Assembly: GCF_016938855.1 (NCBI RefSeq)
Contig: NZ_JAFHAP010000019.1
Location: 1 to 44,874 of the forward strand
Direction: 5' to 3'
DNA length: 44,874 bases
Origin: Polycladomyces zharkentensis
Lineage (GTDB): Bacteria > Bacillota > Bacilli > Thermoactinomycetales > JIR-001
Position 1 is the stretch's first letter. Each line of letters begins with the position of its first letter. The notes under the pieces were generated by a model. That model was not told where the DNA came from, did not search any database, and was given only the letters and a program-made list of their open reading frames with translations. The position numbers were made by a program, and so were the translations under genes. Shown one piece after another: positions 1-44,874 of the stretch.

Positions 1-296
1 AGCGTGGTCGATCATTCTGTTTTTTGAAAAATCGTTTGAATGCATCATCCAGATGTTTTAAGGAATTTTGTAGTGAAGTTGAATCTACTTCTTTCAACCA
101 TTCCAGTTCTTTTTTAAGTTGTGCCAGTTGGGAAGAACAAGTGTTGTAAGTTAGGCCTTTCCCTGTTTGCTCATAAGCTTCATTCCATTTAGCAAGAAAG
201 TGATTAAAAACAAAGCGACTGCAACCAAATGTTTTATTGATGAGATCTTCTTGCTCTTTTGGTTGGATATAAGCGAAACTTGAACGCCTTATGCAC
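1..296 (-). pseudogene. tnpB: IS200/IS605-family TnpB (OrfB) transposase, 5' part, frame-broken and cut by the window edge
   Basis: The minus strand from a GTG at 296 encodes the typical TnpB N-terminus (HKAFKFRLYPTK, then EQEDLINKTFGCSRFVFNHF and AKWNEAYEQTGKGLTYN). This is the N-terminal helix-turn-helix of the RNA-guided nuclease/transposase family. The start is set by AAGGAGGTG six bases upstream. The frame changes inside a run of four A's at about residue 13: frame 1 gives HKAFKFRLYPTK, and the rest reads in another frame. One extra A would explain it, so the copy is a pseudogene unless it is a sequencing error. The rest of the gene lies outside the window. It is divergent from a ribbon-helix-helix gene at 373, and the two share a 76-bp intergenic region. 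Confidence 0.8.
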
Positions 297-372
297 TTGT
301 TTTTCACCTCCTTGCTATATATACTTTAATTGTACACATAATTCACGTACAGAACAAGGAGTGTTATTTAAA

Positions 373-582
373 ATGCCAAAGAAAAAAGTAGAGACGCAGC
401 GTATAGATATTCGTGTCCCAGTAGTATTACTGCGTGAAATTGAAAAGTACCAAGAACGCAAAGGAATAGCCAATCGAACAACAGCAATGTTGGAACTTGT
501 TCGAAAAGGACTGGAAGTGTCGGACGCGAGAGGGGGCTATCCCTCTCGCGTCCGACACACCGATTCATCTCACCGCTTATAG
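373..582 (+). CDS. Small ribbon-helix-helix (CopG/Arc-like) DNA-binding protein
   Basis: This 69-residue protein begins MPKKKVETQRIDIRVPVVLL. An RHH core follows: a beta-strand (QRIDIRVP), helix A (VVLLREIEKYQERKG) and helix B (RTTAMLELVRKGLEVS). Such proteins bind DNA as dimers and often act as autoregulators or antitoxins. The start has AAGGAG 11-14 bases upstream. The gene is divergent from the tnpB relic. Its last 20 or so codons read through the perfect inverted repeat at 517-558, so the native C-terminus may have been replaced by mobile-element end sequence. A link to transposon regulation is inference; no toxin partner is visible. Confidence 0.6.
   Translation: MPKKKVETQRIDIRVPVVLLREIEKYQERKGIANRTTAMLELVRKGLEVSDARGGYPSRVRHTDSSHRL
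517..558. repeat. Perfect 18-bp inverted repeat (hairpin), possible IS end
   Basis: Arms 517-534 (GTGTCGGACGCGAGAGGG) and 541-558 are exact reverse complements around a six-base loop, GGCTAT. No T-run follows, so it is not a typical rho-independent terminator. IS200/IS605 elements carry subterminal hairpins at their ends, and this one lies upstream of the tnpB start. It may therefore be the left end of that element. Two further small hairpins follow (CGCTT/AAGCG near 570-585 and AAGGGCG/CGCCCTT at 611-631). Confidence 0.6.
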
Positions 583-659
583 AAGCGTCTTCTCGGTGCA
601 TGATGATAAAAAGGGCGCATCCAACGCCCTTCAAGTTGTTGACATTCGCGGACTCCGAC

Positions 660-776
660 TTTCCGTCTCCGCTCCATGGAGACAACGGAGTCGCTCGACG
701 GGAAATCCTAAAGGAGGGTGGCCGATTCCCCGTGAACCATCTTGAAGCTCAAGCGAAACAGGAGCAAGAGGGAAAA
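660..776 (+). repeat. Dispersed repeat family B, copy 1
   Basis: Shares with 3727-3841 and 28493-28590 a core of TTCCGTC-like sequence, then CGCTCC, CAACGGAGTCGCTCGACGGG, AAAT, and further on GAGGGTGGCC and GGGAAAAC. The ends of the core (TTCCCGTC and GACGGGAA) are complementary, so the unit could fold. It lies downstream of pyrG in a gene-free stretch (583-862) in which I see nothing else. Confidence 0.55.
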
Positions 777-862
777 CAGTACATCCAAATCGCGAGTGGT
801 GAAATCACTTGGTCGAGCAGTCTCAGGGCAACATGATGCGCCCTGTGAAAAAACGGTCACCC

Positions 863-2671
<1,809 letters not shown>

Positions 2672-2694
2672 CAGCCAAGATCGGCATGGGCGGC

Positions 2695-2718
2695 AAAAAA
2701 GACCGGCACTCCCGGTCC
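2695..2718 (-). terminator. Rho-independent terminator of rpoE
   Basis: Minus-strand stem GACCGG / CCGGTC with a five-base loop, followed by TTTTTT, starting directly after the rpoE stop codon. Confidence 0.88.
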
Positions 2719-3186
2719 TCAAATCAGACTTTCGTCTTCCTCCTCCGCTTCTTCTACCTCGTCTTCATCAAGTTCTTCAAATTCCTCGTCGTCAAAAACA
2801 TCGTCATCATCCAATTGATCGTCGTCGAACAGCTCATCCTCTTCTTCTTCAAACAGGTCCTCTTCCAAATCTTCGTCAAAGTCATCTTTGACATTGGCCT
2901 GAACGGCGGAATCGGTGGCCTGTTCGGTGGGATACCATTTTTTCAGACCCCACAAACTTTTGCCCACACAGATAAACCGGCCGTCGATATTGATCTCGGT
3001 GTATAATTGCGCGATATAGCGCGTCATCTCCTCTTCCGTGAACCCTTTCAACCGAGCCACTTCCTGAAAAAGATCACGGTACAGCATCGGTTCGCCCTTT
3101 TCGTACAACAACTCATAAACGAGATCGACCATCGCCGTCTCTCGGATTTCTTCGGGTGTCAAGGCAGCCAGTTTCCCGCTCATCAT
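2719..3186 (-). CDS. rpoE: DNA-directed RNA polymerase subunit delta
   Basis: Delta is the Gram-positive-specific RNA polymerase subunit that promotes recycling of the enzyme and transcription specificity. The 155-residue product has the expected two halves. Residues about 1-95 form the folded winged-helix (HARE-HTH) domain (PEEIRETAMVDLVYELL ... GLKKWYPTEQ). Residues about 100-155 form a disordered, almost wholly Asp/Glu tail. Two adjacent ATGs (3186 and 3183) are possible starts behind GGAAGG. The promoter lies about 60 bp upstream and a terminator follows the stop, so it is probably a single-gene unit just upstream of pyrG, as in B. subtilis. Confidence 0.95.
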   Translation of the reverse strand: MMSGKLAALTPEEIRETAMVDLVYELLYEKGEPMLYRDLFQEVARLKGFTEEEMTRYIAQLYTEINIDGRFICVGKSLWGLKKWYPTEQATDSAVQANVKDDFDEDLEEDLFEEEEDELFDDDQLDDDDVFDDEEFEELDEDEVEEAEEEDESLI

Positions 3187-3246
3187 TGGACACTTCCTTC
3201 CGTACGCATTGTCCTTGAGCCGCCAACGTTCTCGGTCCGTATGTCT

Positions 3247-3274
3247 ATTTTAACCAAAGAAAAAGGGAAGTCAA
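3247..3274 (-). promoter_or_regulatory. rpoE promoter
   Basis: Minus-strand -35 TTGACT (3274-3269), 16-bp spacer, -10 TAAAAT (3252-3247), about 60 bp before the rpoE start. Confidence 0.7.
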
Positions 3275-3411
3275 CCTGAGAAACCTTGAAAATGGAAAAA
3301 ATCAGGAAGTTGGTTGCAACTTTGTGAAATCTTGATCCCGTCTTGACCAGGGATTAACATTGTCACGCTATCATCAAACTTGCACACACCCCAAATCAGA
3401 GGAGGGGGAGC

Positions 3412-3504
3412 GTGCTGCAGCACTTGGTATTTCCACTCATCATCCTGTTGACCGGTTTGGCCGCCATGCCGCTTGTCGATGAGTGGAAATCCACTTCCGA
3501 GTGA
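3412..3504 (+). CDS. Possible 30-residue single-pass membrane peptide
   Basis: A GTG start behind GAGGAGGGGG opens a 30-codon frame. It encodes a short hydrophobic segment (LVFPLIILLTGLAAMPL) followed by a polar acidic tail (VDEWKSTSE) and TGA. The ribosome site and clean TM segment favour a real small gene. A strong terminator follows at 3643-3701. No family is recognised and the length makes chance possible. A very short minus-strand frame (3516-3575, 19 residues, with GGAGGAG before its ATG) lies just downstream and is equally unproven. Confidence 0.35.
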   Translation: MLQHLVFPLIILLTGLAAMPLVDEWKSTSE

Positions 3505-3642
3505 CTGATCCGTCATCAGTCGCCATCACCCGGTCCGCTGTTACCATACTCGCTGAGCAGACGTAATTTCCTCATCTCCTCCTGTCGGATGGCGAACGAA
3601 TGCCTCCCCCTCCGGGAGGCGAATCCGCTGACAAACAGTGAT

Positions 3643-3701
3643 GGAGCCGTTGTTCACTTCCGGTTGACACCACCGGATGGTGAAAACGGCTCCCCTTTTT
3701 T
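3643..3701 (+). terminator. Long rho-independent terminator
   Basis: Outer stem GGAGCCGTT (3643-3651) with AACGGCTCC (3685-3693). Inner stems TTCAC/GTGAA and CCGG/CCGG. Then CC and six T's (3696-3701). It ends plus-strand transcription from the 3.3-3.6 kb region, which supports a small transcript there. A second hairpin (GCCTCCC/GGGAGGC) sits at about 3602-3620. Confidence 0.8.
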
Positions 3702-3726
3702 CAGGGCGTAAGGCTAACGGGTGCCG

Positions 3727-3841
3727 ATTTCCCGCCTACGTTCCGTAGCAACAGCCAGAGTTTCTCGACGGGAAACGGACCTGCTCCAAAAGAGAGTGGC
3801 CTTTTTCCCATGAGCGACCTGTGAAGCGGCGAAGGGAAAAC
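3727..3841 (+). repeat. Dispersed repeat family B, copy 2
   Basis: Matches copy 1 (660-776) and copy 3 (28493-28590): TTTCCCGCC, GTTCCGTAGCAACAGCCAGAG, CTCGACGGGAAA, then GAGAGTGGCC. As in copy 1, it ends in GACCTGTGAAG-like sequence and GGGAAAAC. It occupies the gene-free stretch between the terminator at 3.7 kb and the MITE-like repeat at 3.92 kb. Confidence 0.6.
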
Positions 3842-3919
3842 GGCGCGCCCCATCACGGACCGAAAACGATGTTGTCACCACTCTCGTTCCCTTTTGAAAG
3901 GAGTCTCCGTTACTATCTC

Positions 3920-4130
3920 GTGCATCATGTTCCCGGCTCGTTCCACCTGCACCCTGCAAAGAATGAATGCAAGACCGCTTCGAACCGGGGAGCGCAGGAC
4001 ACGGGCATTTCGCTCAGAGAAAATTGCCCGCGATTTTGCTCCTGCGCTTCCGGTCCATCACCGGGACGGGCTCAGGTCTGGTCACTCACCCGGAAAAACC
4101 ATGCCCCTCTGATGAAATGTCCGGACAGCC
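3920..4130 (+). repeat. MITE-like repeat family A, copy at the end of icmF
   Basis: Contains the family landmarks in order: TTCCCGGCTCGTTCCACCTG, CACCCTGCA, GACCGCTTCGA, the CGGGCA block, ATTGCCCGCGATTTTG, CTGCGCTTCC, CACCCGGAAAAACCATGCCC, and an end ATGTCCGGACAGCCTGA. The icmF stop codon lies about 10 bp beyond. The 5' terminal GTGTCTGGT is not clear in this copy. Confidence 0.7.
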
Positions 4131-4139
4131 TGAACAGGA

Positions 4140-7100
4140 TCACATATTCCGCCGGTATTGACCGCCGACTTCATAAAGCGCGGCGGTGATCTGCCCCAGA
4201 CTGGCCACTTTCACCGTTTCCATCAATTCGGCGAAGATGTTGCCGTTTTCCCTCGCCACCTGCTTCAGACGGGCGAGAGCGGCAGGGGCCACGTCTTTGT
4301 GCCGTTCAAGGAATTGGCGCAAGCGGCGGATTTGCGATTCTTTTTCTTCCGGCGTGGCGCGGGTCAGTTCCAATTCCGGCTCTTCCGGCGGATTCGGGTT
4401 GAGGAATGTGTTGACGCCGATAATCGGCAGTTCGCCGGAATGCTTTTTGGTTTCGTAGTAGAGGGACTCCTCCTGGATTTTGCTCCGCTGATACTGTGTC
4501 TCCATCGCTCCCAGCACGCCGCCCCGGTCCGAAATCCGCTCAAATTCGGCCAACACGGCCTCTTCCACCAAATCGGTCAACTCTTCGATGATAAACGAGC
4601 CTTGCAACGGATTTTCGTTTTTGGCCAACCCCAGCTCTTTGGTGATGATGAGCTGGATCGCCATCGCCCGGCGGACCGATTCTTCGGTCGGCGTGGTGAT
4701 CGCCTCGTCGTAAGCGTTGGTGTGCAGGGAGTTACACTGATCGTAGATGGCCATGAGCGCCTGCAACGTGGTGCGGATGTCATTGAAGTCGATCTCCTGC
4801 GCATGCAGGGAACGACCCGAGGTTTGGATGTGGTACTTCAACTTTTGACTGCGTTCGTTTGCTCCGTACAACCGTTTCATCACCACCGCCCAGATGCGGC
4901 GGGCCACCCGGCCGATCACCGAATACTCCGCATCCAGCCCGTTGCTGAAGAAGAACGACAGGTTGGGGGCAAAATCATCCACATTCATGCCGCGACTGCG
5001 GTAATATTCCACGTAGGTGAACGCGTTGGCCAGCGTAAACGCCAGCTGGGTGATCGGATTGGCGCCGGCCTCGGCGATGTGGTACCCGCTGATGCTGACA
5101 GAGTAGTAGTTGCGCACGCGGTTTTGGATGAAATACTCCTGGATGTCCCCCATCATCTTCAGCGCGAATTCCGTGGAGAAAATGCAGGTGTTTTGCCCCT
5201 GGTCCTCCTTCAGAATGTCCGCCTGCACCGTTCCGCGCACCGATTGCAGCGTTTTTGCCTTGATCGTTTCGTATTCCTCCGGGGAGGGTTCGCGACCGTG
5301 CGCTTCGCGGAATTTTTCCACCTGCTGATCGATGGCCGTATTGAAGTACATGGCCAGAATAATCGGTGCCGGGCCATTGATCGTCATCGAGACGCTGGTA
5401 TTGGGTGAACACAGATCGAATCCCTTGTACAGTTCCTTCATGTCGTCCAACGTGCAGATACTCACCCCGGACTCCCCGATTTTTCCGTATATGTCGGGCC
5501 GCTCGTCCGGGTCTTCGCCGTACAGGGTGACGCTGTCAAACGCGGTGGACAACCGTTTGGCCGGATCGTTTTTCGACAGGTAGTGGAATCGGCGGTTGGT
5601 CCGTTGCGGTGTCCCTTCCCCGGCGAATTGCCGTTTGGGGTCCTCGTCCGTCCGTTTCAACGGGAAGACGCCCGCGGTGTAGGGGAAACGCCCCGGCACG
5701 TTCTCCAAAAGGCACCAGCGCAGGATTTCCCCCCAATCCTCGTAACGGGGAAGCGCGATCTTCGGAATTCTGCTCCCGGCCAGCGTCTCATGGTACAACG
5801 GCATGCGGATCTCCCGGTCCCGCACTTTGAACACGAATTCATCCTGCCGATACATTTCCTTGAGCTTCGGCCATTCTTCAATCAGTTTTTTGCAATAGGG
5901 GTCCAGCTGTTCCTCGATTTTGCGGATCGCCTCATCCAACGGTTTCAGCGGCGCTGCCGACGTTGTTTCCTTCACCAGCCATTCGTGGGCGCCGTGCAAT
6001 TGAAACCACCGACGGGCAAGTTCTGTCTGTTCCTCCACCCATTTGCGATAATTTCGCACCGTGTTGGCAATATCCCGCAGATAATGCGTCCGCTCCGGCG
6101 GGATGATGTGGCGGATTTCCACTTGTTGTCCCGTCACGTCCATGGAGGATTCCCAGCCGAGATGGAACTTCTCGTTCAGCTTGTCGATGAGAGCCCGGTA
6201 CAACACATTGGTGCCCGGATCATTGAAGCGGCTGGCCATGGTGCCGTAAACCGGGATTTTCTCATCCGGCAGATCAAATTGACCGTGATTGCGACGCCAT
6301 TGTTTCTTTACGTCGCGCAATGCGTCTTCCGATCCTTTGCGGTCAAATTTGTTGATGGCGATCAAGTCGGCGTAATCCAACATCTCAATTTTTTCCAACT
6401 GAGATGGTGCGCCGAATTCGGATGTCATCACATAGAGAGACAAATCGCTCACTTGCGTGATGTCCGCATCTCCTTGACCGATCCCGCTCGTTTCCACGAT
6501 CACCAGATCGTATCCCGCCCGTTTGACAATGGCGATCGCGTCGCGGGTGGCCGCACTGAGCTCGGACCGGTTACGCCGCGTCGCCAAGCTTCGCATGTAC
6601 ACACGCGGATGGTGTACCGCGTTCATGCGGATACGGTCGCCGAGCAGTGCACCTCCCGTGCGTTGTTTGGAGGGGTCGATGGAGAGAACGGCCACTTTTT
6701 TTCCCGGGAAATCTTCCAGGAACCGGCGCACCAGCTCGTCAGTGAGTGAACTTTTCCCGGCACCTCCGGTTCCGGTGATGCCCACCACCGGAACAAACCC
6801 GCCCCCGGCAGCGGACTCCGCCAATTCCGCCAGTGTGGATGCCACCGCCTCACGTCCTTCCCGATCCTCCGCCACATGTTCGGCCAAGGTGATCAGGCGG
6901 GCGATGGCACGTGGATCGGCTTCCGGCAGTTTCTCCAATTCCCATGTCACCTGCTCCACGGTGGGGAAGTCGCATTCCTTCACCATGTGGTTGATGATGC
7001 CTTGCAACCCCATTTTCATCCCGTCGTCAGGGGAGAAGATCTTGGCCACGCCGTACGCTTCCAACTCCCGGATCTCACGGGGAACGATCACGCCGCCCCC

Positions 7101-7400
7101 GCCGCCGAACACGCGAATGTGCTCAGCGCCCCGTTCTTTGAGCAGATCGATCATATATTTGAAAAACTCCATATGCCCGCCCTGATAGGAGGAGACGGCA
7201 ATGCCCTGCACATCCTCCTGAATGGCCGCCGTCACGATTTCATCCACCGAACGGTTGTGCCCCAGGTGGATCACTTCCACTCCCGACGCCTGCAACAGAC
7301 GCCGAAACAGGTTGATGGAAGCGTCATGCCCGTCAAACAGGCTGGCCGCCGTCACAAACCGCACCGCATGTCGGGGACGGTAAACCTCGGTTGTCGTCAT
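4140..7400 (-). CDS. icmF: Fused isobutyryl-CoA mutase (adenosylcobalamin-dependent)
   Basis: Interconverts isobutyryl-CoA and n-butyryl-CoA by a B12 radical rearrangement, linking branched and straight short-chain acyl-CoA pools. The 1086-residue protein has the IcmF order. Residues 1-140 are the cobalamin-binding domain with DGHDASI (His25 the probable lower axial ligand). A MeaI-type P-loop GTPase chaperone follows (GTGGAGKS near 210-217, NKFD downstream). From about 550 comes the TIM-barrel mutase domain ([39 protein letters not shown]). The ATG at 7400 is chosen because AGGAGG lies eight bases upstream; a GTG at 7409 overlaps that site. It overlaps the 3' end of the tetR gene by 68 bp and is last in the operon. 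Exact acyl specificity (isobutyryl, isovaleryl or pivalyl) cannot be settled by eye. Confidence 0.95.
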
Positions 7401-8043
7401 GGCGATCACCTCCTGCCGGTGTCGTCAACTCCCTCAGCAACAATGCCGTCTGCAGGCGGGTATATTCCTCCAAGTTGTAATACTTTCGGAGGGCCCACCG
7501 GCGAAACGTCCACATCTGCCCCATCACCATGATTTGATGGGCCATCAGTTTGACCGAGGAAGGCTCCAGATGAAGCGTCCCGTCGGCGATTCCCTTTTCC
7601 AAAATCCGCTCAAACAGGGACGTGATCTCTTCTTCTTTTTGCAAAACGTACCGAAGCGCTTCCTTGGGCAATGATTTGGTTTCCTGATAGATCAACAGAA
7701 CATAGTCGCTCATTTCATCCATCACGCGAAAATGATGAGACACGGCCCGCACCAAACTGTCCCTCCCGGTGGCTTCCTCATCCACCGCTTCTTTCAGCCG
7801 TTTTTCCAGCTCAGTGTGGATGTCGTCGCACACCAGGTACAATACGTCTTCTTTGGTTTGAATGTATTCGTACATCGTGCCGATGCTGAAGCCGCATTCC
7901 CGTGCGATTTCACGGGTGGTCGTCTTGTGGAACCCCTTTCGGACGAACAACTCCACCGCACCGCGAATGATTTGCCGCCTCCGCTCTTCCACCAGCTTGG
8001 GGTTTTTGATCTCGGAAGGGATCGGTTTGCGATGCTGAGGCAT
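7333..8043 (-). CDS. TetR/AcrR-family regulator, probably of acyl-CoA catabolism
   Basis: The 236-residue protein has an N-terminal TetR helix-turn-helix at about residues 20-65 ([40 protein letters not shown]). A helical ligand-binding domain follows. The ATG at 8043 has AAAGGAGGGG five bases upstream. It lies inside the acyl-CoA operon, 13 bp after meaB, and its end overlaps icmF by 68 bp in another frame, suggesting translational coupling. By position it is a candidate regulator of this operon, binding the palindrome at 14280-14295, with an acyl-CoA as ligand (as for FadR of Bacillus). Both points are inference. Confidence 0.85.
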
Positions 8044-8056
8044 CCGCACCCCTCCT

Positions 8057-9025
8057 TTATTCGGAATGATCTCCTCCATCGCTCTTGCCTCTTATTTGCC
8101 CCCACCACTGATCCGCCACCTGATGCGGACCGATTTCCCTTCGTTCGACGCGGTCCAGATCGGTTGCGACTTCGGGACGGGATAACCAAGACTGAATCTC
8201 CCGGTGCAAACGTTCCTCCATGATGGCCAGCAATTCCCGGCGCAGACGGCGGAGGCGACGCCGGTTCCATTCTCCGGATTGTTCAAGGAAATCCCGGTGT
8301 GCCGTCAACGCTTCCCACAACCGGTCCATCCCCTGCCCCCGCGTCGATACCGTTGATACGACGGGCGGTCGCCAAACGTGATCATGCTTGGCGATGTCCA
8401 ACATCTCTTCCAGTTGGGCGATCAGTTTGCGGGCGCCGTCCAGATCCGCTTTGTTCACCACGAACAGATCAGCGATTTCCATCACACCCGCTTTGAACAC
8501 CTGGATGGTGTCGCCCGCACCGGGTGTTACGACCAACGCCACGGTATCCGCCAAATGCATGATGTCGACCTCGGACTGCCCCACTCCGACGGTTTCCACG
8601 AAAATCACGTCGTAACCGGCCGCATCCAACACCCGAACCGCTTCCCCCGTCGCTCGGGACAACCCGCCCAGACTGCCGCGAGATCCCATGCTCCGGATGA
8701 AGACACCCTCGTCCAGTGTGTGGGCGGTCATCCGTACACGGTCGCCCAAAAGCGCTCCGCCGGTGAACGGGCTGGTGGGGTCCACCGCGATCACACCCAC
8801 GGTCCGTCCCTGTTTGCGCAAATGGCGAATCATCCGGTCGGTAAGCGTACTTTTTCCTGCCCCCGGCGGACCGGTCCACCCGATCACCCAAGCCCGCCCG
8901 GTGTAAGGATAGAGAGCTTCCAACAATGCCGTCCGCTTCCGCTCCTCACCACTCTCCAAACACGTGATGGCTCTCGCGATCGCTCGTCGGTTTCGCTGCC
9001 GGATGTCCCGCACCCACGCGTTCAT
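8057..9025 (-). CDS. meaB: MeaB/ArgK-type G-protein chaperone of B12-dependent mutases
   Basis: A GTPase that protects and reloads adenosylcobalamin mutases. The 322-residue product shows the G3E signatures: Walker [50 protein letters not shown], and the C-terminal dimerisation helices. ATG at 9025 is preferred because AAGGG lies about eight bases upstream; GTG 9034 and ATG 9031 are alternatives. It starts about 10 bp after the acyl-CoA dehydrogenase stop. Oddly, IcmF already carries its own fused G-domain, and no separate methylmalonyl-CoA mutase is in the window, so its client may be encoded elsewhere. Confidence 0.92.
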   Translation of the reverse strand: MNAWVRDIRQRNRRAIARAITCLESGEERKRTALLEALYPYTGRAWVIGWTGPPGAGKSTLTDRMIRHLRKQGRTVGVIAVDPTSPFTGGALLGDRVRMTAHTLDEGVFIRSMGSRGSLGGLSRATGEAVRVLDAAGYDVIFVETVGVGQSEVDIMHLADTVALVVTPGAGDTIQVFKAGVMEIADLFVVNKADLDGARKLIAQLEEMLDIAKHDHVWRPPVVSTVSTRGQGMDRLWEALTAHRDFLEQSGEWNRRRLRRLRRELLAIMEERLHREIQSWLSRPEVATDLDRVERREIGPHQVADQWWGQIRGKSDGGDHSE

Positions 9026-9036
9026 GGCCATCACCC

Positions 9037-10179
9037 TTAGGATTTCAGCAGGTGATTGGCGATGACCACTCGTTGAATTTCATTGGTGCCCTCGTAGATT
9101 TGCGTGATCTTCGCATCGCGCATCATGCGTTCCACCGGATACTCCCGCGTATATCCGTATCCGCCGAACACCTGAACCGCCTCGGTGGTCACTTCCATCG
9201 CCACATCTGCGGCAAACATCTTGGCCATCGCCGATGCCTTTCCGTACGGAAGCCCTTGGGACTCCAACCATGCCGCCTGATAGGTGAGCAGACGCGCCGC
9301 CTCGATTTTGGTGGCCATATCCGCCAACTTGAATTGAATCGCCTGAAGTTTGGCGATCGGCTGACCGAATTGCACCCGTTCCTTGGCATACGCCAGCGCG
9401 GCATCCAACGCTCCCTGGGCGATTCCGACCGCTTGGGCGGCGATGCCGTTGCGCCCGCCGTCCAACGTTTTCATGGCGATTTTGAAGCCTTCGCCTTCTT
9501 CTCCCAGCCGGTTTTCCACCGGAATCCGGCAGTTGTCAAAGAGAATCTCCAGCGTGGGAGAGGACCGAATGCCCAATTTTTTTTCTTTTTTGCCGAAGGA
9601 AAACCCCGGTGTTCCCTTTTCCACGATAAAGGCCGAGATGCCATGGTGCTTCTTGGCAGGATCGGTCACCGCAAACACGACGTAGATTTCGGCTTCCCCG
9701 CCGTTGGTAATGAAAATCTTGCTCCCATTCAACACATATTCGTCCCCGTCGCGCACCGCGGTCGTCTTCATCCCCGCGGCGTCCGATCCGGAACCGGGTT
9801 CAGTCAGACCGTACGCGCCGATTTTCTTTCCTTCCGCCAGCGGACGCAAAAACCGTTCTTTCTGCTCATCTGTGCCGAATGCAAAGATGGGCCAGCTGGC
9901 CAGCGAAATGTGGGCGGACAGCGTGACACCGGTGGAAGCGCACACGCGCGACAGCTCCTCCACGGCGATCACGTAGCTGAGGAAATCGGCCCCGACCCCG
10001 CCCACTTCCTCCGGCCACGGGATTCCCGTCAAACCCAGCTCGGCCATCTTGTCGAAAATGGTACGGTCAAATCTCTCTTGTTCGTCCCGCTCGGCCGCCG
10101 TCGGCGCCACTTCCTTCAATGCAAACTCCCGCACCATCTTCTGCATCATCACATGCTCTTCGCTCAGTTGAAAATCCAA
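9037..10179 (-). CDS. Short/branched-chain acyl-CoA dehydrogenase (first of two)
   Basis: A FAD enzyme that forms the 2,3-enoyl-CoA and passes electrons to ETF. The full-length 380-residue protein has [12 protein letters not shown] (FAD/substrate contact), FITNG, the [20 protein letters not shown] helix and the C-terminal catalytic segment [11 protein letters not shown], with the active-site Glu in the short-chain position. It resembles AcdA/MmgC. The start is ATG 10179 behind GGGGAG. The paralogue at 10547-11689 is separated from it by a MITE-like repeat. Its place beside icmF and meaB suggests butyryl-, isobutyryl- or 2-methylbutyryl-CoA as substrate. Confidence 0.93.
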
Positions 10180-10279
10180 GTGCTCTCCCCCGCTTCCCTC
10201 GTTTGTATCCCTGCGGGATGACGGGTCCGTTCATCGGTCCCTCTCCACTCCGTCTCTTTCTGGTCCCGCATCCCGCCAG

Positions 10280-10515
10280 GGCATGTCTGGTGAATACCGC
10301 CCATATCGCTTTCCCGGCCCGCTCCGCCTGCACCCTCAAGGAAGCAGATCATGACCGCTACGACCGGCCCCGGCGCAGGGTGCGGGCAAAGCAAGCTTCG
10401 CTTGGAGGAACCCGGGATTCCATTCCTGCGCTTGCCGGGACTTTGCTTCGCAGGGCATTTTTTGGGTCGCTCTCCCGGAAAAATATTGCCCCTTTACGGA
10501 ATGACCAAACACACT
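10280..10515 (+). repeat. MITE-like repeat family A, nearly full copy
   Basis: Begins GGGCATGTCTGGTGAAT (TGTCTGGT at 10284-10291) and ends ATGACCAAACACAC (10501-10514), so the termini are imperfect inverted repeats. The internal blocks match the other copies (CGCTTTCCCGGCCCGCTCC, GCAGATCATGACCGCT, GCGGGCAAAG, AGCTTCGCTTGGAGGAA, TCTCCCGGAAAAAT). About 235 bp. It fills the space between the two acyl-CoA dehydrogenase genes. Confidence 0.8.
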
Positions 10516-10546
10516 TATGAATGGTCAGCCTTCCCGTTTAAGGCAC

Positions 10547-11689
10547 TTAGTCCCCCAGCAACGTCGATGCGATAACGAGGCGTTGAATCTCGTTGGTGCC
10601 TTCATAGATCTGCGTCACTTTGGCATCCCGGAACAACCGCTCCACCGGATACTCCCGGGTGTACCCGTACCCGCCGAACACCTGGATCGCTTCCGTCGTG
10701 ACTTTCATGGCCGTATCGGTCGCAAACAGTTTCGCCATCGACGCTTCCCGTTTGCAATGATGTCCCTGTTGACGCAGGTAAGCCGCCCGGTAAATCAACA
10801 ATCGGGCCGCCTCAATGGCGGTGGCCATATCCGCCAACTTGAACTGAATCGCTTGCAGTTTGGCGATCGGCTGTCCGAACTGCACCCGTTCCTTGGCGTA
10901 CGCCAGCGCGTGCTCATAGGCCGCTGTGGCGATGCCCAATGCCTGTGCCCCGATCCCGATCCGTCCGCCCGCCAGGTTGGACAGCGCGATTTCATACCCC
11001 TGTCCTTCCTTCCCGAGCAGGTTGGATGCGGGGACTTCCGCATTGTCAAAGATCAGCTCGCACGTATTGGAGCCGTTCAATCCCATCTTTTTTTCTTTCT
11101 TGCCAACGGAAAATCCGGGGGTGTCCTTCTCCACGATAAACGCGGACATCCCTTCGGTTCCCTTGTCCGGGTCGGTCAGGGCAAATGTCACGTACACATC
11201 CGCCTCACCGGCGTTGGTGATGAACACCTTACTGCCGTTCAGCACATACTTGTCACCCACCCGGCGTGCCGTCATGCGTATCCGGGCGGCATCGGAACCG
11301 GCCGAAGGCTCCGTCAACGCAAACGCCCCCAGGTACTCGCCACGTGCCATTCGCGTTACGAAGGTTTTCTTTTGCTCTTCGTTGCCGTAGCGCAGAATCG
11401 GCATTGTTCCCACCGAGGTGTGCACGGCCAGGATGACACCGACTGTTGCGCTTACTTTGGAAATCTCCTCCAAAGCCAAAATGTAGGAGATGAAATCAGC
11501 GCCGGCACCGCCCCACTCTTCCGGAATCGGAATCCCCATCAGCCCCAGTTCCGCCATTTTGTCCACAATCCTGCGAGGGAACGTGTCTTGTTCATCCATT
11601 TCCTGAACCATGGGCAGGATTTCGGTTTGGGCAAAATCCCGTACCATCTGGCGCAACATGTTTTGTTCGGATGTGAACTGGAGATGCAT
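10547..11689 (-). CDS. Acyl-CoA dehydrogenase (second of two)
   Basis: Same family and length (380 residues) as its neighbour, with [38 protein letters not shown] and the catalytic [11 protein letters not shown] near the C-terminus. The start is taken at ATG 11689 (MHLQFTSEQ), because AAGGGGG lies about 10 bases before it and it aligns with the paralogue; an upstream in-frame start would add 26 poorly conserved residues. The two dehydrogenases probably divide short straight-chain and branched substrates. Its electrons would leave through ETF and the FadF-type protein at 19-21 kb. Confidence 0.93.
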
Positions 11690-11926
11690 ATCCCTCGTCC
11701 CCCTTCGGACGGAATGCCGGGTAGCGTTGTATCCCCTGAACTGCCGGGACGTGTCTGGAAAATCCAATCATCTGCTTTGTTTTCCCAGAGGGCGACACCT
11801 GCGCCCGGCGAGGAAACCGCTAAAACCGATCAGCTGACTGACCCCGATTCCGGCTGCGTCATTCGCTCTCCCGCCCCCGGATCGTTTCATACAACCGACA
11901 ACACCCGGCCTTCCGTTGCCGTTTTC
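11690..11926. other. Gene-free spacer with a possible degraded family A repeat
   Basis: Between acd and hbd. GGGACGTGTCTGG (about 11749-11761) and TTCCCAGAGGGCGACACCTG followed by CGCCC resemble the start of the MITE-like repeat, but later landmarks are missing. I see no other feature. Confidence 0.35.
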
Positions 11927-12781
11927 TCATTCGTAAACGTAAAACCCGCGTCCCGTCTTGCGCCCCAGCCAACCGGCCGACACGTATTTTTTGAGCAAAG
12001 GGCACGGGCGATACTTGCTGTCACCGAACCCCTCATACAGCGTCTCCATGATGTACAGGCACGTGTCCAATCCGATGAAGTCGGCCAAGGTGAGCGGACC
12101 CATCGGATGGTTCATGCCCAGTCTCATCACTTCATCGATCGCTTCCGGTGTGGCTACTCCTTCATACACCGCATAGATGGCTTCATTGATCATCGGCATG
12201 AGTACCCGGTTGGAAACGAAACCGGGGAAGTCTTGCACTTCGACCGGCGTTTTCCCCATGTGGCGGGCCAAACTGTCGACGGCGCGAAATGTTTCGTCCG
12301 AGGTGGCCAGACCGCGGATCACCTCGACCAACTTCATCACCGGCACCGGGTTCATAAAATGCATCCCGATCACTTTCTCCGGTCGCTTGGTGGCCGCCGC
12401 AATTTCCGTGATCGGCAGCGACGAGGTGTTCGTCGCCAAAATCGCGTCCGCCGGAGCATGTTCATCCAGCTGACGGAAAAGATCCGTCTTCACTTGCTTG
12501 TTTTCCACTACCGCCTCGATGACCATGTCCACTTCGACCACGGCTGCGGCCAAATCGGTCATCGGGCGTAAGCGCCCCAGGATCTCCTCCTTTTGCGCTT
12601 CGGTGAGCCGCCCTTTTTCCACTTGACGCCCCAGGTTTTTCTCAATCGTCTGCAGTCCCTTGTTCACCCGCGCTTCATCGACGTCCACCAACGTTACATG
12701 AAGGCCGGATTGCGCCGCCACCTGGGCGATGCCACTGCCCATCTGACCGGCGCCAATCACGCTGATGCGTTGGATATTCAT
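11927..12781 (-). CDS. hbd: 3-hydroxybutyryl-CoA dehydrogenase
   Basis: NAD(P)-dependent step of beta-oxidation or butyrate metabolism (3-hydroxyacyl-CoA to 3-ketoacyl-CoA). The 284-residue product has the N-terminal Rossmann motif [13 protein letters not shown], the ATNTSSLPI loop, catalytic HFMNPVPVM (His) with its Glu partner (LVEVI), and [11 protein letters not shown]. It has the usual length for the family. ATG 12781 is chosen because AGAAAGGGG precedes it by six bases. It lies between thl and the acyl-CoA dehydrogenases. No crotonase (enoyl-CoA hydratase) is present in the window, so the pathway is incomplete here. Confidence 0.94.
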
Positions 12782-12818
12782 GCGCATCCCCTTTCTGTGG
12801 CCTTTTTTCCTCTTACCG

Positions 12819-13053
12819 GGCATGTCTGATCAATATTTCGCACCATCGCCTTCACGGTTCGCTCCACCTGCAATCTCAAAAGATGCAGATCATGCCCGCT
12901 TCGACCCGGAGTGCAGAATGGAAAGTACGATTCATTTGGAGGAACTTGCCCGTGATTTCGTTTCTAAGCTTTCCGTGTCTTCGCTCGGTCGGTCTTGGCA
13001 AGCCGCTCTCTTTGGAAAGTATTTCTTCTAACGGATTTACCGGACACACCCTG
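12819..13053 (+). repeat. MITE-like repeat family A, nearly full copy
   Basis: Starts GGGCATGTCTGATCAAT and ends ACGGATTTACCGGACACACC. Internal blocks: TTCGCTCCACCTGCA, GCAGATCATGCCCGCTTCGA, GGAGGAACTTGCCCGTGATT, TCTTCGCTCGGTC. About 235 bp. It fills the spacer between hbd and thl. Confidence 0.78.
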
Positions 13054-13074
13054 AGAAATGCTCCATACCGAAGA

Positions 13075-14253
13075 TCAATCCACCTTGACCAATACGGCAT
13101 CTCCTTGCGCCGCACCGCTGCAAATGGCCGCGATCCCCCATCCTCCGCCGCGCCGACGCAATTCGTGAATCAGCGTGAGCAGGATTCGCGCACCGCTGGC
13201 GCCGATCGGGTGACCCAGCGCAACGGCTCCGCCGTTGACGTTCACCTTTTCTTCATCCCAACCCAGGATTTTTCCGTTGGACAATACAACGGCAGCAAAC
13301 GCTTCGTTCACTTCAAACAGGTGAATGTCGTCCAGCTTCAGATCATGCTGCTTCAGCAGCTTTTGAATCGCATGGGCCGGGGTGATGGGGAAATACCGCG
13401 CTTCCATCGCCACTGCCGCATGACCGACGATCTTGGCCAACGGCTCAGCCCCCAGCTCCCGCGCCTTGTCCGCAGAGGACAGAACCAGCGCCGCCGCGCC
13501 GTCATTCACACCGGGAGCATTCCCCGCGGTGATCGTGCCGTCTTTCAAATAAACCGGTGGAAGCGCTGCCAGTTTGTCCAGGGAAGTGTCCCGCCGGGGG
13601 GATTCATCCGTGTCTACCAACAGCTCGCGTTTCTTTGTCTTTACCGTGACGGGGACAATCTCTTCCGCCATTTTGCCCGACTCGATCGCTGCGATCGCCC
13701 GCTCGTGACTGCGCAAAGCCCACCGATCCTGGTCCCCGCGCGATACCCCGTACTCCGCCGCCACGTTGCTTCCGTGAACAATCATGTGAACATCGTCAAA
13801 CGCACACCACAAACCGTCATGAATCATCAGATCCACCAGCTTCCCGTCGCCCATGCGCTGTCCCCAGCGCCCCGACGGCACAATGTAGGGAGCGTTGCTC
13901 ATGCTCTCCATGCCACCGGCCACAATCACTTGCGCCCCACCGGACCGGATCACCTGATCCGCCAATGTCGCACTGCGCAGTCCCGATGCGCACACCTTGT
14001 TGATCGTTTCCGTCTGCACGCTCCAAGGCAACCCCGCATGGCGCGCCGCCTGCCGGGAGGGAATTTGGCCCGCTCCGCCCTGCAGCACCATACCCATGAT
14101 CACTTCCTCCACCGCTTCACCCGGAATCCCGGCACGTTCCAGTGCTCCCCGAATCGCGATGCCACCCAGCTCGACGGCGGGAATCGCCTGCAAAGCACCG
14201 CCGAATTTCCCGAACGGTGTGCGGGCACCGCCCAACACCACGGTTTCCGTCAC
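13075..14253 (-). CDS. thl: Acetyl-CoA C-acetyltransferase (thiolase)
   Basis: Condenses two acetyl-CoA, or thiolyses 3-ketoacyl-CoA. The 392-residue protein carries the three thiolase signatures: [10 protein letters not shown] with the nucleophile Cys near residue 89, NEAFA and [16 protein letters not shown] with the catalytic His, and the C-terminal [12 protein letters not shown] Cys loop (more usually C-S/G-GGQG). A GTG start at 14253 is chosen because GGAGGTG lies six bases upstream; the upstream TTG would be inside that site. It is the first gene of the minus-strand operon thl-hbd-acd-acd-meaB-tetR-icmF, expressed from the promoter at 14326-14354. Confidence 0.94.
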
Positions 14254-14279
14254 AATGGACACCTCCAGCAGCAAAAATT

Positions 14280-14295
14280 GATCGAGCGCTCGTTC
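14280..14295 (-). promoter_or_regulatory. TetR-type palindromic operator in front of thl
   Basis: GATCGAGCGCTCGTTC contains the perfect palindrome CGAGCGCTCG (14283-14292) with matching GA/TC flanks. It sits between the -10 and the ribosome site of thl. The shape is typical of TetR-family sites; the operon's own TetR protein is the natural candidate (inference). Confidence 0.55.
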
Positions 14296-14311
14296 GAAAT
14301 TCGCCGAAAAA

Positions 14312-14325
14312 TGAAAACGCCTTCA
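14312..14325 (-). promoter_or_regulatory. Near-consensus cre (CcpA) site at the thl start point
   Basis: TGAAGGCGTTTTCA on the minus strand matches TGWAARCGYTWNCW at 13 of 14 positions. It begins one base after the -10, so it covers the transcription start. B. subtilis mmgA, a related operon, is known to be CcpA-repressed. Confidence 0.55.
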
Positions 14326-14354
14326 TTTCTAAGATAACCCGAGGTGCTTGTCAA
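14326..14354 (-). promoter_or_regulatory. Promoter of the thl-icmF operon
   Basis: Minus-strand -35 TTGACA (14354-14349), 17-bp spacer, -10 TAGAAA (14331-14326). Confidence 0.65.
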
Positions 14355-14523
14355 TGCAATAATAATTGTTTGTAAGATCATGATAGGATGAAATTTCCTA
14401 CTTTTTATGATATGAGGATCACTCACCGGATTCCCCTCACAGGCCCCATCATTTTTCCCGATTCACCTCTTGACCTGAAAAGCATTTCAGAATGTACACT
14501 CAAGGCAAAAGGGGGAAATATCC

Positions 14524-15384
14524 TTGAAATTAACAGCCATCGATCTGGACGGCACTTTACTCGGCACGGATGGCACCATCCATCGGACGAATGCCGAAGC
14601 GATCCTGGAAGCCCAGGCGCGCGGCATTACGGTCGTGATCGCTACCGGACGTTCCCTCTCTGATGCCAAACGATTGCTCAAGGCGGCGGGATTGTCCTGT
14701 CCGGTCATCGCCGTCAACGGGGCCGTAGTCGAGTGGGAAGGCGAATGTATCCGCAACGTCTTCCTTTCCAAACCACTGGTGGAGTCCGTATGGGATCTGC
14801 TGAAAAACTCGGACATTTACTACCAAATCTACACCCAACAAGGGATTTTCGCTTCACGGGAAGGGCAACGCCGTCTGGCGGAGGAATCGGCCCTCATCGA
14901 ACAGGCTGCCGCCGGTTCGGTGTCACAGGTCGCCCTTTGGCACATGTCCCAACTCCAACTCCGCCAACAGGGCCTGATGGAACTGCCCGACGAATCATTG
15001 CTGCCGGACTGGCGTGTTCACAAATTCTTGTGTTTTTCCACATCGGAGAGAAAGCTGACAAGCATCCGGAAATGGACCCGTCAGTTTGGGGAGTTGATCG
15101 CATTCTCTTCCGGTGCGGGTTCATTGGAAATCACCTCCCGCAAGTCACAAAAGGGAATTGCACTCCGTTGGCTGGCCGAACGTTTGGGAATACCGATGGA
15201 GGAAACCGCCGCCATCGGTGACAGCGAAAACGACTGGTCCATGCTGACCGCCGCCGGACTGGGCATCGCCATGGGTAACGCCGATCCGGCCATCCGGCAG
15301 GTGTGTCGTCACACCACCCTCACCAACGACCAGAACGGAGTGGCACACGCATTCCACACGTGGATTTTTCCGCAAATACGCTAG
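14524..15384 (+). CDS. Cof-type HAD-superfamily phosphatase
   Basis: A cytoplasmic phosphatase of the Cof/YidA class that hydrolyses small phosphorylated metabolites; the substrate is not predictable. The 286-residue protein has motif I AIDLDGTLLG (nucleophile Asp within residues 6-8), motif II VIATGRS, a C2-type cap, motif III Lys (RKSQKGIAL) and motif IV GDSENDWSML. The start is TTG at 14524, with AAAGGGGGAAA about six bases upstream; MKLTAIDLDG is the usual family beginning. It is monocistronic as far as can be seen, divergent from thl, and followed by a tnpB relic. Confidence 0.92.
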   Translation: MKLTAIDLDGTLLGTDGTIHRTNAEAILEAQARGITVVIATGRSLSDAKRLLKAAGLSCPVIAVNGAVVEWEGECIRNVFLSKPLVESVWDLLKNSDIYYQIYTQQGIFASREGQRRLAEESALIEQAAAGSVSQVALWHMSQLQLRQQGLMELPDESLLPDWRVHKFLCFSTSERKLTSIRKWTRQFGELIAFSSGAGSLEITSRKSQKGIALRWLAERLGIPMEETAAIGDSENDWSMLTAAGLGIAMGNADPAIRQVCRHTTLTNDQNGVAHAFHTWIFPQIR

Positions 15385-15393
15385 AACCCCTGA

Positions 15394-15732
15394 GAGCCGG
15401 CGTTACCTTCGGGGCGTGACGGCAAGGGTTCTGGACCCCCCGGGTCACAGGCCCGGGGGATAATGATAAAGAGCAGGAAAGCCCAGCCTTTCAGGGTTGG
15501 AATGAAAGCGAGCGTCGGAGGTAGGGCTTCCAATCTCGTAAGTCCGACAGAATTTGGGAACAATCGAGCCGGGAAGCACGGAAACACTCCAAACTACGAT
15601 GCGGGCGAACTCGTGAAACGAAAATCACCCAAGCTAGCACGAAGATCGCAAATGACGACGTGGGAATGCATCAACTCTCTCACGAGTCTGAAAGCTTTTT
15701 CACCATCAAGCCAAGAAGCTCCATACTCGTGA
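15394..15732 (+). pseudogene. tnpB 3' relic (open frame without a start)
   Basis: An open frame of 112 codons begins just after the HAD gene and ends PSSQEAPYS-stop, resembling the C-terminal tail of IS200/IS605 TnpB proteins. It is followed at 15804 by a right-end hairpin of the same type as at 16.9 and 29.6 kb. No zinc finger or catalytic motif remains. The DNA is rich in hairpins (CCCCCGGG/CCCGGGGG at about 15436-15459), so a structured RNA is also possible. I rate the TnpB assignment as probable, not certain. Confidence 0.45.
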
Positions 15733-15803
15733 AACGAAGCAAAAACAGGCTTGTACGAAGCCATCGTGGATGGAAGTGGATTGCCACGACGGATGAAGCG
15801 AGA

Positions 15804-15860
15804 AGCCCACGGCGACCGAATGGAGTGCCTCTGGTGCTTCAGCCGTGGGGCATGATGCAT
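15804..15860 (+). ncRNA. IS605-type right-end hairpin (omega-RNA 3' end-like), orphan copy 1
   Basis: CCCACGGC (15806-15813) pairs with GCCGTGGG (15842-15849) and encloses GACCGAATGGAGTGCC...TGCTTCA. The same layout occurs in copies at 16891 (minus) and 29548. In this family the 3' end of the tnpB transcript folds so, and the following bases act as guide. No intact tnpB is next to it. Confidence 0.5.
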
Positions 15861-15917
15861 ACTTTGATGACGATCCATTCCTGCAACGGCAATTTCCCGA
15901 CAAAAGGAGGATTCGCC

Positions 15918-16259
15918 TTGGCCATTGCCCCCACCCCGCAACCGCCGTACTATGCCGTGATTTTCACTTCCCTGCGATCCGATCAGGATGCTGAAGCCTA
16001 TGCGCAAATGGCCGAACGTATGGTGCAACTGGCCAAACAGCAACCCGGATTTTTGGGGGTCGAGAGTGTTAGAGACGCTGAAGGCTTCGGCATCACCGTA
16101 TCCTATTGGGATTCCCCCGAGTCGATCCGCCGCTGGAAAGCGCACGCCGCACACAAAATCGCTCAGGAAAAAGGGAAAAACGGCTGGTATGAACAGTTCT
16201 TCACCCGCGTGTGCTTGGTCGAGCGGGATTACCGATGGGAGCGCAACCCGGATGGATAA
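15918..16259 (+). CDS. Antibiotic-biosynthesis-monooxygenase (ABM) domain protein, YqjZ-like
   Basis: The 113-residue protein has a dimeric ferredoxin-like ABM fold: YYAVIFTSLRSDQDAEAYAQ, QQPGFLGVESVRD, GITVSYWDSPESIRRWKAHA, then a basic tail. ABM proteins include small monooxygenases and haem-degrading enzymes; many Bacillus members have no assigned reaction. The TTG start at 15918 has AAAGGAGG seven bases upstream and is preferred over upstream in-frame codons that read back through the IS relic. A terminator follows at 16291. It is separate from gpx, which has its own promoter. Confidence 0.85.
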   Translation: MAIAPTPQPPYYAVIFTSLRSDQDAEAYAQMAERMVQLAKQQPGFLGVESVRDAEGFGITVSYWDSPESIRRWKAHAAHKIAQEKGKNGWYEQFFTRVCLVERDYRWERNPDG

Positions 16260-16290
16260 CCAATCCATCATCCTCAACCACAGCCATTTC

Positions 16291-16319
16291 AGAGTCCGAA
16301 CGGACTCTTTCTTTTTTTC
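16291..16319 (+). terminator. Rho-independent terminator of the ABM gene
   Basis: AGAGTCC (16291-16297), loop GAAC, GGACTCT (16302-16308), then a T-rich run to 16319. Confidence 0.85.
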
Positions 16320-16325
16320 TGACGA

Positions 16326-16354
16326 TTGACAAATGGAAAGACGCGGCGTATAAT
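16326..16354 (+). promoter_or_regulatory. gpx promoter (perfect sigma-A consensus)
   Basis: -35 TTGACA (16326-16331), 17-bp spacer, -10 TATAAT (16349-16354). Confidence 0.85.
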
Positions 16355-16365
16355 TCATTTTAAGA

Positions 16366-16388
16366 AATTAAATTGTGTACAATTTAAT
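16366..16388 (+). promoter_or_regulatory. OhrR-like operator in front of gpx
   Basis: TTAAATTGT-GT-ACAATTTAA (16368-16387) is a 9-bp perfect inverted repeat just downstream of the -10. It is close to the TACAATT-AAATTGTATACAATT-type box bound by the peroxide-sensing MarR-family repressor OhrR in B. subtilis. No ohrR or ohrA lies in the window. Confidence 0.65.
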
Positions 16389-16420
16389 ATCCCAAAAAGA
16401 AAGGAGCAGACATCCTCATC

Positions 16421-16894
16421 ATGAGCGTCCATGATTATTCCGCCGTCACCATCCATGGTGAAGAGAAATCCTTGTCCGAATACCGCGGCAAGGTGTTGCT
16501 GATCGTCAACACCGCCAGCAAATGCGGATTTACCCCGCAGTACAAAGAACTGCAGATGTTGTACGAGCAATATCGCGACAAAGGCTTGGAAATCCTCGGT
16601 TTTCCCTGCAATCAATTTGGCAACCAGGAACCGGGTTCCCATGAAGAGATCGCTTCGTTTTGTCAATTGAATTACGGTGTCAGTTTTCCCATGTTCGCCA
16701 AAGTGGACGTCAAGGGGCCGAATGCCCATCCGCTGTTTCGCTATCTGACCGAACAGGCACCGGGGTTTTGGAACAAGGAGATCAAGTGGAACTTCACCAA
16801 ATTCCTCGTCGATCGGGACGGAAAGGTTTTCAAACGGTATGCGCCGACAACCCCTCCCCGCAACATTGAAAAGGACATCGAAAAACTGCTTTGA
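16421..16894 (+). CDS. gpx: Glutathione-peroxidase-family thiol peroxidase
   Basis: Reduces hydrogen peroxide and organic hydroperoxides in the cytoplasm; bacterial Cys members use mainly thioredoxin or bacillithiol-type reductants. The 157-residue protein has the peroxidatic Cys35 ([12 protein letters not shown]), Gln in FPCNQFG, and Trp-Asn in [13 protein letters not shown], the full catalytic set. The ATG at 16421 has AAAGGAG rather far (14 bases) upstream. Strong promoter plus OhrR-like box imply induction by organic peroxides. The stop codon TGA (16892-16894) lies inside the conserved end of an IS relic, so the last residues may have been reset by insertion; the length is nevertheless near normal. 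Confidence 0.93.
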
Positions 16895-17060
16895 CACTCC
16901 ACACGGCTGAAGTACACAGGCACTCCCTATGATCGCCGTGGGATTCTTGATTGGTGAACGCCCTCAGTCCATTTCTGTTTCGGGTTTCGGGTAACCCTCA
17001 AGCTAAGGGGTGTGTCATCACCCCATCCCAAGCAGTTCTACCAAGCGCAGAAGCGCATAC
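16891..17060 (-). pseudogene. tnpB 3' relic with right-end hairpin, copy 2
   Basis: On the minus strand a fragment encoding NCLGWGDDTPLSL is followed by AATCCCACGGCG ... TACTTCAGCCGTGTGGAGTG and TCAA. The peptide matches NCMGRGDDTPLNL of the relic at 27.5 kb, and the hairpin (CCCACGGC with GCCGTGTGG) matches copies at 15.8 and 29.6 kb. This is the eroded 3' end of an IS200/IS605-type tnpB, inserted against the end of gpx. The body of the gene is missing. Confidence 0.65.
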
Positions 17061-17061
17061 C

Positions 17062-17096
17062 AAAAAAATCACGCCCCAACCAGGCGTGATTTTTTT
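17062..17096. terminator. Bidirectional rho-independent terminator
   Basis: ATCACGCC (17068-17075), seven-base loop, GGCGTGAT (17083-17090), with seven A's before and seven T's after, so it can stop transcription from both sides. It serves the minus-strand J-domain/VanW gene. Confidence 0.88.
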
Positions 17097-17129
17097 CATG
17101 AAACGGGCCGTGAAACCTCCCTTGGAGCT

Positions 17130-18800
17130 TTACATACCGCCCGTTCCCCCATTCGGTGGAGTCGTCCCCCCAGACCCTGTGCTGTCGTCCGTCCCCGTCG
17201 ATCCCGAACTGCCCGGATCGCCGGTACCGCCAGTCGTTCCGTCTGTTCCAGAGGTACCGGTGTCGGTACCTTCACTGCCCGTACTACCGGGATCGGTGCC
17301 GGTACTGCCGTCTGTACCGCCGGTGGGCTGACCAGTATCTCCAGTACTGCTGCCCATGCTTCCCGTATCCGTTTCGCCGGCGCTCCCTGTCGTGCCACCG
17401 GAATCGCCTCCCGTCTCACCGCCGGTGCCTCCGGCTGTGGCGTCGGCCCCGGACGAATCACCGGTTTGCCCGTCCGATCCGCCGGCAGAATCGGAATGAC
17501 CGTTGTCAACCGCACCACCACCGGTTCCCGAACCGGATTCCGGGGAATGATGCGAATCCGGACGATTGTAATCCGGCGGCAAGACGATGTGGTCCGACGG
17601 TTGGTCCGGTGTGACCGATTGTTCGGGCGGCAAGCTTTTGGAAGCCGGTTTTACCGGGTTGCGATCCACCTTCACATCCGGCGTCGAGTAGATTTCCACA
17701 GTCAGCGCATCTGTCTTGAGCTTTGTTCGAATGACGACCGGGGCGTTCAGATTGTTTCTGAAGCGAAAATCAGGTTCGTTCCAGGCCACCGTGGCATCTC
17801 TGCCCACTGGAACATAAGTGGGGGTTTTACTGTATGAAAAACGAGATAAGACCTCCAATCCCGCGTTGTCCACGCAGTTAAACAAAGTGGATGACGTTTG
17901 GGAAACGCCGCCCCCCACTCCCTCACTGAATTCGCCCTGCACGATTTTCGTCACCGGTTCGTATCCCCGTTCTTCCGTCCGTTGACCGACGGTTTGGTTG
18001 AACGAAAATACATCTCCCGGATTCAGTACCACACCATTGATGGCGCGGCTGGACAATCGGATGTTCTTCGCTCGACTTTGGTTGTCCGGATTGAAGTATG
18101 TCGTATACTTGCCGATCCGTTGTTGGTCCACCATTTGCAATTGTTCTTCCGTCACCCTGGGAGCTTGGGGAATCATGGGGATCTCTTGCGGACGGTTGAC
18201 GATTTTGGGTATGCGGGAAACCCACTCATTCTCAATCACGGCGGTATCCATCACCATACCGGAACGGGAGGGTTGAATCGGATCACCGAGCCGTTTCATC
18301 CTGGCATCGACGGCTGGCTGATCCACTTCTTTCTTTACCAATCTTAACCATAGACCCAATTGTCGCCGGTTGATGGTATCCGGATTTTCTCCGTCATAAC
18401 CGACACTTTTCAGATCCAGTTCCCAAGTTTTCCCACCATGCGTCAAAATCAGTTCCGAAGGTTGAAACAAATAACTGAATCCGTAAACACCGACCAGTGC
18501 GAGGAGGAGCAATGCCACCAACATGATGCCCATCCTCTTCTTTTGTTTTCGTTTGTAGGCACGGAGTGCCCGCCTTACGGCAAGTTCCGTTGCGTTGTCC
18601 TCCACCACCGCCAGAGCGGTCGGTGCTTGACGCACCAACTCCTCGTAAGCCTTCTGGACTTCCAAGAGCTTTCTGGCCGCATCACGCGAAGAGTTCACAT
18701 CGGGATGATACCTCCGCACTTGCTGGCGGTACGCTTTTTTGATCTCTTCGATCGTGGCGTCCTGGCGAACCCCGAGAATACGGTAATATTTCTCCATCAA
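17130..18800 (-). CDS. J-domain / transmembrane / VanW-domain protein with Gly-Ser-Thr-rich tail
   Basis: The 556-residue protein has an unusual order. Residues 1-60 are a DnaJ J-domain with the HPD triad (32-34) that would stimulate a DnaK. A basic linker leads to one transmembrane helix (90-112, GIMLVALLLLALVGVYGFSY). An extracellular part follows with a VanW domain at about 230-350 (INGVVLNPGDVFSFNQTVG, GVGGGVSQTSSTLFNC). A 160-residue low-complexity Gly/Ser/Thr/Asp tail ends the protein. VanW/YoaR proteins are cell-wall-associated; the J-domain would face the cytoplasm. The TTG at 18800 fits GGAGG nine bases upstream; ATG 18797 is the alternative. It is monocistronic, with a terminator at 17.07 kb. 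Function unknown. Confidence 0.85.
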   Translation of the reverse strand: MMEKYYRILGVRQDATIEEIKKAYRQQVRRYHPDVNSSRDAARKLLEVQKAYEELVRQAPTALAVVEDNATELAVRRALRAYKRKQKKRMGIMLVALLLLALVGVYGFSYLFQPSELILTHGGKTWELDLKSVGYDGENPDTINRRQLGLWLRLVKKEVDQPAVDARMKRLGDPIQPSRSGMVMDTAVIENEWVSRIPKIVNRPQEIPMIPQAPRVTEEQLQMVDQQRIGKYTTYFNPDNQSRAKNIRLSSRAINGVVLNPGDVFSFNQTVGQRTEERGYEPVTKIVQGEFSEGVGGGVSQTSSTLFNCVDNAGLEVLSRFSYSKTPTYVPVGRDATVAWNEPDFRFRNNLNAPVVIRTKLKTDALTVEIYSTPDVKVDRNPVKPASKSLPPEQSVTPDQPSDHIVLPPDYNRPDSHHSPESGSGTGGGAVDNGHSDSAGGSDGQTGDSSGADATAGGTGGETGGDSGGTTGSAGETDTGSMGSSTGDTGQPTGGTDGSTGTDPGSTGSEGTDTGTSGTDGTTGGTGDPGSSGSTGTDDSTGSGGTTPPNGGTGGM

Positions 18801-19081
18801 ATGCGCGGACCTCCACGATAAAGATTAGGCTGTCCAACTTATTCCAGATAATAGAGAGCGGTTCCCTTCCATGATATACAAAAGAAAGGGGGATTTTGGA
18901 ATTCTACCAACCGAATGGGTCATCTTCATCTTTCTGATGAATATTTTTTATGAATATGCAAGCATCTAAACAACACATTAGCATAGGAAGAAAAGGTCCA
19001 CAATAAAGAAACACGTCGTATTCGAAAATACATCCTATGTCCTATGCACATAAACAAAGGAAGGTTTTGCTTGTTTTCTCC
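18801..19081. other. AT-rich gene-free stretch
   Basis: The upstream region of the J-domain/VanW gene, probably holding its promoter (TATTAT near 18850 is a possible minus-strand -10, without a clear -35). I see no gene or repeat in it. Confidence 0.4.
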
Positions 19082-19112
19082 CAAAAAAACCCCTCCATCT
19101 ATGGAGGGGAAA
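19082..19112 (-). terminator. Rho-independent terminator downstream of fadF
   Basis: Perfect stem CCCCTCCA (19090-19097) / TGGAGGGG (19102-19109) with loop TCTA; on the minus strand it is followed by seven T's. It lies about 140 bp after the fadF stop, and I see nothing definite between. Confidence 0.82.
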
Positions 19113-19247
19113 ACTGCTAAGCGTGTCCAGCGGTTCCCAGCGCATGTCCGATTGTTGCTTGAATCCATCTCCCGGTGAAAGGAAAGCGTTTTCTCATCGG
19201 GTGAAAAACAGGGCTACTGTTCCGGCCGAATTCTTTACCGAACCTGA

Positions 19248-21332
19248 TCACTGCACACCCTCAGCCACAGGCGGCTGTTCGGAATCAAACTCGACAGACA
19301 AGGCGAGCAGTTCGGCCACGTCCATCGTTTTCACCCGATCTTCGACTTCTTTGGCTTTGGTGCCGTCGCTCATCATCGTCAGGCAATACGGACACGCACT
19401 GCCGATCACGCTCGGATTGACGGCCAGTGCCTGCTCGGTCCGCGCGACGTTGACACGGACGCCGGCCGTTTCTTCCATCCACATCATGCCCCCGCCGGCA
19501 CCGCAACACATCCCGTTTTCCCGGTTACGCTCCATCTCCACCAGCTCGATCCCGGGAATTGATTGCAAAATGAAGCGGGGAGCGGAGTATTCGCCATTGT
19601 AACGCCCCAGGTAACACGAGTCGTGATAGGTGACCCGTTCCTTCACTTCCTTGGTCGGCTTCAGTCGGCCCTGGCGGATCAGGTCGGCCAGTACTTGCGT
19701 ATGGTGGTATACCTCCGCTTCCAGACCGAAATCCGGATATTCATTTTTAAATGTGTTATAAGCATGCGGGTCGATCGTCACAATCTTCTTCACGTTATGC
19801 TTTTCAAACAACGCGATGTTCTCCGTCGCCAGTTGCTGGAACAAAAATTCATTTCCCAGGCGTCGGGCGGTGTCACCGGAGTTTTTCTCCTTGTTCCCCA
19901 AAATGGCAAATTTCACGCCGGCATGGTGCAGGAGCTTGGCCACCGCCTGCGTAATTTTCTGACTCCGGTTGTCGTAGGAGCCCATCGAACCGACGAACAG
20001 CAGGTATTCAAATTCCTTTTCCTCTTTTACCGTCGGTACGGGCACATCCAGTCCCTCTTTCCAACGGTCCCGCTCTTTCTTGCTGAGTCCCCAGGGGTTG
20101 CCCTGCCGCTCGATATTTTGGAACGTCCGGGTGATTTCGGCGTTCATTTTTCCCTCGGTCAATACGAGATACCGGCGCATGTCGATAATTTTGTCCACAT
20201 GTTCGTTGGCAACCGGGCAAGCGTCCTCACAGTTGCGGCAAGTGGTACAGGCCCACAGTTCCTCTTCGGTGATGACATCGCCGATGAGGTTGACCGGATA
20301 CGTTTCCTGACCGGCCGCCGCCTCCATCACCGCTTGGTTGGCACCGCTGAATGCAAAAGACGGCATCCACGGGGCCCGCGATGTGATCGCCGCCCCTTTG
20401 GCAGTCAAATGATCACGCATCTTCACGATCAAGTCCATCGGAGAGAGCAGTTTGCCCGTTCCGGCGGCCGGACACATATTGGTGCAACGACCGCATTCGA
20501 CACACGCGTATAAATCGATCAGCTGTTTTTGGTTAAAATCCTCAATTTTTCCGACTCCGTAAGATTCTGCCGACTCGTCTTCAAAATCGATCGGTTTCAG
20601 TTTGGCCGGCGGGTCCTGCCGCTTCAGAAAGACGTTGATCGGAGCCACCAGCAAATGAAAATGCTTGGACTGCGGAACGTACACCAAAAACGAGAACAGG
20701 ATCAGCGCGTGAATCCACCAGAACACATAAAACAACACTTCTCCCGCCTGCGGCGACAACGAACCGAACGGTGCGGCGATCAGACTGGAAATCGGCGTCG
20801 ACCAAGCGGGCAAATGATCGGGACGCCACACGTGTTCAAACGCAGCCGAAAACAGAATGGAAAGCATCAAACCACTCAGGAACCAGATAACGAGTCCCGC
20901 CTTCCACCCCCGCTTCAGTCGCGGCAGTTTCTCGATAAAACGGCGGTAAAAGGCGTAACCGGTCGCCAACAACACGGCGAATACCGTGATTTCCTGAATC
21001 AGCGTAAACACCGGATAAGCCGGTACGGGCAAATGATACCCCGGCGCCAATCCCTTGATAAACAGATCAATGGCACCGAACTGTATGACGATGAAGCCGT
21101 AAAACATCACGACATGCATGATGCCGCTCTTTTTGTCTTTGAGCAGTTTCTTCTGTCCGAAAACGTTCACCCACACCTCATTCAGACGGGTGCTAAGATC
21201 CGCTTGCCAATCGACCGGTTTTCCCAGTTTGACATAGGTGTAACGACTGTACACCACCCGGCCGAACAGGTAGACGGCATAACCGGCGACAGCGAGAAAG
21301 GCAACCAAATTCACGATTTGCAGAACGGACAC
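19248..21332 (-). CDS. fadF: Membrane iron-sulfur oxidoreductase, FadF-type (heterodisulfide-reductase-like)
   Basis: Proposed to move electrons from acyl-CoA dehydrogenases/ETF to menaquinone. The 694-residue protein begins with about five transmembrane helices (residues 1-240, NarI-like). Two 4Fe-4S clusters follow (CVECGRCTNMCP and CTTCRNCEDACPVANE). Next come two CCG-type domains (HDSCYLGRYNGEY and GMCCGAGGGMMW). In B. subtilis fadF is beside acdA, rpoE and pyrG; here it is about 5 kb from the thl operon on the same strand. GTG 21332 is preferred (GGAG eight bases upstream); GTG 21341 overlaps the ribosome site. A FadR-like box covers its promoter. Confidence 0.9.
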   Translation of the reverse strand: MSVLQIVNLVAFLAVAGYAVYLFGRVVYSRYTYVKLGKPVDWQADLSTRLNEVWVNVFGQKKLLKDKKSGIMHVVMFYGFIVIQFGAIDLFIKGLAPGYHLPVPAYPVFTLIQEITVFAVLLATGYAFYRRFIEKLPRLKRGWKAGLVIWFLSGLMLSILFSAAFEHVWRPDHLPAWSTPISSLIAAPFGSLSPQAGEVLFYVFWWIHALILFSFLVYVPQSKHFHLLVAPINVFLKRQDPPAKLKPIDFEDESAESYGVGKIEDFNQKQLIDLYACVECGRCTNMCPAAGTGKLLSPMDLIVKMRDHLTAKGAAITSRAPWMPSFAFSGANQAVMEAAAGQETYPVNLIGDVITEEELWACTTCRNCEDACPVANEHVDKIIDMRRYLVLTEGKMNAEITRTFQNIERQGNPWGLSKKERDRWKEGLDVPVPTVKEEKEFEYLLFVGSMGSYDNRSQKITQAVAKLLHHAGVKFAILGNKEKNSGDTARRLGNEFLFQQLATENIALFEKHNVKKIVTIDPHAYNTFKNEYPDFGLEAEVYHHTQVLADLIRQGRLKPTKEVKERVTYHDSCYLGRYNGEYSAPRFILQSIPGIELVEMERNRENGMCCGAGGGMMWMEETAGVRVNVARTEQALAVNPSVIGSACPYCLTMMSDGTKAKEVEDRVKTMDVAELLALSVEFDSEQPPVAEGVQ

Positions 21333-21379
21333 GAAACTCACTCCTTTCGGAAAGTTGCGGTCATCCTATTTATTCAAAT

Positions 21380-21411
21380 ATTTTAACATAAAATGAATGG
21401 GTATTCATTCA
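21380..21411 (-). promoter_or_regulatory. fadF promoter with FadR-like operator
   Basis: TGAATGGGTATTCATTCA (21394-21411) matches the B. subtilis FadR consensus TGAATGAMTAWTCATTCA at 16 of 18 positions. It lies directly upstream of a minus-strand -10 TAAAAT (21385-21380), covering the spacer and -35 region. This implies derepression of fadF by long-chain acyl-CoA. Confidence 0.75.
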
Positions 21412-21521
21412 TTTTTTTCAGAGGACAGCCATTTCGAAATCGTTTACATCCTCATCATACTGCTCCTGACGGTTCTTGTCGAGGTCCGTTTCCCTGTAAA
21501 TCAGTGATTCACCGGTGTGAG

Positions 21522-21750
21522 GTCGTGTCCGGTAAAGCCGTGAAAGAGCAAATCTTTCCCAGGTGAGCGAAGACCCAAGCCCGGTGAGCGAAGAACCGGA
21601 AAGCGCAGACATGGAATCGCGGGCAACTTCCTCTAAACGAAGCGTACTTTATCCGCGTCCTGCGTTCCGGGCGGAGCGGACATAACCTGTCCCCTGCGGG
21701 CGCAGATATTACAATCCGGGAAAGCGATGGGACAGGATTCACCAGATACG
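21522..21750 (-). repeat. MITE-like repeat family A, inverted copy
   Basis: The only clear copy in the opposite orientation. Read on the minus strand: TATCTGGTGAATCC, ATCGCTTTCCCGGAT, GACAGGTTATGTCCGCTCC, GGATAAAGTACGCTTCG, GAGGAAGTTGCCCGCGATTC, CTGCGCTTTCCGG, TCTTCGCTCACC, ending GGCTTTACCGGACACGACC. It lies between fadF and the lipoprotein gene. Confidence 0.75.
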
Positions 21751-21837
21751 CTCTGGTTGAAGAGGTGAATGGATTTCCATCCTCCGACAAACATTAATCT
21801 CAAAGCATCCTCATGGTACGGTGAAAGGGGAAGGGAC

Positions 21838-22428
21838 ATGAACAAACCAAAGATATGGAAAAAACCGGTCACTTGCAAACGGCCGAACGAAACTCGGCCG
21901 TGTCCGGTCATACTCGCACCAAAGAAAGGGGCGGCCTGGTTCCCGATACGATTTCGATCCGTCATATGGGCGTTTTTGTTCAGCGCCTCCATTCTGTTGT
22001 TGATGACAGCATGCGTTCGACAGACATCCACACCGGAGGACACCGCCATCCGATTCTATAAGGCCGTATGGGTGGACGGCGACATTCAGAAGGCGCGATC
22101 TTTCGCGGCCCCTTCAGTCAAGGTCAGAGAGTTGACTTGGCGCATTGAGGAGACGCGCCGGGATCGACCTGTCAACAGTCCCATTCTCATCGTGGAATCC
22201 CCCTTGCATGCATCGATGAACCCTGCGCGGAAAATCTATCTGATCCGTCGCCCTCGTGACCGTCGGGACTTTCAGGTGGAACTCGTCCGTCAGGACGGAC
22301 ACTGGATCGTAACGGGTTTCAAACAAAACTATCACTCGCTTCAGGGTGGGTACAACAGCGGCGAAACATTTGAACGACTCCAGCACGAACATCCGGGACT
22401 CAAGTGGCGGCACATTGATCAACCGTGA
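21838..22428 (+). CDS. Putative lipoprotein, DUF4878-like
   Basis: The 196-residue protein has an unusually long basic N-terminal stretch (about 40 residues). A hydrophobic segment (SVIWAFLFSASILLLMTAC) follows, ending in a lipobox-like MTAC. A small alpha/beta domain beginning EDTAIRFYKAVWVDGDIQKA resembles DUF4878/NTF2-like lipoproteins. ATG 21838 has AAGGGA close upstream; an internal start nearer the signal segment is possible. The gene stands alone, followed by a hairpin at 22432-22483. The substrate or role is unknown. Confidence 0.6.
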   Translation: MNKPKIWKKPVTCKRPNETRPCPVILAPKKGAAWFPIRFRSVIWAFLFSASILLLMTACVRQTSTPEDTAIRFYKAVWVDGDIQKARSFAAPSVKVRELTWRIEETRRDRPVNSPILIVESPLHASMNPARKIYLIRRPRDRRDFQVELVRQDGHWIVTGFKQNYHSLQGGYNSGETFERLQHEHPGLKWRHIDQP

Positions 22429-22431
22429 CAC

Positions 22432-22483
22432 AAGGGACGGATTCCCCTCTCCGTTTCCGTAGGCTGAGGGAATACCGTCCCTT
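22432..22483 (+). terminator. Long hairpin after the lipoprotein gene
   Basis: AAGGGACGG-A-TTCCC (22432-22446) pairs with GGGAA-TA-CCGTCCCTT (22468-22483). No strong T-run follows, so it may be a terminator or an RNA-stabilising hairpin. Confidence 0.55.
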
Positions 22484-22559
22484 ACTCTCATCCCGGTACA
22501 TCTTGTTCTTTCCCGCTCCTGCATCGTCCGGCTGTGGAAAGGCTTCCTCTCTTGTTCCA

Positions 22560-22770
22560 AGGTTCTGATCCATATCACCGGTATCGCTTCCCGGTTTGCT
22601 CTATCTGCACCGCTCAGAACCGAAGAGGCAGGACGCGGGCAAAGTACGCTTCGCTTGGAGGAAATGGCCCAAGATCCCATCCTCAGCTCTCGGTTCTTTA
22701 CCCGGTCAGGCTGGAAAAAGTCGCTCACCCGGGAATTGACTTCCTCACCGGCATGACCAGACACACCCTG
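22560..22770 (+). repeat. MITE-like repeat family A, copy abutting gpsB
   Basis: Blocks GTATCGCTTCCCGGTTTGCTC, GCGGGCAAAGTACGCTTCGC, TTGGAGGAAATGGCCC, TCGCTCACCCGGGAA and the end GCATGACCAGACACACC. The 5' end is worn. It finishes about six bases from the gpsB stop codon on the opposite strand. Confidence 0.72.
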
Positions 22771-22775
22771 ACAGC

Positions 22776-23012
22776 CTACACCATCCGCTCCAAGCGTTCC
22801 AACCGGCGCAAAATGTCGTCGATCACTTCACGACTGACCGCTTGCGCTTTGGCTCTCTCCAACTCCAACTTCAAACGCTCGTTTTCCTCCAACACTTCCT
22901 CATAGTTTTGGATCACCAAGTCCAAAAACTCATCCACCGCTTGCCGGGAATATCCCTTCCGCTCGCGCGGGAACTCCTTATTGAAAATATCTTTGGGCGT
23001 TAAACGTTCCAT
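22776..23012 (-). CDS. gpsB: Cell-division regulator GpsB (DivIVA-domain)
   Basis: GpsB links division and peptidoglycan synthases at the septum. The 78-residue product begins MERLTPKDIFNKEFPRERKG, the membrane-binding DivIVA motif. A coiled coil (SRQAVDEFLDLVIQNYEEVL ... LELERAKAQ) follows, then the short C-terminal helix DDILRRLERLERM. B. subtilis GpsB has 98 residues; the linker here is shorter, and the C-terminus stops next to a MITE-like repeat, which may have trimmed it. ATG 23012 has AAAGGAGG six bases upstream. Confidence 0.85.
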   Translation of the reverse strand: MERLTPKDIFNKEFPRERKGYSRQAVDEFLDLVIQNYEEVLEENERLKLELERAKAQAVSREVIDDILRRLERLERMV

Positions 23013-23119
23013 CTGACTCCTCCTTTACTCGTCCCAGGTGAAACACCGTCCATTCTTCCCTCATTGTAGTGGAATCTGATGATTCCGCCAACAGAGTAAT
23101 ATTCAGTTAAAAAACCATT

Positions 23120-23584
23120 TCAATTCTTTCTGTAATATCGTAAACCTGCCACAAATATGGAATGAAAGGGGATGGCGGATGGAAGAGCGCCCTGTCCGAC
23201 GGCGCGATATGGTATTCTATGTGCCATCCTCTTCTTTTTGACCCTGCCTGCCATTTTATTTGATTGTGACTGTTCCCCGTTGGTGCTGTCATCCTGCTGA
23301 ATCCATTTTTCCGGTGGATCGGTGCTTCCCACCTCTCTCACTGGCTTGATTCGTCGCTTTGTGGATCGATCGAATGTTGAAATGGTTGTCGGTTCATCGA
23401 ATCTATCGACCGCTTCGATCGATTGTGATTCATACCATTCCACACCAGTTGTTGGATTTGGCATGATGTCCGCAAAATAGTGAAACGGTAACGGATATGA
23501 TGGAAAGGGTTCCGGACGCTTTGAAGGAAATGTTGATGGGTCGCCATTGAAATATGGCCGTGCAAGCTGGGGAAGAAAACACAT
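23120..23584 (-). CDS. Unassigned open frame in the gpsB upstream region
   Basis: A minus-strand frame of 154 codons from ATG 23584 encodes a Pro/Phe/Tyr-rich then polar sequence (ARPYFNGDPSTFPSKRPEPF, MPNPTTGVEWYESQSIEAVD). A second frame on the same strand gives a 69-residue His/Gln/Arg-rich peptide starting MATHQHFLQSVRNPFHH. Neither has a good ribosome site, and I recognise no family. One of them may be a small coat-like or unknown protein, or both may be chance. Nothing else is seen in 23013-23639. Confidence 0.25.
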   Translation of the reverse strand: MCFLPQLARPYFNGDPSTFPSKRPEPFPSYPLPFHYFADIMPNPTTGVEWYESQSIEAVDRFDEPTTISTFDRSTKRRIKPVREVGSTDPPEKWIQQDDSTNGEQSQSNKMAGRVKKKRMAHRIPYRAVGQGALPSAIPFHSIFVAGLRYYRKN

Positions 23585-23639
23585 GATTGACAACCCAACC
23601 TCATACATTTGATGGTATGCCACGGAAAGGAGGAAAGAA

Positions 23640-23882
23640 ATGGGTGTTTTGTACGACCTGGCACAACTGGCCAAAAAGAATGACGCCAGAGCGCGAATCA
23701 TCATGCGAACCATGCTGTTTGCCAACCTTGCCGACTCCCCTTCGCAAAAACAGCCCCGTCTGAACCACGCCGAACATACGCCGACAGCTCCTTTTTTGGG
23801 TACTGCATCATCAGATGTGGTTCAGCCGAAGCTGTTTGCCAAAAAATCTTTTTCAATGCAAGACCACCTGAGAGGTGTCTGA
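23640..23882 (+). CDS. Small hypothetical protein
   Basis: The 80-residue frame starts MGVLYDLAQLAKKNDARARI behind a strong AAAGGAGG eight bases upstream, which makes it a likely real gene. The N-terminal 30 residues are helical and basic; the remainder is polar and probably disordered. Its TGA stop (23880-23882) is part of the GTGTCTGATCC end of a MITE-like repeat, so the natural C-terminus may have been truncated by that insertion. Function unknown. Confidence 0.55.
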   Translation: MGVLYDLAQLAKKNDARARIIMRTMLFANLADSPSQKQPRLNHAEHTPTAPFLGTASSDVVQPKLFAKKSFSMQDHLRGV

Positions 23883-24004
23883 TCCACACTGTCGTCCTCT
23901 GTTTCCCGGTTCGCCCCACCTGCGCCCTTACCTGAAGCAGATCATGGTCACATTTGAAACCGGATCGTGCAAAACGCGGGTAAAGAGACATGACCAGACA
24001 CGCC
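23874..24004 (+). repeat. MITE-like repeat family A, internally deleted copy
   Basis: Starts GGTGTCTGATCCACACTG, keeps TTTCCCGGTTCGCCCCACCT, GAAGCAGATCATG and CGCGGGTAAAG, then jumps to the end ATGACCAGACACGCC. About 130 bp. Both termini are present although the centre is lost. Confidence 0.72.
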
Positions 24005-24037
24005 AAGTTCGTCTTTGTTTTTCCCTCTCCTCCCGAC

Positions 24038-24070
24038 GCCGGATACTACGTCTCATCCGGCGATTTTTTT
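24038..24070 (+). terminator. Rho-independent terminator
   Basis: GCCGGAT (24038-24044) / ATCCGGC (24055-24061) with a ten-base loop, then GA and seven T's. It ends transcription from 23640. Confidence 0.82.
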
Positions 24071-24134
24071 GTGGTCCAAGAGAAAACAAACCGATACAAT
24101 AAGAGGCGGATAACCATCGCGAACGGAAGAAAGG

Positions 24135-24698
24135 GTGGCGAAGCATTTGAGCATTCTGGTCTTGTACGGCAGTCAACGCGAGGAGAGCAACGCCAAAAAG
24201 CTGACCCAAGCGGTACTGGAGGGGATTCCCCATCATGCGATCGATCTCAGGGATTGCACCATCCTTCCCATCAATGATCACCGTCATACACCGGGCGGAT
24301 TTTTGCCTGTAGACGACGATTACGATACCGTCATCCAAGAGGTGTTGCGACACGATATCCTGATTTTCAGCTTGCCGATCTATTGGTACGGCATTCCGGG
24401 GCGGATGAAAAATTTTGTCGACCGGTGGTCGGTCAGCTTACGGGATTCCCGTTTTGATTTCAAGGAAATCATGCGGCGCAAAACCGCCTACGTCATTGCC
24501 GTCGGCGGTGATAATCCCCGCGTCAAAGGGTTGCCACTGATTCAACAATTCCAGTACATCTTCGATTTCGTGGGTATGACATTCGGCGGCTACATCATCG
24601 GCCAAGCAAACCGACCGGGGGAAATCGAAAAGGATTTGAGAGCGTTGGCCGAAGCTGAACAGCTGAACCGGATCTTGGGACAAACCGGTGAGGCATAA
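24135..24698 (+). CDS. NAD(P)H-dependent FMN reductase / flavodoxin-fold protein
   Basis: A 187-residue flavoprotein of the NADPH-dependent FMN reductase (YwqN/SsuE-like) group. The FMN phosphate loop is YGSQREESNAK near residue 11, and the second flavin contact SLPIYWYGIPGRMKNFVDRW falls at about residues 80-100. VIAVGGDNPRVKGL and FVGMTFGGYIIG complete the fold. It probably reduces flavin or quinones in the cytoplasm. GTG 24135 has GGAAGAAAGG just upstream. It is single-gene, preceded by a terminator. The partner enzyme is unknown. Confidence 0.85.
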   Translation: MAKHLSILVLYGSQREESNAKKLTQAVLEGIPHHAIDLRDCTILPINDHRHTPGGFLPVDDDYDTVIQEVLRHDILIFSLPIYWYGIPGRMKNFVDRWSVSLRDSRFDFKEIMRRKTAYVIAVGGDNPRVKGLPLIQQFQYIFDFVGMTFGGYIIGQANRPGEIEKDLRALAEAEQLNRILGQTGEA

Positions 24699-24946
24699 CC
24701 TTTGGTTGAATGGCGAAAAGACCGGGGGTTACCCCATCAACGAAATCGGGTGGCCGTTTTCCCTCTTGCTTATGAATCACTGCACTCAAAGATCGCTTGG
24801 AAAACGTCCACCCTCGTATGGTGGGCAGGTCCGAATTTACCGTTGAGACAATCTATCTAGCTTTCTACGAGGGTTACGGGAATTTCGAGTGGAACTGTGA
24901 GAACAACCTGAAGGCCGGGGTCGCCCGATCTTTTCTCAAAGAAACA

Positions 24947-26147
24947 TCACTCGATACCTTGCCGGACCGCAGCTTTCCGAACCGGGGTGATTTTTACCGC
25001 AATACCCACCAACAAAATGGCAATAGCGGCGGAAACAGCACACATCAGTCCGACACCCGCAAAACCGCCTCGTTCCAAAATCAATCCGCCCAGCGCAGCT
25101 CCTACCGTGGTGCCGACGTACATGAACGAATTGTTCAGCGACATCATCGTCCCGCGCAAATGAGGCGCCATTTCTGTCAAAATGGCATTCAATGCGGTCA
25201 AGGAAGCCCCCCACTCACCATCCAGACAAAGATGCATATCAGCGCCGATGTGAGGCTGTAGACCGTGTGTGGCAACATAAACAGCGTAACAGCCATCACA
25301 GTGAGAGCCCACATTAACATACCACGTTTGCCATACCGGTCAGATAAAAAGCCGCCGACCATATTCCCGACAAAATTTCCGACCCCAACCGCAACGATGA
25401 TGATACCGACCATGGTTACCTTCAGATGGAAGGCCGTAGCAAGCCATGATCCCAAATAGGTGTACATGCCAAAACTGGCTAACATCAGGAAAAATGTAAC
25501 GCACAATCCCGAGAAAGCTTGGCCATTGGTCATCACTTGTCCCGAAGAACGTAAAAGATCAGGAGGCGTTCCGGGCGGATACGAGCGATGAACACGGGGA
25601 TATATCCCAAATGCGCCCCCCCAGATGACAAACGCAAGGATAGACAGCACCCAAAACGGAGTCCGCCAGCAATGAATGCCCCTGCAGGAACACCGATGAT
25701 CTGGCTGACGGACAAAGCCGCTGCGATGATTCCCACGGCTTTGCCCCGCTTCTCATAGGGAATCCAATCACCGACGGAGGCCCATACTTGCGGAGCGGTC
25801 GCGGCAGCAGCAAATCCGGACAGTGCGCGGAAAAGAAAAAGTGTCCAAAAGTTCCAAGCCACTCCGCACAACAACGAGAATAATCCAAAGGCAAAGGTAC
25901 CCCATAAAATCATCTTACGACGACCGACCCGATCTGAAAGCGGTCCGAATACCAACGCCGCTACAGCGTAGGCAAGCGCATAAGCGGTAACCAACAAACC
26001 TCCCTGCCCCACCGACATATGCAGTTCTCGACTTAACAACGGAATGAGAGGTGACACCAAAAATGTATCTGCTCCAATCAAAAAAATGATCATAAAAAGC
26101 AATAGGATCAACAATCGGTAATGGAGTACAGCCGTCACCCGATTCAC
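24947..26147 (-). pseudogene. MFS transporter, two frame breaks
   Basis: A 12-TM major-facilitator exporter, read in three consecutive frames. The N-terminal half runs from GTG 26147 (ILLLFMIIFLIGADTFLVSP, with the DRVGRRK loop motif). At about 25660 the frame shifts at GAFIAG | WRTPFWVLSILAF, with a few bases apparently missing. At about 25205 a run of six G's again shifts the frame: FVWMVSGG | ASLTALNAIL. The C-terminal helices end at 24947. Each segment is clean, so the decay is recent or partly a homopolymer sequencing error. It is divergent from a PaaX-type regulator. The substrate is unknown (NepI/AraJ-like families are possible). Confidence 0.8.
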
Positions 26148-26320
26148 CTTTCCTTTCTGGACATTTTTCTGATACTTATTTTTGTAAAGCGATCGACTTA
26201 TTTTAATTTATAACCTACTTTTTTTACATTAGCCAATTATTTGATTATAAAAGGGAGAAACCTTTGTTTCCAGCTGTTGCGATTCATGCTACAATTCCTT
26301 TGTATATGGGGGGTGAGTCC

Positions 26321-27100
26321 ATGATTTCTCTTGAGAAGCAAATCCTTTACATACTGATGAGAAAACCTGAGATGGAAGTGTCGGAACTGATCGACATCTA
26401 CCAAGGACGGCGATATTCACCTCAATCCGTTCGAAATGCATTATCCCGTCTCAAACGACTGGGATACATCCGGCACCATCGGCGGCGGTATTCGCTCACT
26501 TCTGCGGGTACAAACTTTCTGACGGCGTTTCAATTCAAATTGGCTCAAAAAGACCGCACCTGGAACGGTTCTTGGCATTTGGTTCTGTACCAGATTCCCG
26601 AATCCCACCGGAACTTTCGAAACACCCTGCGTCAAGAGCTGATCCATTTAGGATACGGGCAGTTGTATCACAGCGTATTTCTCTCTCCCCACGATCAAAC
26701 GCAATCCGTCAGACAAATCTTGGAGGAGCAGGGATTGAGTGAGTTTGTCAGCATGTTCACCGGGCATTTCACTTTTGGGGAGATTGATTCCAAGGTACAT
26801 GAGATCTGGGACTTGGAGCACATCAGGGGGTTATATGAGGAGTTTCTCGCCTGGGGCTCGGAAAAACGCACACACTTTTCACGTCTGCCTTCTATTTCGC
26901 CATGGGATGCCTTTTTCGAGATTTTGGAGCTGGGCGAGCGTTTCGGGAATATCCTCCTTCAGGACCCGATCCTTCCTGCCAAATTTCTGCCGAAGGACTG
27001 GCCCGGCCCCGAAGCATGGCGTTTGTACCGCGAGTTGTATGATCATTTGATTCAATATGTCGAAAGCGATAAGGGCATTTTGCAATTGGCCCGGAAATGA
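26321..27100 (+). CDS. PaaX-family transcriptional regulator
   Basis: The 259-residue protein has an N-terminal winged helix (ISLEKQILYILMRKPEMEVS, then SVRNALSRLKRLGYIRHHRR). A PaaX central domain follows (WHLVLYQIPESHRNFRNTLR, GYGQLYHSVFLSP), with the PaaX C-terminal region after it. PaaX represses phenylacetate catabolism in other bacteria through phenylacetyl-CoA, but no paa genes are here. Divergence from the MFS pseudogene suggests that transporter was its target. ATG 26321 has GGGGGTG six bases upstream. A consensus cre covers its stop codon. Confidence 0.82.
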   Translation: MISLEKQILYILMRKPEMEVSELIDIYQGRRYSPQSVRNALSRLKRLGYIRHHRRRYSLTSAGTNFLTAFQFKLAQKDRTWNGSWHLVLYQIPESHRNFRNTLRQELIHLGYGQLYHSVFLSPHDQTQSVRQILEEQGLSEFVSMFTGHFTFGEIDSKVHEIWDLEHIRGLYEEFLAWGSEKRTHFSRLPSISPWDAFFEILELGERFGNILLQDPILPAKFLPKDWPGPEAWRLYRELYDHLIQYVESDKGILQLARK

Positions 27101-27111
27101 AAGCGCTTTCT
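27098..27111. promoter_or_regulatory. Consensus cre-like palindrome at the paaX stop
   Basis: TGAAAGCGCTTTCT matches TGWAARCGYTWNCW at all 14 positions. It overlaps the end of the PaaX gene, with no intact gene downstream on either strand for 700 bp. It could be a roadblock site, the remains of a lost promoter, or chance. Confidence 0.45.
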
Positions 27112-27430
27112 GTTCCGGTCGCAACAAGCATAATAAATGAATTATTACCGTATGCCCTTCAAATAGAGAACATTTCCTTCCAACAATCAAAATTTTTGAC
27201 AATAAATCCTGAAATGTCGACAAAGGAACCGTACCCAACATCCATGGCAGTAACACGGTCACGGTGATGGTACCGGATATTGTCCCAACTACAGAAATGG
27301 CTGTCTGAAAGCCCACGGTAACAATAGGAAGGCCCTTGGGGTATTTCAATCGTGAGATGAAAGGCGGCGTTGCTCGCCATCTCCTTTTGGCGATGGTAAG
27401 AGCAACCAATTTGTTGTATACGAGCGGTGC
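27112..27430. other. Gene-free stretch with a possible membrane-protein remnant on the minus strand
   Basis: The minus strand encodes, without a start or ribosome site, KYPKGLPIVTVGFQTAISVV and GTISGTITVTVLLPWMLGTV, which look like transmembrane helices. I cannot assign a family. No repeat is evident. Confidence 0.25.
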
Positions 27431-27690
27431 TCTCCCACTGGCTGTGGGGTTGTTCCTGTGTACGTCATGGCAGGAGGTTCTGGTGCGAAAACTTCCACCA
27501 GTCAAGAGGAACCGGCGTACCGGCAACAGGTGCCCCGCCCATGCGGGCACATGCAGCATCGCTGCAGAACTGCATGGGACGGGGTGATGACACACCCCTG
27601 AACCTGGGTGTTGTCCAAAGTGGAAACGGACCGTGGACGCCAACGACCCAGGAATCCCACGTCTTCAGATGTGTGGTGTGTCAAGGCTTA
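27430..27690 (+). pseudogene. tnpB 3' relic with right-end sequence, copy 3
   Basis: Plus-strand peptide QNCMGRGDDTPLNLGVVQSG followed by GPWTPTTQESH matches NCLGWGDDTPLSL of the relic at 16.9 kb (DNA identity is clear over about 34 bp, in opposite orientation). It ends CAGGAATCCCACGTCTTCAG ATGTGTGGTGTGTCAA, a shortened form of the same right end. No start, catalytic motif or full zinc finger remains. Confidence 0.6.
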
Positions 27691-27761
27691 TGTACCAACT
27701 TCTCCAAGCGAATACCTCCTTGCTTGGCGCTCCCGCAAACCCGGCGGCATCACCGGACCAT

Positions 27762-27795
27762 ACAACAAGCCATCCGAAACCGGATGGCTTGTTGT
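27762..27795 (-). terminator. Perfect 15-bp hairpin after the acetyltransferase gene
   Basis: ACAACAAGCCATCCG (27762-27776), loop AAAC, CGGATGGCTTGTTGT (27781-27795). It sits 17 bp past the acetyltransferase stop. There is no T-run, but the stem is strong. Confidence 0.6.
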
Positions 27796-27811
27796 TGTAC
27801 AGTCAATTGGT

Positions 27812-28330
27812 TCACGATGCCGTTTCATATCGCATACAGATGACCTGCTTGACACCCGCAGGAAAGCGTTTCTCCCTTGTCTCGTATTCCCGGAATCCCA
27901 ACGCGCGCCAAAACGAAAGCGCGGCCCGGTTATCCTCCACCACTCCCAGGCGCACCTCGGGCCAACCGCGCTCGGCTGCCCATCGAAGAAACCTTTCCGC
28001 CGCTTCGCGGCCGAATCCACGTCGCTGACAGTCGCGGTGGATCATCAACAGCCCCAGCCAAGGCATACCGTCCGTATCCGACCGTTCCCAGTATTCCAAG
28101 ATTCCGATGAGTTTCCGATCCTCCTGCCGAATAACGCCCAGCGGCGTGCGGCCCGTCCACTCGGCCACCTGCAGATCCCGCAACATCTGATCGCGGGTGT
28201 AGACCCCCATTCCGTCGGTGATGCCTTCGGTTATGCGGAGATAATCGGGATTGGATAGATACACCAGATAGAGGTCGTTCAAATGTTCGTCTTCGATCGG
28301 GGCCACTGTCAACCGCTCGGTTTCAAACAT
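27812..28330 (-). CDS. GNAT-family N-acetyltransferase
   Basis: A 172-residue acetyltransferase of the GNAT fold (RimJ/L-like layout): FETERLTVAPIEDEHLNDLY at the start, LIGILEYWER strand, then the acetyl-CoA loop RRGFGREAAERFL (R-x-x-G-x-G) and VEDNRAALSFWRALGFRE. ATG 28330 is chosen for GGGAGGA seven bases upstream. It is the last gene on the minus strand downstream of the amine-catabolism-like set, about 290 bp after the SDR gene, so it may be a separate unit. The acceptor is not predictable. Confidence 0.87.
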   Translation of the reverse strand: MFETERLTVAPIEDEHLNDLYLVYLSNPDYLRITEGITDGMGVYTRDQMLRDLQVAEWTGRTPLGVIRQEDRKLIGILEYWERSDTDGMPWLGLLMIHRDCQRRGFGREAAERFLRWAAERGWPEVRLGVVEDNRAALSFWRALGFREYETREKRFPAGVKQVICMRYETAS

Positions 28331-28492
28331 GAGGATTCCTCCCATTTTGCCATGAAAGCGGCAGCCGATTCCCATTCATATGACGTTGGCCAAAAAGGAA
28401 AAGAGGGGGAGGGACCGGCCGCAGCGACTCGGTCAACATTCTCTCCCCTTAAAAGGGGGGGAAAGGTTATTGACTAATATACGCAAACCCCT

Positions 28493-28590
28493 GTTTCCCG
28501 TCTTCCGCTCCGTGGCAACAGCCAGAGTCGCTCGACGGGAAATCAGAGTCACTTTTGGCAAAGAGGTGAGGTGGCCACCCCCTTTGTCAA
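28493..28590 (+). repeat. Dispersed repeat family B, copy 3
   Basis: CTGTTTCCCGTCTTCCGCTC, CGTGGCAACAGCCAGAGTCG, CTCGACGGGAAATCAGAGTC, then GAGGTGGCC. The best-preserved copy; its ends TTTCCCGTC and GACGGGAAA are exact complements. It occupies most of the spacer 28331-28618. Confidence 0.65.
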
Positions 28591-28618
28591 GCCTCCCTCC
28601 ATTAAGGGGGACGAGCTT

Positions 28619-29386
28619 TTAAAAATAGTTGCTGGTAATCCCGCCGTCGATCGTGATGACCGCACCGTTGGTCCAGTCGGATTCGTCGGAGGCAAGGTAA
28701 ATTGCGCAATGGACAATATCCTCCGGACGGCCGAACCGCCCGCTGGGTTGACGGCTCAACCGGATGCGACGGGCTTCCTCATCCTTCAACAGCCATTCCG
28801 TCATCAACGGCGTTTCAATCGGCCCCGGACAGATCACATTGCTTCGAATCCCTTTGGGCCGGAATTGAATGGCCAGCGATTTGGTGAGGGAAATCACCGC
28901 TCCCTTGGAAGCGGTATAGGCGTCTTGGGGCACACTGCACCCGACCAGGGCGACAAAGGAAGCAATATTGATGATCGACCCTTTCCCCTGTCGGATCATA
29001 TGGGGGATCGTGTATTTGCAGGTCAGAAAGATGCCCCGGACATTCACCGCCATCACCTGGTCCCACACCTCGACGGACGTGTCAATGACGGAGTGATCGG
29101 CTTCCGGCATGATTCCCGCGTTATTGTACAACACATCCAGCCGGCCGAACCGTTCGTGTGCTCCTTCGATCGCCTGCTTCACACTGGCCTCATCGGCAAC
29201 ATCACAGGGGAAGAAAGCCGCTTCTCCCCCTTGTCGGACGATGAATTCGGCCGCTTCTCTCCCCGCCTCTTCGTTACGTTCCAGCACAGCGACTTTGGCT
29301 CCCTCGGCGGCAAACATTTCCGCCGCCTTTCTGCCCATCCCGCTGCCGGCACCGGTGATGACAGCCACTTTCTCTTTCAGGCGCAT
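28619..29386 (-). CDS. Short-chain dehydrogenase/reductase (SDR)
   Basis: A 255-residue classical SDR: cofactor loop TGAGSGMGRKAA near residue 13, DVADEAS, NNAGIMPEADH, catalytic Ser in NIASFVAL, Tyr-x-x-x-Lys in YTASKGAVISLTKSLA, and a C-terminal IDGG. It oxidises an alcohol or reduces a ketone with NAD(P). The ATG at 29386 has AGGAGGG seven bases upstream; the upstream in-frame extension reads poorly. Placed after a glutamine-synthetase-like gene and an aldehyde dehydrogenase, it may oxidise an amino-alcohol or hydroxy intermediate, but this is inference. Confidence 0.88.
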   Translation of the reverse strand: MRLKEKVAVITGAGSGMGRKAAEMFAAEGAKVAVLERNEEAGREAAEFIVRQGGEAAFFPCDVADEASVKQAIEGAHERFGRLDVLYNNAGIMPEADHSVIDTSVEVWDQVMAVNVRGIFLTCKYTIPHMIRQGKGSIINIASFVALVGCSVPQDAYTASKGAVISLTKSLAIQFRPKGIRSNVICPGPIETPLMTEWLLKDEEARRIRLSRQPSGRFGRPEDIVHCAIYLASDESDWTNGAVITIDGGITSNYF

Positions 29387-29547
29387 AAAAGTCCCTCCTG
29401 CCATTGTGTGAATATCCCTGTTTGATTTCCGAGTGAGTCTGATTTGCCAAGGTCGCCCACTGGAAACAAGCCACCCTTCACGCAATTCGGTGAATGCTTC
29501 CTTGAATCCGCCTGAAAATGCACGGTCTACTGGCGCGAATCACTTCA

Positions 29548-29604
29548 TAAACCCAGGGCGACCAAGGGATTCCCCTTTGATGCTTCAGTTGTGTGGAGTG
29601 TCAA
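29548..29604 (+). ncRNA. IS605-type right-end hairpin, orphan copy 4
   Basis: AACCCAGGGCGACCAAGGGA, TTCCCC, TGCTTCAGTTGTGTGGAGTG, TCAA. It aligns with the right ends at 15.8 and 16.9 kb (CCCACGGCGA ... CTTCAGCCGTGTGGAGTGTC). No recognisable tnpB is left in 29387-29547. It ends 13 bp from the stop of the ligase gene. Confidence 0.5.
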
Positions 29605-29616
29605 CATACGAACCGG

Positions 29617-30987
29617 TTATATACGTTCAAAGTAGCGCCGTTTTTCCCAATCGGTGACGATTCGGTCATATGCTTGCTGTTCCACCCGGGCGGCATTCAG
29701 GTAGTGAGCGGCGACCTCCTCTCCCAATGCCTTCCGAACAAACCCGCTTTCGGAAAACGCGACGATCGCTTCGTACAGCGAAGCAGGGAGACGGTGTGTA
29801 CCGGTCTGGTTATATCCGTTGCCGTCGCAAGCCGCTTCCAGCTCGTAGCCTTGTTCGATGCCTTCCAATCCGGACGCGATCATGGCGGCATATGCGAGAT
29901 ACGGGTTGGCATCGGCTCCGGGGAAACGGTTCTCGATGCGCAGGCTCTCCCCTTTGCCCACGATCCGCAGTCCGCAGGTCCGGTTATCCCAACCCCAAAC
30001 GATGTTGGTCGGTGCCCAGCTGGCGGTGATGTACCGTTTGTAGGAATTGACATTGGGAGCAAACAGGATCGCCGTCTCCCGCATATGGCGAATGACGCCC
30101 GCAAGGAAATGGCGCATCGTCCGTGACATGCCCCGCTCCTCCTCCGGATCGTAAAAGGCATTTTTCCCACGTTCCCGGTCCCTCAAGCTCACGTGAATGT
30201 GACAGCTGGAGCCGGTCCATTCGTGATCCGGCTTGGCCATAAACGTCACCGCCACCCCTTGCTGGATCGCCATCTCCTTCATCCCGTGTTTCAGCAACAC
30301 ATGCCGGTCGGCTGCCTCCAACGCCGGACTGTACCGCACATTGATCTCATGCTGGGCGATACCCGCTTCCCCTTTGGTGCACTCCACCGGAATTCCCGCC
30401 TGTGTGAGTTGCTCCCGGAACAAACGGTACAAGGGTTCGTTTCGCGTTCCCTGCAAAAGTTGATAATCTTCATTATAATGGCCGCCCAGGTTTAACCCTT
30501 CATACCCCTTGCTCCACGCTTCTTCGTAGGTATTCCGGATCAGGTAAAACTCCAGCTCGCTCGCCATGTACGGATCAAAGCCCAGTTGTGCGGCACGTTC
30601 CAACTGACGCTTCAAGACTGTGCGTGGCGCGATCTCCACCAGCCGACCTTCTTCATCGACCACATCCGCGAGGATCAGGGCCGTTTTTTCCAACCAAGGG
30701 ATCAGGCGAAGCGTCTCCCAATCCGGTCGAGCTGTCCAATCGCCGTATCCTTTTTCCCACCCTACCGCGGAAAATCCCTGCGGGGTGGTCATCTCCATAT
30801 CCGTTCCGAGTAAATAATCACAAAAATGCGTACCTTTATCCATGACTTCAAGGAAATAACCCGCCGTCAGCCGTTTGCCGACCAACCTCCCCTGCATATC
30901 ACAAAACCCCAGGATGACCGTATCCACCACATCTTCGGCAATCCATTGCTTCAAAATATCCGGGGTTGCCGTCTGTATTGTCGTCAT
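29617..30987 (-). CDS. Glutamine-synthetase-family gamma-glutamyl-amine ligase (PuuA/IpuC-like)
   Basis: A 456-residue GS-fold ligase that would join the gamma-carboxyl of glutamate to an amine using ATP. Visible are ASELEFYL (metal site), GEAGIAQHEINVRY, the HEWTGSSCHIHVSL metal/nucleotide region and the SLRIENRFPGADANPYLAYA segment. GlnA-specific features such as the adenylylation loop are lacking, and the context is catabolic. This favours a gamma-glutamylpolyamine- or gamma-glutamylalkylamide synthetase over true GlnA. ATG 30987 has AAAGGGG seven bases upstream. It begins 25 bp after the aldehyde dehydrogenase, clearly in one operon. Confidence 0.85.
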   Translation of the reverse strand: MTTIQTATPDILKQWIAEDVVDTVILGFCDMQGRLVGKRLTAGYFLEVMDKGTHFCDYLLGTDMEMTTPQGFSAVGWEKGYGDWTARPDWETLRLIPWLEKTALILADVVDEEGRLVEIAPRTVLKRQLERAAQLGFDPYMASELEFYLIRNTYEEAWSKGYEGLNLGGHYNEDYQLLQGTRNEPLYRLFREQLTQAGIPVECTKGEAGIAQHEINVRYSPALEAADRHVLLKHGMKEMAIQQGVAVTFMAKPDHEWTGSSCHIHVSLRDRERGKNAFYDPEEERGMSRTMRHFLAGVIRHMRETAILFAPNVNSYKRYITASWAPTNIVWGWDNRTCGLRIVGKGESLRIENRFPGADANPYLAYAAMIASGLEGIEQGYELEAACDGNGYNQTGTHRLPASLYEAIVAFSESGFVRKALGEEVAAHYLNAARVEQQAYDRIVTDWEKRRYFERI

Positions 30988-31012
30988 GGAATCGCCCCTT
31001 TCTCCCGATTGT

Positions 31013-32467
31013 TTACAGATTGATCGACAGATACTTGAGGTTGAGAAATTCTTCCATGCCGTAACGTCCGCCTTCCCGTCCCTGCCCGCTCTCTTTGATC
31101 CCCCCGAACGGTGCCTGCGGGACGCTCAGAGAGGTGCCATTCACCGCTACCATGCCGAATTCCAACCCTTCCGCCACTGTGAAGGCACGACGGATATCCT
31201 TGGTGAAAAAGTAAGCGGCCAGTCCGTAAGGGGTATCGTTCACCCGTTTCACGATCTCCTCCTCACCGGAGAAGGAAACCACGGGTGCCACCGGACCGAA
31301 GATTTCCTCCTGCGTGATGCGCATATCGAAGGTCACACCGGACAACACGGTAGGGGCGTAGAAGGTTCCCCCCGCAAACGGCCCTTCTGACAGCCGCTCA
31401 CCGCCGGTCAAGATCTTCGCTCCCTTCTCCACCGCATCCCGAACCAGATCATCGATTTTCCTGATGCCGGCTTCATCGATCACCGGGCCGATCTCGGTCC
31501 CCGGCTCCCAGCCGAAACCGACTTTCAGCCGCTTTACACGGTCGACCAATTTTTGCAGGAAATCGTCCAGCAAACGCTCATGAACATAGATGACGTTGAT
31601 CCCGTTGCACATCTGTCCGCAATTCTCAAATTTATTGCCCACCGCGGCAGTCACCGCCCGATCCACGTCCGCATCAGCAAACACGATCAACGGTGCGTTG
31701 CCGCCCAGTTCCAACGACAGCCGTTTCACCTGCCGGGCCGAGGCTTCGATCAGATGTTTGCCCACCTCGGTGGAACCGGTGAAGGAGATTTTTCGCACCT
31801 TGGGATCATCCAGCAATGCTTGTCCGATTTCACCCGCGTTTCCCGTCACCAGATTGGCCACACCGGACGGCAGTCCCGTCTGATCCAGCAATTGCATGAG
31901 AGCAGCGGCAGTCAAGGGAGTCTGGCTGGCCGGTTTTAACACCACCGTACATCCGGCGGCCAGTGCGGCTGCCATTTTTCGCGTCACCATCGTGGCCGGG
32001 TAGTTCCATGGGGTAATCAATGCCGCCACGCCCACCGGCTGGCGAATCACCAAGATGCGTTGGTCGCGTTTGGAGCCGGGCAGGGCCTCCCCCGCCACCC
32101 GTTTGGCTTCTTCACCGTACCACTCCGAAAAATCCGCCGCCGCATCCACTTCTTCCAACGCTTCCGACAAAGGTTTCCCCTGCTCCATCGTAAGCAGGCG
32201 CGCCAACGACTCCCGGTTGCGACGGATTTCCTCCGCCCACTTTTTGAGATAGGCTCCCCGTTCGGCGGCCGTCAAACCGGACCAGGCGGGAAATGCCCGA
32301 TGTGCGGCATCGACGGCTTGTGCTGTTTCATTTCGGCCTCCTTTGGGTACGTCTCCGACTACCTCCCCGTTGGCGGGGTTGACCACGGTAACCGTTTCGC
32401 CTGATTCACTGTCCACCCATTGCCCACCGATCCACATCCGCTGATGGATCGCTGTCCATGTCTGCAT
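31013..32467 (-). CDS. NAD(P)-dependent aldehyde dehydrogenase (succinate-semialdehyde dehydrogenase-like)
   Basis: A 484-residue ALDH of the GabD branch: VAALITPWNYPATMVTRKMA, KPASQTPLTA, FTGSTEVGKHL, catalytic Glu in LELGGNAP, catalytic Cys in ENCGQMCNGINVIYV, and the EEIFGPVAPV and PFGGIKESGQGREG motifs. It oxidises a semialdehyde to the acid. ATG 32467 is set by GGAGGGAG; the upstream frame is inside a repeat. In Puu-type routes such an enzyme (PuuC) acts on the gamma-glutamyl-aminoaldehyde or on succinate semialdehyde. It directly precedes the GS-like ligase. Confidence 0.93.
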   Translation of the reverse strand: MQTWTAIHQRMWIGGQWVDSESGETVTVVNPANGEVVGDVPKGGRNETAQAVDAAHRAFPAWSGLTAAERGAYLKKWAEEIRRNRESLARLLTMEQGKPLSEALEEVDAAADFSEWYGEEAKRVAGEALPGSKRDQRILVIRQPVGVAALITPWNYPATMVTRKMAAALAAGCTVVLKPASQTPLTAAALMQLLDQTGLPSGVANLVTGNAGEIGQALLDDPKVRKISFTGSTEVGKHLIEASARQVKRLSLELGGNAPLIVFADADVDRAVTAAVGNKFENCGQMCNGINVIYVHERLLDDFLQKLVDRVKRLKVGFGWEPGTEIGPVIDEAGIRKIDDLVRDAVEKGAKILTGGERLSEGPFAGGTFYAPTVLSGVTFDMRITQEEIFGPVAPVVSFSGEEEIVKRVNDTPYGLAAYFFTKDIRRAFTVAEGLEFGMVAVNGTSLSVPQAPFGGIKESGQGREGGRYGMEEFLNLKYLSINL

Positions 32468-32616
32468 GATCTCCCTCCTGATTCCATCGTTTTGATCCGG
32501 GTGAGTCCAGGGTTGTCTGGTTGATCCCTCTTGTCCGGATGCCATTGTTCCCTGTCACAACCGTTTTGCATCTCATCATCCGGCTCCAAGCGACTTGGCA
32601 GGCCAATGCCACCAGG

Positions 32617-32849
32617 GCGTGTCTGGTGTTGTCCACAGTGTTTTCCCGGCTCGCTCCACCTGCGCCCTGCAGGGATGCAGATGATGACCGCTCCGACCCG
32701 GTCAGCGCAGTTCGCGGGCAAAGTACGCTTCGCTTTGAGGAAATTGCCCGCGATTTCAATCCTGCACTTCCCAAGTCTTCGCTCAGTCAGGGCTTGGTCA
32801 GTCGCTCGTCCGGAAAAACATGGCTCCCTTACGGAATGACCAGACACGA
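32617..32849 (+). repeat. MITE-like repeat family A, nearly full copy
   Basis: Starts GGCGTGTCTGGTGTTGTCC and ends ATGACCAGACACG, giving matched terminal inverted repeats. Internal blocks: TTTTCCCGGCTCGCTCCACC, GCAGATGATGACCGCTCCGA, GCGGGCAAAGTACGCTTCGC, GAAATTGCCCGCGATTTCAA, GTCCGGAAAAACATGGC. A second partial terminus (GGGTTGTCTGGTTGATCC) lies at about 32511. No gene seen in 32468-33002. Confidence 0.8.
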
Positions 32850-33002
32850 ACCAGTGCCAATGCTATTAGCCCGCCTCGAAAAGATCGCGGGTAAAAGGCC
32901 ACCCTTCTCCCAGTTCGATGTATGACCAAACCCACTCGAGTCCCCTGTTGGCAGACCTTCTCCTCATACCGACAAACGACCAATCGCGTCCCGAAGGATC
33001 AA

Positions 33003-34202
33003 TCAGGCTCTGTCTTCCCGCGGGTTCGCCAAGGGTGTACAGGACATCAGCAGGGCCAACAAAGACGTACGCGGTACTACGCTTTCCGGTTCGATATATT
33101 CGTCCGGTCCGTGATCCAATCCGCCTACCGGCCCCAACCCGTCCAAACAAGGAACACCCTGCGCGGCGATCCAATTGGCATCGGACCCCCCTCCCGTATC
33201 CGTGTCCCGCAAGTGAATCCCCAGGAACGCCGCACACTCCCGGGCCAAAGCAGCCAGCCGATCGGTCGCCGGATTGCGGACCATGGGCGGAAACCACAGC
33301 TTCAGGTCCGCTTCCGTTCTCGCGCCGGAGATGCCCGACCGGGAGACCGCCTCCCGCACCAACGCCTCCACTCGGGAAACGGCATCGGGATGAAACAGAC
33401 GAATATCCAATTGTGCCTCAGCCCGATCCGGTACCACGTTGGACTGGGTTCCGCCCCGGATCGTCCCGATGTTGATCCGAAAGGTCCCCTCCTCCGCCGC
33501 CCGTTTCCGGAGCCACTGGAGACGATCGATCAACTCCACGACGGCATTGGCTCCTTTCTCCGGCTCCACACCCGCATGAGCGGATCGGCCGTGGGAGGTC
33601 AATGTCAGCTGGATCACCCCCGCCCGGGCACTGACGATATCCCCGTTGGCCCGCGCCGCTTCCAACACATAGACGGCATCCATCCCGGACAGCAATTCGA
33701 TCATCCGGTTCCGGGTGTGAAAAGAGCCGGTCTCCTCCTCGCTGTTCACTACCAGACGAACTTCGCCAAAATCCTCCCATCCCAATCTGCACAACACCTG
33801 AACAGCGTAAAGCCCCACCAACAAACCGCCCTTCATGTCACATACACCGGGTCCCATTAAGCGATCACCACGGCGTTGCATCGGCCGCGCTTCCGCCGTT
33901 CCGTCAGGGTAGACCGTATCGGCATGCCCCAGCAAACCGATCCGCTTCTTCCCGCTTCCCTGCATCCGTCCCACCCACAATCCGGCACATCCTTCGATTG
34001 GCAGATGAGACACTTGAAAACCCGCGTCCGCCATCCAACCGGCGAAAATGTCCCCCACCCGTTTCACGCCCGCAGGGTTTTGCGTGCCGCAATCGATTTC
34101 CACCAGTGCCCGCAATCGTTCCTCCCAACCTGCCGTCACGTCAGCGGCAACAGAGCGGATTTGATCAGGCGTGAATGATTTCCTTGACGAGGGATCGTTC
34201 AT
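33003..34202 (-). CDS. M20-family metallopeptidase, carboxypeptidase G2-like
   Basis: A 399-residue zinc amidohydrolase. Metal ligands are visible: His in GLLGHADTVY, bridging Asp in GPGVCDMKGG, Glu pair in VNSEEETGS, Glu in YVLEAARANG, and C-terminal His in GGLDHGPDEY; the dimerisation domain lies between (HGRSAHAGVEPEKGANAV). CPG2-type enzymes release glutamate from N-acyl conjugates. ATG 34202 has AGGAGG six bases upstream. It is transcribed with the GS-like ligase and ALDH. It may split the gamma-glutamyl amide formed by the ligase, replacing a PuuD-type hydrolase. That role is inference. Confidence 0.88.
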   Translation of the reverse strand: MNDPSSRKSFTPDQIRSVAADVTAGWEERLRALVEIDCGTQNPAGVKRVGDIFAGWMADAGFQVSHLPIEGCAGLWVGRMQGSGKKRIGLLGHADTVYPDGTAEARPMQRRGDRLMGPGVCDMKGGLLVGLYAVQVLCRLGWEDFGEVRLVVNSEEETGSFHTRNRMIELLSGMDAVYVLEAARANGDIVSARAGVIQLTLTSHGRSAHAGVEPEKGANAVVELIDRLQWLRKRAAEEGTFRINIGTIRGGTQSNVVPDRAEAQLDIRLFHPDAVSRVEALVREAVSRSGISGARTEADLKLWFPPMVRNPATDRLAALARECAAFLGIHLRDTDTGGGSDANWIAAQGVPCLDGLGPVGGLDHGPDEYIEPESVVPRTSLLALLMSCTPLANPREDRA

Positions 34203-34254
34203 TGTTTTCCTCCTTTTCGGGCAATATCGTATGCATCATTTTTACGAAGAAAAA

Positions 34255-34436
34255 GAGCAAGACCGCATGGACCGGTGGCAACGCCGGTAAATGCTTCGCT
34301 TGGGGCGGTCCGGTAGCTGGACCTTGCACCCTGCAAGGAATCAGATCGCTCCGGAGTGCAGGTCGTTCGTCCGGGGTGGTTTTTTCGACCGCTTGGAAAA
34401 ACATTGTCCCTTTACTGAATGACCAAACACACCCCG
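34255..34436 (+). repeat. MITE-like repeat family A, rearranged copy
   Basis: Contains AAATGCTTCGCTTGGGGCGG, CTTGCACCCTGCAAGGAATC, GCTTGGAAAAACATTGTCCC and the end GAATGACCAAACACACC, in a disturbed order. The 5' terminus is not found. It fills the spacer between permease and M20 peptidase genes. Confidence 0.6.
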
Positions 34437-34529
34437 GCAGAAATGGCCATTGATGAATGCCACCATGCAACCGGCAGGGCATTCGGTCAACCGGAAACCA
34501 TCATCCGCTGATCGAATAGCCGGCACACC

Positions 34530-36068
34530 CTAACCCCCCAGCTCGGCTTCCCGCCGGGCCAACTCCTCGGCCGACACCCGCAAGGCCGCCTGAGGACCGG
34601 GGAAATGATCCCGATAATATGCCAAATCCATGACCAACAAGATCAACATCATCGCCACGAGTGCGATCCCTGCATTTTGATTGGGTGGTATCACCATCAC
34701 CACACTGATCAACACGATCCACATCAACGCGGCAACAGCAACCGGCTTCCCCCACCTTCCCAAATTCCACGGTCCCAGATGACGCGGGGTAAATCGGCCT
34801 TTCGCCTCGGCAACCAGCCGGAGCCAAATGGGAATCCCGTAGGAAACGTACAGCCCCACCACGCTGACCCCTGTCAAAAAAGCAAGGGTGGTGTAGGTGG
34901 TATCGGGGTTGACCATTTTGATGAAATAGTCAACCAATGCCAGGACGAACGACAAAATGACCGACAACCAAATCGCCTGAACGGGTGTCCGGTATCGTTT
35001 GCTGATTCGGGCAAACCAATCGCTGCGCGGCATCCCCTTGTCCCGCGCAAAAGCGTACACCATCCGGGAGAATGAAGTGATGGAAGAAAGGCCGCAAAAC
35101 CACATGGCCAACACGATCAACCACAAAATCGTTTGACCGAAGGCAGTGCCCAATGCCTGGCTGATCACATAAATGAACGGATTTTCCGCAGATACCGCCG
35201 CCTTCACATCATGGACGGACAAGGTAACGAAAGCCAACATCACCATCCCGGCCACAAAGGAAAACGCAACGGATGAGAAGATTCCCCATGGCGCCCGCAC
35301 CCGGGGGTTAATCGTCTCCTCTATGGTGTGGGCTGAAGCGTCGTATCCGGTAAACGTCCATTGCGCCTGCAGCAAACCGATAAGAAAGGCCAGCCAATAC
35401 GGCTTGTCCGAAAACGTTTCTCCCAGCCGGAACAAGGTATCGATCGGTTGCAGGGGACGCTGTCCCAGAAAGGCCAAGCTTACGACCAAAATCAGCACCA
35501 CCGCAATGTGATACCAAGCGGAAAAATCGTTCAGCCTGGCCACTATGCGAATCCCCACATGGTTGAGGATGCCGTGGGACAACAGCACGAGAGCAAACCA
35601 GATCAATGTGGTTGTCTCCGTCATTTGATAGCCCAACACCGGCGAAAGCAAACCGTCGGCAAAAAGGGCGACCGAGTAGTCAATGCCCGCCACGATTCCG
35701 ATCTGGCCGATCAGGTTGATCCAAGCCGTATACCACCCCCAGCGTTTGTTTCCCAAAAGCGAGGCCCAATGGTACAACGCCCCCGCCGTCGGGATGGCGG
35801 AGGCCAGCTCAGCCATGGATGCGGCCACCAACATGCAAAACAAGGCCACCAGCGGCCACCCGAAGCCCATCATGCCCGTCCCGCCATAAGTCAATCCGTG
35901 ACCGTATAATGATACGGCACCGGTCAAAATCGAGATGATGGAAAACGAGATGGCAAAATTCGAAAACCCGCCCATGTCCCGCAACAGTTCTTGGGCATAG
36001 CCGAATCGGTGCAACAGCTTTTTGTCCTCGGACAACTGGATCTCCTTACGAGATTTGCTGGTCGTCAA
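34530..36068 (-). CDS. APC-superfamily amino acid/amine permease (ACT family)
   Basis: A 512-residue, 12-TM importer of the amino acid/choline transporter branch of APC (2.A.3.4-like): GGFSNFAISFSIISILTGAV in TM1, YGGTGMMGFGWPLVALFCM, MAELASAIPTAGALYHWASL in TM2-3, TGYDASAHTIEET. Members carry GABA, choline, polyamines or amino acids. The TTG start at 36068 has GGAGGGG six bases upstream and overlaps the preceding small gene by 23 bp, implying coupled translation. It heads, with that small gene, the minus-strand set containing the M20 peptidase, ALDH and GS-like ligase, so it probably imports their substrate. Confidence 0.9.
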   Translation of the reverse strand: MTTSKSRKEIQLSEDKKLLHRFGYAQELLRDMGGFSNFAISFSIISILTGAVSLYGHGLTYGGTGMMGFGWPLVALFCMLVAASMAELASAIPTAGALYHWASLLGNKRWGWYTAWINLIGQIGIVAGIDYSVALFADGLLSPVLGYQMTETTTLIWFALVLLSHGILNHVGIRIVARLNDFSAWYHIAVVLILVVSLAFLGQRPLQPIDTLFRLGETFSDKPYWLAFLIGLLQAQWTFTGYDASAHTIEETINPRVRAPWGIFSSVAFSFVAGMVMLAFVTLSVHDVKAAVSAENPFIYVISQALGTAFGQTILWLIVLAMWFCGLSSITSFSRMVYAFARDKGMPRSDWFARISKRYRTPVQAIWLSVILSFVLALVDYFIKMVNPDTTYTTLAFLTGVSVVGLYVSYGIPIWLRLVAEAKGRFTPRHLGPWNLGRWGKPVAVAALMWIVLISVVMVIPPNQNAGIALVAMMLILLVMDLAYYRDHFPGPQAALRVSAEELARREAELGG

Positions 36069-36219
36069 CCATGTCCCCCTCCTTCACGCTCCCCAAGAAA
36101 CTTTCATGCGCTTCCTCGTTGAAAGAGCGCACATTCCGGTTGGCGATCGCACCGATCGTCACCGCCACCACGCAAGTGGCTGCGATCAACAACAATCCCC
36201 ATACCGTCACCCGAACCAC
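36046..36219 (-). CDS. Small single-pass membrane protein coupled to the permease
   Basis: A 57-residue frame from GTG 36219 (GGGAG six bases upstream; GTG 36210 is the alternative). It encodes one transmembrane helix (VWGLLLIAATCVVAVTIGAI) followed by a conserved-looking cytoplasmic tail (ANRNVRSFNEEAHESFLGSV). Its last 23 bp overlap the permease start, whose ribosome site lies within this gene. A promoter with -35/-10 is 37 bp upstream. It may be an auxiliary subunit of the permease, comparable in arrangement to MetS-type small subunits of other transporters; I know of no named family. Confidence 0.65.
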   Translation of the reverse strand: MVRVTVWGLLLIAATCVVAVTIGAIANRNVRSFNEEAHESFLGSVKEGDMVDDQQIS

Positions 36220-36255
36220 CTCTTTCTCCCGATTGCCATCAATGATGATATGGTC

Positions 36256-36284
36256 AGTGTAACACAAATAAAGTTAATGTTCAA
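36256..36284 (-). promoter_or_regulatory. Promoter of the permease operon
   Basis: Minus-strand -35 TTGAAC (36284-36279), 17-bp spacer, -10 TACACT (36261-36256). Confidence 0.68.
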
Positions 36285-36461
36285 AATTTACCTATTATTG
36301 GAATAAAAAATGCCATAGAAATATCATCCAATCAAAACGAAGGTTCACCAGATGATGAAAGCCAAACTTGTTCATACAATTTCCGGCCCGATCCATATCA
36401 TCAATCTTGAGATTTGTTAATATATTATTTAACCTATCAGATAAGTAGGAGTTGAATCGAG

Positions 36462-37709
36462 TTGTACAGTTATGTCTCCCATCTTGCATGTCCGAAATGT
36501 CACCGAACCTACCGAGTGGAAGAAGAACATCATCTTTGTCTGTGTGGGTCTCCCCTCAGGGTGCATTATCATCTGGAAGAGTTAAAAAAGATATACCGGC
36601 CCGTTCATTTGACGGGAAGGGAGAACACCTTATGGAGATATCATGAGCTCCTGCCCGTTCAAACTCCCGAGCATGTCGTTTCCTTGGGCGAAGGAATGAC
36701 TCCGTTGATTCCCATGTTCAAAATCGGTCAAGAGATGAACATTGCCAAATTGTACATGAAAGATGAAGGCTCCCTTCCAACCGGGACATTTAAAGCGAGG
36801 GGAGCGGCCGTCGGTGTGTCAAAAGCAAAAGAACTGGGTATACGGGAGATAGCCATGCCAACCAACGGGAATGCGGGCGCTGCCTGGTCGCTCTATGCGG
36901 CAAGAGCCGGTATTCGATCCCATATCGTGATGCCGGTCGATGCCCCGGAGATCACGCGGAGTGAGTGTGCGATTGCCGGCGCCCGCCTGTATCTTGTCAA
37001 CGGTTTGATCAGTGACGCGGGGAAAATCGTGGCACAAGGGATACAGGATTTCCACTGGTACGATGCCTCTACGCTGAAAGAACCATACCGGATCGAAGGG
37101 AAAAAAACCATGGGTCTGGAAATCGCCGAACAGATGGAGTGGAAATTGCCTGACGTGATTTTATACCCCACAGGAGGCGGAGTGGGATTGATCGGCATTT
37201 ACAAAGCACTGCAAGAATTGCGGGAACTCGGTTGGATTCAGGATCGGCTTCCCCGGTTGGTTGCCGTACAAGCGGAAGGATGTGCCCCCATTGTCAAAGC
37301 GTGGGAAGAAAAGAAAAGGGAATCCGAATACTGGCACAATGCCTCCACCGTTGCTTTTGGAATCAATGTACCGAAAGCGTTGGGAGATTTCCTTGTACTG
37401 GAAGCGATTTACCAGACTGAGGGATGTGCGATCGCAGTGGACGATACTTCCATTTTGGAAGAACAAAAGCGGATCGCCCGGTTGGAGGGGGCGTTTGTCT
37501 GTCCCGAAGGAGCCGCAACGTTTGTTGCCGCTCGCCGCCTGAGAGAAAACGGTTGGATTCAGGAAGGAGAAACGGTTGTCGTGTTAAATACGGGAACAGG
37601 AATCAAATATCCCCGCACCATACAGGCAAAACCGCTCATGCTCCAACCGGGTGAACGCATCGCAATGAAATCCCGGGAAGGCATGGCCGATCGGGAAGTT
37701 GAATCTTAA
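36462..37709 (+). CDS. Threonine-synthase-like PLP enzyme
   Basis: A 415-residue fold-type II PLP protein. An N-terminal zinc-ribbon-like piece (CPKCHRTYRVEEEHHLCLCG) is followed by the catalytic domain: VSLGEGMTPL, PLP Lys in GTFKARGAAVG, substrate loop PTNGNAGAAW, and PLP phosphate loop YPTGGGVGLIGIYKAL. Threonine synthases convert O-phosphohomoserine to threonine; relatives make cysteate, 2,3-diaminopropionate or cystathionine-type products. The TTG at 36462 has TAGGAG about ten bases upstream. Only 27 bp separate it from the PLP gene downstream. No hom or thrB is adjacent, so it may be a specialised paralogue. Confidence 0.85.
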   Translation: MYSYVSHLACPKCHRTYRVEEEHHLCLCGSPLRVHYHLEELKKIYRPVHLTGRENTLWRYHELLPVQTPEHVVSLGEGMTPLIPMFKIGQEMNIAKLYMKDEGSLPTGTFKARGAAVGVSKAKELGIREIAMPTNGNAGAAWSLYAARAGIRSHIVMPVDAPEITRSECAIAGARLYLVNGLISDAGKIVAQGIQDFHWYDASTLKEPYRIEGKKTMGLEIAEQMEWKLPDVILYPTGGGVGLIGIYKALQELRELGWIQDRLPRLVAVQAEGCAPIVKAWEEKKRESEYWHNASTVAFGINVPKALGDFLVLEAIYQTEGCAIAVDDTSILEEQKRIARLEGAFVCPEGAATFVAARRLRENGWIQEGETVVVLNTGTGIKYPRTIQAKPLMLQPGERIAMKSREGMADREVES

Positions 37710-37736
37710 CTTTATTCCGGGAAAGGGAGAAGGGAT

Positions 37737-38942
37737 ATGAACAAACGCGATCATTTTCAAGAGCCAAATTTCGGTGAACTCAAAAATGAAACACTGGTGA
37801 TACATGCCGATGATGAGCTCACCAATGATGGAACGGTAGCTCCGGCGATTTATTACTCAGCCACGTTCCGCGCACGAGATTCCGCCGAATTCGCAGACAT
37901 GGCGGGAACTCCTCGCCATCCCCGATATTACACGCGTTACGGCAACCCGGTCCATGAACGCGTCAAGAAGGTGATGGCGGAGTTGGAGGGAACAGAAACG
38001 GCACTGGTCACCGGCTCCGGGATGGGGGCGATTGCGACAACCATTCTCGCGCTGGTCAGCGCCGGCGACCATGTGATCGCACAGACGCGGCATTATATGA
38101 GTACCGCCAAGATCATGGACGAGATGCTGCCGCGATTCGGTGTTGACGTGACCTTGGTCGAACAAGCCGACATCTCCGCCTTTGAAGCGGCGATTCGGCC
38201 CAATACAAAGCTCATCATGGTGGAATCGCCGGCCAATCCGACTTTGGTGGTGACCGATTTGGCTGCCGTGGCGGAGTTGGCCCGCCCACGCGGGATTATC
38301 GTTGTAGCCGATAATACGTTCGCGACGCCGATCAATCAACGGCCTCATGACCTGGGTGTCGATGTGGTTGTTCACAGCGCAACCAAATATTTGGGTGGTC
38401 ACCATGATTTGACGGCCGGCGTGATCTGCACCAGCGAAGAGTTGGCCGAGCGCATTTGGCACACGCATATCTCCATCGGCTCAGTTCTCTCGCCGATGGA
38501 TGCGTGGTTGCTATTGCGCGGTTTGCGTACGCTTCCGATGCGGGTCGAACGCATCAATGCCAACGCCCTCGCCTTGGCGGAGTTTCTGGAGGCACAGCCG
38601 CAGATCGAGCGGGTATATTACCCCGGACTTGCCAGCCATCCACAACACGAGTTGGCGAAGCGTCAAATGCGTGGTTTCGGGGGAATGATCGCCTTCGAAA
38701 TCAAAGGCGGTTATGAAGCGACAGAGCGCTTCGTTTCTGCACTGAAACTGTCGCTGAACGCAGTCAGCTTGGGCGGGGTTGATTCCCTGGTGGTACACAC
38801 TGCGGCGATGTGGGGAGGCGTGATGACCGAGGAACAAATGCGGACAGCCGGAATTCAGCCCAATTTCGTACGCTATTCGGTCGGACTCGAGCATATCGAC
38901 GACCTGAAAGCGGATCTGTTACAAGCACTGCAGGTGGTTTAA
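37737..38942 (+). CDS. Trans-sulfuration-type PLP enzyme (cystathionine gamma-synthase / gamma-lyase family)
   Basis: A 401-residue Cys/Met-metabolism PLP enzyme: PAIYYSATFRARD, YTRYGNPVHERVKKVMAELE, TGSGMGAIATTILAL, VESPANPTLVVTDLAAVAEL, VADNTFATP, PLP Lys in HSATKYLGGHHDLTAG, and a C-terminal VRYSVGLEHIDDL. Such enzymes make or cleave C-S bonds at the gamma carbon of homoserine derivatives. ATG 37737 has AAAGGGAGAAGGG just upstream. It is co-transcribed with the threonine-synthase-like gene and ends in a terminator. Which of synthase, gamma-lyase or methionine gamma-lyase it is cannot be told from the sequence by eye. Confidence 0.9.
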   Translation: MNKRDHFQEPNFGELKNETLVIHADDELTNDGTVAPAIYYSATFRARDSAEFADMAGTPRHPRYYTRYGNPVHERVKKVMAELEGTETALVTGSGMGAIATTILALVSAGDHVIAQTRHYMSTAKIMDEMLPRFGVDVTLVEQADISAFEAAIRPNTKLIMVESPANPTLVVTDLAAVAELARPRGIIVVADNTFATPINQRPHDLGVDVVVHSATKYLGGHHDLTAGVICTSEELAERIWHTHISIGSVLSPMDAWLLLRGLRTLPMRVERINANALALAEFLEAQPQIERVYYPGLASHPQHELAKRQMRGFGGMIAFEIKGGYEATERFVSALKLSLNAVSLGGVDSLVVHTAAMWGGVMTEEQMRTAGIQPNFVRYSVGLEHIDDLKADLLQALQVV

Positions 38943-38982
38943 TGCATACTTGGTGATTGAAATCGATCTGCATCGATTGATC

Positions 38983-39010
38983 AAGGCCGGAACGTTATGT
39001 TTCCGGCCTT
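38983..39010 (+). terminator. Rho-independent terminator of the PLP-enzyme pair
   Basis: AAGGCCGGAA (38983-38992) / TTCCGGCCTT (39001-39010), eight-base loop, followed by a short T run. Confidence 0.78.
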
Positions 39011-39248
39011 TAACCACACCCGGATTCCCCCTATCAACCTCAGCTTCCTATGTGGCACAAATATCGAGTAGCGTTGTACCCTCTACACCGATATCCCCAG
39101 TGATCTGTACGGTTTTTTTAGTAATCAAACTGGTATCCGGGATGAAGATGGAAAGGATTTAGCATTTCCGGACGCGTTTCGACTCCAACGTAGGACATAC
39201 CGAGAAAAAGGGATGATTCAGATTATCCGTTAAATGGAGGGGCCTGAG

Positions 39249-39869
39249 TTGATCCGAACGGATGCAGAATATACCAAAAGTCCCTGAAGGCTTTAGAGGC
39301 ACAACGGAAGAGCATTCAAGAAAAGAAACAACACTTTGAACAAATCGGTTTAACCCCGGAACAGGTGGAAAAAGCATTAGTACCATTGTGGACGTATTAC
39401 CATCAAATCGAAGACGAAGTGAAATACTACGAGAAGGTAAAAAAAGGTGAGTTCCCGCGAAAAACCAGCTTGGATCAGTTGGGGCGAATGCTGATTGCTT
39501 ACCGCATTTACAAAGGAATCACACAAACTGAATTGGCAGAGCGTTTGGGAGTCTCCAATGGTGTACAAATGGAGGGCACACCAGTTAAAAACAGACAATG
39601 AAACAGTTATTCCTCCAGGAGTGGTATGTTCTTATAGTCCAGACCCGAAGGAGATAGAGTTTTACGAGAAGATACACAAACTGACCGAACTCTCCGATCA
39701 ATTAAAAGAACAGGTCGAGCAAGGTTATGTAGAAAAACAGCTCCTGATCGAACTCAACAAAAAACTGGGGGATCTCCAGTCCAAGTATGGAAACATCCTC
39801 GTTTTCTCTGCGACGGTCGCTGCCATCATTAGCGGACTCAAAGATTTGATTGAGTTCTTCGTAGGCTGA
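39249..39869 (+). pseudogene. Frame-broken HTH / coiled-coil / membrane-anchor protein
   Basis: A TTG at 39249 (behind GGAGGGG) starts IRTDAEYTKS, and the frame breaks at AAAAGTCCC (about 39284). It resumes as KALEAQRKSIQEKKQHFEQI, a Glu/Lys-rich helix, then a Cro/cI-type HTH (LIAYRIYKGITQTELAERLG, VSNG). At about 39562 a second break follows, readable as loss of one GT from a GTGT repeat. In the next frame come VYKWRAHQ, VIPPGVVCSYSPDPKEIEFY, a coiled coil (KLTELSDQLKEQVEQGYVEK) and a C-terminal hydrophobic helix (ILVFSATVAAIISGLKDLIE). It may be one decayed gene, or an HTH fragment followed by a separate 103-residue protein from ATG 39558. Confidence 0.55.
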
Positions 39870-39953
39870 AAGAGTCATCCCTTCATCCACAACCGGGGAC
39901 TGTTCATATAACAGGGGGCGGCTCCTGGCATATATTGACTTACAGGTGTTGAG

Positions 39954-39978
39954 GAGAGGGGAAACCCTCTCTTTCTTT
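39954..39978 (+). terminator. Rho-independent terminator
   Basis: GAGAGGG (39954-39960), loop GAAA, CCCTCTC (39965-39971), then TTTCTTT. It lies about 85 bp after the frame-broken gene. In 39980-40142 I see only a doubtful 44-codon frame (40031-40165, starting MERKAILSEEIDELRRRE). Confidence 0.8.
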
Positions 39979-40142
39979 GTATGTGGATAGCTCTGTTCCA
40001 TAAGGGTCATATGTTCCCCAACGACCACTGATGGAGAGAAAGGCAATACTATCCGAAGAGATTGACGAACTGAGAAGGAGGGAGAAGGGAGAAATCCGGG
40101 GACTGGCCCCTGGCTCGAAGACATCGCCGCAAAAGTGCAAGG

Positions 40143-40844
40143 TCATAGTAATTCCAATAAACTGAGTAACCGGTATAAGTAATAGATACCCCGCATTTGA
40201 TTGCGGTTGATGGAATTCAGTTTTTCGAGAGAGTCCCGGGCGAATCTTCTTGCGACTTCAATGTGGTTATGGCCTAACTCCTTAATAACCTGCCTAATGA
40301 CTTCGAGTGGATAATTGGCCGATCGCAATATACGGATCATCTGGATTTGCCGGATTTGGTTGCGATGAAACCTCCGATAGCCGTTTGTTTGGTCCCGGGG
40401 CAACGAAATCAGCCCTTCCTTTTCCCAATGCCGGATGGCTGAACTTGAAACACCTGTTAAGGCGGAAACCTCCCCAATCGTCATCCATTTTCTTTTCCCT
40501 TCCGGTTCGAAATTGTCCAGTTCCTCGTTTTCCAAGATCCGAACGGTTTTCTCCGCCATCGTTTTATCTTGGTGGATACGTGCCTGTTGCTTGTTAACGA
40601 GCCAGAGCGCGTCGTCCACCTCTTTCCTTTGCACTTTTCGCAAAACTTCCTTTGTGATACTCCTGCCGAATCCAGGGAGCATGGCCCAAATGCATTCAAA
40701 ATAAGCCACGTGTTCTTCGGTGTACATCCGATAGCCGTTTGCTGCGCGCTCGGAAGGAGGAACAATTCCCCAACTTTCATAACGTCTCAGGGTGCTTGTG
40801 CTGATATTCAATTTTCTGGCAATGTCAATCGGTCTTATCTTCAT
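40143..40844 (-). CDS. Regulator with two tandem MerR DNA-binding domains
   Basis: The 233-residue protein has a MerR winged helix at residues about 1-70 (KIRPIDIARKLNISTSTLRR, YESWGIVPPSERAANGYRMY). A second one lies at about 118-190 (MTIGEVSALTGVSSSAIRHW, EKEGLISLPRDQTNGYRRFH). The two are joined by a helical linker, with no typical C-terminal drug- or metal-binding domain. ATG 40844 has GGAGGG close upstream. It is divergent from the UvrA-like ATPase. Inverted copies of TTAAACTTTAG/TTTAACTTTAG flank the shared promoter region, so it probably controls both genes. Confidence 0.85.
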   Translation of the reverse strand: MKIRPIDIARKLNISTSTLRRYESWGIVPPSERAANGYRMYTEEHVAYFECIWAMLPGFGRSITKEVLRKVQRKEVDDALWLVNKQQARIHQDKTMAEKTVRILENEELDNFEPEGKRKWMTIGEVSALTGVSSSAIRHWEKEGLISLPRDQTNGYRRFHRNQIRQIQMIRILRSANYPLEVIRQVIKELGHNHIEVARRFARDSLEKLNSINRNQMRGIYYLYRLLSLLELL

Positions 40845-40862
40845 GTCCTTCCCTCCATAAAC

Positions 40863-40959
40863 ATTATAACTAAAGTTTAAACCAGCATGAAAATGTTTCT
40901 CTCGATAATACTGGGGAATATTGAATTTAACTTTAGCACTTGCATCAATGTTGTAGAAT
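40863..40959. promoter_or_regulatory. Divergent promoter region of merR-like and uvrA2-like genes
   Basis: Minus-strand -10 TATAAT (40868-40863) preceded by TTAAACTTTAG (40880-40870). On the plus strand TTTAACTTTAG (40926-40936) precedes a -10 TAGAAT (40954-40959) at about 19 bp, the long spacer typical of MerR-controlled promoters. The two related 11-mers are inverted with respect to each other. Confidence 0.5.
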
Positions 40960-40997
40960 GAATTTGCCAGTTAAACATCGTGCGAGGAGGAATGAGC

Positions 40998-43418
40998 ATG
41001 CAGGGCACTATCAAGATCAAAGGCGCTCGGGAGCACAACCTGAAAAATATATCGCTGGAAATTCCCAAGCATAAGCTTGTTGTCATCACCGGACCCTCAG
41101 GTTCCGGGAAATCCACCTTGGCGATAGATACACTGCAACGGGAATCCCAGCGTCAGTTTATGGAATCATTGGGGATGATCACCTATCAGACCAGCAAACC
41201 AAAGGTTGACGCCATCCACGGACTCAGCCCGTCCATCAGTGTGGGACAACATATTGCGAACCACAACCCGAGGTCGACCGTCGGTACCGTGACAGATATC
41301 TATACTTATCTCAGAATCCTGTTTGCCAAAATTGGAGAGCGACCATGTCCATCCTGCGGGACGACGATCGGACCTTCTTTTGAAGGAGAAGTTTCCCAGG
41401 ACGGAATTTTGGATGAAGAAGAGCCCTATGATACGTACGGAATGGTCCCTTGCCCAAATTGCGGTCATCCCCTTGAGAAATTGACGATGACACATTTTTC
41501 ATTCAACAAGCCGGAAGGCGCATGTATTACCTGCAGCGGGCTGGGCCAAATCGCCACTTTGAACATGGACGCCGTAATTGATAAGAATCGGAGTTTGCGT
41601 GACGGTGGTGTCTTGATCTGGCAGCACGATTTTGTGATCGATCATTATACGAAGATCCTGAAGGCTGCGGCCAAACATTACGGATTTTCATTTGACGAGC
41701 ATCTGCCCATAAAGGATTACAATGCGGTTCAACTCGATTTGCTCCTTTACGGAGTGGAGAGTGAAGAATTCAAGAGGCATTTCCCGAACGTGATGCCGCC
41801 GAAAGCGGTGAGAAAAGGAAAGTTTGAAGGTGTGATAACGGGAATATGGAAAAGATACAGGGAAAAGGGAAGCGAACCCGGCGAATCACAATTGTTTCAT
41901 AAGCAATTGTGCCCTGATTGCCAGGGGGCAAGATTAAAGAAGGAAAGCCTTCTCGTTACCGTCGACGGGGCTTCCATTGCCGAGGTTTCTTCATGGTCGA
42001 TCGCGGATGCGTTGGCCTGGATGAACTCATTGCAGGACAAATTGAAGGACAAGCTGTCTTCGGAGCAATTGCTCATTGTCAAACCAATCCTGCACGATTG
42101 TGTAGTCAGAACGAAACGGCTCATGGATGTAGGGCTTGGTTATATGTCGCTTCACCGACAGGTCGTTACGCTGTCCGGAGGGGAGGCGCAAAGGTTAAGG
42201 CTGGCAACGATACTGGGTTCCGGACTGACCGGTGTACTCTACATTTTGGACGAACCGACGGCCGGACTGCATCCGAAAGATACAAAAGGACTAATCCGAA
42301 TGTTGTACCAATTGCGAGATTTGGGAAACACTGTGCTGGTTATTGAACATGACGAAGAGGTGATGCGGGCGGCTGATCACATTATTGACATGGGGCCAGG
42401 CGCTGGCAGCTTTGGAGGAAATGTGGTTGGTCAGGGGCGATTGGAGGATTTGATCAACAACCCGAAATCGGTGACTGGAGCGTATTTCAGAGAAGAAAGC
42501 CATCCCGGGAAAGTGCGCAAACGAAGGAGAGGGAATGGTCATTTTCTGACGATCCGAAATGCGCATGCGCGAAATTTGAAGCACATTACGGTTTCGTTTC
42601 CGCTCGGCTGCCTTGTTTCCGTTACCGGTGTTTCGGGTTCGGGGAAATCCACGCTCCTGTTCGATGTGCTTGCCGCTTCTTATCGGGAAAAGGGACAGCC
42701 CATCGGTTGCGAAAGAATCACCGGATGGGATGCGGTTGGACAGCTGGTTACCGTTGACCAGTCACCCCTTTCGCGCATGAAGAGATCCAACATTGCCACG
42801 TATACCGAAGTGTATACACACTTAAGAAATCTGTTTGCCCGTTTGCCCGAAGCAAAACGCAGTAAGTTAACGGCAAAACACTTCTCTTTCAATTCGCCTG
42901 GAGGCAGGTGCGAAACCTGCCAAGGACTCGGCGTTGTACCGGTTCACATGCATTTTCTCCCGGAGGTGGAAGTTCGTTGCCCTGCTTGCCGCGGCAGACG
43001 TTTTAAAAAGAGTGTTCTCCGTGTTACGTACAAAGGCTATACCATCTCCGACTTATTGGACATGACCGTTCAAGAGAGTTTGTCCGTTTTTGAGGACCAG
43101 CAGAAAATAACCGAAACGGCGAAGCTGCTCTGTGAAGTGGGACTTGGCTACTTGAAGTGGGGACAATCCGTCAATACGTTGTCTGGCGGAGAAGCCCAAC
43201 GGACCAAGTTGGCCAAAGAATTGAGCAAAAAAACGAAAAATCATACGTTGTATTTGCTGGATGAGCCGACAACGAGGCTGCACCCCGGAGCACTGAAAAC
43301 CGAACAAATAAGCCGCCCCACATGGGACGATCACCATTGTCATCCATCATACTCCGGTGAGCAAGTATCCAGTCAATTTCCTCGTCAGTACCGGTCTCTA
43401 GGGTCTCCGGCACTTTGA
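40998..43418 (+). CDS. UvrA2-like ABC ATPase, 3' end replaced (truncated)
   Basis: An 806-residue UvrA-family protein with two ABC modules. Module 1: Walker [10 protein letters not shown], zinc cysteines CPSCG/CPNCG and CPDCQG, signature [12 protein letters not shown], Walker [14 protein letters not shown], and H-loop VIEHDEE. Module 2: [46 protein letters not shown]. After this point homology stops, and the H-loop and C-terminal part of module 2 are missing. The last 37 or so residues ([20 protein letters not shown]...) are foreign. UvrA2/DrrC-type proteins aid resistance to DNA-binding drugs. ATG 40998 has GAGGAGG seven bases upstream. Activity is doubtful. Confidence 0.85.
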
Positions 43419-43669
43419 AACCACTTCGGATCAGTGAGGGACAGCGCGACATACCCGGGTTGTAGCCCTTCATCCCCCTTCACGATGTGTGTGATACGTC
43501 GGACCACTTCTCTTCCGGTATAACTCTCCCGTTCAGGGTCCCACTCTTGAAGAAGGAGATAGTGTCCTACCTTGAAACCTCTATCCTCTTTGCGAATCTC
43601 AACCCTCTTCTGATCCCGCAAAACTGCCTCAAAACATTCCGACCAGATTTTGAGCTTGTGGATCATCAT
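43385..43669 (-). CDS. DUF3850-family protein (ASCH/PUA-like), phage-type
   Basis: A 94-residue protein with the DUF3850 layout: HKLKIWSECFEAVLRDQKRV, EIRKEDRGFKVGHYLLLQEW, GREVVRRITHIVKGDEGLQP, GYVALSLTDPKW. The fold is related to ASCH/PUA RNA-binding domains, and such genes are common in phages and prophages. ATG 43669 has AAGGTGG just upstream (ATG 43666 also possible). Its 3' end overlaps the foreign tail of the uvrA2-like gene by 34 bp, marking a recombination junction. A further minus-strand piece downstream reads [20 protein letters not shown] and may belong to the same acquired fragment. Confidence 0.8.
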   Translation of the reverse strand: MMIHKLKIWSECFEAVLRDQKRVEIRKEDRGFKVGHYLLLQEWDPERESYTGREVVRRITHIVKGDEGLQPGYVALSLTDPKWFQSAGDPRDRY

Positions 43670-43768
43670 CCCTCCACCTTTTCCCAACACCGTCACTCGA
43701 CAACTGAGACTCGGCTGTCCCCCAATTCTGTCGGACTTGCGAGAGGGACAAAGCTCACCGTAAGGGGG

Positions 43769-44413
43769 TTAATCTTCCGACTGTTGGTCTTGTTGTTGCA
43801 GTAAGGCAAGCAATTCATTGCGTGTTTTTTTCAAGAAATGAAGCAGTTCCTCTTTTTCTTCATCATTTGAACAACGTAACACTTGATGAGTGACAAACAT
43901 GACCAGGCGGGACAATTCGGCCGCTTCAAAATGGATTTGTTGAACATCCTGATGCTGAACAAAGGGTTCGAATTCAGAAGAGATGAAAGATGATTGTTCT
44001 TTTTGGTTTTCTTTCAAATAGTTTCGCCCGGCATCCGTTATGCAATATAATTTTTTTCCTTCCCTCTCTTCCACGGTGACATAGCCTTGATCTTCCAACA
44101 ATTGCAAAGTCGGATAGATCGATCCGGGGCTTGGTACATAGAAACCTTCTGTTTTCTCTTCCAATTTTTTCATCATTTCGTAACCATGCATGGGTCCTTC
44201 AAGCAAAAGTTTGAGAAGGGCGAATTTGATGCCTCCGCGTTTGAAAAAGCGTTTTCCCGATCTCATCGCTTTGAAAGGGTTCTTCGGACCAAAAGGTCCT
44301 CCGGCACCAGGCCCGTGAAAAAATCTCATTCTCGGATCGAAAGAACCGTTTGCCATTGAATCCTGTCTCATCCAAAGATGAAAAGGGTTCATGTGATAAG
44401 GATGGTGAAACAT
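43769..44413 (-). CDS. PadR-family transcriptional regulator
   Basis: A 214-residue protein. It has a 60-residue His/Phe/Gly/Pro-rich N-terminal extension. The PadR winged helix follows (IKFALLKLLLEGPMHGYEMM, KKLEEKTEGFYVPSPGSIYP, TLQLLEDQGYVTVEEREGKK), then a coiled-coil dimerisation tail. PadR proteins repress detoxification or transport genes and often their own gene. ATG 44413 has GAAGGAAGGGG about ten bases upstream. Its promoter is embedded in a large palindromic operator (44442-44488), so autoregulation is likely. No obvious target gene is next to it. Confidence 0.9.
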   Translation of the reverse strand: MFHHPYHMNPFHLWMRQDSMANGSFDPRMRFFHGPGAGGPFGPKNPFKAMRSGKRFFKRGGIKFALLKLLLEGPMHGYEMMKKLEEKTEGFYVPSPGSIYPTLQLLEDQGYVTVEEREGKKLYCITDAGRNYLKENQKEQSSFISSEFEPFVQHQDVQQIHFEAAELSRLVMFVTHQVLRCSNDEEKEELLHFLKKTRNELLALLQQQDQQSED

Positions 44414-44441
44414 AGAACTTGTCCCCTTCCTTCTGGGCGTT

Positions 44442-44493
44442 CGATAACGATATATCGTAAACTGATTATAAACGATATATCGTTATCGATCAA
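44442..44493 (-). promoter_or_regulatory. padR promoter and operator
   Basis: Minus-strand -35 TTGATC (44493-44488), 17-bp spacer, -10 TATAAT (44470-44465). CGATAACGATATATCGT (44442-44458) and its exact reverse complement (44472-44488) flank 13 bp, and each arm itself contains the palindrome ACGATATATCGT. One arm fills the spacer, the other lies just past the -10. Confidence 0.82.
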
Positions 44494-44634
44494 CATATTT
44501 TTCTCTATGATGGATATAAGGAGTCCATATATGTATCCCCTTAAGTCGAACTTCTTCTCGCCGAAATAGTTTGATTTGTCGAAAAAACGGGTATAGCAAT
44601 AGAGCAGTGAGTGGATGGAAGTCTCATTCAAATC

Positions 44635-44874
<240 letters not shown>

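Follow-up and report, generated by a model that had tools for sequence, protein, structure and literature searches.

A γ-glutamylation pathway for ethanolamine has been proposed for Streptomyces coelicolor, where the published description involves GlnA4 (SCO1613), SCO1611, SCO1612 and SCO1615, and where a figure legend also counts a gene for a glutamine amidotransferase among those of the cluster (PMC6529630). According to this description, the intermediates lead from γ-Glu-ethanolamide through γ-Glu-glycinal to γ-Glu-Gly, which finally gives glutamate and glycine, and the same route has also been proposed for Chromohalobacter (PMC6529630, PMC9397018); in Chromohalobacter salexigens, the predicted pathway is tabulated with the families PF00120, PF00465, PF00171 and PF05013 (PMC9397018, Table 2). 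The operon studied here lies in a window of 44,874 nucleotides, namely the whole stretch of DNA analysed, and has in common with the Streptomyces cluster a GS-like ligase (likened to GlnA4 by description), a short-chain dehydrogenase (SDR), an aldehyde dehydrogenase (ALDH) and a hydrolase, with a putative ethanolamine transporter mentioned for other Streptomyces; however, the hydrolase SCO1615 is assigned to the formylglutamate amidohydrolase family, while that of the window is an M20 peptidase (PMC6529630). C. salexigens shares the ligase and ALDH families with the window, and has an iron alcohol dehydrogenase and a PF05013 hydrolase where the window has the SDR and the M20 peptidase (PMC9397018). 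This C. salexigens-type make-up is also annotated on alphaproteobacterial plasmids. As for the Puu system of E. coli, the γ-glutamylation logic, the ALDH and the permease are alike, while the identities are low and the PuuB amine oxidase and PuuD hydrolase have no counterpart found in the window's operon.

Since neither a PF05013 nor a C26 hydrolase was found in the operon, which has the M20 peptidase there, we regard it as a variant of the γ-glutamylation ethanolamine pathway. The γ-glutamylation route without the M20 step has already been proposed for Streptomyces and Chromohalobacter, and the variant part is the M20 hydrolase; among the literature matches listed, none links M20 peptidases to the γ-glutamylation ethanolamine pathway. 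Our main reading, to which we give a probability of roughly 0.77, is that the operon serves ethanolamine utilisation of the γ-glutamylation type, with M20 as the hydrolase of the last step.

Gene content and the proposed route

Five long ORFs with named families, all on the minus strand, make up the operon (Table 1), and in this the original prediction was right for all the five genes; its range of 29617-36284 holds the ligase, ALDH, M20 and permease genes, but leaves the SDR gene outside and a 54-aa ORF unmentioned. The ALDH gene it listed is present as well, with the start most likely at 32467, which has a ribosome-binding-site-like stretch upstream, and not at 32545. The gene order permease-M20-ALDH-GS-SDR is identical in all six genomes of the window's order that carry an M20 of group a (M20a), which represent three genera and thus not six independent events, and such a fixed order is more than chance. 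No Rfam family reached the threshold in the window.

Table 1. Features of the operon and its surroundings
Feature	Coordinates	Strand	Evidence
54-aa ORF, one apparent membrane span; possible small permease partner	36046..36210	-	tblastn in related loci
APC-superfamily permease, TIGR00907-like; proposed ethanolamine importer	34530..36068	-	Pfam AA_permease_2; TIGR00907 under cut-off
M20 peptidase, CPG2-like; proposed γ-glutamylglycine hydrolase	33003..34202	-	Pfam Peptidase_M20 + M20_dimer; 1cg2 E=4e-39
Dispersed ~240-bp repeat in M20-ALDH gap; outside pathway	32605..32850	-	absent from G213, G222 gap
GabD-like aldehyde dehydrogenase; proposed γ-glutamylglycinal dehydrogenase	31013..32467	-	Pfam Aldedh; NCBIfam SSADH under cut-off
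GS-like γ-glutamyl ligase; proposed γ-glutamylethanolamide synthetase	29617..30987	-	Pfam Gln-synt_C; nearest PDB 11zs, 5dm3
SDR; proposed γ-glutamylethanolamide alcohol dehydrogenase	28619..29401	-	Pfam adh_short_C2

In the proposed route, the permease, perhaps with the 54-aa protein, would import ethanolamine, which the ligase would join with glutamate at the expense of ATP to form γ-Glu-ethanolamide; the SDR would oxidise the alcohol of this compound to γ-glutamylglycinal and the ALDH would carry it on to γ-Glu-Gly, from which the M20 peptidase would release glycine as well as glutamate for recycling, in the role that falls elsewhere to a C26 or N-formylglutamate-amidohydrolase-type enzyme. 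Because a carboxypeptidase of the M20 family presumably requires a free carboxylate at the C-terminus, M20 should act only after both oxidations. Gene content, gene order, the non-GS ligase, the regulon links in relatives and the replacement pattern are read from sequence, and from them we infer every catalytic step.

The ligase is flanked by the SDR and the ALDH in the window, and in the core loci covered by the BLAST comparison its partner is an SDR of 68-98% identity; the best NCBIfam model of the ALDH is SSADH with 616 bits, under the cut-off of 646. For the permease, the best NCBIfam model is TIGR00907, again under cut-off, and not the ethanolamine permease model TIGR00908; its relatives of 72-97% identity adjoin the same core genes. 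The 54-aa ORF shares 23 nt with the start of the permease gene and reaches the cut-off of no Pfam or NCBIfam family, while tblastn finds it in all 10 other non-duplicate loci with a 72-97% permease and, at E<=1, in none of the remaining loci searched; its product is possibly a transporter partner of the permease.

Ethanolamine links in related loci

The ALDH-GS-SDR core is present in 31 of the 43 Bacillota ligase loci examined, where genomes within a genus are close kin, so that locus counts are not independent events. These counts exclude L027 (on the same contig as L035) and the partial ligases L032 and L085 (score <400); L029 and L031, with ligase, M20 and iron alcohol dehydrogenase, stand outside the core of 31, and L075 is counted as core with its SDR cut by the contig end. 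Seven loci with M20c are kept outside the ethanolamine count, their ligases being 40-43% identical, the SDR 37% in L052 and L060, and G022 and G258 being EutB-positive; in another of the M20c group, L087, a C26-like gene lies 3.3 kb away.

Among the 31 core loci, EutV/EutW-like regulators are found in 17 (the other 14 have no EutV) and EutH in 6, where the EutW-like proteins scanned are PdtaS-type kinases and the EutV-like ones ANTAR regulators. The EutV/EutW antitermination switch and EutH are known from the B12-dependent ethanolamine pathway. EutB is absent in 20 of the 22 genomes tested, the window's genome included. Moreover, EutV-type elements occur upstream of ALDH, EutH, permease, C26, EutW and M20 genes. 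Six leaders read by eye showed three-pair stems; a looser pattern was then scanned over all ligase loci, and a stricter one, derived from the hits, gave 30 matches in 32 genomes, where its reversed form gave 3. Of the 30, 24 belong to the 17 genomes whose clusters carry EutVW, and none of these is more than 7 kb from the ligase. The hits at the clusters are partly circular, as the stricter pattern was derived from such hits; no circularity attaches to the EutB sites or to the lack of further matches in the rest of those genomes. The 13 genomes without cluster EutVW have 0 matches, while G022 and G258, which have EutB, have 6 together, one in each lying 103 nt before the EutB match and none at the M20c cluster. 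The published target has two hairpins, and by eye only the AAGTRAA part seems to be the loop of the first. When dual hairpins with at least 4 pairs per stem were searched for, 0 turned up in 44 upstream regions of EutVW loci and 0 in 68 of others; a looser search gave 1 in 44 (0.5 expected) and 2 in 68 (0.85 expected), respectively.

In the ligase tree (without rows L027, L031, L032 and L085), the window's ligase falls in a clade of 11 with support 100/99, of which 5 are EutVW-linked, and it is 63-67% identical to the five nearest EutVW-linked ligases. The cluster permease of G249 passes TIGR00908 (494.7 vs 381.75), and so does a Thermomicrobium roseum permease beside a ligase and an SDR (436 vs 381.75). 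The EutVW, EutH, TIGR00908 permeases and EutV elements at the relatives' clusters make ethanolamine the likely substrate; since EutVW is missing from the window's cluster and EutV elements from its genome, and since regulation and transport specific to ethanolamine are found in the relatives' core loci and not in the window's operon, ethanolamine is likely for the window through its relatives. An ANTAR gene of the window's genome, whose likeness to EutV is 25% across 150 residues, has an MFS transporter as its neighbour; it was not used.

The M20 peptidase and the hydrolase slot

The original prediction was to be doubted if M20 homologues never co-occurred with the ligase; in the conserved neighbourhoods, M20a occurs in 6 of 42 genomes of the window's order (E<=1e-60), and the ligase is one gene (the ALDH) away in all 6. 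The window's M20 has the family and the aligned metal-ligand motifs of CPG2 (1cg2), while with 285 bits it does not reach the 349 bits required by the NCBIfam model for glutamate carboxypeptidase, and its operon context predicts γ-Glu-Gly as the substrate. H93, D95, D122, E155, E156, E181 and H364 are invariant in all six M20a sequences, and positions matching what we take to be the assigned metal ligands and catalytic Glu of CPG2 are present in the window's M20. In groups b and c the alignment has D for E155 and C for E181, and in groups d and e, which belong to another subfamily (TIGR01891), H93, E155 and E181 are mismatched, in both cases possibly in part by misalignment. CPG2 releases glutamate as the amine-side residue; γ-Glu-Gly has glycine on this side, and the M20 would thus need a specificity other than that of CPG2.

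Within 8.5 kb, the 31 core loci have an M20 in 15 cases, a C26 in 6, no hydrolase seen in 10, and both in 0; the 10 imply that the hydrolase need not be linked. M20 stands directly before the ALDH in 6/6 M20a loci and C26 likewise in 5/6 C26 loci, in keeping with the predicted replacement of the PuuD-family (C26) enzyme by M20. In the M20 tree, the cluster M20s come from three places in core loci, which is supported chiefly by the separation of d/e from a/b/c (100/100) and by background rows placed between a and b+c, as the fork of a from b+c is weak (87/68); long-branch warnings concern L103, L107, L118, L098, L104 and others. EutV elements precede M20 genes in three core loci (L028, L030 and L078). 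In line with the original prediction, BLAST matched PuuB and PuuD to nothing in five M20a neighbourhoods, nor to any protein of the window's operon. One full-length C26 gene is found elsewhere in the window's genome (G000:C4:191564-192184). In the C26 tree it stands among background C26s, apart from the cluster type, and this background includes a C26 of G249, which also has a cluster C26; deep forks of the tree are weak, and we rely there on the six-member cluster clade (100/100) alone. In five tested genomes of family f14, which have M20b, no full-length C26 was found.

Other readings and implications

A further reading takes the genes for an incomplete Puu-type operon acting on putrescine or GABA, or for an amino-acid operon with an ordinary glutamine synthetase; only a general family likeness speaks for it. 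The ligase and PuuA share 31% identity, and against the γ-glutamylputrescine synthetase model NF045547, whose cut-off is 650, the ligase has 223 bits, so the close kinship to Puu that had been predicted finds no support, and a Puu variant is rejected with the missing PuuB and PuuD. Under the GS cut-offs as well (TIGR00653 237/429 bits, TIGR03105 264/470 bits), with Trp324 at the position of the YEAP glutamate of the genome's own GlnA, which is encoded separately on C8, the ligase is by these sequence marks distinct from glutamine synthetase; both forms of this reading are thus highly improbable. Its nearest PDB entries are 11zs and 5dm3, the latter (44.8% identity) a C. salexigens ligase. The window's ligase is also 39.6% identical to IpuC, a member of the same family, and with the window's missing EutVW and EutV element and a permease differing from TIGR00908, this fits the same chemistry on another amino alcohol or amine (e.g. 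1-amino-2-propanol, 3-aminopropanol or isopropylamine), from which M20 would release the matching amino acid. We consider this unlikely, as the ligase shares its clade with EutVW-linked ligases and the 72-76% permease is common to other core loci. As for isopropylamine, P450, ferredoxin and ferredoxin reductase genes flank ipuC on pTC1, none of these three is among the operon genes, and the Ipu pathway is rejected.

Alternatively, M20 might be a co-transcribed peptidase which supplies glutamate, e.g. from folate-like or N-acyl-glutamate compounds, with the hydrolysis done by the C26 elsewhere in the genome; its CPG2-likeness and the core loci without a linked hydrolase agree with this. Nevertheless it seems improbable, since M20 holds the C26 slot and never accompanies C26, the cluster M20s come from several tree places with EutV elements before some of them, and the genome's C26 falls with a background type that G249 keeps beside its cluster C26. 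The probable reading is therefore still that a substrate is taken up, γ-glutamylated and oxidised by the SDR and the ALDH, and that M20 then releases glutamate; the pathway logic and the replacement of the PuuD family by M20 remain from the original prediction, while the Puu kinship is dropped and the unspecified amine gives way to ethanolamine, to which the relatives' context points.

More broadly, we are inclined to think that some Bacilli have an ethanolamine pathway free of cobalamin and microcompartments, wired to EutV/EutW in many and with EutH in one genus, in which M20 peptidases of different subfamilies have been recruited for γ-Glu-Gly hydrolysis on at least three separate occasions, and a C26 clade besides; the window would then be the CPG2-like case, and its 54-aa protein a new partner of the transporter. 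If so, some Bacilli without ethanolamine ammonia-lyase would still use ethanolamine, EutVW or EutH genes would be no proof of the B12-dependent route, and one reaction slot would be filled by unrelated enzymes; candidate γ-Glu-Gly hydrolases can be named from the M20 family, and the EutV element may serve for tracing the regulon. As a minor observation, the ~240-bp repeat has 42 matches in the window's genome, and G213 and G222 have the same M20-ALDH gap without it.

Operon, ligase and proposed route

The original prediction described a γ-glutamylated-amine catabolic operon with an M20 peptidase; this observation is real, and the gene set is conserved in relatives. As judged from sequence, the reading that fits the operon best is ethanolamine utilisation by γ-glutamylation, with a last enzyme of a new kind. 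In such a route, the GS-like ligase would join ethanolamine and glutamate, with ATP, into γ-Glu-ethanolamide, the short-chain dehydrogenase (SDR) would convert this to the aldehyde, the GabD-like aldehyde dehydrogenase (ALDH) would yield γ-Glu-Gly, and the M20 peptidase would release glutamate and glycine. The operon is a variant of a pathway already proposed and not a wholly new route: the hydrolases described are SCO1615 (PMC6529630) and PF05013 (PMC9397018), whereas here the proposed hydrolase is M20. Among the matches listed, with subscription journals and supplements outside the scope, no title or abstract joins EutVW (ANTAR regulator and PdtaS-type kinase) or M20 to the γ-glutamylation route.

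Features of the operon, in operon order, and of the dispersed repeat
Feature	Position in window	Strand	Remark
54-aa ORF	36046-36210	-	first
APC permease	34530-36068	-	second
M20 peptidase	33003-34202	-	third
ALDH	31013-32467	-	fourth
GS-like ligase	29617-30987	-	fifth
SDR	28619-29401	-	last
Dispersed repeat, ~240 bp	32605-32850		copy in operon gap
Part copy of repeat	34395-34430		in operon gap
Other repeat copies	10270-10512, 21523-21757, 12851-13008, 3930-4051, 22609-22764		

The nearest named ligase match found, at 83% (very close records were possibly excluded from the search), is from Lihuaxuella thermophila, a member of Thermoactinomycetaceae. The window ligase scores far below what the glutamine synthetase and γ-glutamylputrescine synthetase models require, and the one other GS-family gene of the genome, on contig C8, is taken as its true GlnA. 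The YEAP glutamate matters in true GS; when aligned with that GlnA, the window ligase has Trp324 at this position, and the column holds W 35, F 10, G 7, Y 4 and E 0 in 56 rows, which include the window ligase, PuuA and 5dm3 and exclude that GlnA. Among solved structures, 11zs and 5dm3 are closest to the window ligase, the latter 44.8% identical.

Gene neighbourhoods and the case for ethanolamine

Searches at E ≤ 1e-80 gave the ligase in 24 out of 299 genomes sampled from the class and in 34 out of 398 in another sample of the class; in the order Thermoactinomycetales 11 of 42 genomes had it, and in a sample of the phylum 6 of 398. The samples overlap. Among 43 Bacillota loci (ligase profile score > 400, one duplicate dropped), 31 have the ALDH-GS-SDR core, with EutV at 17 of these and EutH at six, all in one genus. 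A Pfam scan identified EutH in locus L047, PdtaS-type kinases in L028, L040 and L041, and ANTAR regulators in L028, L039 and L040, while the remaining EutH-, EutV- and EutW-like proteins were assigned by similarity to these.

Four lines point to ethanolamine as the probable substrate: EutVW and EutH occur at core loci; the permease of the cluster in genome G249 scores above the cut-off of the ethanolamine permease model, and on a Thermomicrobium plasmid the genes for ligase, SDR and 'eat' permease are consecutive, with no ALDH there; EutV-type elements precede cluster genes; and such elements also lie near EutB in genomes G022 and G258. In most leaders listed, the element reads AAGTRAA, a gap of 6-12 nt, RGCAANGRNGCY and then a T run; its hairpin, which has three pairs and a six-base loop with A in the first and G in the fourth position, corresponds to one half of the EutV target described in PMC3369931. 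The genes behind the elements are ALDH, EutH, permease, C26 (the PuuD-family hydrolase) and EutW, as well as M20 in three loci (315 nt upstream of the ORF in L028, 72 nt in L078, and at the first possible start codon in L030).

Across 32 genomes the element has 30 matches, versus 3 for the reversed pattern. The 17 genomes that have EutVW at the cluster account for 24 of these, every one within 7 kb of the ligase. There are none in the 13 genomes whose cluster is without EutVW; six of these 13, among them the window's genome, carry an ANTAR gene at another place. The other six are in G022 and G258, where one element per genome lies 103 nt upstream of an EutB match and the other four are on the contigs that carry the ANTAR gene and the second EutB, at most 10 kb away from it. 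Of 22 genomes tested for EutB, 20 lack it, among them that of the window. PMC3369936 places ANTAR target leaders near glutamine synthetase and ethanolamine genes; those glutamine synthetase genes could be these ligases, in which case that paper would partly anticipate the EutV link.

The window cluster has no EutVW and its genome no EutV element; ethanolamine as its substrate is inferred from common descent and shared parts, since its ligase belongs to a clade of 11 (support 100/99) that also holds five ligases linked to EutVW. On an Aminobacter plasmid, bhc genes, which act on glyoxylate and glycine, come after the cluster, in keeping with glycine as the pathway product.

A second ligase subfamily, 40-43% identical (L052, L060, L081-L084, L087), lies in operons that also carry M20 and a distantly related SDR, and most of them ALDH and permease too; a sigma-54 activator adjoins that of L052. 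The amine of this subfamily probably differs from the one proposed for the core loci, because two of its genomes, G022 and G258, also have EutB. In Bacillaceae bacterium JMAK1 (L029, 9923-13677), ligase, M20 and an iron alcohol dehydrogenase stand in a row, and the ligase gene of Geomicrobium sp. JCM 19038 (L031) has a split reading frame.

M20 and C26 as the proposed last enzyme

Within 8.5 kb of the 31 cores, M20 is found at 15, C26 at six and both at none; the remaining ten (L039, L041, L042, L044, L045, L073, L075, cut by a contig end, L076, L077 and L086) have no recognised hydrolase in that range. The window-type M20 (M20a, CPG2-like; E ≤ 1e-60) is present in 6 of 42 genomes of the order, one gene from the ligase in all six, and is missing from five further ligase-bearing genomes there. 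It directly precedes ALDH at 6/6 loci, and C26 takes that slot at 5/6 C26 loci. All six C26s from clusters of Bacilli group in a single clade (100/100), outside which the full-length C26 of the window's genome lies among background copies.

In a tree of 24 cluster and 25 background M20 rows, which carries a long-branch warning, cluster M20s take three places: group a (100/98), b+c (100/100) and d+e (98/99). The split of a/b/c from d/e has 100/100, background paralogues lie between a and b+c, and a and b are 23-28% identical. M20b adjoins ALDH on the opposite strand at 6/6 loci of one genus, with no full-length C26 match in the five such genomes tested, and M20e has its own EutV element in 3/3 loci. 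From tree placement and gene context, M20 appears to have been recruited to the clusters at least three times. Asn255, Arg268 and His209 are identical across all 24 cluster M20s; such residues help to bind the substrate carboxylate in this family, so that cleavage would have to wait for both oxidations.

Small protein, repeat and flanking genes

Each of the 10 other loci with a 72-97% identical permease (duplicate dropped; 11/11 with the window) has the 54-aa ORF beside that gene. The ORF has no match at E ≤ 1 where the permease is 35-43% identical; it tracks one permease type. Its product has an apparent membrane span and no family match at cut-off.

The dispersed repeat, the ends of which read CGTGTCTGG...CCAGACAC in several copies, looks like a MITE, with at least 42 matches in the genome (40 of 180 candidates scored); the window, repeat included, has no Rfam match. 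The copy and the short part that lie between operon genes in the window are both missing from the operon gaps of relatives G213 and G222. In both relatives, as at 36462-38942 (+) in the window, genes for a threonine synthase-like protein and a Cys/Met-metabolism PLP enzyme lie divergent from the operon.
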